From Caldimonas tepidiphila (lineage in GTDB: Bacteria > Pseudomonadota > Gammaproteobacteria > Burkholderiales > Burkholderiaceae_C): 64,000 nt of DNA. The translations under genes were made by a program, and so were the position numbers. Where the stretch lies: assembly GCF_003569765.1 (NCBI RefSeq), contig NZ_KZ983958.1:22806-86805 (forward strand), in the 5' to 3' direction. Each line of letters begins with the position of its first letter. Positions within the stretch are counted from its first letter, which is position 1. Below, in pieces: positions 1-64,000 of the stretch. The notes beneath the pieces were generated by a model. It did no database searches and was not told the DNA's origin. It saw only the letters and a list, made by a program, of their open reading frames with translations.

Positions 1-640
1 TCTGCGCCACGACCGGGCCCTCGACGCGGAAGTGCGTGTCGCGCCAGTGCTCGGGATCCTGCGCCCGGCCCTGCCATTGGTCGGCGATGCCGACGCCGCC
101 GGTGAAGCCGACGCGCCCGTCCACCACCAGCAGCTTGCGGTGCGTGCGGTTGTTCATGCGCGCCAGGTGCCAGCCGCGCGGCTCGTGGAAGCGCTCGACC
201 TCGACGCCCGCGGCCGTCATCCCCTCGACCAGTTCGGCGTCCATCGGCGTGCTGCCGATCCAGTCGAGCATCACGTGCACGCGCACGCCAGCGCGCGCGC
301 GCTCGGAAAGCGCCTCGGCGAAGCTGCGTCCGACCTCCCCCGACCAGTAGATGAAGGTCTCGAAGGTGATGCTGTGCCGCGCGCCGCGGATCGCCCCGAG
401 CATCGCGGGGAAGATCTCGTCGCCGTTGTGCAGCGGCTCGACCCGGTTGCCGCCGACGATCGCGGGCCCGAGCATCACGCCCATCGAGCGGCGGAAATCC
501 GGGTCGCTCAGTTCGTAGCGGCGCTCGACGCGATGCTCGATGCGCTTGTCGTGCGGCATCAGGTTGACCGCCAGCAGCACCGCCGCCAGCGTCAGCAGCA
601 CCGCGACGAGGACGCGGCCCCAGCGCGCCGGCCGCCTCAT
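1..640 (-). CDS. Phospholipase D-like / cardiolipin synthase-like protein (5' part, cut by window edge)
   Basis: The first 213 residues are visible; the rest lies outside the window. There is one N-terminal membrane anchor (about residues 10-27) followed by a soluble domain. A first PLD catalytic motif HxKxxxxD is formed by H167, K169 and D174 and is followed by GFTGG, as in cardiolipin synthases and related PLDc_2 proteins. Such enzymes transfer phosphatidyl groups at the inner membrane. The second HKD motif should lie beyond position 1 and cannot be checked. The ATG at 640 has no clear Shine-Dalgarno site but puts the membrane helix right at the N-terminus. The single helix fits ClsB/ClsC-like proteins better than the two-helix ClsA type, so the exact substrate is open. 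Confidence 0.85.
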   Translation of the reverse strand, partial: MRRPARWGRVLVAVLLTLAAVLLAVNLMPHDKRIEHRVERRYELSDPDFRRSMGVMLGPAIVGGNRVEPLHNGDEIFPAMLGAIRGARHSITFETFIYWSGEVGRSFAEALSERARAGVRVHVMLDWIGSTPMDAELVEGMTAAGVEVERFHEPRGWHLARMNNRTHRKLLVVDGRVGFTGGVGIADQWQGRAQDPEHWRDTHFRVEGPVVAQ

Positions 641-978
641 CGGCGGCCGGCGCGCCGCCCGTCCGAAGGACTGCGTGCTCGCATCGGCTCTCCTGGCTTT
701 CCCGTGTCCATGCGTCTGCGGCGGCAACCCCCGCACCCGCGGCCCCGGGATGGGGGGCCCTGCAGGGCCTCACGGCGCCGGATGCTGCGCGCCACAGGAA
801 GAAGCGCGGCGTTCCCGCCTTGCCCCCTCCCGGAACGCGGGGCGACCGGAGCGTTGGCACGAGGGAAAACACCGATAGCTCCTTCGCGACGAACCACTGA
901 TGCGGGCGCTCCGCTTGCCGAGGATCGTGACGGGCCGCTCCCTCGCCCGCCCCCTCGATTCACGCAAGGAGAACCGTC
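641..978. other. Intergenic region between divergent PLD-like and PRC-barrel genes
   Basis: This is 338 bases without a convincing gene. It must hold the promoters of both divergent neighbours, but I see no confident -35/-10 pair; a TTGGCA near 853 is only a weak candidate. Short open frames here have no ribosome binding site and no recognisable protein. Confidence 0.5.
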
Positions 979-1926
979 ATGCAGTCATCCCGTCTCTCCC
1001 GGCAGGCTTCGCGGCGCCGCCACGCGATGTTCTGGAGCATCCCGGTGCTGGCCGCGGCGCTCGGGCTGTCGGTCGCGAACCGGGCCGAGGCCCAGTACGG
1101 CGCGCGCAACCCGGCCGGCACGCCGGTCGAGTCCGGCCCGGCACGGCCCGCCGCGCCGGTCACGCCACCCTCGGCCTCGCCCGCGTCGCGGGACGTGCGC
1201 GCCACCGAGCTGATCGGCATGGACGTGCGCAACTCGAAGGGCGAGAACGTCGGCGAGATCCAGGACCTGGTGATCGACGTCAACAACCAGCGCGTGCACT
1301 ACGCGGTGCTGGCCTTCGGCGGCTTCCTCGGCATGGGGGACAAGTTGTTCGCCTACCCGATGCGGCTGTTCGGCCGCGACAACGAGCGCGACGGGCTGGT
1401 GCTCGACGTCGACCGCGAGCAGTTGCGCGAATGGCCCGGCTTCGAGCGCAGCCGCTGGCCGAACTGGAACAACGAGGGCCACCGCAGCGAGATCGAGCAG
1501 TTCCACGGCAGGAGCGGCTCGGCCAGCGTTGCGATCCCGATGCGGCAGAACATGCGCCTGCTGCGCGCGAGCGAGCTGCTCGACCGGGACGTCAACGATT
1601 GGAGAGGCAACGACGCCGGCGGGATCGAGGATCTGGTCGTCAACTTGCGCGACGGCAGTGTGCGCTACGTGGTGATGGAGTTCGACCGGGCCTGGAACCC
1701 GAACGACAAGCTCGTCGCGCTGCCGATGAGCTCCTTCGAGTTCCCCGCGCGCAAGGACATCGACCTGCGCCTCAACGTCGATCGCGAGCGTCTCGCCAAG
1801 GCGCCCGGTTTTGCGGCCAACCGCTGGCCCGACGTCAACGATCCGGCCTGGCGGCGCCGCAACGAGGCCTGGATCGGCAGCATGGGAACGCGCGAGAGGA
1901 CGCGCGACGCCGCCGACGCCCGCTGA
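979..1926 (+). CDS. Exported protein with two PRC-barrel domains
   Basis: A 315-residue protein. Residues 1-40 look like a signal peptide with a long basic n-region, a hydrophobic core (FWSIPVLAAALGLSV) and an AEA cleavage site. Two PRC-barrel domains follow, roughly residues 73-150 and 195-275. Both show the family pattern LIGMDVRNSKGENVGEIQDL or similar, a hydrophobic Y-V-V strand and a DKL.A.P segment. PRC barrels are small beta-barrel modules found in photosynthetic reaction centre H subunits, RimM and many stress-induced envelope proteins; no catalytic role is implied. A GGAG motif lies about 9 nt before the ATG. An internal ATG at 1027 would give a shorter signal peptide. The gene faces catalase tail-to-tail. 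Its precise function is unknown. Confidence 0.85.
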   Translation: MQSSRLSRQASRRRHAMFWSIPVLAAALGLSVANRAEAQYGARNPAGTPVESGPARPAAPVTPPSASPASRDVRATELIGMDVRNSKGENVGEIQDLVIDVNNQRVHYAVLAFGGFLGMGDKLFAYPMRLFGRDNERDGLVLDVDREQLREWPGFERSRWPNWNNEGHRSEIEQFHGRSGSASVAIPMRQNMRLLRASELLDRDVNDWRGNDAGGIEDLVVNLRDGSVRYVVMEFDRAWNPNDKLVALPMSSFEFPARKDIDLRLNVDRERLAKAPGFAANRWPDVNDPAWRRRNEAWIGSMGTRERTRDAADAR

Positions 1927-1943
1927 ACGGGCGGGACGCCGGC

Positions 1944-1971
1944 CGGGGCGGGCCGGACGGCCCCTGCCCCG
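1944..1971. terminator. GC-rich hairpin between convergent genes
   Basis: CGGGGC plus GGGCC (1944-1954) can pair with GGCCC and GCCCCG (1959-1963 and 1966-1971), with a GGAC loop and a two-base bulge. It lies between the stop of the PRC-barrel gene and the stop of catalase, so it could end both transcripts. There is no T-tract. Confidence 0.45.
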
Positions 1972-1986
1972 CCGCCGTCCTTGAGC

Positions 1987-3579
1987 TCACTGCCCGTTCC
2001 AGCCCAGGCCGGCCGCGACGCGCTGGCCGTACTCCGGGTCGGCCTGGCGGAAGTGCTCGACCATGCGCTTCTGGATGTCCTCGTTGCACTCGCTGAGCGC
2101 CGAGACGAGGTTGCTGATCAGCTCGTCGCGCTCCCAGTCCTCGAAGCTGCGGTAGCGCTCGCCCGCCTGCTTGAAGTCGTTCTTGCGTTCGATCGGCTGG
2201 CGGCCGATGTGGCCGCTGACATGGGGCCGGTGGGGCGTGCCGCCGGCGGGCTGCTGCTGCAGGCCGCCGCGGCTCGAGGGCTCGTAGTTGACGTGCGGGT
2301 TGGCGCCCATCGTCGTCGCGAACTCGTTCTCGAAGGCCATCTGGCCGTCGCGCTGGTTGGTGGCGACGCGCGTGCGCGGCCGGTTGATCGGCAGCTGCAG
2401 GTAGTTCGGCCCGACGCGGTAGCGCTGCGTGTCGGAATAGGAGAAGGTGCGCCCCTGCAGCAGCTTGTCGTCCGAGAAGTCCAGGCCGTCGACCAGCACG
2501 CCGGTGCCAAAGGCGGCCTGCTCGACCTCGGCGAAGTAGTTCACCGGGTTGCGGTCGAGCACCATGCGGCCGACCGCACGCATCGGGAACCGGTCCTCGG
2601 GCCAGAGCTTGGTCGGATCGAGCGGGTCGAAGTCCAGCTCCGGGTGCTCGTGGTCCTCCATGATCTGCACGCACAGCGTCCACGCCGGGTGGTCGCCGCG
2701 CGCGATCGCGTCGTAGAGGTCCTGCGTCGCGTGGTTGAAGTTCGTCGCCTGGATCTCGTTGGCCTGCTGCTGCGTCAGGTTGCGGTGGCCCTGCTCCGGC
2801 ACGAAGTGGTACTTCACGAGAACGCCCTGGCCCTCGCGGTTGTACCAGCGGTAGGTGTTGACGCCCGAGCCCTGCATCTCGCGGTAGTTGGCCGGGATCC
2901 CCCAGGGGCTGAACAGCCAGGTCACCATGTGCGTCGACTCCGGCGTGAGGCTGCAGAAGTCGAAGATGCGGTTCGCGTCCTGGCGGTGCGTCACCGGGTC
3001 GGGCTTGAAGGCGTGCACGAGGTCCGGGAACTTGATCGGGTCGCGGATGAAGAAGATCTTCAGGTTGTTGCCGACGAGGTCCCAGTTGCCCTCCTCCGTA
3101 TAGAACTTGACCGCGAAGCCGCGTGGGTCGCGCAGCGTCTCGGGCGAGTGCCCGCCGTGGATCACGGTCGAGAAGCGCACGAAGACGGGCGTCCTGCGGC
3201 CCTTCTCCTGGAACAGGTGCGCGCGGGTGTACTTGGAGATCGGCTCGCCCTCGAGGTCGCCGAAGGCCTCGAACCAGCCGTGCGCACCGGCGCCGCGCGC
3301 GTGCACCACGCGCTCCGGGATGCGCTCGCGGTCGAAGTGGGTGATCTTCTCGAGGAACTGGTAGTCCTCGAGCACCAGCGGGCCGCGCGGGCCGACGCTG
3401 CGCGTGTTCTGGTTGTCGTGGACCGGGTGGCCCTGGCGGTTGGTGAGACCGAGCTTGCCGTCGGCCGGCTCCTCGCCGGCCGGTGCCTGCGACGCCGGGC
3501 GCTGGCCCGCGCCCGCGCCTGCGCCTGCGCCTGCGCCTGCGCCTGCGCCTGCGGACGAGAAGGATGCTTCTTCGCTCAT
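1987..3579 (-). CDS. katA: Monofunctional haem catalase
   Basis: A 530-residue small-subunit type catalase that dismutates hydrogen peroxide. The active-site block [15 protein letters not shown] contains the distal histidine H93. The proximal haem-ligand block [15 protein letters not shown] contains Y381. The core RFSTV, NxxxFF and YRWYNxEG blocks are all present, so the enzyme looks intact. The N-terminus carries an unusual run of eight Ala-Gly dipeptides (residues 10-25) encoded by a hexanucleotide repeat, followed by a Pro/Gln-rich stretch; this tail precedes the normal catalase fold. No signal peptide is seen, so it is probably cytoplasmic. The gene lies downstream of cphA on the same strand, with a hairpin between them, so it is probably its own transcript. 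The symbol katA is assigned by family only. Confidence 0.96.
3505..3552. repeat. Hexanucleotide tandem repeat inside the catalase gene
   Basis: Two GCCCGC units are followed by six perfect GCCTGC units (plus-strand reading). On the coding strand they encode (Ala-Gly)8 near the catalase N-terminus. The 6-bp unit means that slippage would change tail length without breaking the frame. Confidence 0.9.
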
Positions 3580-3686
3580 TGGACCTCCTGCTGTTGGCTC
3601 GCCCGCACCAGGAACGAAAGTGGCGGGGCGGTTTCCCGAGCCAGCAAGGGGTGTTCCCGGCCGGGGGACCGGGAGGAGCGGCGGGG

Positions 3687-3714
3687 CCGGGGCGTCCCTC
3701 GCGGGACGCCCCGG
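3687..3714 (-). terminator. Strong hairpin after cphA
   Basis: A perfect 12-bp stem (3687-3698 with 3703-3714) closes a 4-base loop TCGC. It begins five bases after the cphA stop codon and separates cphA from catalase. No T-tract follows on the minus strand, so it may pause or only partly terminate transcription. Confidence 0.55.
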
Positions 3715-3718
3715 GACA

Positions 3719-6346
3719 TCACCAGAGGCCGTCGCTGCCGTAGAGGGCCGGCTCGCGGCGCGCCTCGGCCGGGGCCGCAGCCTCGGCGATGCGGCGAGCG
3801 ATGTGCGCGAGCGCCTCGTCGACCTGGTCGATCAGGATCAGGCAGAGGTCGCCGGCGCCCAAGCGCGCGAGCGCCGCGTCGATCGCGCGGAACTCGCCGC
3901 GGATCTCCTCGATCGCCGTCGTGCGCCGCGCGCCGCGCAGGCCCTCGCGCAGCAGCCCGAGCACCTCGCCGTCGGCGCGGCCGCGCTGGCACTGGTCCTG
4001 GTAGAGCAGCACCTCGTCGAAGGCGCCGCCGAGGATCTCGGTCTGCTGGCGGATGTCCTCGTCGCGGCGGTCGCCCGCGCCGCTGATGACAACCAAGCGG
4101 CGCTTCGCGGGCATCGTCTCCACCGCCTTCACCAGCGCGGCGATCGCGTCCGGGTTGTGGCCGTAGTCGGCGATCAGGGTCGAGCCGCGGTAGTCGAAGA
4201 CGTTGAAGCGGCCCGGCGCGTTGTCCGACTCGCTCGTGAAGCCCGCCAGCGCGCAGCGCAGCACATCCCAGCCGATGCCGCAGGCCCAGCCGGCGGCGAC
4301 CGCGGCCATCGCGTTCTCGACCTGGAAGCCGATCGTGCCCTTGCGCGTCAACGGCACGTCCGCCAGCGGCAGGCGCTGGCGCCAGCGGCCCTCGGCCGCG
4401 ACGATGCAGCCGTCCTCGACGAACACCACGCGCTTGCCCTGCGCGCGGTGCGCGGCGAGCACCGGGTGCTGCGGGTCGGCGGCGAAGAAGGTCACCGAGC
4501 CGGGGCAGACGTCGGCCATCGCGGCGACCACCGGGTCGGCCGCGTTGAGCACCGCGATGCCGTCGTCGGCGACGTTCTGCACGATCACGCGCTTGACGAG
4601 CGCCAGGTCCTCGACCGTGGTGATGTAGTTCATCCCCAGGTGGTCGCCGGCGCCGATGTTGGTGACGACCGCGACCTTGCAGCGGTCGAAGCCCAGGCCC
4701 TCGCGCAGCACGCCGCCGCGCGCGGTCTCGAACACCGCGGCGTCTACGTCCGGGTGCATCAGCACGTTGCGCGCGCTCCTCGGGCCGGCGCAGTCGCCGG
4801 TGTCGATGCGGCGGCCGCGGATGTAGATGCCGTCGGTGTTGGTCATCGCGGTGCGCAGGCCCGCGCCCTCCAGCAGGTGCGCGATCAGGCGCACCGTGGT
4901 GGTCTTGCCGTTGGTGCCGGTGACGGCGACCACCGGGATGCGGCCGTCGCCGCCGTCCCGGAACATGCTGTCGATCACCGCCTCGCCGACGGCGCGGCCG
5001 CGCCCGTAGGACGGGGTCAGGTGCATGCGCAGGCCCGGCGCCGCGTTCACCTCGACGACGCCGCCGCCCTGCTCCTCCAGGGGCTTGAGCACCGTCTCGC
5101 ACACCACGTCGACGCCGCAGATGTCGAGGCCGATGATCTGCGCCGCGGCCACCGCGCGCGCGGCGACCTCGGGATGCACGTCGTCGGTCACGTCGGTGGC
5201 GGTGCCGCCGGTGCTGAGGTTCGCGTTGTTGCGCAGCACGACGCGCTGGCCCGGCGCGGGAACCGAGTCGGCGTTCAGCCCCTGCGCCGCCAGGCGGGCC
5301 TCGGCAATGGCGTCGAAGCGGATCCTGGTCAGCGAGGTGGCGTGGCCGTCGCCGCGGCGCGGGTCGGCGTTGACCTGCTCGACGAGCTCGCGCACGGTGT
5401 GGCGGCCGTCGCCGATCACGTGCGGCGGGTCGCGGCGCGCGGCGGCGACCAACTTGTCGCCCACCACCAGCAGCCGGAAGTCGTGGCCCGGGATGAAGCG
5501 CTCGACCAGCACCTCGTCGCTGACCGCGGCCGCGGCCTTGTAGGCGATCTCGAGGTGCTCGCGCGTCGTGATGTTCACCGTCACGCCCTTGCCCTGGTTG
5601 CCGTCCTGCGGCTTCACGACCACCGGCAGGCCGATCTCGCAGGCCGCGGCCCAGGCGTCCTCGACGTCCGTCGCCGGCCGCCCGCCCGGCACCGGCACGC
5701 CGGCGGCCTCGAGCAGCTGCTTCGTGAGCTCCTTGTCCTGCGCGATCGACTCGGCGATCGCGCTGGTGCGGTCGACCTCGGCGGCCTGGATGCGGCGCTG
5801 CTTGCTGCCCCAGCCGAACTGCACGAGGCTGCCCTCGGTCAGGCGGCGGAAGGGGATGCCGCGCGCGACGGCGGCGTCGACGATCGAGCCGGTGCTGGGC
5901 CCGAGGCGCACGTCCTCGTCGAGCTCGCGCAGCCTGGCGAGCGCCGCCTCGACGTCGAAGGGCGTGTCGTCGAGCGCGGCACGCACCAGCGCCCCGGCGA
6001 GCTCGACCGCCAGGCGCCCGACCGCCTCCTCGCTGTACTCGACCACCACCTGGTAGACGCCCGCCTCGACGGTGGGCGTGGTGCGGCTGAAGCTCACCGG
6101 GCAGCCGGCCTGGGCCTGTAGCGCGAGCGCGGTGCATTCCAGCGCATGGGCGAGCGAGACGACGCCCGCGTGGCCGGTGGGACGCAGCGCGCCGATGCGC
6201 GGGAAGCGCGCGCGCAGCCGCGCCTCGAAGCCCGGCGTGCGGCCGATCGAGCGGCCGGCCTCGTCGCAGCTCACGATCGCCTCGATCGAGGTGTGACGGC
6301 TCCAGACGTTGGGGCCGCGCAGGGCCCGGATGCGTGAAATTTCCAT
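3719..6346 (-). CDS. cphA: Cyanophycin synthetase CphA
   Basis: An 875-residue protein that builds cyanophycin (multi-L-arginyl-poly-L-aspartate), a nitrogen storage polymer, by alternately adding Asp to the backbone and Arg to its side chains with ATP. Domain order: N-domain (about 1-160), ATP-grasp domain (about 215-475, with [14 protein letters not shown]) that adds Asp, and a Mur-ligase-like domain (about 475-875) that adds Arg. The Mur P-loop GTNGKTTT is intact with Lys481, and the C-terminal lid is present ([19 protein letters not shown]). In the N-domain the HxxEH motif kept in the paralogue reads HALEC (67-71), so the second His is missing. Start ATG 6346 has AGGAGA about 8 nt upstream. 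It follows cphA' by 93 bases and is very likely co-transcribed. Confidence 0.95.
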
Positions 6347-6439
6347 GTGCAGTTCTCCTGCGTGGGGAATCGTGCCGGCAGCGCGTTCCCCGCGCGCCGG
6401 CTGTTTGTCTCTCTCGGTCTCTCTCGGTCTCGCTCGGGC

Positions 6440-8635
6440 TCAGCCGGCGTGTGGCGCCTTCAGCGTGCTGCCCGGCAGCAGCGCCTGCGGCTCGCAGGTC
6501 TCGATGCCGGTGCGCAGCAGCGCGGGCTCCAGGCCCAGCGCCCAGCCGGCGGCGACCGCCGCGAGCACCGCCTCGCCTTGCATTCCGGCCGGACCCTGCT
6601 GCATCAGCGGCAGGGTGTGCAGCGACACCAGCACGGTCTCGTCGGCGCCGCGCGCCAGCACCACCTGCGTGCCGCGCAGGAACACCGCGCGGCCGCCCTG
6701 GGCGCGGTGCTCGGCGACGGCCGGCAGCTCGGCGTCGAGGCCGTAGAAGATCACCTCGCCGTCGCACAGGGGCGCCATGCGCGCCACCAGCGGGTCGTCG
6801 GCGTTGAGCACCGCGGCGCCGCCTTCGAGCACGACGTCGACCTGCGTGCGCAGCACGTTGTAGAGCTGCTCGGGCTCGCGGATGTACCAGCGCGCGAGCG
6901 AGTCCACGCCGCTCACGTCGGTGACGACGCCGACCGCGCAGCGGTCGTAGGCGAGGCCTTCGTCGAGGATCACCTCGGCGCCGTTCTCGAACACCGCCGC
7001 GTCGACCATGCGGTTGATCAGCAGGCGCCGGCCGGCCTTCGCCGTGTTCGCCGGGCGGCGGTCCACCGCGCGGCGGTCGAGGAACAGGCCGTCGGCGCAG
7101 GCCAGGCCGACGTGGTGGCCCGAGAGCTGCAGCAGCCACGCGACGAGGCGCGAGATCAGCGTCGTGCCGTGGCGGCCGGCGACGCCGACCACCGGGATGC
7201 GGCCGGTCTCCTCTGGCGCGAACAGGTGGTCGACGATCGCGCGGCCCACCGGGCGCGGCTGGCCCTCGGCGGGCTTGAGGTGCATCAGCAGGCCGGGGCC
7301 GGCGTTGACCTCGACGATCGCGCCGCCCTGGGCCTCGAGCGGGCGCGAGACGTCCTCGGCGACGAGGTCGATGCCGGCGATGTCGAGGCCGACCACGCGC
7401 GCCGCGAGCGTCGCCGCGGCCGCCACCTCGGGATGCACCCGGTCGGTGACGTCGATCGCGAGGTTGCCGTTGCGCAGTACGCGCACGACGCGGCCGGCGG
7501 CCGGCACCGTGTGGCCCGTGCAGCCCTGGCGCTCCAGCTCCAGCCGCACCGCCGGGTCGTCCACGCGCACGACGTCGAGCGGGTAGATCTCGTCCTCGCC
7601 GCGGCGCGGGTCGCTGTTGATCTGCGTCGCGACGAGCTCCGCGATGCTCGAGCGGCCGTCGCCGGTGACCGAGGCGGTGTCGCCGCGCACCGCGGCGACC
7701 ATGCGGCCGCCCACCACGAGCAGCCGGTGCTCCAGGCCGCGGATGAAGCGCTCGACGATCACCTCGCTGCCCTCGGCGTCGGCGACCGCGAAGGCGGCCT
7801 CGACGTCCTCGCGCCGGCTCAGCTCGATCGACACGCCGCGGCCGTGGTTCGCGTCGCTGGGCTTCACGACCACCGGGCCGTCGATGTCCTGCGCCGCGTC
7901 CCAGGCGTCGGCCGGGTCGCTCACGACGCGACCCTCGGGCACCGGCACGCCGCAGGACTGCAGCAGCCGCTTGGTCAGGTCCTTGTCGCTCGAGATGCTC
8001 TCGGCGATGGCGCTCGTGCTGTCGGTCTCGGCGGTCCAGATGCGGCGCTGGCGCGCGCCGTAGCCGAGCTGCACCAGGTTGCCCTCGGTCAGGCGCAGGT
8101 TCGGGATGCCGCGCTCGGTGGCGGCGTCGACGATGCATGCGGTGCTCGGGCCCAGGCACAGCGAATCCACCATCTCGCGCAGCCGCACCACGGTGGCGGC
8201 CACGTCGTAGGCCCGGTCGTCCATCGCGGCGAGCACCAGCTCGCGCGCCGCCTCGAGCGCCGCGCGGCTGACCTTCTCGTTGCGCGAGCGCACCACGAGC
8301 TTGTAGACGCCGCGCACGCCGGTCTCGCGCGCCTTGCCGAAGCGGGTCTGCATGCCCGCCAGGTTCTGCAGCTCGATCGTCACGTGCTCCAGGATGTGCG
8401 CGGGCCAGGTGCCGTCGCGCAGCCGCTGGATGAAGCCGCCGGGCGCGCCGACGCTGCAGTGGTGCGCGTGCAGCGAGGGCAGCCACGCGACGAGCCGGTC
8501 GACGAAGCCGGGGATGGTGTTCGACGGCGACTCCTCGAGCTCGCCGATGTCGACCCACGCTTCCAGCACTGCGCGGTAGGTCCAGAGGTTCGGGCCCTGC
8601 AGGTACTGCACGCGCAGGAATTTGATGTCTCTCAT
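6440..8635 (-). CDS. cphA': Second cyanophycin synthetase CphA' with degenerate Mur-ligase domain
   Basis: A 731-residue paralogue of CphA, first gene of the cphA'-cphA pair. The N-domain is close to the classical CphA pattern (LEHVTIELQNLAGM) and holds HILEH at 80-84. The ATP-grasp domain keeps VVVKPSDANHGRGV. In the Mur-ligase-like domain the P-loop is broken: the CphA motif GTNGKTTT reads GRHGTTLI here, with Thr491 in place of the nucleotide-binding lysine. The protein ends about 140 residues earlier than CphA, so the lid sub-domain is missing. It therefore probably cannot add Arg by the normal route. I chose the ATG at 8635 (MRDIKFLRVQ) because it aligns with the CphA N-terminus; an upstream in-frame ATG at 8689 adds 18 non-conserved residues. 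Its true reaction is unknown; a partner or primer-making role is inferred. Confidence 0.9.
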   Translation of the reverse strand: MRDIKFLRVQYLQGPNLWTYRAVLEAWVDIGELEESPSNTIPGFVDRLVAWLPSLHAHHCSVGAPGGFIQRLRDGTWPAHILEHVTIELQNLAGMQTRFGKARETGVRGVYKLVVRSRNEKVSRAALEAARELVLAAMDDRAYDVAATVVRLREMVDSLCLGPSTACIVDAATERGIPNLRLTEGNLVQLGYGARQRRIWTAETDSTSAIAESISSDKDLTKRLLQSCGVPVPEGRVVSDPADAWDAAQDIDGPVVVKPSDANHGRGVSIELSRREDVEAAFAVADAEGSEVIVERFIRGLEHRLLVVGGRMVAAVRGDTASVTGDGRSSIAELVATQINSDPRRGEDEIYPLDVVRVDDPAVRLELERQGCTGHTVPAAGRVVRVLRNGNLAIDVTDRVHPEVAAAATLAARVVGLDIAGIDLVAEDVSRPLEAQGGAIVEVNAGPGLLMHLKPAEGQPRPVGRAIVDHLFAPEETGRIPVVGVAGRHGTTLISRLVAWLLQLSGHHVGLACADGLFLDRRAVDRRPANTAKAGRRLLINRMVDAAVFENGAEVILDEGLAYDRCAVGVVTDVSGVDSLARWYIREPEQLYNVLRTQVDVVLEGGAAVLNADDPLVARMAPLCDGEVIFYGLDAELPAVAEHRAQGGRAVFLRGTQVVLARGADETVLVSLHTLPLMQQGPAGMQGEAVLAAVAAGWALGLEPALLRTGIETCEPQALLPGSTLKAPHAG

Positions 8636-8870
8636 GAAAGGTTTCCGGCGGATGGGGGGAGCGCGATGCACGCGCCATGCGTGAAGCAATGCGCAGCGCG
8701 GGCGCTGGCGCGTGTGGAAAGGGGCCGGTTGCGACCCGAAACGGGCCTCGGCCTGTCAACGAAAACCGGTCCCGCTGCGTCTAGGACCGATGGCCCCGAG
8801 CGACGCGATGCGGCGTGCAGGGGCCGCCCTCTTCCGGACGGCGCCACTGGCTGCCTGAGCGCTGAACACG

Positions 8871-11141
8871 ATGACAAAGCAACTCCCGAATCCATCTCCT
8901 GCCGCCGGCACGCTGCCGGAACCCTGGACCGCCGGACTCGCATCCGTGCTGGTCGAGGGTGAGAACGTCGCAAGCGGTCTGGAGGTTGACCTCGACGCGC
9001 AATTGCGTTTCGCGAGCGGCCTGCTGGTCGTGACAAATCACCGGCTTCTGGCCCGCGTCGAGGGCGAGGATCGCTGGCAGAGCTGGCCGCACCGCGCGGG
9101 ACTGAAGCTCGTCCACCACGACCATGCCGGTGTCGGCACGCTCGAACTGCTGGACGCGAACGGCCGGCTGGCGCGCTGGCGCTACACGCTCGGGCGCAAC
9201 CCGGCGGCGCTGCGGCTGATGGATGCGCACGCGCGCGAGTGCGAGGCGGCCGTGCGCGGCGTCGCGGCCGAGCCGCTGCCGGGCGACAGCTGCCCGACCT
9301 GCCACGCGATGCTCGAGCCCGACCAGGAGGACTGCCCGGTCTGCGCGCGCGAGGAGCTGACGCCGCCCTCCACCTGGACGCTGCTGCGCCTGTGGCGCTT
9401 CGCGCGGCCCTACCGCGGCCAGCTGCTGCTCGGCTTCCTGCTCACGCTCGGCTCGACCGGGGCGACACTCGTGCCGCCCTACCTGACGATGCCGCTGATG
9501 GACGAGGTGCTGATCCCCTACCAGAGGGGCGAGACGATCGAGCCGGGCACCGTGAGCCTCTACCTCGGCGGGCTGCTCGCCGCGGCGCTGGTGGCCTGGC
9601 TGCTGGGCTGGGCGCGCACCTACATCCTCGCCCTGGTGAGCGAGCGCATCGGGGCGGACCTGCGCACCACGACCTACGAGCACCTGCTGAAACTGTCGCT
9701 CGAATACTTCGGGGGAAAACGCACCGGCGACCTGATGGCGCGCATCGGCTCGGAAACCGACCGCATCAACGTCTTCCTGTCGCTGCACCTGCTCGACTTC
9801 GCGACCGATGTGCTGATGATCGCGATGACCTCGGTGATCCTGTTCTCGATCAATCCCTGGCTCGCGCTCGTGACGCTGCTGCCGCTGCCCTTCATCGCGT
9901 GGCTGATCCACGTCGTGCGCGACCGCCTGCGCACCGGCTTCGAGAAGATCGACCGCGTCTGGTCCGAGGTCACCAACGTGCTCGCGGACACCATCCCCGG
10001 CATCCGCGTCGTGAAGGCCTTCGCGCAGGAGAAGCGCGAGGCGACGCGCTTTCGCGACGCGAACCGCCACAACCTCGCGGTCAACGACAAGCTCAACAAG
10101 GTCTGGTCGCTGTTCTCGCCCACCGTGTCGCTGATGACCGAGATCGGGCTGCTGGTGGTCTGGGCCTTCGGCATCTGGCAGGTCGCGAACAACCAGATCA
10201 CGGTCGGCGTGCTGACCGCCTTTCTCGCCTACATCGGCCGCTTCTACACGCGGCTGGACTCGATGAGCCGCATCGTCTCGGTGACGCAGAAGGCCGCCGC
10301 CGGCGCCAAGCGCATCTTCGACATCCTGGATCACGTCTCGAGCGTGCCCGAGCCCGCGAACCCGGTGCACCTCGAGAAGGTGCAGGGCCGCATCGACATC
10401 CGCGGCGCGCATTTCCGCTACGGCAGCCGCTCGGTGATCCGGGGCCTGGACCTCTCGATCGCGCCGGGCGAGATGATCGGCCTGGTGGGCCACAGCGGCT
10501 CGGGAAAAAGCACGCTCGTGAACCTGATCTGCCGCTTCTATGACGTGACGGAAGGCTCGATCCGCATCGACGGCACCGACATCCGCTCGCTGCCGGTGGC
10601 CGAGTACCGCAGCCACATCGGCCTCGTGCTTCAGGAGCCCTTCCTGTTCTTCGGCACGATCGCGGAGAACATCGCGTACGGAAAACCGGACGCGACCCGC
10701 GAGGAGATCGTCGCGGCGGCGCGCGCCGCGCACGCGCACGAGTTCATCCTGCGCCTGCTGCAGGGCTACGACTCGCTCGTCGGCGAGCGCGGCCAGGGCC
10801 TGTCGGGCGGCGAGCGCCAGCGCATCTCGATCGCGCGCGCGCTCTTGATCGACCCGCGCCTGCTGATCCTCGACGAGGCGACCTCGGCGGTGGACACGGA
10901 GACGGAAAAGGAGATCCAGAAGGCGCTCGACAACCTGGTGCGCGGGCGCACCACGATCGCGATCGCGCACCGCCTGTCCACGCTGCGCAAGGCCGACCGC
11001 CTCGTCGTGATGGACCGGGGCGAGATCGTCGAGGTGGGCTCGCACGAGGTGCTGATGGCCCGCAAGGGGCACTACTGGCGGCTGTACGAGGCGCAGGCGC
11101 GCCACGAGGCCGAGGCGGCTGCGGCGCTGGAGGCGGCGTGA
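8871..11141 (+). CDS. Cyanophycin-locus ABC transporter with N-terminal soluble domain and zinc ribbon
   Basis: A 756-residue ABC half-transporter, with membrane and ATPase parts in one chain (exporter type). Residues 1-135 form a soluble beta-rich domain (LLVVTNHRLLAR) resembling a PH/GRAM fold. C141/C144 and C155/C158 make a CxxC-x10-CxxC zinc ribbon. The six-helix ABC membrane domain spans about 170-480 and the ATPase about 500-750: Walker A GHSGSGKST (about 541-549), signature LSGGERQR (about 643), Walker B LLILDEATSA. The same transporter-DUF1854 pair is known beside cyanophycin genes in proteobacteria, and here it diverges from cphA'. The transported substrate is unknown. There is no strong ribosome binding site at 8871. 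The next gene overlaps or abuts the stop codon. Confidence 0.9.
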   Translation: MTKQLPNPSPAAGTLPEPWTAGLASVLVEGENVASGLEVDLDAQLRFASGLLVVTNHRLLARVEGEDRWQSWPHRAGLKLVHHDHAGVGTLELLDANGRLARWRYTLGRNPAALRLMDAHARECEAAVRGVAAEPLPGDSCPTCHAMLEPDQEDCPVCAREELTPPSTWTLLRLWRFARPYRGQLLLGFLLTLGSTGATLVPPYLTMPLMDEVLIPYQRGETIEPGTVSLYLGGLLAAALVAWLLGWARTYILALVSERIGADLRTTTYEHLLKLSLEYFGGKRTGDLMARIGSETDRINVFLSLHLLDFATDVLMIAMTSVILFSINPWLALVTLLPLPFIAWLIHVVRDRLRTGFEKIDRVWSEVTNVLADTIPGIRVVKAFAQEKREATRFRDANRHNLAVNDKLNKVWSLFSPTVSLMTEIGLLVVWAFGIWQVANNQITVGVLTAFLAYIGRFYTRLDSMSRIVSVTQKAAAGAKRIFDILDHVSSVPEPANPVHLEKVQGRIDIRGAHFRYGSRSVIRGLDLSIAPGEMIGLVGHSGSGKSTLVNLICRFYDVTEGSIRIDGTDIRSLPVAEYRSHIGLVLQEPFLFFGTIAENIAYGKPDATREEIVAAARAAHAHEFILRLLQGYDSLVGERGQGLSGGERQRISIARALLIDPRLLILDEATSAVDTETEKEIQKALDNLVRGRTTIAIAHRLSTLRKADRLVVMDRGEIVEVGSHEVLMARKGHYWRLYEAQARHEAEAAAALEAA

Positions 11142-11161
11142 TGAGGACGGAAGGAAACGAG

Positions 11162-11632
11162 ATGCTGGCGCCCGACTACCGGCTGGAGCGCGATGCCTTC
11201 GGACGGCTGTGCCTGATCGACGCCGCCGGCGAGCGGCATGCCGGCGTGGTGCCGGTGCGGGCCTTTCCGCTGGCGGCCCCGAACGAGGGCATCGCGCTGA
11301 TGGGGCCGGACGGCCACGAGCTTGTCTGGATCGCGCGGCTCGACGCGCTGCCCCCGGGACTGCGCTCCCTGATCGAGGAGGAGCTCGCCGCGCGCGAGTT
11401 CGTGCCGGAGATCCTGAAGCTGCGCGAGGTGTCGAGCTTCGCGACGCCGAGCACCTGGAGCGTGGACACCGACCGCGGCCCGGCGAGCTTCGTGCTCAAG
11501 GGCGAGGAGGACATCCGCCGCGTCGCCGACGGCTCGCTCCTGATCGCCGACAGCCACGGCATCCACTTCCGCATCCGCGACCCGAGGGCGCTGGATGCTC
11601 ACAGCAGGAAGCTGCTGGACCGCTTCCTGTGA
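11162..11632 (+). CDS. Cyanophycin-associated DUF1854 protein
   Basis: A 156-residue soluble protein matching the DUF1854 family (PVRAFPLAAPNEGIAL, EFVPEILKLREVSSFATPSTW, DTDRGPASFVLKGEEDIRR). No signal peptide or membrane segment is seen. I chose ATG 11162 because GGAAGGA lies six bases upstream. GTG 11138 or ATG 11141, overlapping the transporter stop, would add up to eight residues. It is the second gene of the divergent half of the cyanophycin locus and is probably translated together with the ABC transporter, so a regulatory or adaptor role for that transporter is a fair guess. No catalytic motif is evident. Confidence 0.88.
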   Translation: MLAPDYRLERDAFGRLCLIDAAGERHAGVVPVRAFPLAAPNEGIALMGPDGHELVWIARLDALPPGLRSLIEEELAAREFVPEILKLREVSSFATPSTWSVDTDRGPASFVLKGEEDIRRVADGSLLIADSHGIHFRIRDPRALDAHSRKLLDRFL

Positions 11633-11649
11633 ACGCCGGCCTGCCGCGC

Positions 11650-11666
11650 CGCCCCGGACCGGGGCG
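11650..11666. terminator. Hairpin between convergent DUF1854 and lipoprotein genes
   Basis: CGCCCC and GGGGCG pair (6 bp, with a GGACC loop) just after the DUF1854 stop and 25 bases before the stop of the facing lipoprotein gene. It has no T-tract, so this is a candidate only. Confidence 0.4.
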
Positions 11667-11690
11667 ACGCGGGCGGCCGGCACGGGACGC

Positions 11691-11858
11691 TCAGCAGCGC
11701 CCCTTCTTGGCCTGCCCCGGCGGGCAGAAGCCGCCGTTGCCGCCCTGCGGGTGCGAATGGGAGCCGTGCGGGTCGATCACCACGGCGCCCGAGGGCGTGT
11801 AGACGGCGCAGCCGGACAGCAGCGCGACGGCGGCGAACAGGGAAAGCAGAACTTTCAT
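11691..11858 (-). CDS. Small outer-membrane-type lipoprotein
   Basis: A 55-residue protein with a clear lipoprotein signal: MKVLLSLFAAVALLSGC has a hydrophobic core and an LSGC lipobox, giving an acylated Cys at residue 17. The mature part is short and rich in His, Gly, Pro and Cys (SHSHPQGGNGGFCPPGQAKK). No family is recognised. The residue after Cys is Ala, so export to the outer membrane by Lol is likely. It converges on the DUF1854 gene and is probably expressed alone. Its role is unknown. Confidence 0.7.
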   Translation of the reverse strand: MKVLLSLFAAVALLSGCAVYTPSGAVVIDPHGSHSHPQGGNGGFCPPGQAKKGRC

Positions 11859-12016
11859 GGGTGGCTCGAAATGACAGGGTCGGGCCGCGGATTCTAGGGG
11901 TCGCGGCATGCCGCCGAGCCTGTCCGGACGGGGGAAACCGCCCCCTTGTGGCGCGTCCGTGACAATTTCCCTTGCGCGACCGCGCCCTGCCGGCCAGCGG
12001 CCCGGCCGGCGTCCTC

Positions 12017-12247
12017 TCAGCGGTCGAGCAGGATGCCCGTGGCCAGCACCGCGATCACGAGGAGCAGCGCGGCGACGAGCAGCACGCGGCCGGCGCGATG
12101 CCCGGCGTTGACCGTCCAACCCCGTCCCGGCCTGCGCTTGGGAACCCAGAGACGGCTGTCGAGGCGGCTGCAATAGAGCCCCAGCCACCCGCCGCGCCAG
12201 TTTCCCGGTTTCTGCCATTCGGCCTGGTCGATGTCCTCTTGCTTCAT
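12017..12247 (-). CDS. DUF5808-type small membrane protein
   Basis: A 76-residue protein. The N-terminal half holds the pattern W-NW-GGWLGLYCSRLDSRLWVPKR, which resembles the DUF5808 module, and the C-terminal half is one transmembrane helix (VLLVAALLLVIAVLATGILL). The start at 12247 is supported by CAGGAAG directly upstream. It diverges from the SDR dehydrogenase, so both may share the structured control region between them. The function is not known; the helix suggests inner-membrane anchoring with the conserved part in the cytoplasm. Confidence 0.7.
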   Translation of the reverse strand: MKQEDIDQAEWQKPGNWRGGWLGLYCSRLDSRLWVPKRRPGRGWTVNAGHRAGRVLLVAALLLVIAVLATGILLDR

Positions 12248-12348
12248 CTTCCTGTCGTGCTTTTCCTGATGCGGGGGCACTTTCCTGTATGTTGTAAAGG
12301 CGCCGGGCCGGCGCTTCAGGCTGCCCCGCCCTGCCCCTTTACGGGGAA

Positions 12349-12388
12349 TCATGCAGGAGGGCCTGCCTGTCTGCAGACGCCTGCATGA
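12349..12388. promoter_or_regulatory. Nested inverted repeats upstream of the SDR gene
   Basis: TCATGCAGG (12349-12357) is mirrored by CCTGCATGA (12380-12388). Between them lies a perfect 10-bp palindrome GTCTGCAGAC (12369-12378). The element lies about 75 bases before the SDR start, in the divergent region shared with the DUF5808 gene. It could be an operator or an RNA hairpin in the leader. Confidence 0.45.
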
Positions 12389-12460
12389 CCCGCGGCAGGC
12401 ACAGCATCTGCCGACCATGAGGACGCATTTTTCTTCGTCCGACCCGAGGAGAGCATCCCC

Positions 12461-13483
12461 ATGAAGAAGGAATCCCAGAAGCCCCAGGCCCGCCAGTCCG
12501 GAACCGACCCGGTCGACAAGCAGCGCGCCATCCAGCGCGAGCAGGACCAGCGCGACCAGCAGAAGAAGCAGCAGCAGGCCTCCGGCGGCGGCGGCTCGCA
12601 GCAGCCGCAGGCGGTGCAGGCCGGCCCGCGCGAGCACCCGGTGGACTTCCCGGCGCAGCACCTCGAGAAGCCGGGGCTCGAGGCCGAGATGCAGTTGAAG
12701 CCGCAGTTCCTCGCGCCCGACTACAAGGGCAGCGGCAAGCTCGAGGGCATGTCCGCGATCGTCACCGGTGGCGACTCCGGCATCGGCCGCGCGGTTGCGG
12801 TGCTCTATGCGCGCGAGGGCGCCGACGTCGCGATCGTCTACCTCAGCTCGCACCAGGACGCGGAGGAGACGAAGCGCTGCGTCGAGGCCGAGGGCCGGCG
12901 CTGCCTGCTGATCGCCGGCGACGTGAAGGATTCCGCCTTCTGCCGGCAGGCGGTGGAGAAGACGGTGCAGGAGTTCGGGAAGCTGGACATCCTCGTCAAC
13001 AACGCCGCCTTCCAGGAGCACGCCGAGTCGCTGCTCGACATTACCGACGAGCGCCTCGACGAGACCTTCCGCACCAACATCTACGGCTACATCCACATGG
13101 CCAAGGCGGCGCTGCCGCACCTGAAGAAGGGCGCGTCGATCATCAACTCCGGCTCGGTCACGGGACTGGAGGGCAGCGCCAAGCTGCTCGACTACTCGGC
13201 CACCAAGGGCGCGATCCACGCCTTCACGAAGTCGCTGGCGCAGAACGTCCTCCCGCAGGGCATCCGCGTCAACGCGGTCGCGCCGGGGCCGGTGTGGACG
13301 CCGCTGAACCCGGCCGACCAGGAGCCGGAGAAGGTCGCGAAGTTCGGCCAGTCGACGATGATGCAGCGCGCCGCGCAGCCCGAGGAGCTGTCGCCGGCCT
13401 ACGTCTTCCTCGCGTCGCCGGTGTGCTCGAGCTACATCACCGGCATCGTGCTGCCGGTCACGGGCAGCGTCAGCGCGATCTGA
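12461..13483 (+). CDS. SDR-family oxidoreductase of the stress-protein type
   Basis: A 340-residue NAD(P)-dependent short-chain dehydrogenase. After a charged, Gln/Lys-rich N-terminal tail of about 85 residues, the Rossmann fold shows TGGDSGIG (cofactor binding), NNAA, catalytic Ser in INSGSVTG and the YxxxK pair in YSATKGA. The tail plus the HPVDFPAQHLEKPGLEAEM segment is typical of YghA/GSP39-like dehydrogenases linked to general stress; the substrate is unknown. The start is set by GAGGAGAG about 7 nt before the ATG. A 37-codon open frame (12351-12464) ends in an ATGA overlap with this start. The last 14 bases overlap the 3' end of recD on the other strand. Confidence 0.92.
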   Translation: MKKESQKPQARQSGTDPVDKQRAIQREQDQRDQQKKQQQASGGGGSQQPQAVQAGPREHPVDFPAQHLEKPGLEAEMQLKPQFLAPDYKGSGKLEGMSAIVTGGDSGIGRAVAVLYAREGADVAIVYLSSHQDAEETKRCVEAEGRRCLLIAGDVKDSAFCRQAVEKTVQEFGKLDILVNNAAFQEHAESLLDITDERLDETFRTNIYGYIHMAKAALPHLKKGASIINSGSVTGLEGSAKLLDYSATKGAIHAFTKSLAQNVLPQGIRVNAVAPGPVWTPLNPADQEPEKVAKFGQSTMMQRAAQPEELSPAYVFLASPVCSSYITGIVLPVTGSVSAI

Positions 13484-15548
13484 GCGCCCTCGCCTCCAGC
13501 GCCTGCGGCAGGCCGCTGGCGCGCCGCGTCTTGCGCGCGAGCGCGGCGGCGAGCACGCCGACACCGGGCGAGAGCAGCGTGAAGGCGCGGCGCGCGCGCG
13601 TGATGCCGGTGTAGGCCAGCTCGCGCGTGAGCACCTGCGCCGCCGCGTCGCCCGCGAGCGCGAGCACGGTGTGCTCGAACTCCGAGCCCTGCGACTTGTG
13701 CACCGTCATCGCGAAGGCGGTCTCGACGTCGGCGAGGCGGCTCGCGAGCACCGAGCGCACCGCGCGGCCCTCCAGGAAATAGACGCGCAGCGCGCCGCGC
13801 GCGCCCGGCGCCTTCAGCACGATGCCGATGTCGCCGTTGAAGACGCCGAGGCCCGCGTGGTTGCGCGTGACCATCACCGGGCGGCCCTCGTACCACTCCC
13901 CGCCCTTCCTCAGCAGCCCCGCCTGCACCAGCGCGCCCTCGATCGCTCGGTTCAGGCCCGCCACGCCCCAGTCGCCCTCGCGCACCGCGCACAGCACGCG
14001 GAAGCGCTCGAAGGCGGTCAGCACCTCGCGCGCCCAGTCCTCGTGCGCCAGCGCGTCGTCCTGCGGCGGGCGCTGGCGCAGCGCCTCGAGGTAGCTGCGG
14101 TAGCCGCCGTCGGCGCCGTCGCGGCCGCGCAGCGCGAGCTGCACCACCTCGGCCGGCGTCGCCGCGTCGAGCCAGCGCACCTCGCCGCCCCCGCCCTGCA
14201 GCACCGCCTGCGCCGCCGCCGCGTCGCCGGCGTTGACCGCGAGCGCGAGCCGCCCGATCGGGCCGCCGAAGCGCCGGCTCTCGCGCAGCATCACGGTCTG
14301 CTGCGCGAGCGCCGCGCCCTGCGCGGTGGCGAAGCGGCGCGGGATGCGCTCGCCGCAGGCCTCGGCCACGTAGCGGCAGCTTGCCTCGTCGTAGCCGCCG
14401 GCCTCGGCGTCGCGGCACAGGTCGCCGAGCACGGCGCCGGCCTCGACCGAGGCGAGCTGGTCCTTGTCGCCGAGCAGCACCACGCGCGCGGCGGCCGGCA
14501 GCGCGTCGAGCAGCGCGGCCATCATCTCGAGGTGGATCATCGAGGCCTCGTCGACGATCAGCACGTCGACGTCGAGCGGGTGGGCGGCGTCGTGCGCGAA
14601 GGCCCGGGTGTCGGGGCGCGCGCCGAGCAGCGAGTGCAGCGTGCGCGCCGCGCCGATGCGCGCGGCGAGCTCGCGCAGCGGCAGCGCGCCGGCCAGGCGC
14701 TCCTCCAGCCCGGCAAGCGCCGCCTCGATCGACTGCTTCAGGCGCGCGGCCGCCTTGCCGGTGGGCGCGGCGAGCGCGACGCGCAGCCGCCCGGGCTCGG
14801 CGCTGGTCGCGAACAGCAGCGCCAGCAGCCGCGCGACGGTGTAGGTCTTGCCGGTGCCGGGGCCGCCGGTGATCACCGACAGCCGCCCGCGCAGCGCCAC
14901 CGCGCAGGCGATCTTCTGCCAGTCGGGGCCGGCCGGGCCCTCGCGGCCCGCCGCCGGCGCGTCGAACAGCCGGTCGAGCCACTCGCGCGCGCGGCCCGGC
15001 TCGACCGGCTCGCGCACGGCGCCGCGCGCCGTCACCTGCGCGGCGACGCGTTGCTCGTGGCGCCAGTAGCGGCGCAGGTAGAGCCGCTCGCCGGCCAGCA
15101 CCAGCGGCGGCGGCTCGTCGCCGTCCCCGTCGCCCTCGTCACCGTCGCCGGCGGCGTCCGCCTCGCGCACCAGCGGGCAGTCGCGCAGCGTGCGCAGCCA
15201 GTCCTCGCGCCCGCGCGGCAGTGGCTTCATCAGCGCGGCGAGCGCCTCGCGCGGCTCCGCGGCCCAGCCGAGCAGCTCGTCGGGCCGCGTGCGCAGCTCC
15301 TCCAGCAGCAGGCAGCTGTGGCCGCGGCCCTCCATGTGCGCGAGCAGCGCGCTGCACAGCAGCACCAGCGGCGCCGCGCCGGGATGCAGCTCGGCGACGA
15401 AGCGGGCGAAGGCGCAGTCCAGGCGGCGGATCCAGCCCGCCTCGCTCCAGCGCTGCAGCTCGCCGAGCAGCTCCTCGCCCTTCGGCGGCTCGCCGGCGAG
15501 CGCGTCGATCCAGTCCAGCGTGGCCGCGTCGCGCCCCTTCATTCCCAT
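13470..15548 (-). CDS. recD: Exodeoxyribonuclease V alpha chain RecD
   Basis: A 692-residue 5'-3' helicase of superfamily 1B, the fast motor of RecBCD, which processes double-strand breaks. Walker A GGPGTGKTYTVARLL (about residues 203-217), Walker B VLIVDEASMI, the LLGDKDQLASVEAGAVLGDL block and the C-terminal MTVHKSQGSEF and TGITRAR motifs are all visible, so it appears complete. It is the last gene of recC-recB-recD. Its ATG at 15548 overlaps recB by ten bases; a second ATG at 15542 would form an ATGA overlap with the recB stop and is equally possible. Its 3' end overlaps the SDR gene by 14 bases. Confidence 0.96.
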   Translation of the reverse strand: MGMKGRDAATLDWIDALAGEPPKGEELLGELQRWSEAGWIRRLDCAFARFVAELHPGAAPLVLLCSALLAHMEGRGHSCLLLEELRTRPDELLGWAAEPREALAALMKPLPRGREDWLRTLRDCPLVREADAAGDGDEGDGDGDEPPPLVLAGERLYLRRYWRHEQRVAAQVTARGAVREPVEPGRAREWLDRLFDAPAAGREGPAGPDWQKIACAVALRGRLSVITGGPGTGKTYTVARLLALLFATSAEPGRLRVALAAPTGKAAARLKQSIEAALAGLEERLAGALPLRELAARIGAARTLHSLLGARPDTRAFAHDAAHPLDVDVLIVDEASMIHLEMMAALLDALPAAARVVLLGDKDQLASVEAGAVLGDLCRDAEAGGYDEASCRYVAEACGERIPRRFATAQGAALAQQTVMLRESRRFGGPIGRLALAVNAGDAAAAQAVLQGGGGEVRWLDAATPAEVVQLALRGRDGADGGYRSYLEALRQRPPQDDALAHEDWAREVLTAFERFRVLCAVREGDWGVAGLNRAIEGALVQAGLLRKGGEWYEGRPVMVTRNHAGLGVFNGDIGIVLKAPGARGALRVYFLEGRAVRSVLASRLADVETAFAMTVHKSQGSEFEHTVLALAGDAAAQVLTRELAYTGITRARRAFTLLSPGVGVLAAALARKTRRASGLPQALEARALRSR

Positions 15549-18500
15549 GCCTCCTCGTCCGTGCCGAGCGCGCGGTCGAGCGCGTCGAGCAGCTCCGCGT
15601 CCGGCGCCACGCGGTAGCAGCCGCGCTCGGGCCCGCGGAAGCCCCGCAGGAAGAAATAGATCGCGCCGCCGAGCTGGCGCTCAGGCTCGTAGGCCTCGCC
15701 CAGCCGCGCGCGCAGCAGCCGGTGCAGCGCGAGCAGGTAGATCGCCGCCTGCACGTCGTAGCGGTGCGCGGCCATCGCCGCCTCCAGCGCGCGGGCGTCG
15801 TAGTCGGTGTCGCGGCTGCCGAGCGCGTTGGACTTGTAGTCCAGCACCCAGTAGCGCCCCCCGTGCTCGAAGACGAGGTCGGCGAAGCCCATCAGCATGC
15901 CGCGCAGCTCGCGCTCGGGCAGCGCCGGGCGCTCCCGGCCGCCGAGCAGGTGGCGGCGGCACAGCGCGTCGACCTCGGCCGACGCGAGGCCCTCGCTCGG
16001 CAGCCAGAACTCCATCTCGGGCAATTGCGCCGAGAGCGCCGACAGCGGCGCACCGAGCGGCGGCAACTCCACGCGCAGCGCCTCGCGCAGCCAGGCCAGC
16101 ACGTCGTCCTTGCGGTGGCCCCAGCCCTGGTGCTCGCAGCGGCGCAGCAGTTGCTCGCGCAGCGCCTCGGACGCGTCGAGCGCGAAGCCCTCGCCGGCGA
16201 GCCACTCGAGCTGGTCGTGCAGGAAGTTGCCGGGCACCGCGCCGCGCGGGAAGCGGTGCCAGGGCGCCGGCGTCGCGGGCGGTGTCGCCTCCTCGCCGTC
16301 GATCAGCTCGGGCTCGCGCACCAGCTCGACCGTCAGCCGGTCCACCGGCACGGAAGGCAGGTGCTTCACGAGCCCCGAGAAGCTGCCGACCGACCAGTCG
16401 CGCTCGAACTGCGCCGCGTACTCGGCCGGCTGGCGCAGCGCCTGCGCGTCGTCGCGCGGCAGCAGCCGCGAGCAGGCGGGCTCCGGCTCCGCCTCGACGA
16501 GCGCGATCGAGCCGCAGTCGCCGCGCGCCGCCTCGAGCCGCGCGAGGATCTCGCCCTCGGCGATCTCGAGCCCGCCGCCGAGCAGCTGGCCGAGCGCGCA
16601 GCGGTGCAGCGTGCACGCGGCCGCGTTGCCCTTCCTCAGCGCCGCGACGCCGACCCACAGCGCGTGCCGCGCGCGCGTCAGCGCCACGTACAGCAGCCGC
16701 AGGTCCTCGCGCAGCCGGTCGCGGTCGGCGCGCTCGATCACCTCGGCGGTGAGCGAGAACTCGAGCCGCCGCGCGCCGTCGTCGCCGGCGACCTCCAGGA
16801 AGCTGCGCCCGCGCCCGTCCACCGGGCGGAAGTCGCAGGCGAAGGGCAGGAACACGAGCGGGTACTCCAGGCCCTTGGACTTGTGCACCGTCACGACCTT
16901 CACGAGGTCGGCGTCGCTCTCGAGCCGCACGATGCGCTCGTCGCCCGCGCCGGTGTCGTCGTCGATCTGCTCGGCGAGCCAGCGGATCAGCGCCTGCTCG
17001 CCGTCGAGCTGCGCGGCCGCGGCCTGCAGCAGCTCGGCGAGGTGCAGCACGTTGGTCAGGCGTCGCTCGCCGTCGGGCTGCTGCAGCCAGCGCGCCGGCA
17101 GCCCGAGCCTGTGCAGCGTCTGGCGCAGCATCGTCAGCACGCCCTGGCGCTGCCACATCGACTGCAGCCGGCGCAGCTCCTCGAGCCGCTCCTCCCAGGC
17201 CTCGTCGTCGACCGCGAGGCGCGCGAGCTCGGCGAGCTCGAGCCCGATCGTCGCGGTGGCGTAGGCCGCGCGCGCGAGCCGCATGTCCAGCGGCGTCGCC
17301 ACCGCCCTCAGCCAGCGCAGCAGGTCGCGCGCCTCGGGGCTCGCGAACACCGAGTCCTTGTCCGACAGGTAGACCGACGCGACGTCGCGCCGGCGCAGCT
17401 CGCGCCGCACCGCCTCGGCCTCGACGCCGGTGCGCACCAGCACCGCGATGTCGGCCGGGCGCAGCCGCGTGAAGCCGTCCTCCGGATGGTCGAAGCCGGC
17501 CTTCGGGTCGTTGAGCAGCGTGACGATGCGCTCGGCGCAGCGCGCCGCGAAGCGCTTCACGCTGCCGCGCACGTCGCAAAGCGCCGTGTCGTGGCAGAAG
17601 CTCAGCGCCGGCAGCTCGCCCGCCGCGCACACGAAGCGCTCGCGGCGGCCGCGCGCCTCCACCGCCTCGAAGGGCAGCGGGTGGTCGTCGCCGCGGCGGT
17701 AGAGGAAGGCGCCCTCGCCGTGCGCCGCCTCGGCCTGCGCAAACAACCGGTTCACCGCCTGCACCAGCGCCGCGGTCGAGCGGTGGTTGGTGCCGAGCAC
17801 GTAGTGCCGGCCGGCGGTGGCGCGGCGCGCGCTGAGGTAGCTGTGGATGTCGGCGCCGCGGAAGGCGTAGATCGACTGCTTGGGGTCGCCGATCAGGAAC
17901 AGCGCCGCGTCCTGCGCGTTGCCGGCGACGCCGTAGAGGCCGTCGAAGATGCGGTACTGCAGCGGCGAGGTGTCCTGGAACTCGTCGATCAGCACCACCG
18001 GGTACTGCTGCACGATGCGCTCGCGCAGGCGCGGGCCGCCCGCGCTGCGCAGCGCGCCGTCGAGCCGCTCGAGCATGTCGGCGAAGCCGAAGGTGCCGGC
18101 CTGCGCCTTCAGCTCGGCGAGCCGCCGCGCGACGCAGCAGGCGGCGTGGCGCCGCAGCGCGCGCCCGAGGTCGGGCAGCCGCGCCAGCGCCTCGTGCAGC
18201 GCCTCGAGCGCCTCGAAGTGCTCCGGCAGCTCGATGCTCGTGCCCGGCTTGCAGGCCTCGAGCATGCCCTGCGGCGTCAGGCGCTTGCGCCCGGTCTTCA
18301 GCTCGAAGCCGTCCTGCTCGGGCGCGGTGGCCCAGCCCTCGAGCGTGTCGAGCCAGGGCTCGTAGTAGCGCGGCTGGATCTTGGTGCGGTTGAAGGGGCA
18401 GTCCTTGCGCGCGAGCTGCTCGGCGAACCAGGCGCGCAGCGCCTGCACGCGCTCGCTCCAGCCGGACTTCAGCGCCGCGAGCCGGTTGCGGCGCTCGCGC

Positions 18501-19183
18501 ACCAGCCCGCCGCACAGCGCGGACAGCTGCGGCGGCGCGGCCCCGGCCTCGCCCTCTTCCGGCTCGACCTTGCCAAGCAGCGGCGCGACGTCGGCGAGCA
18601 GCCGCTCGACACCCGGCCAGACCCCCAGCACCGCCTCGAGCAGCTCGGCGTCGAGCGGGTAGACGTGCTGGCGCCAGTGGTCGCGCACCGCCTCCTCGAG
18701 CAGCGCGCGCTCGTCGGCGAGCAGCTCCTCGTCGAACAGGTTGTTGCTGTCGAAGGCGTGCTCGCGCAGCATGCGCTGGCACCAGGCGTCGATGGTGTGC
18801 ACCGCCGCGTCGTCCATCGCCTCGGCGGCGCAGGCGAGGCGCCAGGCGGCCTGCGTGCGCGCCTCGCCCTCGGGATAGGCGTCGAGCAGGCTCGCGAGCA
18901 GCGGGTCGCCCGCCGCGATCTCGCCGCGGAAGCACTGCGCCGCCTCCAGCAGCCGCGCGCGGATGCGGTCCGACAGCTCGCGGGTGGCCGCGCGCGTGAA
19001 GGTCATCACCAGGATCTCGGACGGCAGCAGCGGCCGCGCGAAGGCGCAGCCCGGCTCGCCGTGGCCGAGCACGAGCCGCAGGTAGAGCGCGGCGATGGTC
19101 CAGGTCTTGCCGGTGCCGGCGCTGGCCTCGATCAGCCGGCTGCCCCACAAGGGCAGCCGCAGCGCGTCGAGCCGCTCACCCAT
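15539..19183 (-). CDS. recB: Exodeoxyribonuclease V beta chain RecB
   Basis: A 1214-residue helicase-nuclease subunit. It opens with the UvrD-type Walker A EASAGTGKTW (about 19-28), then LIDEFQDTSPLQYRIF (motif II), GDPKQSIYAFRGADI, VVTVHKSKGLEYPLVF and LLYVALTRARHALW. The C-terminal RecB nuclease domain is intact: GFADLVFEHGGRYWVLDYKSN provides the D...DYK catalytic residues and QAAIYLLALHR the Q-xxx-Y signature. It forms RecBCD with the neighbouring genes and carries 3'-5' unwinding plus nuclease activity. The start follows GGGGAGGA by five bases and overlaps recC by eight bases, so translation is coupled. Confidence 0.97.
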   Translation of the reverse strand: MGERLDALRLPLWGSRLIEASAGTGKTWTIAALYLRLVLGHGEPGCAFARPLLPSEILVMTFTRAATRELSDRIRARLLEAAQCFRGEIAAGDPLLASLLDAYPEGEARTQAAWRLACAAEAMDDAAVHTIDAWCQRMLREHAFDSNNLFDEELLADERALLEEAVRDHWRQHVYPLDAELLEAVLGVWPGVERLLADVAPLLGKVEPEEGEAGAAPPQLSALCGGLVRERRNRLAALKSGWSERVQALRAWFAEQLARKDCPFNRTKIQPRYYEPWLDTLEGWATAPEQDGFELKTGRKRLTPQGMLEACKPGTSIELPEHFEALEALHEALARLPDLGRALRRHAACCVARRLAELKAQAGTFGFADMLERLDGALRSAGGPRLRERIVQQYPVVLIDEFQDTSPLQYRIFDGLYGVAGNAQDAALFLIGDPKQSIYAFRGADIHSYLSARRATAGRHYVLGTNHRSTAALVQAVNRLFAQAEAAHGEGAFLYRRGDDHPLPFEAVEARGRRERFVCAAGELPALSFCHDTALCDVRGSVKRFAARCAERIVTLLNDPKAGFDHPEDGFTRLRPADIAVLVRTGVEAEAVRRELRRRDVASVYLSDKDSVFASPEARDLLRWLRAVATPLDMRLARAAYATATIGLELAELARLAVDDEAWEERLEELRRLQSMWQRQGVLTMLRQTLHRLGLPARWLQQPDGERRLTNVLHLAELLQAAAAQLDGEQALIRWLAEQIDDDTGAGDERIVRLESDADLVKVVTVHKSKGLEYPLVFLPFACDFRPVDGRGRSFLEVAGDDGARRLEFSLTAEVIERADRDRLREDLRLLYVALTRARHALWVGVAALRKGNAAACTLHRCALGQLLGGGLEIAEGEILARLEAARGDCGSIALVEAEPEPACSRLLPRDDAQALRQPAEYAAQFERDWSVGSFSGLVKHLPSVPVDRLTVELVREPELIDGEEATPPATPAPWHRFPRGAVPGNFLHDQLEWLAGEGFALDASEALREQLLRRCEHQGWGHRKDDVLAWLREALRVELPPLGAPLSALSAQLPEMEFWLPSEGLASAEVDALCRRHLLGGRERPALPERELRGMLMGFADLVFEHGGRYWVLDYKSNALGSRDTDYDARALEAAMAAHRYDVQAAIYLLALHRLLRARLGEAYEPERQLGGAIYFFLRGFRGPERGCYRVAPDAELLDALDRALGTDEEAWE

Positions 19184-22100
19184 CGATGTCCTCCCCGGCC
19201 GCCGCGAGGTCCGCGTGCAGCGTCACATCCACGCCCCCCTCCGCCACCCAGGCGTCGAGCGGCCCGTAGAGCTCGCGCGCCAGCGTCGCGAAGCGGCCGT
19301 CGGCGACGAGCGCGTCGTGGTCGGGATAGACGCGCGCGAGGCACGGCTCCTCGCACTCGCCGGCGAGCTCGTGGCCGCCCTCGTAGGCCGGCAGCGCGCG
19401 CGCCTCGTCGCGCACGAAGGCAAGCGCGGTGCGGCAGGCGAGCGGCAGCGGCGCGTCCATGCCGGCGCGCCACGCGTCGAGCAGCGCGCGCAGCAGCTCC
19501 GCGGCGCGCGCCTGCGGCAGCGGCGCGAGGCCGAGCACCGCGTCGCGCGACACGAGGCGGCCGCGCAGCGGCACGCCGCAGGCGCTCGCGGCGAGCTGGC
19601 GCACCCAGGCGTGCAGCAGCTTGTCGGCGCGCGCGGCCTTGTCCTTGCCGCACAGCACGCCCGGCGACAGCTCCAGCCAGACCGGGCCGTCCTCGCCGAG
19701 GCGCAGGCCGTCGAGCCAGTCCTCGAGCCGCAGCCCGCCGTGCTCGAAGGCGAGCCGCTCCTTCGGCGCCGGCTCGGCGAAGTCGCGCTGCACCTGCTGC
19801 CACTGCCGCACCGCCGGCAGCGCCTGCGCGACCAGCGCCTCGCGCTCGCGCACGCCCAGGCCGCCCATCGGCAGCCGGCCGCAGCGCTCGATGCGCCGCG
19901 CGCGCCGCGCGATCTCCTCGTGCAGGCTCTCGCCCGGGCAGCGCTCGGCGTCGTCGAGCAGCTCGCGCATCAGGTCGTAGGCGTCGAGCCCGCTCAGGCC
20001 GAAGGGCTCGTCGTCCTCGTGCGGCGCGTCGGCGTCGTCGAACACCACGTCGAGCCGCATGCGGAAGTGGTGGCGCACCGGGTTCCTCAGGAAGTCCGCG
20101 AGGCGCGCGAGCGTCAGCGGCACGCGCGGGTCGGGCTCGAAACGCGGCAGCTCGCCGGCCTCGGCTGCGGCCGCGGCCTCGCCGGTCTGGTGCGCGGCGC
20201 GCCATTCGCGCGCCCAGGTGGTCAGCCCGCCGTGCTCGAAGTAGCGGCGGCTGAAGGGCTGCAGCGGGTGCTCGGTGGTCTGGCGCTGCGGCAGCTCCGT
20301 GCACCAGCCGGCGGCGAGGTAGTCGCGCAGCTGCGACACCAGCACCGAGGGCGGCTGCTCGCTGTTGTCGCGCACGCTGCGGCCGGCCCAGCTGACGTAG
20401 AACTGGCGCCGCGCCGACAGCAGCGCCTCCAGCATCAGGTAGCGGTCGTCGTCGCGCCTCGAGCGGTCGCCGGGGCGGCGCTGCCCCGGCAGGCCCATCA
20501 GGTCGAAGTCGGCGCGGGTGGTGCGGCGCGGATAGTCGCCGTCGTTCATGCCGAGCAGGCACACCACCTCGAAGGGGATGGCGCGCATCGGCATCAGCGT
20601 GCAGAAGGTGACGCCGCCGTCGAGGAAGCGCCGGCGCAGGCTGGGCTCGTCGATGCCCGCCAGCCACGCCTCGCGCAGCACCGCCAGCGGCACCGCCTCG
20701 TCGAAGCCGCCGTCCTCGCAGGCGCGCAGCCAGCCCTCGAGCGCGCTGCGCACCGCGCCGAGGCTCAGGCGCTCGCGCTCGTCGGTCGGCGCGAAGAAGT
20801 CCTCCAGCAAGGCGCGCGCGCGCGCGGCCCACTCGGCGGGCGTCGCCGGCTGCACCGCGAGCGCGCGCCAGCGCATCAGCGCCTCGACCAGCGCCACCAG
20901 CGAGCCGGCCACCGCCGCCTCCAGGCCGCCGACCTCGCCATAGGCCTCGATGCCCTGCCACGAGGCGCCCGCGCCGCTCGCGTAGCCGAGCAGCATGCGG
21001 CGCAGCCCGAAGGCCCAGGTGTTCTGCTCGCCGCAGGCGGCCAGCCCCAGGTCGGCACGATGCTCGCGGTGCAGGCCCCAGCGCACGCCAGCGCCGGCCA
21101 TCCACTGCGACAGGCGCGGCAGTTCGTCCTCGTGCACGCCAAAGCGCGCGGCGACCGCCGGCACGTCGAGCAGGTCGCGGATCTCGGCGAGCCGGCAGCG
21201 CTGCTGCGGCAGCCGCAGCAGCCACTCCAGCGCCACCAGCAGCGGCTGGTTGCCGCGCTGCTGCAGGTCGGCGATGTCGAAGGGGATGTGGCGCGGGTCG
21301 CTGCGCCCGTACTGGCCGAACACGGCGCGGATCGCCGGCGCGAAGGTGTCGATGTCGGGCACCATCACCACGATGTCGCGCGGCTTCAGCGGCCCCAGCG
21401 CCTCGCGGTCCGGCGGGTCGGCCAGCAGCGCGAGCAGCTGGTCGTGCAGCACCTCGACCTCGCGCTGCGCGCTGTGCGCGACGTGGAAGACGATCGAGCG
21501 CTCGGCCGCATCCGGCGCCGTGCGCGGATGTTCGGCGAGCGGCATCAGGTCGCGGATCGCGCCCTGCACCTGCGCGAGCAGCGTGCCGCCGGGCTCGGTG
21601 TCGAACAGGTCGATGCGCGTCAGCCCGAAGCGCTGGCGCGCGGCCTGCGCGTCGTCGAAGGCGTCGAGCTGGCGCACGAAGTCGCGGCCCTGGCGGCCCC
21701 AGGCGGCCAGCAGCGGGTTGGCGTGCGCGTGCATCTCCTCAAGCGACACCGCGGCGAGGTCGCGCTCGCCGCGCTGCTGCTGCCGGCGGCGCTGCGCGCG
21801 CAGCAGCTCGCGCCCCTCGATGATGTCGCCCCAGTGGAACTGGCAGGGATTGGGCACCGCGAGCAGCACCTGCGCGTGGCGCGAGAGCGCGTGCAGGCCC
21901 TCGAGCATCTGCATCGGCAGCTGCGACATGCCGAACACGACGACGCGCCGCGCCACCGGCTCCGCCGGGGGCGCGCCGGATTCGAGCGCGGCGAGGAAGC
22001 GCTGGTGGATGCCCGGGCGCACCGCGAGGCGCTGGGCCTCATCGAGCTCGGCCAGCAGCTCGCGCCACAGCAGCGGCTGCCAGCGCTGGTCCTCGGGGCA

Positions 22101-22619
22101 TTCGGCCGCCTCGCCGTTGCCGCGCGCCAGCAGGTCCTGCCCGGCGGCCCAGGCGCCCAGCCAGTCGGCACGGTGCACCTGGTACTGGTCGTAGAGATCG
22201 GCGAGGCGCTGCGCGAGCTGCAGGCGCCGGCCGAGGTCGCCGCCGGCGAGGAAACGCGCCAGCGGCGCGAACTCGGGCCGCTCGAGCAGCTGCGGCAGCA
22301 GCCGCATCAGGCGCCAGGTGAGCGGCGTCTCGTCCAGCGGCGACAGCGGCGGCACCGACTCGCGACCGAGCACCTGCCGGTAGCTGCGCCACAGGAAGCG
22401 CGCCGGCAGCTCGACGCGCGCGGCGGCGCAGACGCCGTGCGACGCGGCCATCGCCATCTTCAGCCACTCGGCCACGCCGTTGCTCTGCACGAGGATGACC
22501 TCGGGCTCCAGGGGCCCGAGCGGCTGGCGGGCGAGCCAGTCGAACACCGCCGCCTTCAGCAGCTCGAGCCGGTTGCCGTGCAGCACCAGCAGTCCCGGCG
22601 TGATCTCGGTCGTCGTCAT
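19176..22619 (-). CDS. recC: Exodeoxyribonuclease V gamma chain RecC
   Basis: A 1147-residue subunit that holds the RecBCD complex together and scans for Chi; it is a dead helicase-nuclease fold. The N-terminus (TPGLLVLHGNRLELLKA, VQSNGVAEWLKMAMA) matches RecC, as do LWRSYRQVLG, VVVFGMSQLPMQML, DIVVMVPDID, IPFDIAD, GVTFCTLMPMRAIPFEVVCLLGMNDGDYPR and AGRSVRDNSEQPPSVLVSQL. The ATG at 22619 gives the usual RecC start; the open frame continues upstream but overlaps the ADP-ribosylglycohydrolase gene and is not conserved. It is the first gene of the operon, with its promoter expected in 22620-22740. Confidence 0.95.
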   Translation of the reverse strand: MTTTEITPGLLVLHGNRLELLKAAVFDWLARQPLGPLEPEVILVQSNGVAEWLKMAMAASHGVCAAARVELPARFLWRSYRQVLGRESVPPLSPLDETPLTWRLMRLLPQLLERPEFAPLARFLAGGDLGRRLQLAQRLADLYDQYQVHRADWLGAWAAGQDLLARGNGEAAECPEDQRWQPLLWRELLAELDEAQRLAVRPGIHQRFLAALESGAPPAEPVARRVVVFGMSQLPMQMLEGLHALSRHAQVLLAVPNPCQFHWGDIIEGRELLRAQRRRQQQRGERDLAAVSLEEMHAHANPLLAAWGRQGRDFVRQLDAFDDAQAARQRFGLTRIDLFDTEPGGTLLAQVQGAIRDLMPLAEHPRTAPDAAERSIVFHVAHSAQREVEVLHDQLLALLADPPDREALGPLKPRDIVVMVPDIDTFAPAIRAVFGQYGRSDPRHIPFDIADLQQRGNQPLLVALEWLLRLPQQRCRLAEIRDLLDVPAVAARFGVHEDELPRLSQWMAGAGVRWGLHREHRADLGLAACGEQNTWAFGLRRMLLGYASGAGASWQGIEAYGEVGGLEAAVAGSLVALVEALMRWRALAVQPATPAEWAARARALLEDFFAPTDERERLSLGAVRSALEGWLRACEDGGFDEAVPLAVLREAWLAGIDEPSLRRRFLDGGVTFCTLMPMRAIPFEVVCLLGMNDGDYPRRTTRADFDLMGLPGQRRPGDRSRRDDDRYLMLEALLSARRQFYVSWAGRSVRDNSEQPPSVLVSQLRDYLAAGWCTELPQRQTTEHPLQPFSRRYFEHGGLTTWAREWRAAHQTGEAAAAAEAGELPRFEPDPRVPLTLARLADFLRNPVRHHFRMRLDVVFDDADAPHEDDEPFGLSGLDAYDLMRELLDDAERCPGESLHEEIARRARRIERCGRLPMGGLGVREREALVAQALPAVRQWQQVQRDFAEPAPKERLAFEHGGLRLEDWLDGLRLGEDGPVWLELSPGVLCGKDKAARADKLLHAWVRQLAASACGVPLRGRLVSRDAVLGLAPLPQARAAELLRALLDAWRAGMDAPLPLACRTALAFVRDEARALPAYEGGHELAGECEEPCLARVYPDHDALVADGRFATLARELYGPLDAWVAEGGVDVTLHADLAAAGEDIDG

Positions 22620-22740
22620 GGGCGCTTCTTGTTCCGGACGGTCGCTCGGCGCAAAAGGGGCGATTGTGGCGCCGCCGGCGCGGATGGCAAGGACCGGGAA
22701 GCGCGCGGGTGCGAAATGGGTCGCGCGGTCGGCGTTCCCG

Positions 22741-23928
22741 TCAGCCGCCGGGGTAGCGCGCCGCGAAGTAGCGGCACTCCGCGCCGTCGTCGCCCGGCGC
22801 GATGCGCCAGTCGCCCGCGCCGGCGAGGTCCTCGGCGAGCTCCCGGATCGTCTCGCGCAGCTCCAGCGGCTCGATCCAGCGCGCCGGGATCGCCCCGGCG
22901 CCGAGCGCCGCGCCCACGATCTGCCCGGCGATCGAGCCGGTCGAGTCGCTGTCGCCGTCGTGGTTGACCGCCAGCCGCACCGCCCGGGCGAAGGCGTCGT
23001 CCGCGCCTGCCGGCAGCTCGCCGAAGGCACAGTAGACCGCGATCGCGAGCGCCTCCTCGGCGACCCAGCCCTCGCCGAGGCGCTCCAGCGCCGCGGGCTG
23101 CCCGGGATCGGTGCGCGCGAGCTCGACCGCGCGGTCGAGGAGGGACAGCGTCTCGCCGGCATCCGCCTCGGCCGCGAGCCGGGCCCGTGCCCGCCCGTGC
23201 GCGGCCTGCGGCGCCTCGCCCTGCGCCAGCAGCGCGAGCAGCAGCGCCAGATAGCCGGCCGGCAGCTGCCCGCTCGGGTGGCCGTGCGTCAGCGCCGCGA
23301 GCTCGCGGCCGAGCCCGAAGGCGCGCTCGTCGAGCCCCTCGCCGCCGAGCGCCGCGCACAGCAGGCCGGCCGGCGCGACGCGCATCACGCCGCCGCAGCC
23401 CTTGCTGTCGTTGACGGCCGGCTCGCCCGCGCGCGACTTGCGGCGCAGCGCCTGCAGGCAGGTGAGGCCGGGCGCACGCAGCGCGAACAGCTCGCGCTGC
23501 GCCAGCAGCCCGGCCGGCGCCGGCCCGCGGTGCGGCGCCCCGAGCGGCGGCGTCTCGCCCTGCGTCCACAGCCAGCGCTGGTAGGCCCGGTCGGTCTCCG
23601 CCGCGAACGCCGGATCGGCCTCGTGCAGCCGGGCGCCCACCCAGGCCCGCAGCAGCCCCTCGGCGGTGAAGAGCGTCATCTGCGTGTCGTCGGTGATCGC
23701 GCCGAGCCGGCCGTAGGCGGGCACGAGTTCGCGCAGGCCCTGCGGGCCGAAGCGGCGCAGGATCTCGCTGCGCGGCATGAATTCCACCGGCGCGCTGAAA
23801 GCGTCGCCCACCGCGCCGCCGACCAGGCAGCCGAGCTGCCGCCCCAGGCCCGCCAGCGCCTGCAGCCGCGGCTCCATCCAGGCGCGCGCCGGATCGCGCC
23901 GCCAGCCCTCGAAGCTTCCGATCTCCAT
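22741..23928 (-). CDS. ADP-ribosylglycohydrolase family protein
   Basis: A 395-residue DraG/ARH-type protein. Family members remove ADP-ribose from proteins or nucleic acids using a binuclear Mg/Mn centre. The two metal-binding blocks are present: TDDTQM at 79-84 and NHDGDSDSTGSIAGQIVGA near 320-338, with GAVGDAFSAPVEF at the N-terminus. The protein is therefore expected to be active. GGAGGGGAGCAGGA precedes the ATG. It lies just upstream of recC on the same strand with a 121-base gap, so co-transcription is possible but unproven. No DraT-like transferase is seen in the window, so it is not a nif-type draTG pair. Confidence 0.88.
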   Translation of the reverse strand: MEIGSFEGWRRDPARAWMEPRLQALAGLGRQLGCLVGGAVGDAFSAPVEFMPRSEILRRFGPQGLRELVPAYGRLGAITDDTQMTLFTAEGLLRAWVGARLHEADPAFAAETDRAYQRWLWTQGETPPLGAPHRGPAPAGLLAQRELFALRAPGLTCLQALRRKSRAGEPAVNDSKGCGGVMRVAPAGLLCAALGGEGLDERAFGLGRELAALTHGHPSGQLPAGYLALLLALLAQGEAPQAAHGRARARLAAEADAGETLSLLDRAVELARTDPGQPAALERLGEGWVAEEALAIAVYCAFGELPAGADDAFARAVRLAVNHDGDSDSTGSIAGQIVGAALGAGAIPARWIEPLELRETIRELAEDLAGAGDWRIAPGDDGAECRYFAARYPGG

Positions 23929-24258
23929 TCCTGCTCCCCTCCCGCGCGGGGCCCCGCCCCGTTTCGATCACAGTGTGCAGTCCCGCCCGCTCATGGCATG
24001 AGCCTGGACGCAGGCGCGGCTGCCGCGCCGCCGGCGCCCCCCCCCTGTGCGGGGGATGGGCGACGGGCTCGGGATCGCAAGGCGGGCTGCGGCCTGCGCC
24101 CGCGTCCCGCGGGTTCGCCCCGCCCCGCATCGGGCACGGGAAGCGTCACCCGCCTCTTCCCGGGGGAGGACTGCGCCCCGCCTGCGGCCGCCGCGGCGGC
24201 AGGAACAGCGTTTGCAACAGGCCGGTTCCTGCGAACCCTGACTCACGGAGGCCCCACC
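23929..24258. other. Divergent control region with a 15-bp palindrome
   Basis: This is 330 bases between the ADP-ribosylglycohydrolase and hemerythrin genes, with no gene that I can support. It contains a perfect palindrome with arms GCTCATG/CATGAGC around a central G (23989-24003), suitable as a dimeric repressor site. It also contains several GC-rich inverted repeats. No clear -10 element is visible. Confidence 0.5.
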
Positions 24259-24840
24259 ATGAACCCGCTGCTCAGCAAGCTCTCCCCGAACGCGACGAAG
24301 CAGATCCGCATGGACCACACCAGCGTGCTGGCCGTGTTCCACAAGTACCACGCCGACTCGCCGGCGAACATCAAGCAGGGCCTCGTGGACCAGGCCTGCA
24401 TGGCGCTGGAGATCCACGCGCAGCTCGAGGAGGAAATCTTCTACCCGGCGCTGCGTGCAATTTCGACCGACAGCGAGGTGCTGGCCAAGAGCGTCCCCGA
24501 GCACGACGAGATGCGCCGGCTGATCGCGCAGCTGCGCAGCATGGAGCCGACCGACCCGGACTACGACCGCACCTTCATGGAGCTGATGCGCGACGTGGTG
24601 CACCACGTCGCCGACGAGGAGACGGTGCTGCTGCCGGCCGCCGAGAAGCTGCTGGCCGACCAGCTCGACGACATCGGCGCCAGGATGACCGAGCGCCGCA
24701 TGGAGATCGGCGGCCCGCGCATGGGCGAGTTCGCCTCGAACGTGGTGCGCGGCATGCCGGCCAGCACGATGCTGATGACCGCCGGCGGCCTCATCGCCAG
24801 CGGCTACCTGCTCAAGCGCGCCTTCGAGCGCCGCAGCTGA
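24259..24840 (+). CDS. Hemerythrin HHE domain protein with C-terminal membrane segment
   Basis: A 193-residue protein with an HHE four-helix bundle. Likely di-iron ligands are H20, H53, E57, H82, H115 or H116 and E120, in the motifs MDHTSVL, EIHAQLEEE, EHDEM and HHVADEETVLLP. A hydrophobic stretch at about 172-187 (MLMTAGGLIASGYLL) suggests a C-terminal membrane anchor. Such proteins bind oxygen or NO, or act in iron and redox stress; the exact ligand cannot be read from sequence. The start is supported by CGGAGG about eight bases upstream. It stands alone, divergent from the ADP-ribosylglycohydrolase. Confidence 0.9.
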   Translation: MNPLLSKLSPNATKQIRMDHTSVLAVFHKYHADSPANIKQGLVDQACMALEIHAQLEEEIFYPALRAISTDSEVLAKSVPEHDEMRRLIAQLRSMEPTDPDYDRTFMELMRDVVHHVADEETVLLPAAEKLLADQLDDIGARMTERRMEIGGPRMGEFASNVVRGMPASTMLMTAGGLIASGYLLKRAFERRS

Positions 24841-24969
24841 GCCTGCAGCGCTTGCCGGCCGTGCCGGCGCTCTTGCCGTAAAACCGGCGGCCCGGCTGCC
24901 GGCGCCGCCCTCCCCGGGGCCCGGAGGACCCGCCCCGAGCGGGCGCCGCGGCGGGACCGGGGAGCGCAG

Positions 24970-24985
24970 GCGGCCTGTGGGCCGC
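24970..24985 (-). terminator. Short hairpin after the small Pro-rich gene
   Basis: GCGGCC and GGCCGC (6 bp, TGTG loop) lie two bases beyond the stop of the minus-strand small gene. There is no T-tract. It could equally serve the hemerythrin gene from the other side. Confidence 0.3.
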
Positions 24986-24987
24986 GC

Positions 24988-25203
24988 TCACGCGGGCTGA
25001 TCGGCCCCGGGAGTGCGGGGAGGCTCCTTGCCGCCGGACGGCGGCGCGGACGGCGGCACGATCGCCAGGTCGATCGTCGCGCCGGGGTCCTCCTCCCCGG
25101 CGATCGACTCGGTGGCCATGTCCACCGGCGCCGGCCGGTGGGAGGGATCGGCGCCGGGCTGCTCGTCGGCGCCGCCACCGCTCGGTTGCGCAGGCTGGTT
25201 CAT
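24988..25203 (-). CDS. Small Pro/Gly-rich hypothetical protein
   Basis: A 71-residue protein, low in hydrophobic residues and rich in Pro, Gly, Ala and acidic residues, probably disordered. I recognise no family. The case for a gene is a strong AAGGAG about six bases before the ATG and an ATGA overlap with an upstream open frame. Composition is extreme, so a chance frame in GC-rich DNA remains possible. Confidence 0.45.
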   Translation of the reverse strand: MNQPAQPSGGGADEQPGADPSHRPAPVDMATESIAGEEDPGATIDLAIVPPSAPPSGGKEPPRTPGADQPA

Positions 25204-25583
25204 CGTTGCTCCTTCGGGTGAGATCGGGAGAGCGGCAAGCCCGGTGCCCGCAGGCGCGGATCGCCGGCCTCGCCCACCACGCTGCCGCCCTCGCCCGAGA
25301 TCTTCACCGCCCCCCTCGCCGATGGACGGACCTGCTGGCGCTCCTCGGCGCTCGCCCTGGGCTGCCCGCGGCGTCGGAACGCGTCCTCCTCCTTCACCGC
25401 GACATCGCGCATCGCGGCCTCGTGGCTTGCGAGCACCTGCGACCTTCGAGCGGCGTGGCGAGCGGCGGTGCCGATGCGCAGGCCGCCGCAATGCGCCATG
25501 CCGGACGGCCGGTCGCCGGCGCGTCCCACCGGCTTGGCGTTGATCACGCGCGTCGGGCTCAGCCGCAGGGCGATGAACGGCAC
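25200..25583 (-). CDS. Uncertain small hypothetical protein
   Basis: An open frame of up to 127 residues ending in an ATGA overlap with the downstream Pro-rich gene. The middle (SQVLASHEAAMRDVAVKEED) could be a short charged helix; the rest is Arg/Gly-rich. No known domain, signal or membrane segment is seen. Start choice is unclear; an internal ATG near residue 58 would give a shorter product. It is kept only because of the overlap with the next frame. Confidence 0.25.
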   Translation of the reverse strand: MPFIALRLSPTRVINAKPVGRAGDRPSGMAHCGGLRIGTAARHAARRSQVLASHEAAMRDVAVKEEDAFRRRGQPRASAEERQQVRPSARGAVKISGEGGSVVGEAGDPRLRAPGLPLSRSHPKEQR

Positions 25584-26024
25584 GAGGACCAGCGGCCCAC
25601 GCGCCGGGTGCCGAGCGCCATTTCAGGAAGTCTCGTCGCCGGCTTTCAGGCCCGGATTCTGTCCTTGGCGGCGGGCGGCACGCCGAAGCCGCCGCGCATC
25701 ACGCAGTTGTCCGGATAAAGGCGTGCCGGGAAACCGGTCGTCGCACGAGCGACCGTATTCGCGGCAGTTCCGCGCGAGATGCGGCCCGCCCCAGGAAACG
25801 GCCCCTGCGCGGTCTCCTGGCTGCACTGGCCTATAAACTCCGCCTGCCGCCGCCTGTAACAATCCGTGAGGGCCGAAGTCGCCGACCGGTTATGCCTGGC
25901 TCGCGGCGGCTTATCGAATGCAAGGTTCTTCCACCGCCTCTCAACGGCACCGTCATGGGGTGGCGCGCAGGGCATAAAAGCCCCCGAAGGATGCCCTGCC
26001 CCCTGCGAAAGCGAACAAGAAGAC
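25584..26024. other. Non-coding stretch upstream of the NERD helicase
   Basis: This is 441 bases without a supportable gene, noticeably less GC-rich than its surroundings in places. It holds a hairpin CGGTCG (25735-25740) / CGACCG (25750-25755) and a TATAAA near 25832 that might be a -10 element. It may represent a boundary of acquired DNA. Confidence 0.4.
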
Positions 26025-27911
26025 ATGGCTCTTTTCCCGCAAGGCCTCACGAACATCGATCGCCGCTGCAACGCCGGTGAGCGCAAGGTGCTGCACCAGC
26101 TCAAGCGCTGCCTGGAGGACGACTACCTGGTGTGGCACGACGTGCCGGTCGGCCCCCGGGCGCGCCAGCCCGACTTCGTGATCCTCTCGCCGCGCTGGGG
26201 CGTGCTGCTGCTGGAGGTGAAGGACTGGCGACTGTCCACCCTCGGCACCGCCAACCGCGACAGCGTCGAGCTGCAGACACCGCGCGGCGTGGTGACGGCG
26301 GCGCACCCGCTGCGCCAGGCGCGCGACTACGCGCTCGAACTGGCCGACGTGCTGCGCAACGACCCGGCGCTGACCCACGCCAAGGGCCTCTTCCGCGGCA
26401 AGTTGCTGCTGCCCTGGGGCTACGGCGCAGTGCTGTCCAACATCAAGCGCGCCGACACGGCAAGGAGCAGCGACTTCTTCGAGGTGTTCCCCGAGCACAA
26501 GACGCTGCTGCACGACGATCTCGATGAGGGGCGCTCCCCCGAGGAGTTCCTGCGGCGGCTGTGGGGCATGGCCGAGCTGACCTATCCGCACACGCTGACG
26601 CTGCCCCAGCGCGACCGGGTGCGCTGGCACCTGTTCCCCGAGGTGCGCGTGCAGGCGGTGCAGGGCGCGCTGGACCCGCCCGAACCCGGACAAGAGGGAC
26701 AAGCCCCCCTGCTGCCCGACCTGCTGCAGGTGATGGATCTGCAGCAGGAGCAGATCGCCCGCACCCTCGGCGAGGGCCACCGCGTGATCCACGGCGCCGC
26801 CGGCTCGGGCAAGACGATGATCCTCGTCTTCCGTGCCCAGCATCTCGCGCAGGCCGCGCGGCCCGAGCAGCCGGCGCTGGTGCTCTGCTACAACCGCGCG
26901 CTCGCGCTGCGCATCGAGGCCCTGCTGCGCGAGCGCGGCGTGCGCGAGCAGCAGGTGCAGGTCCGGACCTTCCACGCTTGGTGCGAGGACCTGGTGCGCA
27001 GCTACCGCATCGATGTGCCGGTACGGCGCGACGACCCGGGCTACTACGACGCGCTGGCGCAGGCCGTCACCCGGGCGGTGGAGACCGGCCGCGTGCCGGG
27101 CGGGCAGTACCTCGCGCTGCTGGTGGACGAGGCGCACGACTTCGAGGACGCCTGGCTGCGCGTGGCCGCGCAGATGGTCAGCCCCGCGACCAACTCGCTG
27201 CTGGTGCTCTACGACGACGCGCAGTCGATCTACCAGAAGAAGCGCCGCCGCTTCAACTTCAAGAGCGTCGGCATCGAGGCGCAGGGCCGCACCAGCATCC
27301 TCAAGCTCAACTACCGCAACACGGCCGAGATCCTGGCGCTGGCGATGCACTGTGCCTCGGGACTGCTGGAGCAGCCGGGCGGCATGCCGGCTGTCGCAGC
27401 CAACGACGGTGCGGTGGAAACGGTGCTGCCCGCCAGCGCCGGCCGGCGCGGGCCGCTGCCGGTGCTGCTGCAGGCCCGCTCCGAAGGGGAAGAGGCGCAG
27501 CTCGTCGCCGAGCGTATCGCGCAACTGCTCGAAGAAGGCTGCCCGGCTTCCGGGATCGCGGTGCTGGCGCGCTTCTGGAAGCAGATGGACGAGATCGAGG
27601 CGGCGTTGTCCCAGCGCGGCATTCCGGTGCAGCGCCTGGCATCGCTGCGTCGCGGCGGCTGGCGCACGGATTGCGTCAAGCTCGTCACCCTGCACAGCTC
27701 CAAGGGGCTGGAGTTCCCCCACGTCTTCATCGCGGGCCTGCAGGCGCTGCCGTACCGCAACGAGCCGCTTGAAGAGGAAATACGGCTGCTCTATGTCGGC
27801 ATGACGCGCGCCACGCAAACGCTGGTGCTCTCGGCCACTCGCCGCTCGGTGATCGTGGACCGGGTGCGAAGCTCGCTCGACGTGGTGGCACAGCAATTCC
27901 GCGCCGCGTGA
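26025..27911 (+). CDS. NERD nuclease-domain / UvrD-type helicase
   Basis: A 628-residue fusion protein. The N-terminal NERD domain (about 10-125) has a nuclease-like PD-D/ExK core: QPDFVILSPRWGVLLLEVKDW. The helicase part has Walker A GAAGSGKTMI (about 261-270), LLVDEAHDFED (motif II), a DDAQSIYQKKRRRF block, KLNYRNTAEIL, LVTLHSSKGLEFPHVF and EIRLLYVGMTRATQTL, all typical of superfamily 1A. It probably acts on damaged or foreign DNA; the true substrate is unknown. The start at 26025 has a weak AAGAAG upstream and matches where homology begins. It ends beside ssrA, sharing a terminator with it, and no partner genes are nearby. Proteins of this type occur in defence and island contexts, but also as lone genes. 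Confidence 0.88.
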   Translation: MALFPQGLTNIDRRCNAGERKVLHQLKRCLEDDYLVWHDVPVGPRARQPDFVILSPRWGVLLLEVKDWRLSTLGTANRDSVELQTPRGVVTAAHPLRQARDYALELADVLRNDPALTHAKGLFRGKLLLPWGYGAVLSNIKRADTARSSDFFEVFPEHKTLLHDDLDEGRSPEEFLRRLWGMAELTYPHTLTLPQRDRVRWHLFPEVRVQAVQGALDPPEPGQEGQAPLLPDLLQVMDLQQEQIARTLGEGHRVIHGAAGSGKTMILVFRAQHLAQAARPEQPALVLCYNRALALRIEALLRERGVREQQVQVRTFHAWCEDLVRSYRIDVPVRRDDPGYYDALAQAVTRAVETGRVPGGQYLALLVDEAHDFEDAWLRVAAQMVSPATNSLLVLYDDAQSIYQKKRRRFNFKSVGIEAQGRTSILKLNYRNTAEILALAMHCASGLLEQPGGMPAVAANDGAVETVLPASAGRRGPLPVLLQARSEGEEAQLVAERIAQLLEEGCPASGIAVLARFWKQMDEIEAALSQRGIPVQRLASLRRGGWRTDCVKLVTLHSSKGLEFPHVFIAGLQALPYRNEPLEEEIRLLYVGMTRATQTLVLSATRRSVIVDRVRSSLDVVAQQFRAA

Positions 27912-28009
27912 GGCTCCCCATTCGTGGGCAGTCATTCGGCCCTTGCTTCCCGAATCTCACTTCAGGTGTGCAGCAGGCAGCGATCTTGTCCGGCTACGTA
28001 CGGACAAGA

Positions 28010-28045
28010 AAAAAGCTCTAGAGCGTTGATTCTCTAGAGCTTTTT
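28010..28045. terminator. Bidirectional intrinsic terminator (helicase / tmRNA)
   Basis: A perfect 14-base inverted repeat AAAAAGCTCTAGAG (28010-28023) / CTCTAGAGCTTTTT (28032-28045) with an 8-base loop. The GC-containing core is followed by T5-6 on both strands, so it can end the helicase transcript and the facing tmRNA. A second hairpin, CTTGTCCG / CGGACAAG (27985-28008), lies just upstream. Confidence 0.85.
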
Positions 28046-28076
28046 GGTCTTTCGCGGTCCTTGACGGACCCTTGTT

Positions 28077-28440
28077 TGGTGGAGCCGGCGGGAATTGAAC
28101 CCGCGTCCGCAAGCCATCACCGGGCAGTTCTACATGCGTAGCCGTCTGTTTTGGATCTCGCCATCCCCGTCGCGCAGCGGCACGCTACGGAGACAGCCAG
28201 TCACTTGATCTCGCTCTGGGTCGAGTGACCCGGCTCAGAGCCAGCCGATGTGAATGACCTCACCGTCCTTGCGGACCCGGCCCATCGGCCTGCCGGTGTG
28301 AGGCTCACCGGTGTTAAGCGGCGAGTGCGTACGTTTCGTCGTTCGCAGTTACTTTGTTTCCAGACAGATTTACGAGCGAACTGGAGTGCTCGGCATGCCC
28401 TACCTCGATTCCGCACCCACGTCGAAACCAGGTCGGCCCC
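28077..28440 (-). ncRNA. ssrA: tmRNA (ssrA)
   Basis: A one-piece tmRNA of about 364 nt. The 5' end (GGGGCCGACCTGG) pairs with the 3' end (...CGGCTCC-ACCA) to form the tRNA-like acceptor stem, and GCGGGTTCAATTCCCGC is the T-arm. CCA is encoded (28077-28079). The tag frame runs from 28346 to 28314 with resume codon GCG, giving ANDETYALAA and TAA. It rescues stalled ribosomes with SmpB and marks the product for proteolysis. Its 3' end is a common integration site for genomic islands. Confidence 0.97.
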
Positions 28441-28448
28441 TGAACACG

Positions 28449-28477
28449 ATAGTTTAAGCCAGATCCAGCCATTTCAA
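28449..28477 (-). promoter_or_regulatory. Candidate ssrA promoter inside the end of gph
   Basis: On the minus strand, TTGAAA (28477-28472) and AACTAT (28454-28449) are 17 bases apart, with the tmRNA 5' end eight bases further on. The -35 lies within the last codons of gph. Confidence 0.55.
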
Positions 28478-29119
28478 GAGCCCGACCGGATCGCCAACGA
28501 GGATATCGGCCCCCCAGCGCTCGATCGGCTCACCCTGGCCCAGGTAGCCCCAGCGCACCGCGACGGTACGCATGCCGGCCGCCCGTCCGGCCTGCACGTC
28601 GCGCAGGTCGTCGCCGACATAGATGCAAGCCTCGGGCGCGACTTCAAGCCGGCGCGCGGCCTCCAGCAGCGGCGCGGGATGCGGCTTGGCATGCGGCGTC
28701 GTGTCGCCGCAGACCAATGCCCCTGGGTGCGCGAGCCCGGTGCGTTCGACGACCGGCAGCGCGAAACGCTCCGCCTTGTTCGTCACCACGCCCCAGCGCA
28801 GCCCGGCCGCCTCGAGCGCCCCGAGCACCTCGGCGATGCCGGGAAAGACCACGGTCCGGCCCGACAGGTCCGACTCGTACTCGTCGAAGAACTCCTCGCG
28901 CATCGCGGCGAACTCGGCCTCCTCGGGCGTGATGCCGAAGGCGATCGCCAGCATGCCGCGGGCGCCGGCACCGACCATCGGCCGGAAGCTCTCGAGCGGC
29001 AGCACGTCGAGGCCGCGGCGCAGTCGCATGCGGTTGGCCGCGGCGGCGAGGTCCGGCGCACTGTCGATCAGGGTGCCGTCGAGATCGAACAGCACCGCCC
29101 TCACGGTCGCCGCGCTCAT
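28454..29119 (-). CDS. gph: Phosphoglycolate phosphatase
   Basis: A 221-residue HAD-superfamily phosphatase that removes phosphate from 2-phosphoglycolate, a product of DNA 3'-end repair and oxygenation. Motif [13 protein letters not shown] (about 9-20), motif [11 protein letters not shown], and motif [21 protein letters not shown] ... [16 protein letters not shown] are complete. The ATG overlaps the ubiG stop as ATGA, so it is translated with ubiG; ubiG-gph is a frequent proteobacterial pair. Close HAD relatives with other substrates cannot be excluded, but the pairing supports Gph. Confidence 0.9.
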
Positions 29120-29817
29120 GCGGGCCTGCGGCAGGCGAGCAGGTAGTTGACGCTCGTGTCGCCCGAGAGCCAGTAGCGCTGCGTCAGCGGGTTGTACTCC
29201 ATGCCACGGGTCTGCACCAGGTCGAGCCCGGCGGCGCGGCACCACTGCGCCAGCTCGCTCGGCCGGATGAAGCGCGCGTACTCGTGCGTGCCGCGCGGCA
29301 GCAGCTTGAGCACGTACTCCGCGCCGACGATCGCGAACAGGAAGGACTTCGGGTTGCGGTTGATGGTCGAGAAGAAGACCCAGCCGCCCGGCTTCAGCAG
29401 CCGCGTGCAGGCCGCGACCACGGAGGAGGGATCGGGCACGTGCTCCATCATCTCCATGCAGGTGACGACATCGAAGGACCCGGGCTGCTCGGCTGCGAGC
29501 GCCTCGACCGCGACCTCGCGGTAGTCGATGTTCGGCGTGCCGGCCTCGAGCGCATGCAGCTGCGCGACCTTCAGCGCCCGCGACGCGAGGTCGATGCCGA
29601 GCACGTCGGCGCCGCGCCGCGCCATCGAGTCGCTCAGGATGCCGCCGCCGCAGCCGACATCGAGCACGCGCTTGCCCTGGAGGCCGGCGAGCCGGTCGAT
29701 CCAGTCAAGGCGCAAGGGGTTGATCTGATGCAGCGGCTTGAATTCGCTGTCCGGGTCCCACCAGCGGTGGGCCAGTTCACTGAACTTCGAGAGTTCCTGC
29801 GGGTCGGCGTTGATCAT
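29116..29817 (-). CDS. ubiG: Ubiquinone biosynthesis O-methyltransferase UbiG
   Basis: A 233-residue class I SAM-dependent methyltransferase that carries out both O-methylations in ubiquinone synthesis. SAM motif [18 protein letters not shown], post-[21 protein letters not shown] and [19 protein letters not shown] are typical UbiG blocks, and the N-terminal [19 protein letters not shown] is diagnostic. First gene of ubiG-gph; the strong ompA terminator lies upstream, so it probably has its own promoter within 29818-29877. Confidence 0.96.
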
Positions 29818-29877
29818 GCGCGGATTGTGCCCAATTGCCCTGGCCGCCGTGCGCCGCGGGCCGGCGCGAGCGGCAAC

Positions 29878-29901
29878 AAAAAACCCCGCCGAAGCGGGGT
29901 T
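29878..29901 (-). terminator. Intrinsic terminator of ompA
   Basis: On the minus strand AACCCCGC-TTCG-GCGGGGTT followed by a run of T (A-run at 29878-29883 on the plus strand). The stable UUCG tetraloop and U-tract make this a classical terminator, 22 bases after the ompA stop. Confidence 0.92.
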
Positions 29902-29922
29902 CCAAAAGCGGCGCTACAGCGA

Positions 29923-30594
29923 TCAGCGGTTGCGGGTGCCGACCACTTCCACTTCCACGCGACGGTTCTTCGCGCGGCCTTCGGAGGTGCGGTTGTCGGC
30001 GATCGGCTGCTTCTCGCCCTTGCCTTCGGTGTAGACGCGGTTGCGCTCGACGCCCTTGCTCACCAGATAGGCCTTGACGGCTTCGGCGCGGCGCACCGAC
30101 AGCTTCTGGTTGTAGGCATCGGTGCCGACCGAGTCGGTGTGGCCGACGGCGATCACGACCTCGAGGTTCAGGCCGCTCATCTTGCTGACCAGCTCGTCGA
30201 GCTTCGCACGGCCCTCGGGCTTGAGCACGGCCTTGTCGAAGTCGAAGAAGGTGTCGGCGGCGAAGGTGACCTTCTCGCTCACCGGAGCGGCCGGCACGAC
30301 CACCGGAGCGGGCGCAGGCGCGGGCGCCGGGGCGACCGGGGCCGGAGCCGGGGCCTGCTGGACCGGGACCGGGGCCGGCGCGGGCGGCTTCAGCGCGCCG
30401 TCGCAGGACGGCTCGGCCGTGGCCGGCGTCCAGGTGCCGCTGCGCCAGCACAGCTCGTTCGTGCCGTTCTTCCAGACGGTACCGGTCGAGTTGGTCCAGT
30501 TGTCCACCGACTTCGCTTGAGCGAAAACACCCGTGGCGGAGGCAGCAAGCGCGGCCGAGGCAAACAGCGCCGCCACTTTGTTCAGATTGTTCAT
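29923..30594 (-). CDS. ompA: OmpA-family outer membrane protein
   Basis: A 223-residue exported protein. Residues 1-26 are a signal peptide ending in VFAQA. A short N-terminal region with two Cys (NELCWRSG, PSCDG) is followed by a long Pro-Ala linker (about 70-108) and an OmpA/MotB peptidoglycan-binding domain (about 112-220: DTFFDFDKAVLKPEG, GHTDSVGTDAYNQKLSVRRA, GKGEKQPIADNRTSEGRAKN, NRRVEVEV). It lacks the eight-strand beta-barrel of E. coli OmpA; the short form is the standard Burkholderiales version. Ribosome binding site GAGGAGA precedes the ATG. It diverges from gyrA and is a single-gene transcript. Confidence 0.93.
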   Translation of the reverse strand: MNNLNKVAALFASAALAASATGVFAQAKSVDNWTNSTGTVWKNGTNELCWRSGTWTPATAEPSCDGALKPPAPAPVPVQQAPAPAPVAPAPAPAPAPVVVPAAPVSEKVTFAADTFFDFDKAVLKPEGRAKLDELVSKMSGLNLEVVIAVGHTDSVGTDAYNQKLSVRRAEAVKAYLVSKGVERNRVYTEGKGEKQPIADNRTSEGRAKNRRVEVEVVGTRNR

Positions 30595-30703
30595 GGTTCT
30601 CCTCAGAAGAAAAGCCGCAGACAGGTCTGCGAAGCGTCCAGTGAAAAAAGCTGGGGAAACACGGAAAATTGCATAGCAACGCGTGTTCCCATGCATGCAA
30701 TCG

Positions 30704-30731
30704 ATTGTGCCATAGGGTCTTTGTCGGGCAA
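30704..30731 (-). promoter_or_regulatory. Candidate ompA promoter
   Basis: On the minus strand TTGCCC (30731-30726) and CACAAT (30709-30704) are 16 bases apart, about 110 bases before the ompA start. An inverted repeat ATTGCAT (30668-30674) / ATGCAAT (30695-30701) lies at the expected transcript start. Confidence 0.5.
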
Positions 30732-30739
30732 GGAATTGC

Positions 30740-30753
30740 CAGCAGGCCTGCTG
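30740..30753. promoter_or_regulatory. 14-bp palindrome between ompA and gyrA promoters
   Basis: CAGCAGGCCTGCTG is a perfect palindrome between the candidate ompA promoter and the candidate gyrA -10 (TAGAAT, 30798-30803). A dimeric regulator site is possible; no known consensus matches. Confidence 0.4.
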
Positions 30754-30775
30754 CGCCCCGGCCATGCTGTTGCCA

Positions 30776-30803
30776 TGAAACAACATCTGTACCGAATTAG
30801 AAT
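30776..30803 (+). promoter_or_regulatory. Candidate gyrA promoter
   Basis: TAGAAT (30798-30803) is a good -10. The best -35 with 16-base spacing is TGAAAC (30776-30781), which is weak. The start codon follows about 70 bases later. Confidence 0.4.
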
Positions 30804-30875
30804 GTCGGATTCTTCGCGCGACGCCGCCATCGGCTCGGGCCCGCACGCCACTTTGCGTGCCAAGACAGGGATTGC

Positions 30876-33509
<2,634 letters not shown>

Positions 33510-33704
33510 GGCGGCGCGCCGCGCGCCGCCCTCCTGGCGGGCCGGCGCCCTCGCCGGACTGCTGGCCGCGGCCGGCCCGGTCCACGGCCGCCCGCCGGCC
33601 GCGGCCGACGCCGAGCGCCGGGCCGCGGTGGACCGCCAAGCGGCTCGCGTGCCCGTGGACCGAATGAGCTCCTCCCCCTTCCCGACGACCCACCGGAACT
33701 CCCG

Positions 33705-34796
33705 ATGAACCGCCCCTACAACTTTTCCGCCGGCCCGGCAGCGCTGCCGCAGCCGGTGCTGGAGCGCGCCGCCGCCGAGATGCTCGACTGGCATGGCAGC
33801 GGCATGAGCGTGATGGAGATGAGCCATCGCGGCAAGGAATTCGGCGCGATCATCGCGCAGGCCGAGGCCGACCTGCGCGAGCTGCTCGCGGTGCCGCCGC
33901 AGTTCAGGATCCTGTTCATGCAGGGCGGAGGGATAGCCGAGAACGCCATCGTGCCGCTGAACCTGTCGCGCGGCGCGCGCGCCGACTACCTCGTCACCGG
34001 CGCCTGGTCACAGAAGTCGCTGAAGGAGGCGCGCCGCTACTGCGAGGCGCAGCTCGTCGCGAGCAACGAGACCGACGGCCACACCCGCATCCCGGCGCCC
34101 GCCGAATGGAAGCTCGGCGCGGACGCGAGCTACCTGCACCTCTGCACCAACGAGACCATCCACGGCGTCGAGTTCCAGGAGCTGCCCGACCTCGAGGCGC
34201 TCGGCTCGAACGCTCCGCTCGTGATCGACTGCTCGTCGAACATCCTGTCGCGCCCGATCGACTGGAGCCGCGTCGGCCTCGCCTACGGCGGCGCGCAGAA
34301 GAACATCGGCCCCGCGGGCCTGACGCTCGTGTTCGTGCGCGAGGACCTGCTCGGCCGCGCGCTGCCGATCTGCCCCTCGGCCTTCGACTACAAGACGGTG
34401 GCAGACAACGGCTCGATGTACAACACGCCGCCCACCTACGCGATCTACATCGCCGGCCTCGTGTTCCAGTGGCTCAAGGACCAGGGCGGCATCGCCGCGA
34501 TCGAGCGCCGCAACGTCGAGAAGGCGGAGCTGCTCTACGACTTCATCGACGGCTCGGGCTGGTACGCCAACAAGGTCGAGCCCTCGTGCCGCTCGCGCAT
34601 GAACGTGCCCTTCTTCCTGCCCGACGACCGGCTCAACGAGGACTTCCTCGCCGGCGCGAAGGCGCGCGGCCTGCTGCAGCTCAAGGGGCACAAGAGCGTC
34701 GGCGGCATGCGCGCGAGCATCTACAACGCGATGCCGACCGAGGGCGTGCGGGCGCTGGTGGACTACATGCGAGAATTTGCGACCCGCCATGGCTGA
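33705..34796 (+). CDS. serC: Phosphoserine aminotransferase
   Basis: A 363-residue PLP enzyme that converts 3-phosphohydroxypyruvate to phosphoserine and also serves pyridoxal phosphate synthesis. The N-terminus [15 protein letters not shown] is diagnostic. The PLP-lysine lies in [25 protein letters not shown] and [12 protein letters not shown] are further SerC blocks. It overlaps pheA by eight bases and begins the serC-pheA-tyrA-aroA/cmk series. The 195 bases before it carry no convincing gene. Confidence 0.97.
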
Positions 34797-35895
34797 TACC
34801 CCCAACACCCCGCCCCCCGAACTGCTCGAGCTGCGCAACCAGATCGACGGCGTCGACCGCGAGCTGCTCGCGCTGCTCAACCGCCGCGCCGCGCTCGCGC
34901 AGGCCGTCGGCGAGATCAAGAAGAAGGAAGGCTCGGTGGTGTTCCGCCCCGAGCGCGAGGCGCAGGTGATCGACGGCCTCAAGGCCTTCAACCGCGGCCC
35001 GCTGAGGTCCGAGTCGGTCGCGCCGATCTGGCGCGAGATCATGTCGGCCTGCCGCTCGCTCGAGACGCCCACGCGCGTCGCCTACCTCGGCCCGGCCGGC
35101 ACCTTCAGCGAGCTCGCCGCGCTCGGCTACTTCGGCGCCTCGATCGTGCGCGTGCCCTGCGCGAGCATCGACGAGGTGTTCCGCACCACGGCCGCCGGCG
35201 CCGCCGATTTCGGCGTCGTGCCGGTCGAGAACTCGACCGAGGGCGTGGTCGCGCGCTCGCTCGACCTGTTCCTGACCGAGCCGCTGTTCATCATCGGCGA
35301 GACCAGCCTCTTCGTGCGCCACAACCTGCTGCGCCGCGAGAACTCGCTCGACGCCATCGAGGCGGTCTGCGCGCATCCGCAGGCGCTCGCGCAGTGCCAC
35401 GGCTGGCTCAGCAACCACCTGCCGCAGGTCGAGCGCCGCCCGGTGTCGAGCAACGCCGAGGGCGCGCGGCTCGCCGCCGAGAACCCGAAGCTCGCCGGCA
35501 TCGCCAGCGAGCGTGCGGCGAGCGAGTACGGGCTGCACGTGGTCGCGCCCGCGATCCAGGACGACCCGCACAACCGCACGCGCTTCGCGATCGTCACGCA
35601 CCCCGACCGCCACCCGCGGCCGCAGGCCTCCGGCCACGACTGCACCAGCCTCGTGGTGTCGGTGGTCAACCGGCCCGGCGCGGTGCACGACATGCTCGTG
35701 CCGCTCAAGCAGAACGGCGTGTCGATGTCCCGCTTCGAGTCGCGCCCGGCGCGCTCGGGCCAGTGGGAGTACTTCTTCTACATCGACATCCAGGGCCACC
35801 CGGACCAGCCGGCGGTCGCCCGGGCGCTGCAGGAACTGCGCGCCGCGTGCGCCTTCTTCAAGGTGCTCGGCACCTATCCCATCGACGTGCACTGA
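34789..35895 (+). CDS. pheA: Bifunctional chorismate mutase / prephenate dehydratase (P-protein)
   Basis: A 368-residue enzyme that converts chorismate to phenylpyruvate, the precursor of phenylalanine. Domains: AroQ-type chorismate mutase (about 10-90: [20 protein letters not shown]), prephenate dehydratase (about 100-275: [39 protein letters not shown]) and a C-terminal ACT domain (about 285-365: [17 protein letters not shown], with ESRP) for phenylalanine feedback. Start ATG 34789 overlaps the serC end. All domains are complete. Confidence 0.97.
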
Positions 35896-35938
35896 AGCCG
35901 TCGTCGTCCCGCGCAGCGCAGGTAAAGCAGTGGCGTCC

Positions 35939-36823
35939 ATGTTCAATCAACTCGGCGTGATCGGGTGCGGCCTGATGGGCGGCTCCTTCGCGCTCGCCCT
36001 CAAGCGCGCGGGCCTCGTCAAGCGCGTCGTCGGCTACAGCAAGTCCCCCTCGACCACCGAGCGCGCCAAGCGGCTCGGCGTGATCGACATCGCCGCCGAA
36101 TCGGCGCTGCTGGCGGTCTCCGGCTCGGACATCGTGCTGATCTCGGTTCCCGTGGCCGCCAGCGAAGCCACCTTCCGCGCCATCCGCCACCTGGTGGAGC
36201 CGGGCGTGCTGTTCATGGACGTGGGCTCGACCAAGCGCGACGTCGTCGAGGCGGCGCGCCGCACGCTGCGCGAGCGCGTCAGCAGCTTCGTGCCGGCGCA
36301 CCCGATCGCGGGCAAGGAGGTCTCCGGCGTCGAGCACTCGGACGCGACGCTGTACGCCGGCCGCCAGGTCATCCTGACGCCGCTGCCGCAGACCGACGCG
36401 GCGATGGTGCAGAAGGCCAGCGACGTGTGGTCGGCGCTGGGCGCCCAGGTGCTCAGGATGAGCCCCGACAACCACGACGCGGCCTTCGCCGCAGTGAGCC
36501 ACCTGCCGCACCTGCTGGCCTACGCCTACTTCAACGCGATCCACGGCCAGCCCGCCGGCGCCGACTTCCTGTCGCTCGCCGGCCCCGGCTTCCGCGACTT
36601 CACGCGCATCGCCGCGAGCGACCCGAGCATCTGGCGCGACATCCTGCTGGCCAACCGCGAGGAGGTGCTCAAGCAGGCGAGCCGCTTCCGCCACACGCTC
36701 GAGGCCCTGGAGCACGCGATGAAGCTCGGCAACGGCGACGCGCTGGAGGAGCTGATCCGCAACGCCTCGCAGGCCCGCTCGCACTGGCAGATGAACACCC
36801 GCAAACCGGCCTCCGGCCGCTGA
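35939..36823 (+). CDS. tyrA: Prephenate dehydrogenase
   Basis: A 294-residue NAD(P)-dependent enzyme that converts prephenate (or arogenate) toward tyrosine. The Rossmann GxGxxG motif is near the start ([16 protein letters not shown]), with [28 protein letters not shown] and the catalytic H in [10 protein letters not shown]. The ATG at 35939 aligns with known family starts. A GTG at 35930, nine bases upstream, sits better behind AGGTAA and would add three residues. There is no ACT domain. It lies 43 bases after pheA in the aromatic cluster. Confidence 0.95.
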
Positions 36824-36872
36824 GCCGCGCGGGTCCCGCACGCCCGCGCCGCCGCCCCCTCTTCCCGCCGCC

Positions 36873-38888
36873 ATGTACACCACCGAGTTCCTCGACCTGC
36901 CGCCGCTGCGCGCGGCGGCCGGCACCGTCCGCCTGCCGGGCTCCAAGAGCATTTCCAACCGCGTGCTGCTGCTCGCCGGCCTGTCCGCCGGCACCACGCG
37001 CATCCACGACCTGCTCGACTCCGACGACACGCGGGTGATGCTCGACGCGCTGCGCGAGCTCGGCTGCGCGATCGAGTCCGAGGGCGGCGTGCTCAACGTC
37101 ACCGGCCTCGGCGGCAGCCTGCGCAAGCGGCAGGCCAGGCTCTTCCTCGGCAACGCCGGCACCGCGATGCGCCCGCTCACCGCGGCGCTGGCGGTGCTCG
37201 CGGCGATGCAGGGCGGCGAGTTCGAGCTCTCGGGCGTGCCCCGCATGCACGAGCGCCCGATCGGCGACCTGGTGGACGCACTGCGCCAGCTCGGCTGCGG
37301 CGTCGATTACCTCGGCCAGGACGGCTACCCGCCGCTGCGGGTGCGCGACGGCGCGCTGCGCCTGGGGGGCCCGATCCGCGTGCGCGGCGACGTGTCGAGC
37401 CAGTTCCTGACCGCGCTGCTGCTCGCGCTGCCGCTGGCAAGCGAGCTCGGCGCGATCGACATCGAGGTCGAGGGCGAGCTGATCTCCAAGCCCTACATCG
37501 AGATCACACTGAACCTGCTGGCGCGCTTCGGCATCGCGGTCGGGCGCGAGGGCTGGAGCCGCTTCACCATTCCCCGGGGCAGCAGCTACCGCACGCCCGG
37601 CGACATCCATGTCGAGGCCGACGCCTCCTCCGCCTCCTACTTCGTCGCGCTCGGCGCGATCGCCGCCGCCGGCGCGCCGGTGCGCATCGAGGGCGTCGGC
37701 GCGGACTCGATCCAGGGCGACATCCGCTTCGTCGAGGCCGCCGAGGCGATGGGCGCGCAGGTCGCGCGCGGCGCCAACTGGCTCGAGATCCGCCGCGGCG
37801 CCTGGCCGCTGAAGGCGATCGACCTCGACTGCAACCACATCCCCGACGCGGCGATGACGCTGGCGGTGATGGCGCTCTATGCCGAGGGCGGCACGACGCT
37901 GCGCAACATCGCGAGCTGGCGCGTCAAGGAGACCGACCGCATCGCCGCGATGGCGGCCGAGCTGCGCAAGCTCGGCGCGACGGTCGAGGAAGGCACCGAC
38001 TTCATCCGCATCGAGCCGCCGGCACAGTGGCGGCCCGCCGCGATCCGCACCTACGACGACCACCGCATCGCGATGTGCTTCTCGCTCGCGGCCTTCAACC
38101 CGCTCGCGCCCACGGGCAGCGACACGGGCGTGCCGCTGCGCATCCTCGACCCGAAGTGCGTCGGCAAGACCTTCCCCGACTACTTCGAGACGCTGTTCTC
38201 GGTCGCGCGCACGCGCACCGAGGACATCCCGGTGCTGACGATCGACGGGCCGACCGCCTCCGGCAAGGGCACGCTCGCCGACGTGGTGGCCGACGCGCTC
38301 GGCTACCACCTGCTCGACTCGGGCGCGATCTACCGTGCCACCGCGCTGTCGGCGATGCGCGCGGGCGTCGCCCCGGACGACGAGGCCGGCCTCGCGCAGC
38401 TCGCCGCGGTGCTGCCGCTCGCCTTCGAGCCCGGCCACCGCATCCTGCTCGACGGCGAGGAGGTCACCGAGCAGCTGCGCCGCGAGGACGTCGGCGCGCT
38501 CGCGTCGCGCATCTCCGTCTTCCCGCGCGTGAGAGAGGCGCTGCGCGAGCGCCAGCTCGCCTTCCGCCAGCTGCCGGGACTGGTCGCCGACGGCCGCGAC
38601 ATGGGCACCGTGATCTTTCCCCAGGCCGAGCTCAAGGTCTTTCTCACGGCGAGCGCCGCGACGCGCGCCGAGCGGCGGCACCGCCAATTGATTTCGCGCG
38701 GTTTGTCGTCTAATATGGACGATCTTCGGCGTGAACTCGAAGCGCGCGACGCGCGGGACCAGTCCCGCAGCACCGCTCCCTTGAAGCCCGCGGAAGATGC
38801 GCTGCTGCTGGACAACTCCGCCCTCACGATCGAGGCTTCGATGCACGAGGTGCTGAAGTGGTGGGAGCAGCGCAGGCCGTTTCGCTGA
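36873..38888 (+). CDS. aroA-cmk: Fused EPSP synthase / cytidylate kinase
   Basis: A 671-residue two-enzyme protein with one uninterrupted reading frame. Residues 1 to about 445 are 3-phosphoshikimate 1-carboxyvinyltransferase (shikimate pathway step 6): [47 protein letters not shown] and TYDDHRIAM. From about 452 to 671 it is cytidylate kinase, which phosphorylates CMP/d[17 protein letters not shown] (P-loop about 458-465), [25 protein letters not shown], with a C-terminal helix. In most bacteria these are separate adjacent genes upstream of rpsA; here the stop has been lost. Both halves have their key motifs. Confidence 0.96.
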
Positions 38889-39024
38889 AGGCGGGGCGGC
38901 CGTCGCCGTCGGGCTCCTGGCCCGGCGGTGCAGTGAAGCCCGGCTCGCCCCCTCCAGTGCCGCAAAGCGCACGCCGGCGGGCCGGATCGACAAACCAACC
39001 GCAACGCGAGTTGCAATCCAACCG

Positions 39025-39040
39025 GCCAGCGGACGCTGGC
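39025..39040 (+). promoter_or_regulatory. Hairpin in the rpsA leader
   Basis: GCCAGCG (39025-39031) and CGCTGGC (39034-39040) form a perfect seven-base stem 14 bases before the rpsA ATG, next to the weak AGGAA site. In E. coli, rpsA leaders fold into hairpins used for S1 self-regulation; a similar role is inferred here. Confidence 0.5.
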
Positions 39041-39054
39041 ACCTAGGAATCTCA

Positions 39055-40764
39055 ATGTCTGAAAACCAAACGGCCGCCGGCGGCATGGAATCCTTTGCCG
39101 CCCTCTTCGAGGAATCGCTGCAGAGCGCGGAGATGCGTTCCGGTGAAGTGATCACGGCCGAAGTGGTCCGCGTGGAACACAGCTTCGTCGTGGTCAATGC
39201 CGGCCTGAAGTCCGAAGCCTACATCCCCATCGAGGAATTCCGCAACGACCAGGGCGAACTCGAAGTCCAGGTCGGCGACTTCGTCTCGGTGGCGATCGAC
39301 TCGATCGAGAACGGCTACGGCGACACCATCCTGTCGCGCGACAAGGCCAAGCGCCTGGCCTCGTGGCTGTCGCTCGAGCGCGCGCTCGAGTCCGGCGACT
39401 TCGTCACCGGCACCGTGTCCGGCAAGGTCAAGGGCGGCCTGACGGTGCTCGTCAACGGCATCCGCGCCTTCCTGCCCGGCTCGCTGATCGACACCCGTCC
39501 GATCAAGGACATGAGCCCGTACGAAGGCAAGACGCTCGAGTTCAAGGTCATCAAGCTCGACCGCAAGCGCAACAACGTGGTGCTGAGCCGCCGCGCCGTC
39601 GTCGAAGCCTCGATGGGCGAAGAGCGCGCCAAGCTGCTCGAGACCCTGACCGAAGGCGCGATCGTGCACGGCGTGGTCAAGAACATCACCGAGTACGGCG
39701 CGTTCGTGGACCTCGGCGGCATCGACGGCCTGCTGCACATCACCGACATGGCATGGCGCCGTGTCCGCCACCCGAGCGAAGTCGTTCAGGTCGGCCAGGA
39801 ACTGACCGCCAAGGTCCTGAAGTTCGACGCCGAGAAGAACCGCGTCTCGCTGGGCCTGAAGCAGATGGGCGACGATCCGTGGGTCGGCGTCTCGCGCCGC
39901 TACCCGAACGGCACCCGCCTGTTCGGCAAGGTCACCAACATCGCCGACTACGGCGCGTTCGTCGAGATCGAGCCGGGCATCGAAGGCCTGGTGCACGTCT
40001 CCGAGATGGACTGGACCAACAAGAACGTCGCTCCCTCCAAGGTCGTGTCCCTGGGCGAGGAAGTCGAGGTCATGGTGCTCGAGATCGACGAGGACAAGCG
40101 TCGCATCTCCCTGGGCATGAAGCAGTGCAAGCCGAACCCGTGGGACGAGTTCGGCCAGAACTTCAAGCGCGGCGACCGCGTCAAGGGCCCCGTCAAGTCG
40201 ATCACCGACTTCGGCGTGTTCGTGGGCCTGGCTGCCGGCATCGACGGCCTGGTGCACCTGTCCGACCTGTCGTGGAACGAGCCGGGCGAAGCCGCGGTGC
40301 GCAACTACAAGAAGGGCCAGGAAGTCGAAGCGATCGTGCTGGCCATCGACGTCGAGCGCGAGCGCATCTCCCTCGGCATCAAGCAGCTCGACGCGGACCC
40401 GTTCGGCAACTTCACCGCGGTCAATGACCGTGGCACGGTCGTCACCGGCACCGTCAAGTCGGTCGACCCGCGCGGCGCCGAAGTGCAGCTGGCCGACGAC
40501 GTGATCGGCTACCTGCGCGCCTCGGAAATCTCCCGCGACCGCGTGGAAGACGCCCGCAACGTGCTGAAGGAAGGCGACCAGGTCACGGCGCTGATCATCA
40601 ACGTGGATCGCAAGACCCGCAACGTGCAGCTGTCGATCAAGGCCAAGGACAACGCCGAGCAGCAGGAAGCGCTGCAGCGCCTGTCCGCCGACCGCGAGAC
40701 CGCCGGCACCACCAGCCTGGGCGCGCTGCTCAAGGCCAAGCTGGGCGGCCAGGACAACGGCTGA
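39055..40764 (+). CDS. rpsA: 30S ribosomal protein S1
   Basis: A 569-residue protein made of six S1 RNA-binding repeats, which binds mRNA on the 30S subunit and helps unfold structured leaders. Repeats begin near residues 25, 110, 195, 282, 369 and 456; repeats 3-5 carry the pattern G.V.xITDFGxFV.L..GIDGLVH.SDLSW. The N-terminal [11 protein letters not shown] is the ribosome (S2) binding helix. Length is normal. It sits after cmk and before ihfB, the standard arrangement. Codon use is more biased than in neighbours (frequent AAG, GAA, CTG), fitting high expression. Confidence 0.98.
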
Positions 40765-40833
40765 TCCCCACCCCCTTGCCCGGGCCTGATCCCTGATCTC
40801 GCCCGGGCTCCGCAGTCTCTTCCGGGGGGCTGC

Positions 40834-40865
40834 GATGAAGCGGCAGGACATGCCGCCGCTTCATC
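40834..40865 (+). terminator. 11-bp inverted repeat between rpsA and ihfB
   Basis: GATGAAGCGGC (40834-40844) pairs perfectly with GCCGCTTCATC (40855-40865) around a 10-base loop. There is no T-tract afterwards. It may attenuate read-through from rpsA into ihfB or stabilise the rpsA 3' end. Confidence 0.5.
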
Positions 40866-40902
40866 CCAACCCCTCGATCGCCTCGAATCCGCCGCCGCCT
40901 TC

Positions 40903-41238
40903 ATGACCCGATCCGACCTCGTCAACGAACTGGCCGCCCGCTTCGGCCAGCTCACGCACCGCGACACCGAGTTCGCCGTGAAGACCATGCTCGACGCGAT
41001 GTCCGACGCACTGGGACGAGGCCACCGCATCGAGATCCGCGGCTTCGGCAGCTTCTCGATCAACCGGCGCCCGCCGCGCATGGGCCGCAACCCGCGCTCG
41101 GGCGAGCAGGTCGTGATCCCCGAGAAACTGGTGCCGCACTTCAAGCCCGGCAAGGCGCTGCGCGAGGCGGTCGATGCGCGCACGCCACCCGATGCGGCGG
41201 AAGCCGCCGCCGCTGGCGACAAGAGCGGCGCTGCCTGA
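40903..41238 (+). CDS. ihfB: Integration host factor subunit beta
   Basis: A 111-residue DNA-bending protein of the HU/IHF family. [13 protein letters not shown], the beta-arm region [26 protein letters not shown] and [12 protein letters not shown] are characteristic; Pro at the arm tip ([10 protein letters not shown]) and the position after rpsA identify IhfB rather than HU. With IhfA it bends DNA in replication, recombination and transcription. A short Ala-rich tail follows residue 95. Confidence 0.96.
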
Positions 41239-41328
41239 GCCCCGCGCTGCGACACCCCCTGCCCGGCGTCCCCCCGGCCGGGCGGGCCTCCCCCGGGATC
41301 CGCACCGGCAGGCGTGCAACGCGCCCGC

Positions 41329-41334
41329 TAGAAT
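41329..41334 (+). promoter_or_regulatory. Candidate -10 for lapA
   Basis: TAGAAT lies 16 bases before the lapA ATG, with the GGGAG ribosome binding site between them. No good -35 is visible, and read-through from ihfB is possible. Confidence 0.35.
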
Positions 41335-41350
41335 CGCCGCGGGAGTTGCG

Positions 41351-41677
41351 ATGCAAGCACTGATGTGGCTCTTCCGGGCCGCCGTTTTCTTCATACTGTT
41401 CGCGTTCGCGCTGAACAACCAGCACGAGGCCACGCTGAAGTGGTTCTTCGGCTACGAGTCGCGCGCGCCGATGGTCTTCATCGTGCTGGCGGTGTTCGCC
41501 GTCGGCGCGGCCTTCGGTGCGCTGGCGATGCTGCCGAGCTGGTGGCGCCAGCGCCGCGTCGCGCGCAGCCTGGAGTCGGCCGCCGTGGCGCCGGCCCCGG
41601 TCGCCCCCGCACCCGAGACTCAGGACGGCGACGCCGCCGTCGCCGTGCCGCCGCATCCGCCCCGCGATGGACTTTGA
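41351..41677 (+). CDS. lapA: Lipopolysaccharide assembly protein LapA
   Basis: A 108-residue inner-membrane protein of the LapA/DUF1049 family with two transmembrane helices (about 5-25 and 42-62) and a soluble Ala/Pro-rich tail. The sequence FALNNQHEATLKWFFGY matches LapA. It works with LapB and FtsH to set LpxC levels and thus LPS synthesis. Ribosome binding site GGGAG is six bases upstream of the ATG. It overlaps lapB by 11 bases. Confidence 0.9.
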   Translation: MQALMWLFRAAVFFILFAFALNNQHEATLKWFFGYESRAPMVFIVLAVFAVGAAFGALAMLPSWWRQRRVARSLESAAVAPAPVAPAPETQDGDAAVAVPPHPPRDGL

Positions 41678-42824
41678 TTTCCAGTGGCTGCTGCTGGGCC
41701 TGCCGGTGGCGTTCGCGCTCGGCTGGCTGGCCTCGCGCATCGACGTGCGCCAGCTGCGCACGCAGCAGCAGAGCGCCCCGAAGGCCTACTTCAAGGGCCT
41801 GAACTTCCTGCTCAACGAGCAGCAGGACAAGGCGATCGACGCCTTCATCGCCGCGGTCCAGCACGATCCTGACACCACCGAGCTGCACTTCGCGCTCGGC
41901 AACCTGTTCCGCCGCCGCGGCGAGTACGAGCGCGCGGTGCGCGTGCACCAGCACCTGCTCGGCCGCGCCGACCTGCCGCGTGCCGAGCGCGAGCGCGCGC
42001 AGCACGCGCTGGCGCAGGACTTCCTGAAGGCCGGCCTGTTCGACCGCGCCGAGGCGGCCTACCGCGAGCTGCTCGACACCCCGTTCCGCGTCGAGGCGCT
42101 GCTCGCGCTGCTGACGCTGTACGAGCGCTCGCGCGACTGGCGCGCCGCGATCGATGCGGCCACCGACCTGGAGACGGCGGGCGCCGGCTCCTTCTCGCAG
42201 CGTGTGGCCCATTACTGGTGCGAACTCGCGCAGGAAGCCGAGGCACGCGGCGAAACCCCGGCCGCCGAGGAGGCGCTGGAACGCGCCCGCGCGGCGGCGC
42301 CCCGGGCGCCGAGGCCGGTGGTGATGCGGGGCCAGCGGCTGGCGCGCGCCGGCCGTCACGACGAGGCGATGCGCACCTGGGCGGCGCTGATTCCCGTCGA
42401 TCCGGTGAGCTTCTCGCTGGTCGCCCGCGAATATGCCGCCAGCGCGGTCGAGGCGGGACAGCAGGCCGCCGCCCGGGAGACGCTGCGCCCGCTCTACGAG
42501 CGCACGCCGTCGATCGACCTGCTGCAGGCGCTGCGGCAGCTGGAGCCGCAGGCGGTGACACGCCGCGGCTGGCTGTCCGAGCACCTGGCGCAGCAGCCCT
42601 CGCTGTCGGCCGCGCTCGGCCTGCTCGACGAATCGGCAAGCGAGAGCGGCACGCTGTCGGACGCCGAGCTCCAGGGCCTGCGGCAGGTCCTCGGCAACGC
42701 GGCCAAGCCCTTGCAGCGCTACCGCTGCGCGGCCTGCGGCTTCGAGGCGCAGCACTACTTCTGGCAGTGCCCGGGCTGCCAGAGCTGGGACAGCTACCCG
42801 CCCCGGCGCATCGAGGACCTGTAG
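41667..42824 (+). CDS. lapB: Lipopolysaccharide assembly protein LapB
   Basis: A 385-residue protein with an N-terminal membrane helix (residues 5-21), a series of TPR repeats (about 35-330) and a C-terminal rubredoxin-like zinc module (YRCAACGFEAQHYFWQCPGC, CxxC...CxxC) followed by WDSYPP. It is an adaptor that presents LpxC to FtsH and controls LPS amount. The start overlaps lapA, so translation is coupled. All parts needed for function are present. Confidence 0.95.
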   Translation: MDFDFQWLLLGLPVAFALGWLASRIDVRQLRTQQQSAPKAYFKGLNFLLNEQQDKAIDAFIAAVQHDPDTTELHFALGNLFRRRGEYERAVRVHQHLLGRADLPRAERERAQHALAQDFLKAGLFDRAEAAYRELLDTPFRVEALLALLTLYERSRDWRAAIDAATDLETAGAGSFSQRVAHYWCELAQEAEARGETPAAEEALERARAAAPRAPRPVVMRGQRLARAGRHDEAMRTWAALIPVDPVSFSLVAREYAASAVEAGQQAAARETLRPLYERTPSIDLLQALRQLEPQAVTRRGWLSEHLAQQPSLSAALGLLDESASESGTLSDAELQGLRQVLGNAAKPLQRYRCAACGFEAQHYFWQCPGCQSWDSYPPRRIEDL

Positions 42825-43019
42825 CCCGTCCCCCCTCGCCTGCACCTTCCGATCTCGGCAGGCAAGCGATCCCCGAGCGCGGCCCGGGGCACCCGGCGCC
42901 GCCGTTGCGGCTTCGCGCCATGGCCGTGAAATCGTTCGCGTGACTTCAAGTTAGGGGGCTGACTCTGCCCGCCCGGGAGCAGAGCCTGTCACAGCCCGGC
43001 GGCCCTTGCGGCTGCGGGT

Positions 43020-43040
43020 GGCGGCGCGACACGCGCCGCC
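43020..43040 (+). other. GC-rich hairpin in the leader of the HhH protein gene
   Basis: GGCGGCGCG and CGCGCCGCC form a 9-bp stem with an ACA loop, 32 bases before the next start codon. It could be a terminator for lapB or a leader structure; there is no T-tract. Confidence 0.4.
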
Positions 43041-43071
43041 CTCACCTCAACACGCCTCAAGGAGCCATCTC

Positions 43072-43383
43072 ATGCTGAAGAAAGTGTGGTTTGCCCTGCT
43101 GTACGTGCTGGCCGCGAACGCCTTCGCCGCGGTCGATCTCAACAAGGCCGACCAGGCCCAGCTTGAATCGGTCAAGGGCATCGGGCCCGCAATGTCGGCC
43201 CGCATCCTCGACGAGCGCAAGAAGGGCGATTTCAAGGACTGGAACGACTTCATGGTCCGCGTGAAGGGCGTCGGCCCCGCCAACGCGGCGAAGTTCTCCG
43301 AGAGCGGAATGACGGTCAACGGCGCGGCCCTGCCGCAGGCCGCGGCACCGGCCACCGCCGCGAAGCCCGCCACCAAGCCCTAG
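43072..43383 (+). CDS. ComEA-like exported helix-hairpin-helix protein
   Basis: A 103-residue protein with a signal peptide (MLKKVWFALLYVLAANAFA) followed by one HhH DNA-binding unit: VDLNKADQAQLESVKGIGPAMSARILDERKKG and VKGVGPANAAKF. This is the short ComEA form found in many beta-proteobacteria; it can bind incoming DNA in the periplasm during natural transformation. The C-terminal 20 residues are Ala/Pro-rich. Ribosome binding site AAGGAG is eight bases upstream of the ATG. No other competence gene is nearby, so the role is by family only. Confidence 0.88.
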   Translation: MLKKVWFALLYVLAANAFAAVDLNKADQAQLESVKGIGPAMSARILDERKKGDFKDWNDFMVRVKGVGPANAAKFSESGMTVNGAALPQAAAPATAAKPATKP

Positions 43384-43477
43384 CCGCCTCCTCGCGCCCT
43401 CGTCCCGGATGCCCCTTCGCAGGGTCATCCGGTCCCGGTCGGGCCCGCACGCCGACCGGGACGGGGCCGGCGCCCCG

Positions 43478-43882
43478 TCAGTCGTGCTTGCTGCCGTGCC
43501 CCCGGCCCTCGCCCTTCCCGCCCTGCTTGCCGCCGCCGGGATGCTCGTCGCGTCCCGCGCCGTGCCGGCCGTCGCGCGGCGCGGAGGCCTCGCCCTTCAC
43601 GAAGTACACCGGCTGCGCGCAGGCCTCGTACTTGTGGCAGTGCTTGTCCCAGTTCTTCTCGTGCCCGGGAGGCACGCGCAGGTAGACCGGGGTGCGCTGC
43701 GGCACCGGCGCGGAGCGGACGATGACCGGCTGCGGGAAGATGAGCGCCGGCGGCGGCCCGCTGCCGATGTCCACGCGGCCGTAGAGCCCGGGCTGGTTCA
43801 CGCTGATGGACACGCCCACCTGGGCCTGGGCTGCCGCCGCGGCCAGCAAGGCCAGGGCGGCAAGGATCTGACTGGATTTCAT
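43478..43882 (-). CDS. Small exported protein, His/Gly-rich tail
   Basis: A 134-residue protein with a clear signal peptide (ILAALALLAAAAAQAQ). The mature part has the pattern QPGLYGRVDIG, PQPVIVR, PVYLRVPPGHEKNWDKHCHKYEACAQPVYFV, which recurs in uncharacterised periplasmic proteins of Burkholderiales; two conserved Cys may form a disulfide. The last 35 residues are rich in Gly, His and charged residues and could bind metal. Ribosome binding site AAGGAG precedes the ATG. Downstream of dnaE on the same strand but separated by 133 bases. Function unknown. Confidence 0.75.
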   Translation of the reverse strand: MKSSQILAALALLAAAAAQAQVGVSISVNQPGLYGRVDIGSGPPPALIFPQPVIVRSAPVPQRTPVYLRVPPGHEKNWDKHCHKYEACAQPVYFVKGEASAPRDGRHGAGRDEHPGGGKQGGKGEGRGHGSKHD

Positions 43883-44015
43883 GCGAGGGCTCCTTCTCCG
43901 CCCCGCTGCCGCAACACGGGCGGCCGCGGGACCCCTTGCGCCAGAGTCTAGCGACGGCACGCATGTCCCCGGACACCTTCCCCAGGGAAGATGTATCTCC
44001 ATGTCACAGGCAGGC

Positions 44016-47000
44016 TCAGCCCGCTTCGTAGACGATCGCGGCACGTCCCTCGTGCGCGGCACGCTTCCAGCGCGACAGCGCCTCGTCGCTCGGGTAGAAG
44101 CGCGCCTCGTCGCCGAGGTCGAGCTCGCCGCAGGCGCGCTCGCGCGCGAGCTGCAGCCGGATGCCCAGGCCCTGCACCAGCTCGCCCTGCTCGGTCTCGA
44201 TGCGCCGCGCCGGAAACTCCTGCAACAACTGGCCGACCGGCGGGGCCGAGCCATTGACCGCGAGGCGCAGGAACTTGCCGAAGCGGCAGCGCGCCTCGGC
44301 GAGGCTCCAGACCTGCTGCACGTTCAGCCGCAGCCCGCCCGAGAAGCGGTCCGGCTGCACCTTGCCCTGCACGATCATCAGCTCGTCGTCCTTGAACAGT
44401 TCCTTGTTCGCGTCGATCAGATCGTCGCTCGCCACCGCCTCGATCTGCTCGCTCTTGTCGTCGAGCTTGAAGATCGCCACCCGCCCGCGCTGGCCGTTGA
44501 CCATGCGCAAGTCGCTGACGATGCCGACGACGAGCTGCGGCTCCCGGCTGTCGGCCAGATCCGAGATGCGGCGCTTGGCGAACTGTCGCACCTCGGGCTC
44601 GTACTCGTCGAACAGGTGGCCCGACAGGTAGAAGCCGATCGCCACCTTCTCGAAGGTCAGCCGCTCCTTGATGCTCCAGGGCGGCACCGTGACAAGGTCC
44701 GGCTCCTGGGTCGAGGAGCCGTGGTCGTCCGGCCCGAAGTCGAACAGGCCGCCCTGGTCGGCGTGCGCCGCCTGGGTGACGGCATAGTCGAAGGCCAGCC
44801 CGATGCTCGCCACCAGCGCGGCACGCTCCGGGTGGAGCTTGTCGAAGGCGCCGGCCCGGATCAGTGCCTCGACCGTGCGCTTGTTGATGCGGCTGCGGTC
44901 CACGCGGGCGCAGAAGTCGAACAGGCTCCTGAACGGCCCGCCCTCGGCGCGCGCCTGCTCGATCGCCTCGATCGCGCTCTGGCCGGTGCCCTTGACGGCG
45001 CCCAGCCCGTAGCGCACCACCTTGTCGGCGACCGGCTCGAAGCAGTAGGTGCCGGTGTTGACGTCCGGCATCTCGAAGCGGATGCCGAGGTTGACCGCAT
45101 CGTCGTAGAAGACCTTGAGCTTGTCGGTGTCGTCGAGCGCGATGCTCATGTTGGCCGCGACGAACTCGGCCAGGTAGTGCACCTTCAGCCAGGCGGTGTG
45201 GTAGGCCAGCAGCGCGTAGGCGGCGGCGTGCGACTTGTTGAAGCCGTAGCCCGCGAACTTCTCCATCAGGTCGAAGATCTCGTTGGCCAGCTCCGGCTTG
45301 ATGTCGTTCTTCGCCGCACCCTCGGCGAAGATCAGCCGGTGCTTGGCCATCTCCTCGGCCTTCTTCTTGCCCATCGCGCGGCGCAAGAGATCCGCGCCGC
45401 CGAGCGAGTAGCCGCCCAGGCGCTGCGCGACCTGCATCACCTGCTCCTGGTAGACCATGATGCCGTAGGTCTCCTTGAGCACCTCCTCCATCAGCGGGTG
45501 CGGATAGGTGACTTCCTCGCGACCGTGCTTGCGCGCACAGAAGGTGGGGATCAGGTCCATCGGGCCCGGGCGATAGAGCGCCACCAGCGCGATGATGTCC
45601 TCGAAGACGCTCGGCTTGGCGTCTCGCAGCATCCCCTGCATGCCGCGGCTTTCCAGCTGGAACACCGCGACCGTCTTGCCCTCGGACAGCAGCTGGTAGG
45701 AGGCCCGGTCGTTGAGCGGGATCTTCGCGAAGTCGAAGTCCTTCTGGTCCGGGTGACGCTTGACGATGAATTCCTTGGCCTTCTCCAGGATGGTCAGCGT
45801 CGCCAGGCCCAGGAAGTCGAACTTCACCAGGCCGATCGCCTCGACGTCGTCCTTGTCGTACTGGCTCACCGCCGAGTCGCTGCCGGGCTGCATGTACAGC
45901 GGGCAGAAGTCGGTGATCTTGCCCGGCGCGATCAGCACGCCGCCGGCGTGCATGCCGATGTTGCGCACCATGCCTTCCACCCGCATCGCGAGCGACAGCA
46001 GCTCGGCGACTTCTTCTTCCGCCTGCTCGCGCTGCTCGAGCTCGGGCGCCTCCTTGCGGGCGTAGATGATGCCGCCGTCGGGCTTCTCGGGCACCTTGGC
46101 CAGCGTCACCGTCTTGCCCGGCGGCGCGGGGATGAGCTTGGCGATGCTGTCGACATGGCCGTAGCCCATGCCGAGCACGCGGCCCACGTCGCGCAGCGCG
46201 GCCTTGGCGGCCATCGTGCCGAAGGTGGCGATCTGCGACACGGCCTCGCGGCCGTACTTGTCCTTGACGTAGTCGATCACCCGGTCGCGGTTGCCCTGGC
46301 AGAAGTCGACGTCGAAGTCGGGCATCGAGACCCGGTCGGGGTTCAGGAAACGCTCGAACAGCAGGTTGTAGCGCAGCGGATCCAGATCCGTGATCTTGAG
46401 CGCGTAGGCGACGAGCGAGCCGGCGCCCGAGCCCCGGCCCGGGCCGACCGGGCAGCCGTTGTTCTTGGCCCAGTTGATGAAGTCCGCGACGATCAGGAAG
46501 TAGCCGGGGAAGCCCATCTTCAGGATCGTGTTGATCTCGAAGTCGAGCCGCTCCACATAGGCCGGGCGCTGGCGCTCGCGCTCGGCCTCGTCCGGGTAGA
46601 GCTGCTCGAGGCGCTCCTTCAGGCCCTCGTGCGAGGCATAGCGGAAATACTCCTCGGGCGACAGGTGCCGCCCGTCGACCTCGGGCGTCGGGAAGGCCGG
46701 CAGCTGCGGCTTCCCCAGCACCAGCGTCAGGTTGCAGCGCTTGGCGATCTCGACGCTGTTGGCGAGCGCGCTCGGCAGGTCGGCGAACAGCGCCTCCATC
46801 TCGGCCTGGCTCTTGAAGTACTGCTCGCGGGTGAAGCGCTTGATGCGCTTCGGGTTGGTCAGCGTCTCGCCCTCGGCGATGCACACGCGCGCCTCGTGCG
46901 CCTCGAAGTCCTCCGGCGTCTGGAACTGCACCGGGTGGGTCGCGACCACCGGCAGGCCGAGCTTCGCGGCCAGCGGCACCGCGGCGCGCAGGTGCGGCTC

Positions 47001-47525
47001 GTTGCTCGCGTGGCCGGCACGCTGCAGCTCGACGTAGAAGCGCCCCGGGAACCACTCGGCGAGGCGGCGCGCCTGCGCCTCGGCGCGCTGCGCATCGCGC
47101 GCCATCAGCGCCTGCCCGACGCACCCTTGCTCGGCACCGCTCAGCACGATCAGCCCCTCCCCCAGCTCCTGCAGCCACTCCCAGCGCAGGCAGGCGTGGC
47201 CGCGACCGTCATGCTGCGTCCAGGCACGCGCCAGCAGCTCGCACAGGTTCAGGTAGCCGGTGCGGTCCTGGATCAGCAGCAGCAGGCGCGAGGGCTGCTT
47301 CTCGCCGCCCTCGGGCTGCATCCAGACGTCGGCGCCGATGATCGGCTTCACGCCCTTGCGGCGCGCGGCGTTGTAGAACTTGATCGCGCCGAACAGGTTG
47401 GACAGGTCGGTGATCGCGAGCGCAGGCTGGCGGTCGTCGGCAGCCGCATCGACGACGTCGTCGATGCGCAGCGTGCCGTCGACGACGGAAAACTCGGTGT
47501 GGGTTCGCAGGTGGATGAAGGGCAT
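44016..47525 (-). CDS. dnaE: DNA polymerase III alpha subunit
   Basis: A 1169-residue replicative polymerase. The N-terminal PHP domain ([17 protein letters not shown]) is followed by the polymerase core with the catalytic aspartates in [11 protein letters not shown], the [12 protein letters not shown] and [23 protein letters not shown] blocks, a helix-hairpin-helix and an OB fold ([20 protein letters not shown]) near the end. Length is standard for DnaE1. No proofreading domain is present, as expected with a separate DnaQ. It diverges from trhO with 40 bases between the start codons. Confidence 0.98.
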   Translation of the reverse strand: [1169 protein letters not shown]

Positions 47526-47530
47526 TCCCC

Positions 47531-47561
47531 GGATTGTAGAAAGCGGGGCTTCCTACAATCC
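47531..47561. promoter_or_regulatory. Mirror-symmetric promoter between dnaE and trhO
   Basis: GGATTGTAG (47531-47539) and CTACAATCC (47553-47561) are perfect inverted repeats, with AAGC-GGG-GCTT inside. Each arm holds a TACAAT -10 reading outward, and each start codon lies about seven bases past its -10 (dnaE 47525, trhO 47566). Both messages could therefore be leaderless. The -35-like TTGTAG of one strand is the -10 of the other, but spacing is only 14 bases. Confidence 0.5.
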
Positions 47562-47565
47562 GCGC

Positions 47566-48324
47566 GTGAACTCGATCCTGAACATTTCCGCGTACAAGTT
47601 CGTCACCTTGGCCGACACGGCCGGGCTGCGCGAGCGCATCCTGGCCGAGGCGGCGGCCCGCGAGCTGAAAGGCACGGTGCTGCTGGCCGAGGAGGGAATC
47701 AACCTCTTCCTCGCCGGGACCGCCGACGCGGTGCGCGGCTGGGTCGACTGGCTGCGCGCGGACGCGCGCTTCGCCGACCTCGCGCCGAAGGAGAGCTGGT
47801 CCGCGACGGTCCCGTTCCGCAAGCTGCTGGTGAAGGTCAAGCGCGAGATCATCCGCATGAACCACCCGGCGATCCGCCCCGACGCCGCGCCGCGCGCGCC
47901 GGCGCTGCCCGCGGCGACGCTGGCGCGCTGGCTGGCGCAGGGGCACGACGACGCGGGCCGCCCGGTGGTGACGCTCGACACGCGCAACGCCTTCGAGGTC
48001 GACTACGGCACCTTCGAGGGCGCGATCGACTGGCGCATCACGAAGTTCACCGAGTTCCCGGACGCGGTGATGGCGCACCGTGAGGAGCTCGCCGGCAAGA
48101 CGGTGGTGAGCTTCTGCACCGGCGGCATCCGCTGCGAGAAGGCGGCGATCTACCTGCAGCAGGCCGGCGTCGAGAACGTCTGGCAGCTCGAGGGCGGCAT
48201 CCTGAAGTACTTCGAGGAGACCGGCGGGCCGCACTACCGCGGCGGCTGCTTCGTGTTCGACGAGCGCGAGGCGCTCGGCCACCGGCTGGAGCCGGCGAAG
48301 GACGGCGGCGAGCCGCAGGCCTGA
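47566..48324 (+). CDS. trhO: tRNA uridine(34) hydroxylase TrhO (rhodanese family)
   Basis: A 252-residue protein (YceA/TrhO family) that makes 5-hydroxyuridine at position 34 of tRNA in an oxygen-dependent step. An N-terminal acylphosphatase-like domain (ISAYKFVTLADTAGLRERIL, GTVLLAEEGINLFLAG) precedes a rhodanese domain with active-site FCTGGIRCEKAAIYLQ. KREIIRMN is another family block. The start is a GTG at 47566 without a ribosome binding site, directly after a -10-like TACAAT. A longer frame from 47380 would overlap dnaE and is rejected. Confidence 0.92.
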   Translation: MNSILNISAYKFVTLADTAGLRERILAEAAARELKGTVLLAEEGINLFLAGTADAVRGWVDWLRADARFADLAPKESWSATVPFRKLLVKVKREIIRMNHPAIRPDAAPRAPALPAATLARWLAQGHDDAGRPVVTLDTRNAFEVDYGTFEGAIDWRITKFTEFPDAVMAHREELAGKTVVSFCTGGIRCEKAAIYLQQAGVENVWQLEGGILKYFEETGGPHYRGGCFVFDEREALGHRLEPAKDGGEPQA

Positions 48325-48382
48325 CCGCACTCGGCTGAGGGGGAGCGATGCCGCCCGCAGCGCAGCCCGCGATGCCGGCTCC

Positions 48383-49090
48383 TCAGGCCTTCAGCACCGC
48401 CAGCACCTCGGAATGGAACTCGCGCTGGTAGAGCACGTAGACCACGCCCGCGGTGCCGAGCACGAACCACAGCGGCGAGACGAACCAGCCGAGCACCGCG
48501 AAGGCCATGTAGTAGGCGCGCAGCCCGTCGTTGAAGGCCTCGGCCGCCATGCCGACGACACGCCCGGCCCGGTTCGCGAAGTCCTCCGCGGACACCTCGC
48601 CCGCCTCGAAGGCCTTGCGGTCCGGGGCGGAGGCCACCATCAGCGCGCCGAAGGTGTACTGGCGCAGCGACCAGGTGAAGCGGAAGAAGGCGTAGACGAA
48701 CACGCCGGTCAGCACGACGAGCTTCAGGTCGAACACCAGCACCGAGGTACGCGCGGCGAAGGGCAGCTCGCCCACGAGCTCGGTCGCCTTGTCGGTGGTG
48801 CCGAGCACCGCGAGCAGGCCGCCGATGATCAGGATCGTCGTGGACGCGAAGAAGGACGGGCTGGTGGACAGGTTCTGCACCACCTGCCCGTCCACCACCC
48901 GGTTCTCGCGCTCGGCCACGCGCAGCATCCACAGCCGGCGGTAGAAATTGGTGGTCGCGAGCAGTGTCTGCTCGCTCTGGCCGCGCCGCCGCGCGAACCA
49001 CGCATACCCTGCCCAGCCGACGAAGAAGGCGGCAAGCGCGAGCCAGTCGGCCAGCGGCATCACCGCCAGCAGCTTCAGTGCGATGTCCAT
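48383..49090 (-). CDS. DUF599 family membrane protein
   Basis: A 235-residue inner-membrane protein with about four transmembrane segments (near 10-30, 75-95, 108-130 and 195-222). The pattern GWAGYAWFARRR, NFYRRLWMLRVAERENRVVDGQVVQNL and STTILIIGGLLAVLG matches DUF599. The role is unknown. It faces trhO tail-to-tail and is followed upstream by pirin on the same strand with a 40-base gap. Confidence 0.9.
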   Translation of the reverse strand: MDIALKLLAVMPLADWLALAAFFVGWAGYAWFARRRGQSEQTLLATTNFYRRLWMLRVAERENRVVDGQVVQNLSTSPSFFASTTILIIGGLLAVLGTTDKATELVGELPFAARTSVLVFDLKLVVLTGVFVYAFFRFTWSLRQYTFGALMVASAPDRKAFEAGEVSAEDFANRAGRVVGMAAEAFNDGLRAYYMAFAVLGWFVSPLWFVLGTAGVVYVLYQREFHSEVLAVLKA

Positions 49091-49130
49091 GAGCGGGCAC
49101 TTTAACAAGCGCCCGGCCCGCCGCCGCCGC

Positions 49131-49850
49131 TCAGCGCCGGCCCGACGCGCCCGGTGCGAGGTCGAAGACGATGACCTCGGCGTCCCGCCCACCGTCCAGC
49201 CGCAGCAACGCCTCGCCCTGCAGCTTCGCGGCGTCGCCCGTCTCGAGCGCCACGCCGTTGACCGACACGCTGCCGCGCGCGACATGCACGTAGGCAAGGC
49301 GCTGCGGGTCGAGCGCCAGCTCGGCCTGCTCGGCGCCGTCGAACAGGCCGACGTACATCGAGGCGTCCGCGTGCAGCCTCACCGAGCCCTCGCGGCCGTC
49401 GGGCGACGCGACGAGGCGCAGCCGGCCGCGCTTGTCCTCCGCGGGAAAGTCCTTCTGCTCGTAGCCGGGCTCGACGCCGCGGCGGTCCGGCTCGATCCAG
49501 ATCTGCAGGAAGTGGGTGGTCTGCGTCACCGCGCGGTTGTACTCGCTGTGCAGGATGCCGCGTCCGGCGCTCATGCGCTGCACCTCGCCGGGACGGATCG
49601 TCGCGCCGTTGCCGATCGAGTCCTGGTGGCCGAGCTCGCCGTCGAGCACGTAGGAGATGATCTCCATGTCACGGTGTCCGTGCGTGCCGAAGCCGCGGCC
49701 CGGGGCCACCCGGTCCTCGTTGATGACGCGAAGGTTCCCCCAGCCCATGTGGGCCGGGTCGTGGTAGTCGGCGAAGGAGAAGCTGTGGAAGCTCTTGAGC
49801 CAGCCATGGTCGGCGTAGCCACGTTCAACGGATTTGCGCAGGGTGATCAT
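49131..49850 (-). CDS. Pirin family protein (YhhW-like)
   Basis: A 239-residue bicupin. The metal-binding cupin motif is seen as GRGFGTHGHRDMEIISYVLDGELGHQDS, with the pirin signature GEVQRMSAGRGILHSEYN. Some members are quercetin dioxygenases; the real substrate is unknown. GGAGAG precedes the ATG by six bases. It diverges from a LysR regulator, which is therefore its likely controller; such LysR-pirin pairs are frequent. Confidence 0.93.
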   Translation of the reverse strand: MITLRKSVERGYADHGWLKSFHSFSFADYHDPAHMGWGNLRVINEDRVAPGRGFGTHGHRDMEIISYVLDGELGHQDSIGNGATIRPGEVQRMSAGRGILHSEYNRAVTQTTHFLQIWIEPDRRGVEPGYEQKDFPAEDKRGRLRLVASPDGREGSVRLHADASMYVGLFDGAEQAELALDPQRLAYVHVARGSVSVNGVALETGDAAKLQGEALLRLDGGRDAEVIVFDLAPGASGRR

Positions 49851-49925
49851 TCGGTCTCTCCGGTCTTTGCTTCGGCCCTGCGGACAATGTAGGCGCGCCG
49901 GACGCTTCCATCGAGAGAAGGGCCT

Positions 49926-49955
49926 TGATGGCATCATTCAAAGTCCTTGAAGGAC
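49926..49955. promoter_or_regulatory. Palindromes in the pirin-LysR divergent region
   Basis: TGATGGCATCA (49926-49936) and GTCCTTGAAGGAC (49943-49955) are both perfect palindromes with a one-base centre. The second covers the AAGGA ribosome binding site of the LysR gene, suggesting self-control at DNA or RNA level. Confidence 0.5.
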
Positions 49956-49962
49956 GAGCCCG

Positions 49963-50943
49963 ATGAACGAGCGCCGCAGCGTGCTGACCCCCGATGCCCT
50001 GACGATGATGGATGCGATCGCGCGCACCGGCAGCTTCGCCGCGGCCGCGCGCGAGATCGGCAAGGTGCCGTCAGCGCTGACCTACAGCGTGCGCCAGCTC
50101 GAGGAGGCGCTCGACGTGCTGCTGTTCGACCGCCGCTCGCGCCAGGCACGGCTGACCGCCGCGGGCGAGGAGCTGCTGCACGAGGGCCGGCGCCTGCTGC
50201 AGGAGATCGACGCGGTGGCCAACCGCGTCCAGCGCGTTGCCACCGGCTGGGAGACGCAGCTGACGATCGCAGTGGACAACGCAATGGCCATGGGCCCGCT
50301 GCTCGAGCTGGTCGAGGCCTTCTACGCGACGCCGTCGAGCCTGCCCGCGCCGGGCGGCAGCCGGAAGGCACTCGGGCCGCCCACGCGGCTGAAGCTGCGC
50401 AACGAGGTGCTGTCCGGCACCTGGGAGGCCCTGCTGTCGGGCCAGGCCGACCTCGCGATCGGCACCTCGGGCGAGGCCGCTCCCTCGGTGCGCTCGGAGC
50501 TGCTCGGCGAACTGCCCTTCGTCTTCGTCGTCGCCCCGCACCATCCGCTCGCCGCCGCCCCGGAGCCGCTCTCGCCCACCGAGATCGCCGCGCACCGCAT
50601 CATCGCGGTGGCCGACACCGCGCGCGAGCTCGCGCCGCTGACGATCGGCGTGCTGCCGGGGCAGGACGTGCTGACGATGCCGACGCTGTCCGCGAAGCTC
50701 GAGGCGCAGCTGCGCGGGCTCGGCTGCGGCTCGCTGCCGGAGCCCTTGGTGCGCCGCCACGTGCAGGCCGGCCGCCTGGTGGTGAAGGCGACCGAGGCGG
50801 TGCGGCCGCCGATCCGCGTGCACTACGCCTGGCGGCAGGCCGCGGGGCGGCCGGGGCTGGCGCTGGCCTGGTGGCTGGACCAGCTGCGCAGCCCGGCGAC
50901 GCGCCGCGCGCTGCTCGAGCAGCACGAGGGGCTGATCCTGTGA
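49963..50943 (+). CDS. LysR-family transcriptional regulator
   Basis: A 326-residue regulator. The N-terminal winged helix-turn-helix spans about 8-67 ([40 protein letters not shown]); the effector domain follows from about 92 ([23 protein letters not shown]). A 15-residue Pro/Gly insert near 120-133 is slightly unusual. The inducer is unknown. It is divergent from pirin and overlaps gluQRS by GTGA, so it is co-translated with that gene. Confidence 0.93.
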
Positions 50944-51872
50944 GCGGCGCAAGCTACACCGGGCGCTTCGCGCCCTCGCCCACCGGGCCGCTGCATGCCG
51001 GCTCGCTGGTCGCGGCGCTCGCGAGCTGGCTCGACGCGCGCGCGCACGGCGGGCGCTGGCTGGTGCGCATCGAGGACGTCGACACGCCGCGCTGCGTGCC
51101 GGGCGCCGACGAACTCATCCTGAAGCAGCTCGCCGCCTGCGGGCTGCTGCCCGACGAGCCGCCGGTGTGGCAGTCGCGGCGCGGGGATCTCTACCAGGCC
51201 GCGCTCGAGCGGCTGCTTTCCTCGGGCTGGGCCTATCCCTGCGGCTGCTCGCGGCGCGACATCGAGGCGGCGGCGCAGGCGCGGGGCCTGGCGCGCTCGC
51301 GCCACGGCGAGCGCATCTACCCCGGCACCTGCCGGCCGGCGCGTGGCGGCCTGCACGGCCGCGAGGGCCGCTCGGTGCGGCTGCTTGCGGCGCCCTCGCC
51401 CGACGCGCCTGAAAACGCGCCGCTGTGGATCGAGTGGCAGGACCGCCGGCTCGGGCCGCAGCGCCAGGACGTGGCGGCCGAGGTCGGCGACTTCGTGCTC
51501 AGGCGCGCCGACGGGCTGTGGGCCTACCAGCTCGCGGTGGTGGTGGACGACGCGCTGCAGGGCGTCAGCGACGTGGTGCGCGGCGAGGACCTCGCGGACA
51601 ACACGCCGCGCCAGATCCACCTGCAGCGCCGCCTCGGGCTGCCGACGCCGCGCTACCTGCACACGCCGCTGGTGCTGGGCGCGAACGGCGAGAAGCTGTC
51701 GAAGCAGAACGGCGCCGCGGCACTGGAACTGGACGATCCGGTCGAAGCCTTGGCGCAGGCCGGCCGGGCCCTGGGACTGCCGCCGCTCGCACCCGCCGCG
51801 TCGGCAGCGGAATGGCTGGCGAAGGCGGTGGCGGCGTGGCAGGCGCGCTGGCGGGTGCGGGACGGGGTCTAG
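50940..51872 (+). CDS. gluQ: Glutamyl-Q tRNA(Asp) synthetase
   Basis: A 310-residue enzyme that attaches glutamate to queuosine in the anticodon of tRNA-Asp. It resembles the catalytic half of glutamyl-tRNA synthetase: [18 protein letters not shown] (HIGH-type motif), [28 protein letters not shown] and the KMSKS-type KLSKQNG. The zinc site includes CGCSRRD (CxC) and YPGTC. The anticodon-binding domain is absent, as expected. The start is a GTG at 50940 overlapping the LysR stop. Confidence 0.94.
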
Positions 51873-51950
51873 CGGTGCGGCACGGCGGCCAGGGTGCGGC
51901 CTGCCGCACGGTGTCGTCGCGCACCGGGGACCGGGAACGACCCCGGTCTC

Positions 51951-51977
51951 GGGTCGCGTCGCTGCGGGACGCGACCC
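51951..51977. terminator. 10-bp hairpin between convergent gluQ and small gene
   Basis: GGGTCGCGTC (51951-51960) and GACGCGACCC (51968-51977) pair perfectly around a 7-base loop. Further GC-rich inverted repeats lie on both sides within 51873-52060. There is no T-tract; it probably ends one or both convergent transcripts. Confidence 0.5.
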
Positions 51978-52060
51978 CGGAAATCGGGCAAGGGCCGAGG
52001 GCCGGGGCCTCGCCGGGGCGCGGCCCCGGTGGGGCGCTGCCGCATGCGAGGCGGGCGCAC

Positions 52061-52327
52061 TCAGCGCCGCGCCATGTCGTCGACCTGGGCGTACAGCTCG
52101 TCGATCGTCGCGGCGAGGTCGATCAGGCGCAGCTCGGCATTGCGCAGTTCGCGCCCGAGCATCGAGAGGGCCTCGGCCATCTCGGGGGACGGCGCCTGGC
52201 TGGCCATCGCGACGGCGGCCTTGGGCAGGGCGCTAGCGTCGAACAGCGCGGGACGGGCCAATTTCGGCAGGCCGCGCTCTTCGCGGTAGCGCACCAGATC
52301 GATCACGGCGCAGGCATTGGTGGTCAT
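52061..52327 (-). CDS. Small coiled-coil-type hypothetical protein
   Basis: An 88-residue soluble protein. The C-terminal half (PSPEMAEALSMLGRELRNAE and the LRLIDLAATIDELYAQVDDM segment after it) has a heptad pattern suited to a coiled coil. No family is recognised. GGGAGA lies just before the ATG. The upstream 220 bases are unusually AT-rich and contain two inverted repeats, so expression is likely regulated. It follows orn on the same strand but has its own control region. Confidence 0.65.
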   Translation of the reverse strand: MTTNACAVIDLVRYREERGLPKLARPALFDASALPKAAVAMASQAPSPEMAEALSMLGRELRNAELRLIDLAATIDELYAQVDDMARR

Positions 52328-52413
52328 GGAATCTCCCAGAGAAGCCACGTCGGTTTTCAGACGTGCCAGTTGATTGTGCGACTTCCCGCTACACGCCACA
52401 CACAAATGATGCA

Positions 52414-52498
52414 GCAAAGTAACGATTAATTCACACTTTGCCCGGGCATGGTATTTGCCACTTCCGCGCGTCCATGTTAATAGTGTAGGTATTACACG
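52414..52498 (-). promoter_or_regulatory. AT-rich control region with two inverted repeats
   Basis: GCAAAGT (52414-52420) / ACTTTGC (52435-52441) flank a 14-base AT-rich spacer, and GTGTA (52484-52488) / TACAC (52494-52498) flank GGTAT. The base composition differs sharply from the rest of the window. It lies upstream of the small coiled-coil gene and downstream of orn. The spacing suits operator sites. Confidence 0.5.
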
Positions 52499-52551
52499 CC
52501 ACTTGGAGCCCTCCAGGCGCCGCGAGAACGCCCCGTCTCGCCCCTGCGGTT

Positions 52552-53127
52552 TCAGATCTTCAGCAGGTGCTCGCGGTAGTAGAGCAGCTCGTCGATCGAC
52601 TCGTGGATGTCGGCGAGCGCCGTGTGCTTCTGCGCCTTCTTGAAGCCGCCCATCACCTCGGGCTTCCAGCGCTTGCCGAGCTCCTTGAGCGTGCTGACGT
52701 CGAGGTTGCGGTAGTGGAAGAAGGCCTCGAGCTGCGGCATGTAGTTGGCGAGGAAGCGCCGGTCCTGGCAGATCGAGTTGCCGCACATCGGCGAGGTGGA
52801 CTTGGGCACGTAGGCGCGCAGGAACTCGATCACCCGCGCCTGCGCCTCGTCCTCGGTGACGGTGGAGGCCTTCACGCGCTCGATCAGGCCGCTCCTGCCG
52901 TGGGTCCCCTTGTTCCAGGCGTCCATGCCGTCGAGCAGCGCGTCGCTCTGGTGCACGGCGAACACCGGGCCCTCGACGCGCACCGACAGCTGCGCATCGG
53001 TGACGACGACGGCCACCTCGATGATGCGGTCGGTGGCGGGGTTGAGCCCGGTCATCTCCAGGTCGATCCAGATCAGGTTCTGGTCGCTCGAGGCGAGCGC
53101 GGGGGCGGCAGGGGGCGTGAGGGTCAT
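52552..53127 (-). CDS. orn: Oligoribonuclease
   Basis: A 191-residue DEDDh exoribonuclease that degrades very short RNAs, including pGpG from cyclic di-GMP turnover. The catalytic blocks are present: [20 protein letters not shown] (D-E), [16 protein letters not shown] and [14 protein letters not shown] (H...D). The length is slightly above E. coli Orn because of an Ala/Pro-rich N-terminus of about 14 residues. It diverges from the M48 protease. Confidence 0.97.
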
Positions 53128-53232
53128 GAAGGCTCCTTTTTTCAGGCGGCGATTCTCGGCGATCTCCCGGCATCGGGGGCAAGCGGGACGCCCGCGCGTC
53201 GCCCCCGGGCGCTGCGCCTACACTGAGGCCCC

Positions 53233-54528
53233 ATGGAATCGACCCTGCTCATGATGGCCTTCGCGGCCGCCCTGCTCGCCTCGGTGGCGCTCAAGCACTG
53301 GCTCGCCGGGCGCCAGATGCGCCATATCGCGCAGCACCGCCACGCGGTGCCGGCCTCCTTCGCGGCCACCGTGTCGCTCGCCGCGCACCAGAAGGCGGCC
53401 GACTACAGCATCGCGAAGCTGCGCTTCGGCATGCTCGCGAGCACCTTCTCCGCCGCGGTGCTGCTCGGCTGGACGCTGCTCGGCGGGCTCGACGCGCTCA
53501 ACAGCGTGGTGCGCGACGCGGTGCAGCCGCGCTTCGGCGACATGGCCTACCAGCTCGCGCTGCTCGGCGCCTTCGCCGCGATCGGCGGCCTGCTCGAGCT
53601 GCCCTTCGAGATCTGGAGCACCTTCCGCCTCGAGCAGCGCTTCGGCTTCAACCGCATCACCCCGAAGCTCTTCGTTGCCGACCTGCTCAAGGGCCTGGTG
53701 GTCGGCACGCTGCTCGGCCTGCCGATCGCCGCGCTGATCCTGTGGCTGATGGGCGCGGCCGGCAGCCTCTGGTGGCTGTGGGCCTGGGGCGCCTGGGTGG
53801 GCTTCAACCTGCTGATGCTGGTGATCTTCCCGACCGTGATCGCGCCGCTCTTCAACAAGTTCGAGCCGCTGCAGGACGAGGCGCTCAAGGCGCGCGTCGA
53901 GGCGCTGATGAGCCGCTGCGGCTTCGCCGCGAAGGGCCTGTTCGTGATGGACGGCAGCCGCCGCTCGGCGCACGCCAACGCCTACTTCACCGGCTTCGGC
54001 GCCGCCAAGCGCGTGGTGTTCTTCGACACGCTGCTCGCGCGCCTGTCGCCGGCGGAGGTCGAGGCGGTGCTCGCGCACGAGCTCGGCCACTTCCGCCACC
54101 GCCACGTGCTCAAGCGCATCGCGATGATCTTCGGCGTGAGCCTGCTCGGCTTCGCGCTGCTCGGCTGGCTGTCCAACCAGGTCTGGTTCTACACCGGCCT
54201 CGGGGTGCGGCCGAACATGGAGGCGCCCAACGACGCGCTGGCGCTGCTGCTGTTCATGCTCGCCGGCCCGGTGTTCATGTACTTCGTGTCGCCGCTGATG
54301 GCGACGCTGTCGCGGCGCCACGAGTTCGAGGCCGACGCCTACGCCTGCGCGCAGGCCGACGGCCGCCATCTGGCCGGCGCGCTGCTCAAGCTCTACGAGG
54401 ACAACGCCTCGACGCTGACGCCGGACCCGCTGTACGTGCGCTTCTACTACTCGCACCCGCCCGCCACCGAGCGGCTGGCGGCGATGCGGCGGCTGAGCGC
54501 CGCCTCCAGCGCCGCGGCGGCCGCATGA
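53233..54528 (+). CDS. M48 family (Ste24-like) membrane zinc protease
   Basis: A 431-residue inner-membrane metalloprotease with several transmembrane helices. The zinc motif HELGH is at 282-286 (AVLAHELGHFRHRHVLKR); the downstream third ligand is probably in SRRHEFEADAYAC. An N-terminal M48 extension (about 30-210) matches the CAAX-protease/Ste24 type. It probably takes part in membrane protein quality control; the substrate is unknown. It overlaps rsgA by ATGA, so the two are co-translated. Confidence 0.93.
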   Translation: MESTLLMMAFAAALLASVALKHWLAGRQMRHIAQHRHAVPASFAATVSLAAHQKAADYSIAKLRFGMLASTFSAAVLLGWTLLGGLDALNSVVRDAVQPRFGDMAYQLALLGAFAAIGGLLELPFEIWSTFRLEQRFGFNRITPKLFVADLLKGLVVGTLLGLPIAALILWLMGAAGSLWWLWAWGAWVGFNLLMLVIFPTVIAPLFNKFEPLQDEALKARVEALMSRCGFAAKGLFVMDGSRRSAHANAYFTGFGAAKRVVFFDTLLARLSPAEVEAVLAHELGHFRHRHVLKRIAMIFGVSLLGFALLGWLSNQVWFYTGLGVRPNMEAPNDALALLLFMLAGPVFMYFVSPLMATLSRRHEFEADAYACAQADGRHLAGALLKLYEDNASTLTPDPLYVRFYYSHPPATERLAAMRRLSAASSAAAAA

Positions 54529-55439
54529 GCCGCCACGTCGAGCTCGATGTCGGGCTGGTGGTGGCCGGCCACGGCCGCCACTACATCGTCGAGACGCCGG
54601 AGGGTCGGCGCATCCCCTGCCATCCGCGCGGCAAGAAGAGCGACTGCGTGGTCGGCGACCGCGTGCGCTGGCAGCCGACCAACGTCGCCGGCGACGAGGG
54701 CGTGATCGAGCAGGTGGAGCCTCGGCGCAACCTGCTGTTCCGCCAGGACGAGTGGAAGACGAAGTCCTTCGCCGCCAACCTCGACCAGCTGCTGGTGCTG
54801 GTGGCGTCGGAGCCGGTGTTCAGCGAGTCGCAGCTCAGCCGCGCGCTGATCGCTGCCGAGTCGGCCGGCATCCCGGCGCTGATCGCGCTCAACAAGATCG
54901 ACCTGCCGGCCGCCGACGCGGCACGGGAGCGGCTCGCGCCCTACCGCGCGATGGGCTACGAGCTGCTCGAGGTGGCGCTCAAGGCACGGCCCGACGAGTC
55001 CCGGGCACTGCTCGGGCCGCGCCTGCACGGGCGCAGCACGCTGGTGCTCGGCCCCTCGGGCACGGGCAAGAGCACGCTGATCAACCTGATGGTGCCGGCC
55101 GCCACGGCGCAGGTCGGCGAGATCTCGCAGGCGCTGAACTCGGGCCGCCACACCACCACCTCGACGCAGTGGTACTGGATGGACGAGGCGCACGAGAGCG
55201 GGCTGATCGACTCGCCGGGCTTCCAGGAGTTCGGGCTGCGGCAGATCGAGCCGGCCGAGCTGCCGCGCCTGATGCCCGACATCGCCGCGCACACCGCGGG
55301 CTGCCGCTTCTACAACTGCACCCACCGGCACGAGCCGGGCTGCGCGGTGCGCGCGGCGCTGGAACGCGGCGAGATCACGCCCTCGCGCATGCGCATCTAC
55401 GAGGAGATCGCGGACGAGCTGGCGCAGCGGCGCTGGTGA
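54525..55439 (+). CDS. rsgA: Ribosome small subunit GTPase RsgA
   Basis: A 304-residue circularly permuted GTPase that checks late 30S assembly. An OB fold (about 1-75) is followed by a GTPase domain in permuted order: G4 ALNKIDLP, G1 GPSGTGKSTLIN, G2 region GRHTTTSTQ, G3 DSPGFQEFG. A C-terminal zinc finger (CRFYNCTHRHEPGC) completes it. The start overlaps the M48 gene stop by ATGA. Confidence 0.97.
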   Translation: MSRHVELDVGLVVAGHGRHYIVETPEGRRIPCHPRGKKSDCVVGDRVRWQPTNVAGDEGVIEQVEPRRNLLFRQDEWKTKSFAANLDQLLVLVASEPVFSESQLSRALIAAESAGIPALIALNKIDLPAADAARERLAPYRAMGYELLEVALKARPDESRALLGPRLHGRSTLVLGPSGTGKSTLINLMVPAATAQVGEISQALNSGRHTTTSTQWYWMDEAHESGLIDSPGFQEFGLRQIEPAELPRLMPDIAAHTAGCRFYNCTHRHEPGCAVRAALERGEITPSRMRIYEEIADELAQRRW

Positions 55440-55468
55440 GAAACGCGCCGGGGACGCGCCCGGGCGCC

Positions 55469-56458
55469 TCAGCCGATCAGGTTCGCCAGCGACAGCAGCG
55501 CCAGCAGCAGCATCCACAGCACCACCGAGCGCCACACCAGCCCGACGATCGAGCGCAGGTGCGCGCCCTCGGGCGGCAGCCCGCCGGTGGAGCCGGCGGC
55601 CGCCATCGTCTCGGCGGCGGCGCCGCTCTCGAAGGTCTTGGTGCGGTCCACCGTCAGCGCCGGCGCGCTGTCGCCGCCGAGGCGCACGCCGACCGCGCCG
55701 GAGGCGGCCGCAAGCAGGATGCCGTCGTTGCCGTGCCGCCACAGCCCGGCATAGCGCCGCCAGCTGTCGACCGCCTCCTCGAAGTTGCCGACCACCGCGA
55801 AGCCGAAGGCCGTCATGCGGGCCGGGATGTGGTCGAGCCAGGCGAAGAGCTGCGCGGCGATGTCCTTGAGCCGCTCGTTGATCGGCACGCCCGCGGTGCG
55901 GCTGCGGTAGGACCAGTAGCGGCTGGAGAACTCGGCCATGCGGTAGAGCACCGCGCCGGCCGGGCCGGCGCCGAGCGAGGCGAGCACGACGAACCAGAAG
56001 AACACGCCGAACACGTGCCGGTGCGCCGCGAGCAGCGAATGCTCGATCACGTGACGCAGCAGCTCGGTGCGCGGCAGCTCGCTCGCGTCGAGATGGCGCC
56101 ACTCGGCCAGCAGCGCCCGCGCGCTCGTCTCGTCGCCGCGCTCGAGCGCGTCGCGGATGTCGGTGAAGTAGTGGCTGAACTGCCGGAAGCCGAGCGTGAG
56201 GTAGAGCACCAGCACGTTCCACGCGAGCGCGAGCAGGCTGCTGTGCGGGTCGAGCAGCTCGTGCACGCCCCAGGCCAGCAGCGTCGGCACCGCGACCGTG
56301 ACCCCCCACACCACCCAGGCGTGCGCCTCGCGGCCCGCGTCGAAGTTGCGCCCCGTCCAGTGCACCCAGCCGACCAGCGCTTCATGGACCCAGTTGCCGC
56401 CACGCAGGGGCTTGAGCTGCTCGATCAGCAGGGCAAACAGCACGGAGAAGAAACTCAT
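55469..56458 (-). CDS. CobD/CbiB-like membrane protein
   Basis: A 329-residue protein with about four to five transmembrane segments (MSFFSVLFALLIEQ, VTVAVPTLLAWGV, LLALAWNVLVLYLTL, FGVFFWFVVLAS, and the C-terminal VVLWMLLLALLSLA). It resembles CobD/CbiB and AmpE-type proteins: RDALERGDETSARALLAEW and GVFFWFVVLASLGAGPAGAVLYRMAEF. No cobalamin genes are nearby, so adenosylcobinamide synthesis is not supported; the role is probably different and unknown. It is convergent with rsgA and 25 bases downstream of the Nudix gene. Confidence 0.82.
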   Translation of the reverse strand: MSFFSVLFALLIEQLKPLRGGNWVHEALVGWVHWTGRNFDAGREAHAWVVWGVTVAVPTLLAWGVHELLDPHSSLLALAWNVLVLYLTLGFRQFSHYFTDIRDALERGDETSARALLAEWRHLDASELPRTELLRHVIEHSLLAAHRHVFGVFFWFVVLASLGAGPAGAVLYRMAEFSSRYWSYRSRTAGVPINERLKDIAAQLFAWLDHIPARMTAFGFAVVGNFEEAVDSWRRYAGLWRHGNDGILLAAASGAVGVRLGGDSAPALTVDRTKTFESGAAAETMAAAGSTGGLPPEGAHLRSIVGLVWRSVVLWMLLLALLSLANLIG

Positions 56459-56483
56459 GGCCGGATGATACCGACGCGTCCGC

Positions 56484-57170
56484 TTACAGCATCAGGAAGC
56501 GATAGAGGTTGCGCAGCATCGCGGCGGTCGCGCCCCAGATGAAGTAGCGGTGGCGCCCGGCCCCGCCGTCCTCGTGCGGCCAGGGCATCGACAGGAACTC
56601 GCGCCGGCCGCCCTCGAACTCGAAGACATGGCGGCGGTGGTGCGCCGGCTGCATCAGGAAGGCGAGCGGCACCTCGAACACCTCGTCGACCTCGAAGGGG
56701 TCGGGGCGCAGCTCGAAGCCCGGCCGCACCAGCGCCACCACCGGCGTGACGACGAAGGCCGTCACGGTCGTGTAGGGCGGCATCGTGCCGATCACCTCGA
56801 CATGGCGGCGATCCAGGCCGGTCTCCTCCTCGGCCTCGCGCAGCGCGGTGGCGGCGGCGTCGGCGTCCTGCGGCTCGCTGCGCCCGCCGGGAAAGCTGAT
56901 CTGCCCGGCATGGGCGCGCAGGTGCGCGGTGCGCTGCGTCAGCAGCACCGTGGGCTGCTCGCGCAGCACGATCGGCACCAGCACCGCGGCGGGGACCGGC
57001 GGCCGGTCGTACAGGCGCGGCTCGGCGGCGAGCTCCGGCTGCCAGTCGGCGGGCGGATGGCGGAAGCGCTCGCGCAGCGCGTCGGGCTGCAGGCGCTCGG
57101 CCGGCACCGGCGGCAGGTGCGTGTCGGTGCCGAGCACCGGCACGCTGCGGGGATCGGTGATCAGCGCCAT
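56484..57170 (-). CDS. Nudix hydrolase, CoA pyrophosphatase type
   Basis: A 228-residue Nudix enzyme. The Nudix box Gx5Ex7REUxEExGU is intact: GGRSEPQDADAAATALREAE followed by EETG. The preceding LRAHAGQISFPGGR is the extra signature of NudL/CoA pyrophosphatases (LLTxRxxxLRxHxGQxxFPGG), which cleave coenzyme A to phosphopantetheine and 3',5'-ADP. It lies downstream of the rplS terminator and upstream of the CobD-like gene on the same strand. Confidence 0.92.
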   Translation of the reverse strand: MALITDPRSVPVLGTDTHLPPVPAERLQPDALRERFRHPPADWQPELAAEPRLYDRPPVPAAVLVPIVLREQPTVLLTQRTAHLRAHAGQISFPGGRSEPQDADAAATALREAEEETGLDRRHVEVIGTMPPYTTVTAFVVTPVVALVRPGFELRPDPFEVDEVFEVPLAFLMQPAHHRRHVFEFEGGRREFLSMPWPHEDGGAGRHRYFIWGATAAMLRNLYRFLML

Positions 57171-57193
57171 GGGAGACGATCAGGAGCCCAAAG

Positions 57194-57228
57194 AAAAAAC
57201 CGCCGCGGCGCGAGGCACACGGCGGTTT
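57194..57228 (-). terminator. Intrinsic terminator of the rpsP-rplS operon
   Basis: On the minus strand AAACCGCCG (57228-57220) pairs with CGGCGGTTT (57205-57197) and runs into T6 (A-run 57194-57199). It lies 52 bases after the rplS stop and ahead of the Nudix gene. Confidence 0.85.
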
Positions 57229-57279
57229 GCGTCGACACCCGCGGGGCGGGCATCGGGGACCGGAAGGCGGCCGTCCGGA

Positions 57280-57633
57280 TCAGGACAGCTTTTCCTTGAT
57301 GCGTGCCGACTTGCCGCTGCGCTGGCGCAGGTAGTAGAGCTTGGCGCGGCGCACGTCACCACGGCGCTTGACCTCGATCGAGGCGATCAGCGGGCTGTAG
57401 AGCTGGAAGGTCCGCTCGACGCCTTCGCCGCTGGAGATCTTGCGCACGATGAAGCTGGAGTTCAGGCCGCGGTTGCGCTTGGCGATCACGACGCCCTCGT
57501 AGGCCTGCACGCGCTTGCGGGTGCCTTCGACGACGTTGACGTTGACGATCACCGTGTCGCCGGGGGCGAACGCGGGGATGGTCTTGTTCAGACGCGCGAT
57601 TTCTTCCTGCTCGAGTTGAGCGATCAAATCCAT
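57280..57633 (-). CDS. rplS: 50S ribosomal protein L19
   Basis: A 117-residue ribosomal protein at the interface of the two subunits. [52 protein letters not shown] and [20 protein letters not shown] are family hallmarks. AGGAGAA precedes the ATG. Last gene of rpsP-rimM-trmD-rplS; a promoter-like TATAAT overlaps the trmD stop 137 bases upstream, so it may also have its own transcript. Confidence 0.98.
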
Positions 57634-57757
57634 GGTTTTCTCCTGGGATCGTGTCGGAGGCTTCTGAGTGCGGCAGGCAATGCCCGCCATGTAAAGCGAG
57701 GGGACGCCGCGGTCGGCGCCCAAGAAAATTCCCCGCTTCGTGCTCCGCCAGAGGATC

Positions 57758-57775
57758 GAAAAGCCTTCGATTATA
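57758..57775 (-). promoter_or_regulatory. Promoter core before rplS, repeat of the rpsP promoter core
   Basis: The minus strand reads TATAATCGAAGGCTTTTC, starting at the trmD stop codon. It matches 17 of 18 bases of the sequence upstream of rpsP (59578-59595). TATAAT is a perfect -10; no good -35 is seen. Confidence 0.5.
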
Positions 57776-58535
57776 GCCCAAGCGTGGCGAGGTAGCGTTC
57801 GTCGGCCTTGCTCAGGCGTCCCGCGGCGCGCGCGGCCTCGATCAGCTCGGGCCGCCGCTCGGCGGTGATGCGCAGCGACTGCTCGCGCCGCCAGCGCGCG
57901 ATGTCCGCATGATGGCCCGACAGCAGCACCGGCGGCACCGGCCGCGGGCCCTCGGGCGTGTCGAGCACCTCGGGGCGGCTGAAGTGCGGGCAGTCGAGCA
58001 GCCCCTCGGAGAAGCTGTCCTGCACGTGCGACTGCGCGTCGTTGAGCACGCCGGGCTGCAGCCGCGTCACCGCGTCGAGCAGCGCGAGCGCCGGCAGCTC
58101 GCCGCCGGAGAGCACAAAGTCGCCGAGGCTCAGCTCGAGCTCGACATGGCGGTCGACGAAGCGCTGATCAACCCCCTCGTAGCGGCCGCACAGCAGCGTC
58201 GCGCCCGGGCCCTGCGCGAACTCGCGCACGAGCGCCTGGTCGATGCGCCGCCCAGTCGGCGTGAACAGCACCAGCGGCGTCGCCGGATACCCGGCCTCGG
58301 CCTGCGAGGCGCGGATCGCCGCGAGCGAGCGCTCGAGCGGCTCGGCCAGCATCACCATGCCGGGCCCGCCCCCGTAGGGACGGTCGTCGACGCGGCGGTA
58401 GTTGTCGTCGGCGAAGTCGCGCAGCTGCCATAGGCGCACGTCGACCTGCCGGCTCTCGTAGGCGCGACGCGTCACGCCCTGCGTCAGGAAGGGCGCGAAC
58501 AGGTCGGGGAAGAGCGTGATGACGTCGAAGCGCAT
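57771..58535 (-). CDS. trmD: tRNA (guanine-37-N1)-methyltransferase
   Basis: A 254-residue SPOUT enzyme that methylates G37 next to the anticodon to prevent frameshifts. [41 protein letters not shown] and the knot segment [21 protein letters not shown] are complete. It is in the conserved ribosomal operon between rimM and rplS. Confidence 0.98.
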
Positions 58536-58590
58536 CGGGATCGGGGACCGGCTCGAAGGGCCGGCGGCACCGGCGAGGCGCCGCGCCGGC

Positions 58591-59175
58591 TCAGTAGTCC
58601 AGGCCCCAGTCGACCGTGATGCGCCGCTCGGGCAGGCTCACCTGGTCGATGTAGGCGCCGACGAAGGGGATCAGGCGCTCGACCGGCGGCTTGCCGGCCT
58701 CGGCCGGCTCGCCGAGCACGCGCAGCACCGAGTGGGCGCCGGTGTCGAGCATCTCGGCGACGGTGCCGAGCGTCTCGCCTTCGCGGTTCACGACCGTCAG
58801 GCCGATCAGGTCGACCCAGTAGTACTCGTCCTCGGCAGCTGCGGGGAAGCTCGCGCGCGACACGAAGATGCGCGCGCCCCGGAGCGCCTCGGCGGCGTTG
58901 CGGTCCGGGATCTCCCGGGCGCTGGCGACGATCCCGTCGCCATGCTCGCGCACGGCGGTGATCCTGATTTGTGCGGGGAACGGCGCGCCGGGCACCGGCG
59001 GCCGGTTCTCGGCCGGCTGGAGAAACCAGCGGCGCGAGGAGAACAGGGCCTGGGGATCGCTGGAATAGGACTGGACCTTGATCCAGCCCTTCACGCCCCA
59101 GGCGTCGAGCACGCGCCCGACCTCGACCGCATCCTCGGGCCAGGACGGCTCGACCTGGGAATCGGAGGTGCTCAT
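58591..59175 (-). CDS. rimM: Ribosome maturation factor RimM
   Basis: A 194-residue 16S rRNA processing protein that binds S19. The N-terminal RimM barrel ([19 protein letters not shown]) is followed by a PRC-barrel ([33 protein letters not shown]). It ends ITVDWGLDY, typical of the family. Position between rpsP and trmD is standard. Confidence 0.97.
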
Positions 59176-59206
59176 CGCGAGGTCAGGCGGGTGTCGAGGA
59201 CGGGTC

Positions 59207-59464
59207 TCAGGCCGCGGCGACCTGGGACTGGGCCTGCTTGACCAGGCGGGCGACGGTCGGCGACATCTGCGCGCCGACGCCGGTCCAGTAGGCCAGGCGG
59301 TCGTGCGACAGACGCAGGCTCTCGGCGGCGCCGGAAGCCACCGGGTTGTAGAAGCCGACGCGCTCGAGGAAGCGGCCGTCGCGGCGGTTGCGCGAGTCGG
59401 CGACGACGATGTTGTAGAAGGGGCGCTTCTTGGAGCCGCCGCGGTTGAGTCGAATGACGACCAT
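59207..59464 (-). CDS. rpsP: 30S ribosomal protein S16
   Basis: An 85-residue ribosomal protein. [39 protein letters not shown] and [20 protein letters not shown] are diagnostic. AAGGAA precedes the ATG at 59464; the longer open frame upstream is non-coding leader. First gene of the operon. Confidence 0.98.
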
Positions 59465-59577
59465 GCTGTTTCCTTTGAATCTCTTTAGCGACCACCGCAC
59501 CAGGAGACACTCAGGCGCGAAGAATCCGGTTCCTCCCGCAAAGTAGATACGCACGGCCACCCGGCCACGCCATTGCG

Positions 59578-59595
59578 GAAAAGCCCTCGATTATA
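59578..59595 (-). promoter_or_regulatory. rpsP operon promoter core
   Basis: The minus strand reads TATAATCGAGGGCTTTTC. TATAAT (59595-59590) is a perfect -10; TTCGCA about 18 bases upstream is a weak -35. This leaves a leader of roughly 120 bases before rpsP, within the space where an S16 feedback structure could form. Confidence 0.65.
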
Positions 59596-59671
59596 TGACG
59601 GAGAGCGAAGCCCTGCGAAGCGCTGCGGCAGTCCCTGCGCCGCGACCCCTGCCGCACTACAGTTGCCGACC

Positions 59672-60145
59672 ATGAGCATCGCCCGCAGCGCCCCCTCCAT
59701 GCCCGCCCGCTACAAGTCCAAGACGCTCGCGACCTGGCTCGCCTTCCTCGGCGGCGGCCTCGGGCTGCACCGCTTCTACCTGCATGGCGCGGGCGACCCC
59801 CTCGGCTGGCTGCACCCGCTGCCGACGCTGCTCGGGCTGCTCGGCGTGTGGCGACTGCGCGAGTTCGGGCAGGACGACCGCCTGTCGTGGCTGCTGATCC
59901 CGCTGCTCGGGCTGATGCTGGCCGCGACGATGCTCGTCGCGATCGTCTACGGCCTCACGCCCGACGAGAAGTGGAACGCGCGCCACAACCCCGGCGGGCG
60001 CGAGCACCGCACCGGCTGGCTGGCGATCATCGGCGTGGTGGCGGCGCTGATGGTGGGCGCGGGCATCCTGATGGCCACCCTCGCCTTCGGGCTGCAGCAC
60101 TTCTTCGAGTGGCAGTTCGAGGAGGCGCGGCGCATCAGCCAGTGA
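59672..60145 (+). CDS. TM2-domain membrane protein
   Basis: A 157-residue inner-membrane protein. The first part carries the TM2 signature (TLATWLAFLGGGLGLHRFYLHG), with further helices near 45-60, 75-98 and 120-145. TM2 proteins are poorly understood. The ATG at 59672 is chosen; an ATG at 59699 (MPARYKSK) would fit the domain equally well. It diverges from rpsP and converges on the DUF47 gene. Confidence 0.82.
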   Translation: MSIARSAPSMPARYKSKTLATWLAFLGGGLGLHRFYLHGAGDPLGWLHPLPTLLGLLGVWRLREFGQDDRLSWLLIPLLGLMLAATMLVAIVYGLTPDEKWNARHNPGGREHRTGWLAIIGVVAALMVGAGILMATLAFGLQHFFEWQFEEARRISQ

Positions 60146-60156
60146 GGGCCGCGCTC

Positions 60157-60804
60157 TCAGGAGTTCTTCAGCACGATACCCTCGATCAGCGTCGCCACGT
60201 CCTCGCAGCGGTCCGAGATCGACTCGAGCCGCTCGTAGATCGCCTTGAGCTTGATCAATTCGCGCACGTCCGGCTCCTCGCGGAACAGGCGCGACATCGC
60301 GGCGTTCATCACGCGGTCGGCGTCCGATTCGAGCCGGTCGATCTCCTCGCAGGTCTTCAGCGCGCCCTCGGCCACCTCGGGACGGTCGAGGCCCGGCAGC
60401 AGCGCCACCGCGTCGCGCACGCGCTCGCAGCAGCGCGCGCTGAGCTCGGCAAGGTGCACCACCTCGCCGGTCATCTCGCGCACATCGTAGAGCGACATCG
60501 TCTCGGTGACGTCGCGCAGCAGGTCGAGGATGTCGTCCATCGCGTTGATCAGCGCGTGGATCTGCTCGCGCCCGAGCGGCGGGATCAGGCTCTTGTGCAG
60601 CCGGTGGTTGACGTCGGCGGTGATGCGGTCGGCCAGGCGCTCGGCAGCGTCCACCTCGGCGGCGTGGCGCTTGCGCAGCGCCGGGTCGTCGTAGTTGTGG
60701 ACCATCGCGATGAAGGCCCGCGAGCCGTCGACGATGGCCTCTCCATGCTGCTTGAAGAGCTCGAAGAAGTGGCTGTCGCGGGGCAACAGCTTGCCGAAGA
60801 TCAT
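60157..60804 (-). CDS. DUF47 / PhoU-like regulator
   Basis: A 215-residue all-helical protein of the DUF47 (PhoU-like) family: FGKLLPRDSHFFELFKQHGEAIVDG, NAMDDILDLLRDVTETMSLYD and LKAIYERLESISDRCEDVATLIEGI. Such proteins usually sit next to a Pit phosphate transporter and modulate it; no pit gene is within the window, although the next genes are unrelated. No start has a good ribosome binding site; 60804 (MIFGKLLP) best fits the family, with 60816 and 60849 as alternatives. Confidence 0.88.
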   Translation of the reverse strand: MIFGKLLPRDSHFFELFKQHGEAIVDGSRAFIAMVHNYDDPALRKRHAAEVDAAERLADRITADVNHRLHKSLIPPLGREQIHALINAMDDILDLLRDVTETMSLYDVREMTGEVVHLAELSARCCERVRDAVALLPGLDRPEVAEGALKTCEEIDRLESDADRVMNAAMSRLFREEPDVRELIKLKAIYERLESISDRCEDVATLIEGIVLKNS

Positions 60805-60925
60805 GAGGGAAGGCATCGGGGGTGCGGGACCGTCTGCCGCAGGGGGCATCCGGAACAGGGATGCAACGATTGTGGCAGTCGGGCCGCGGCGCGACAGTGC
60901 GCGACGCGGCAGCCCTACTGCCTTG

Positions 60926-61285
60926 TCAGGCCGAGCGGAAGATGAAGTAGACCGCCCCCACCAGGCACAGCGCGGCCCACAGGTAGTCGAGCTTGAGCGG
61001 CTGCTTCATGTAGAGCACCGCGAAGGGCACGAAGACGAGCAGCGTGAGGACCTCCTGCGTGATCTTCAGCTGCGCCAGCGTGAACGCGCCGCTGGCGTGC
61101 CCGATGCGGTTGGCCGGCACCTGCAGCAGGTACTCCGCCAGCGCGATGCCCCAGCTCACGAGCGCCGCCACCCACCAGGGGCGGTCGGCGAGGTTCTTCA
61201 GGTGGCCGTACCACGCGAAGGTCATGAAGACGTTCGAGAGCAGGAGCAGACCGACCGTCTGCAGCGACACCGGCAGCGCGCTCAC
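60926..61285 (-). CDS. DUF486 family membrane protein (DMT-like)
   Basis: A 119-residue protein with four transmembrane helices, half the size of a normal drug/metabolite transporter. SNVFMTFAWYGHLKNL, VSWGIALAEYLLQVPANRIG and FTLAQLKITQEVLTLLVF are DUF486 hallmarks. It starts with GTG at 61285, four bases after folK, with GGGAG upstream, so it is probably co-transcribed with pcnB-folK. Substrate unknown. Confidence 0.92.
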   Translation of the reverse strand: MSALPVSLQTVGLLLLSNVFMTFAWYGHLKNLADRPWWVAALVSWGIALAEYLLQVPANRIGHASGAFTLAQLKITQEVLTLLVFVPFAVLYMKQPLKLDYLWAALCLVGAVYFIFRSA

Positions 61286-61289
61286 CGCC

Positions 61290-61799
61290 TCACTCCCAGT
61301 CCAGCCCGGCCGGCGCGATCGCCTGGTCGCGGATCGCGGCGGCGAGCGCGTGCACCGGCCCGTGCCCCGGCAGCTCGAGCGCGGGCGCGAGCTCGGCGAG
61401 CGGCACCAGCACGAAGGCGCGCTCGTGCAGGCGCGGGTGCGGCAGCACGAGGCGCGCGGTGTCGAGCCGCGTGTCGCCGTGCAGCAGCAGGTCGAGGTCG
61501 AGCGTGCGCGGCGCGTTGCGGTAGGGACGCTCGCGGCCGTGCGCGAGCTCCAGCGCCTGCAGCGCGTCGAGCAGCTCGACGGGGCCGAGCGGCGTGTCGA
61601 GCGCGGCCACCGCGTTCAGGTAGTCGGGCCCGCCGGCGTCGACCGGCGCGGTGCGGTAGAGCCGCGACAGGCGCAGCGTGGCGCCGCCCGGCAGCGCGCG
61701 CAGGCTGCGCGCCGCGGCGCGCAGTGTCGCGGGCGCGTCGCCGAGGTTCGCGCCGAGGCCGACGTAGGCGCGCGCCGGCGTGCCCTGCACGGCGCTCAT
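61290..61799 (-). CDS. folK: 6-hydroxymethyl-7,8-dihydropterin pyrophosphokinase
   Basis: A 169-residue enzyme of folate synthesis. [60 protein letters not shown] and [19 protein letters not shown] are the classical HPPK motifs, including R-x-W-like and DLDLL metal-binding residues. The ATG overlaps the pcnB stop by ATGA, so the genes are co-translated. Confidence 0.96.
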
Positions 61800-63304
61800 T
61801 CCGCGGCGGCGCCCGGGGCCTCGGGCTGGCCCGCGCCCTCGCCCGCCGGCTTGCGGCGGCGACGGCGGCGCTTCTTGGCCGGGTCGCTGCCGCCCGCCGA
61901 GCCGCCGGTGCGGCGCGCCTGCTCCTGCTCGCGCGCCTCGTCCATCAGCTCGCGGCGGCGCGGCTGCTCGGCCAGCGAGAAGTCCTCCCACCAGGCCGCC
62001 AGCTCGCCGTCGATCTCGCCGGCGTCGGCGCGCAGGCGCAGGAAGTCGAAGCCGGCGCGGAAGCGCGGCTGCTCGACCAGCGTGAACGGACCGTTGCCGG
62101 TGCGGCGCTCGAAGCGCGGCTGCATCATCCAGATCTCGCGCATGTCGGCGGCGAGCTTGCCGCGGCCGGAGATGTCGCCGATGCGCGCGTCGAACACCTC
62201 GTCGATCGCGGTCTGCAGCGCCTGGAAGGCCGGCTCGCCCGAGGCCTTGTGGCGCTCCCAGCCCTCGAGCACGTCGTGCCACAGCATGCACGCGAGCATG
62301 AAGCTCGGCGCCACCGGCTTGTCCTCCGACACGCGGCGGTCGGTGTCGGCGAGCGCGAGCTGCACGAACTTCTCGCGCCCGTCGTGGCGCTGCTGCTCGT
62401 CGAGCACCACGTCGAGCACCGGGAACACGCCGCGGTGCAGGCCCTGCTTGCGCAGCTCCTCGAGGCTCGCGAGCGCGTGGCCCGTCTGCAGCAGCTTGAT
62501 CATCTCGTCGAACATGCGCGAGATCGGCACGTTGTCCAGCAGCGCCGCCATGCGCTGGATCGGCTCGCGCGTCTTGGGCTCGATGTCGAAGCCGAGCTTC
62601 GCGGCGAAGCGCACGACGCGGATGATGCGCACCGGGTCCTCCCGGTAGCGCGTCTCGGGGTCGCCGATCATGCGCAGCAGCCGGGCCTTCGCGTCGCGGA
62701 TGCCGTTGTGGTAGTCCACGACGATCTCGGTCTGCGGGTCGTAGTACATCGCGTTGATCGTGAAGTCGCGGCGCGCCGCGTCCTCGTCCTGCGGGCCCCA
62801 GACGTTGTCGCGCAGCACGCGACCGCTTGCGTCCACCACGTGACTCTTGCCGGCGAGCTCGGATTTCGACGTCTTCTCGTTGCCCGCGACCTGCTCGGCC
62901 GCCGAGGCGTCGAGGTAGGCGCGGAAGGTCGAGACCTCGATCACCTCGTGCTCGCGACCGCGGCCGTGGACCACGTGCACGATGCGGAAGCGCCGGCCGA
63001 TGATGAAGGCGCGGCGGAACAGGCCCTTGACCTGCTCGGGCGTGGCGTTGGTGGCGACGTCGAAGTCCTTCGGGCGCAGGCCCTGGATCAGGTCGCGCAC
63101 CGCGCCGCCGACGATGTAGGCCTCGTAGCCCGCGTCCTTGAGCGTCTGCACCACCTTGACCGCGCGCTCGTCGACGAGCTTCGGGTCGATCCCGTGCTCG
63201 GACTTCGGCACCTCCACGCGCTTGCCGCGCGCCGGCTGCGCCACGATGGCGGGCGGCTCGCTGCCGCGGTTGCCGAACAGCCTATCGATGAATTTCTTGA
63301 TCAT
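61796..63304 (-). CDS. pcnB: Poly(A) polymerase I
   Basis: A 502-residue nucleotidyltransferase that adds A-tails to RNA 3' ends and promotes decay. [25 protein letters not shown] contains the DxD catalytic pair; [13 protein letters not shown] and [21 protein letters not shown] follow. The Arg/Lys-rich C-terminus ([12 protein letters not shown]) is typical of PcnB rather than CCA-adding enzymes. Its start lies inside the upstream HAD gene (23-base overlap). Confidence 0.95.
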
Positions 63305-63980
63305 TGAACAGTTTCAGGATGCGCCAGCCGCGCTCGCGGGCGACGGTTTCGAGCGTCGGGGACGGGTTGGTGGCGACCGGGTCGGTTGCGCGCTCCAGCA
63401 GCGGCAGGTCGTTGGGCGAGTCGCTGTAGAAGCTGATGCGCCCGAAGTCCTCCCAGCGCGCGCCGAGCTGCGCCAGCCACTGCTCCACGCGGGTGATCTT
63501 GCCGCCCTGGTAGGACGGCACGCCACGGATGCGGCCCGTGATGGTACCCGCCTCGTCGCGTTCGAGCTCGGTGGCGAGCAGGTGCTCGACGCCGAAGGCC
63601 CGCGCCACCGGCGCCGTGACGAACTCGTTGGTGGCGGTGACGATCGCGATCAGGTCGCCGCGCGCACGGTGCTCCTCGACCAGCGCCAGCGCCTGGGGCT
63701 TGAGCTGCGGCGCGATCACCTCCTGCATGAAGCGCTGCTGCACCTGCTGCTGCTCGGCGGCAGGGCGGCCGCGCCAGGCGGAGGTCGCGAAGTCGATGTA
63801 GGCGTGCACGTCGAGACGGCTGGCGAGGTACTGCTGGTAGAACTCGTCGTTGCGGCGGCGGAACTCCCCGCCGTCGGCCCAGCCGATGTCGACCAGGAAG
63901 GCCCCGAAGGCATGGTCCGAGTCGAGCGGCAGCAGCGTGTGGTCGAGGTCGAACAGGCACAGGTCGCGAGCAGTTTTCAT
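63282..63980 (-). CDS. HAD-IB family hydrolase (SerB-like)
   Basis: A 232-residue phosphatase-type protein. Motif I LCLFDLDHTLLPLDSD, motif II VTATNEFVTAPVA and motif III/IV YSDSPNDLPLLERA match the HAD-IB group near SerB and CicA. The substrate is unclear; phosphoserine phosphatase is possible but not supported by neighbours. GGAGGGGGG lies a few bases before the ATG. It overlaps pcnB by 23 bases and an upstream frame by ATGA. Confidence 0.9.
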   Translation of the reverse strand: MKTARDLCLFDLDHTLLPLDSDHAFGAFLVDIGWADGGEFRRRNDEFYQQYLASRLDVHAYIDFATSAWRGRPAAEQQQVQQRFMQEVIAPQLKPQALALVEEHRARGDLIAIVTATNEFVTAPVARAFGVEHLLATELERDEAGTITGRIRGVPSYQGGKITRVEQWLAQLGARWEDFGRISFYSDSPNDLPLLERATDPVATNPSPTLETVARERGWRILKLFNDQEIHR

Positions 63981-64000
63981 GCGCCCCCCTCCGCCATCAT
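63977..64000 (-). CDS. Possible 3' end of an upstream gene
   Basis: The last visible bases read an open frame that ends in TGA overlapping the HAD start as ATGA. Only seven codons are visible, so identity cannot be decided; hda often precedes this gene in Burkholderiales, but this is a guess. Confidence 0.25.
   Translation of the reverse strand: MMAEGGA

Follow-up and report, generated by a model that had tools for sequence, protein, structure and literature searches.

Candidate autoregulatory RNA leaders for L19 and S16, each behind a promoter-like sequence, in the rpsP-rimM-trmD-rplS operon of Caldimonas tepidiphila

Described leaders and the trmD operon

The trmD operon of Escherichia coli consists of the same four genes, rpsP-rimM-trmD-rplS, as the locus of Caldimonas tepidiphila analysed here, and the accessible text of a 2024 review (PMC10931766) presents it as a rare case of a ribosomal-protein operon for which no information on the control of expression exists. 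Leaders of its two ribosomal protein genes have been described in other lineages. In Firmicutes, and also in Flavobacteria, a conserved 5'-UTR structure likewise stands before rplS (RF00556) and is presumed to serve feedback by L19, as given in the accessible part of PMC7247131; Table 1 of the same paper holds a predicted S16 leader of Flavobacteria, likewise placed directly 5' of rpsP (and rimM). The 20 newly published leaders in that accessible part include the one for S16 in Flavobacteria and none specific to Betaproteobacteria, and a further 35 earlier leaders are placed in the supplement, outside this comparison for Betaproteobacteria. The accessible parts of PMC6429828, PMC4603805 and PMC3766115 contain no such element, and the B. 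cenocepacia start map gives TAnAAT as the -10 consensus. Neither the leaders described below nor a transcription start map for the family was found in our literature search, which covered freely accessible main texts (as distinct from supplements and subscription papers).

Set against the E. coli operon, that of C. tepidiphila is marked by two leaders and by a promoter-like sequence where trmD ends. A scan of positions 56900-60000 of the window (the whole 64,000-nucleotide stretch that was analysed) with Rfam 15 at E up to 5 matched neither leader and gave two chance matches elsewhere; a scan of eight relatives at E up to 1 again matched neither and gave four weak matches elsewhere. The RF00556 covariance model itself had no match in either set. 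The Firmicutes leader belongs to a different lineage and is set apart from the rplS leader here by this Rfam scan. The Flavobacteria S16 leader, which also comes from another lineage, is known here by its description; the Rfam scans, which would show such a leader if Rfam includes it, brought up nothing of its type.

Promoter-like sequences 5' of rpsP and rplS

Pfam assigned the genes, in order, to S16, RimM, TrmD and L19 (Table 1), and close TrmD relatives occur in Aquabacterium, Ideonella, Roseateles, Rubrivivax and other Burkholderiales. A sequence-only reading of the window had pointed out near-identical 18-mers at rpsP and rplS. This observation was confirmed: TATAATCGAAGGCTTTTC (57758-57775, minus strand) lies 5' of rplS and TATAATCGAGGGCTTTTC (59578-59595, minus strand) 5' of rpsP, with one base different between them and a distance of about 1.8 kb. 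Random occurrence of the 18-mer, which would have spoken against its significance, was seen in none of 100 dinucleotide shuffles of the window, and the window holds no third copy at up to three mismatches. The genome-wide search that the same reading had proposed, carried out in the C. tepidiphila genome (5.47 Mb, 178 contigs) at up to one mismatch, yielded one further copy, TATAATCGAAAGCTTTTC, 5' of the S12 gene rpsL.

Table 1. Features of the rpsP-rimM-trmD-rplS locus (window coordinates)
Feature	Position	Strand	Remarks
rpsP (S16)	59207..59464	-	PF00886
rimM	58591..59175	-	PF01782
trmD	57771..58535	-	PF01746; stop TAA 57771-57773 inside the rplS -10 element
rplS (L19)	57280..57633	-	PF01245
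rpsP promoter -10 element TATAAT	59590..59595	-	scan: TTCGCA-18-TATAAT, 10/12
rplS promoter -10 element TATAAT	57770..57775	-	conserved in relatives
rpsP leader hairpin, candidate S16-binding element	59529..59584	-	R3 36.0 bits, E 1e-5; next best in window 20.2 bits
rpsP hairpin, conserved 3'-side bulge GUAUCUA	59544..59550	-	pattern G[TC][GA]TCT[CA][ACT]
Second GUGUCUCC stretch in rpsP leader, past the GUAUCUA bulge	59503..59510	-	
rplS leader core, candidate L19-binding element, to start codon	57631..57758	-	R2 41.8 bits, E 1.4e-10; R1 56.6 bits
rplS leader 5' arm: C GATC, internal-loop side CUCU, upper-helix arm GGCGGAG	57743..57758	-	
rplS leader 3' arm: CUCCGAC, loop side AC, GATC	57647..57659	-	
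rplS Shine-Dalgarno AGGAG	57640..57644	-	2 nt past the 3' arm
Terminator-like hairpin and T run 3' of rplS	57194..57228	-	stretch 57181-57245 folds at -27.9 kcal/mol

Both promoter-like sequences are conserved in the Burkholderiales family of C. tepidiphila, from which 81 loci (80 and the window) were examined. The pattern TATAMT-N4-RGYTTT stands 5' of rplS at 58 of the 76 loci retained for this gene (left out were L019, and L037, L079, L087 and L088, which are without rplS). At rpsP, TATAAT-N4-RGYTT was found in 58 of 72 loci; these 72 were retained for having TATA, so that a count of TATAAT in 72 of 72 would be circular. The rows set aside for rpsP were L019, L029 and L052 (weak -10), L034, L047 and L089 (without TATA), L065 and L074 (without rpsP) and L083 (wrong match). 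In a simple promoter scan, rpsP has a -35-like hexamer and rplS has none.

The rplS 18-mer overlaps the trmD stop codon, and at 45 of 47 loci with a decidable frame trmD ends on the TAA of TATAAT (of 76 loci examined, 29 gave no decision). On the far side of the gene, a terminator-like hairpin with a T run follows rplS (Table 1), at a place where a pattern scan with a loop limit of 8 reported no terminator. A private promoter together with this hairpin means that, with both transcript ends predicted from the DNA, L19 could be made both from a one-gene transcript and by read-through. The proposal that L19 can be made independently of RimM and TrmD is therefore upheld insofar as these two features would make L19 separable, and weakened by the lack of a -35-like hexamer at rplS.

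The consensus extends beyond this operon. In the C. tepidiphila genome TATAAT-N4-GGYTTT occurs at eight sites, against none for the reversed pattern, namely at rplS, rpsP, the S6 and L31 genes, a metallo-beta-lactamase-fold gene (gloB-like), an amino-acid kinase gene (lysC-like), a zinc-ribbon gene (fmdB-like) and a putative rplC. The longer TATAAT-N4-GGYTTTTC was found at 49 sites in 33 of 60 family genomes, again against none for the reversed pattern. Twenty-nine new loci, one per genome rather than all 49 sites and with Pfam run on one member of each kind, comprised 16 rplS, 3 rpsP, 6 rpsL, 1 rpsU, 2 zinc-ribbon fmdB-like genes and 1 carA. Since the sequence recurs at other translation genes, we regard the likeness of the two 18-mers as that of a shared promoter and start consensus, and TATAAT-N4-GGYTTTTC, as judged from its distribution, is a promoter and start consensus favouring translation genes. 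The putative rplC (L013, G000:C32:60437-60452), preceded by TATAAT-N4-GGCTTT, lies beside a putative rpsJ in an apparent S10 operon and had no Pfam match. In three genomes (L173, L227 and L239), an fmdB-like zinc-ribbon gene likewise follows the start consensus.

Structured leaders downstream of the promoters

The sequence-only reading took the conserved early transcribed bases as a hint of start-site control. This misses that conservation continues downstream into two different structured RNA leaders; past the rplS promoter, GGCTTTTC continues into GATCCTCTG in relatives. In the rplS leader, a covarying helix carries a conserved internal loop, CUCU/A, and stops directly 5' of the Shine-Dalgarno sequence. 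Its arms read GAUC-CUCU-GNCGG and CCG-(often bulged G)-NC-AH-GAUC, facing each other across a loop of very variable length. TCCTCT is present in 76/76 retained leaders, and 12-24 bases separate the end of the 3' arm from the start codon in the family (L035, whose anchor was misplaced, left out).

Among the alignments made for the two leaders, A2 (59 of 70 rows) was too wide to model. Covariation in the rplS leader was measured on a MAFFT alignment of 32 sequences (A5; 25 family rows and 7 others). The value for 12 pairs was 0.324 against 0.106 for shuffled alignments, with none of 500 shuffles as high, where the structure was drawn from such sequences and the shuffles leave sequence relatedness in. 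Ten of the 12 pairs changed on both sides, and the swaps in the lower helix include GAUC/GAUC to GUUC/GAAC and to CAUC/GAUG. Covariation was weaker on the 76 family leaders (0.168 versus 0.094), for which 45 of 500 shuffles equalled the number of pair types.

A covariance model of the rplS leader, R1, matched 201 of 250 family genomes, with one match each, and 5 of 200 genomes of the order, all five belonging to the same family as C. tepidiphila. All 35 fetched R1 loci, which include the own genome and the 30 best-scoring loci of the family search, directly abut rplS. The wider model R2 had matches in 9 of 250 order genomes at E 0.01, eight of them at rplS (four in the own family, and G003, G009, G141 and G482 in others) and one, L182 in G136, elsewhere. 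In the class, 2 of 274 genomes were matched, one of them the own genome; in the other, G614, no rplS is seen at the matched locus L244. Within the window, the next-best R2 match scored 10.0 bits. R2 missed two genomes whose sequences had been used to build it (G007 and G017) and two found by R1 (G049 and G093), and R1 found G171 in the order search and not in the family search. Since the strict filters lose matches, every genome count given for the leaders is to be read as a lower bound, and the genomes searched may include some of those that trained the models.

In a further search L19 was matched in 58 of 60 genomes, and 30 of those loci were fetched and read. The leader core is present at 7 of the 28 other-family loci that were read, where CAUC/GAUG replaces GAUC/GAUC and no TATAAT occurs in the 230 bases shown. 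This retention of the core indicates selection on the RNA and not on promoter DNA alone. As TATAAT is missing from some other families that retain the leader, the promoter of rplS may be younger than the L19 leader. The other-family locus L155 has TACCAT at the equivalent position, possibly a weaker promoter. At L136, a locus of another family without the leader core, TAGAAT-CAAA-GGCTTAGC was observed 5' of rplS.

In the window copy of the rplS leader, the upper helix contains one G-A mismatch, and the outermost pair of the lower helix is C-C. Folded as a lone strand this copy had a z of -2.22, with 5 of 200 shuffles as stable, and the GAUC/GAUC helix was absent from this fold; the lone-strand folds of L028 and L033 do form the conserved lower helix.

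The hairpin of the rpsP leader differs from the rplS structure and starts at the same place relative to the promoter. Its conserved feature is the 3'-side bulge GURUCUM, which reads GUAUCUA in a Rubrivivax-like group and GUGUCUC in a Comamonas-like group. The bulge pattern (Table 1) is present in 71 of the 72 retained leaders, the exception being L042; L037 and L039 fit the pattern through a later copy alone. Like the second GUGUCUCC stretch of the window, a GTGTCTC is found further down the leader in 34 of 71 rows, and leader length varies widely. Alignment A3 comprises 46 of 71 hairpins, without the hairpins that have long inserts and without some near duplicates. Covariation in the closing stem was 0.512 against 0.271 for shuffled alignments, and 38 stem cells changed on both sides against 14.3 after shuffling, values reached by none of 500 shuffles in either case; each of the five stem pairs had changes on either side, as was also the case in 70 of 500 shuffles. 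The covariance model R3 matched 129 of 200 family genomes, with a second weak match in G240 and G248, and the 30 best-scoring loci that were fetched all lie 5' of rpsP. By eye, no hairpin of this type was seen in 11 other-family rpsP upstream regions (12 fetched stretches). The rpsP leader of the window was no more stable than its shuffles (z -0.30).

Proposed regulation and alternative explanations

Based on the position, conservation and covariation of the two structures, we consider the rplS and rpsP leaders probable candidates for autoregulation by L19 and S16, each behind its own promoter. In ribosomal-protein leaders, the usual logic is that the protein clamps a structure beside the Shine-Dalgarno sequence and thereby blocks the 30S subunit. 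Here, each gene would have its own sigma-70-type promoter, from which the transcript would start near the shared GGCTTTTC and pass immediately into a gene-specific structured leader. In the likeliest mechanism, surplus L19 would bind the CUCU/A internal loop, clamp the helix beside the ribosome-binding site and block initiation, and this block would act on private and read-through transcripts alike. S16 probably binds the 5'-terminal rpsP hairpin with its GURUCUM bulge, in the same sense of feedback. L19 would be the natural ligand of the rplS leader because rplS is found at every checked R1 site and because the terminator-like hairpin appears to leave this gene alone on its private transcript. 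For the rpsP hairpin the natural ligand by position would be S16, which is less certain since three more genes follow. That the operon is under two separate feedback loops, by S16 at its front and by L19 at the internal promoter on the trmD stop codon, we rate at about even chances. If so, these loops would separate S16 and L19 from the two modification enzymes. The two elements would add two leaders in Betaproteobacteria, and as short, well-defined RNAs with conserved loops they make regulation of the trmD operon testable.

Several explanations of the likeness between the two 18-mers do without such leaders or give their 5' ends another role. The suggestion of two identical promoters holds in that both are conserved in the family, and fails for a matched pair. 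Gene conversion, or a need for exact co-expression, could have kept the promoters alike, as their single mismatch in 18 in the own genome would suggest, but agreement between the rpsP and rplS promoters averaged 12.81 of 18 positions within a genome and 12.64 across genomes (p about 0.11; 68 genomes), equal within error, and a score of 17/18 was reached in only 3 of the 68 genomes, the own genome included. Matched-pair evolution was rejected on this comparison, and we regard this explanation as hardly credible. A likeness of function, with the GGCUUUUC 5' end as an anti-Shine-Dalgarno sequence masking the start sites of both genes, is suggested by the minimum-energy folds of both window leaders, where this end is paired to the Shine-Dalgarno region. 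It was unsupported by permutation: own duplexes were significantly better than genome-permuted ones in none of eight settings, being weaker on average in seven and slightly stronger in one (rpsP, 8 and 20 bases), where 107 of 300 permutations were as good. Six of the eight settings also did not beat letter-shuffled 5' ends; the exceptions, both with the 10-base rplS 5' end, gave -5.34 and -5.51 versus -4.36 and -4.70 for shuffled 5' ends. An anti-Shine-Dalgarno role is accordingly very improbable. The two genes might also share only a strong-promoter consensus, TATAAT-N4-GGYTTTTC being a promoter of translation genes plus early transcribed sequence and the bases downstream having no part in regulation. 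The abundance of this sequence in the family against its absence in reverse, and its recurrence at several translation genes, are in its favour, and it accounts for the 18-mer. However, it explains neither the covarying helices downstream nor the rplS leader that persists in other families where TATAAT is missing, and we think it unlikely that consensus is all there is.

With the leaders accepted as structured, they might bind something other than L19 and S16, such as a host factor, an RNase or another ribosomal protein, and serve RNA stability or growth-rate control in place of autoregulation. In favour of this, the search for rRNA mimicry was negative for both proteins. Local comparison of eight leaders with 23S rRNA gave no significant match (36 to 195 of 200 shuffles were as good), and TCCTCT is absent from the sense strand of the 23S gene. 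Over 63 rpsP leaders there was no excess of similarity to 16S rRNA, with a mean score of 10.36 versus 10.22 for shuffled sequences. In a subset of rpsP leaders, L069 and its close kin, 12 of 13 bases agree with the own 16S gene at positions 386-398; shuffles as good numbered, per 300, 2 for the L069 20-mer, 13 for L060, 87 for L050 and 235 for L075. Resemblance to an rRNA site, a frequent though not required trait of ribosomal-protein leaders, was not found overall in either. Of the traits by which such leaders are judged, a conserved structure supported by covariation is present in the rplS leader and the rpsP closing stem, as is a consistent position 5' of a ribosomal protein gene among the fetched loci (R1 35/35, R3 30/30, R2 8/9). 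Against another ligand, all checked R1 matches stand at rplS and all checked R3 matches at rpsP, and the private transcript of rplS seems to comprise this gene only. Binding of a different partner therefore appears improbable to us, and autoregulation by L19 and S16 is the reading that we prefer.

At rpsL, in the str operon (L003:1380-1700, L226 and L242), the same start consensus is followed by seemingly common leader bases, GGCTTTTCGGCA, which possibly form a third leader. In one relative, BcKCsr2 (Burkholderia sRNA 2) gave an Rfam match below threshold (E 0.0095, 29.3 of 40 bits) near the 3' end of rplS (L014:4182-4319).
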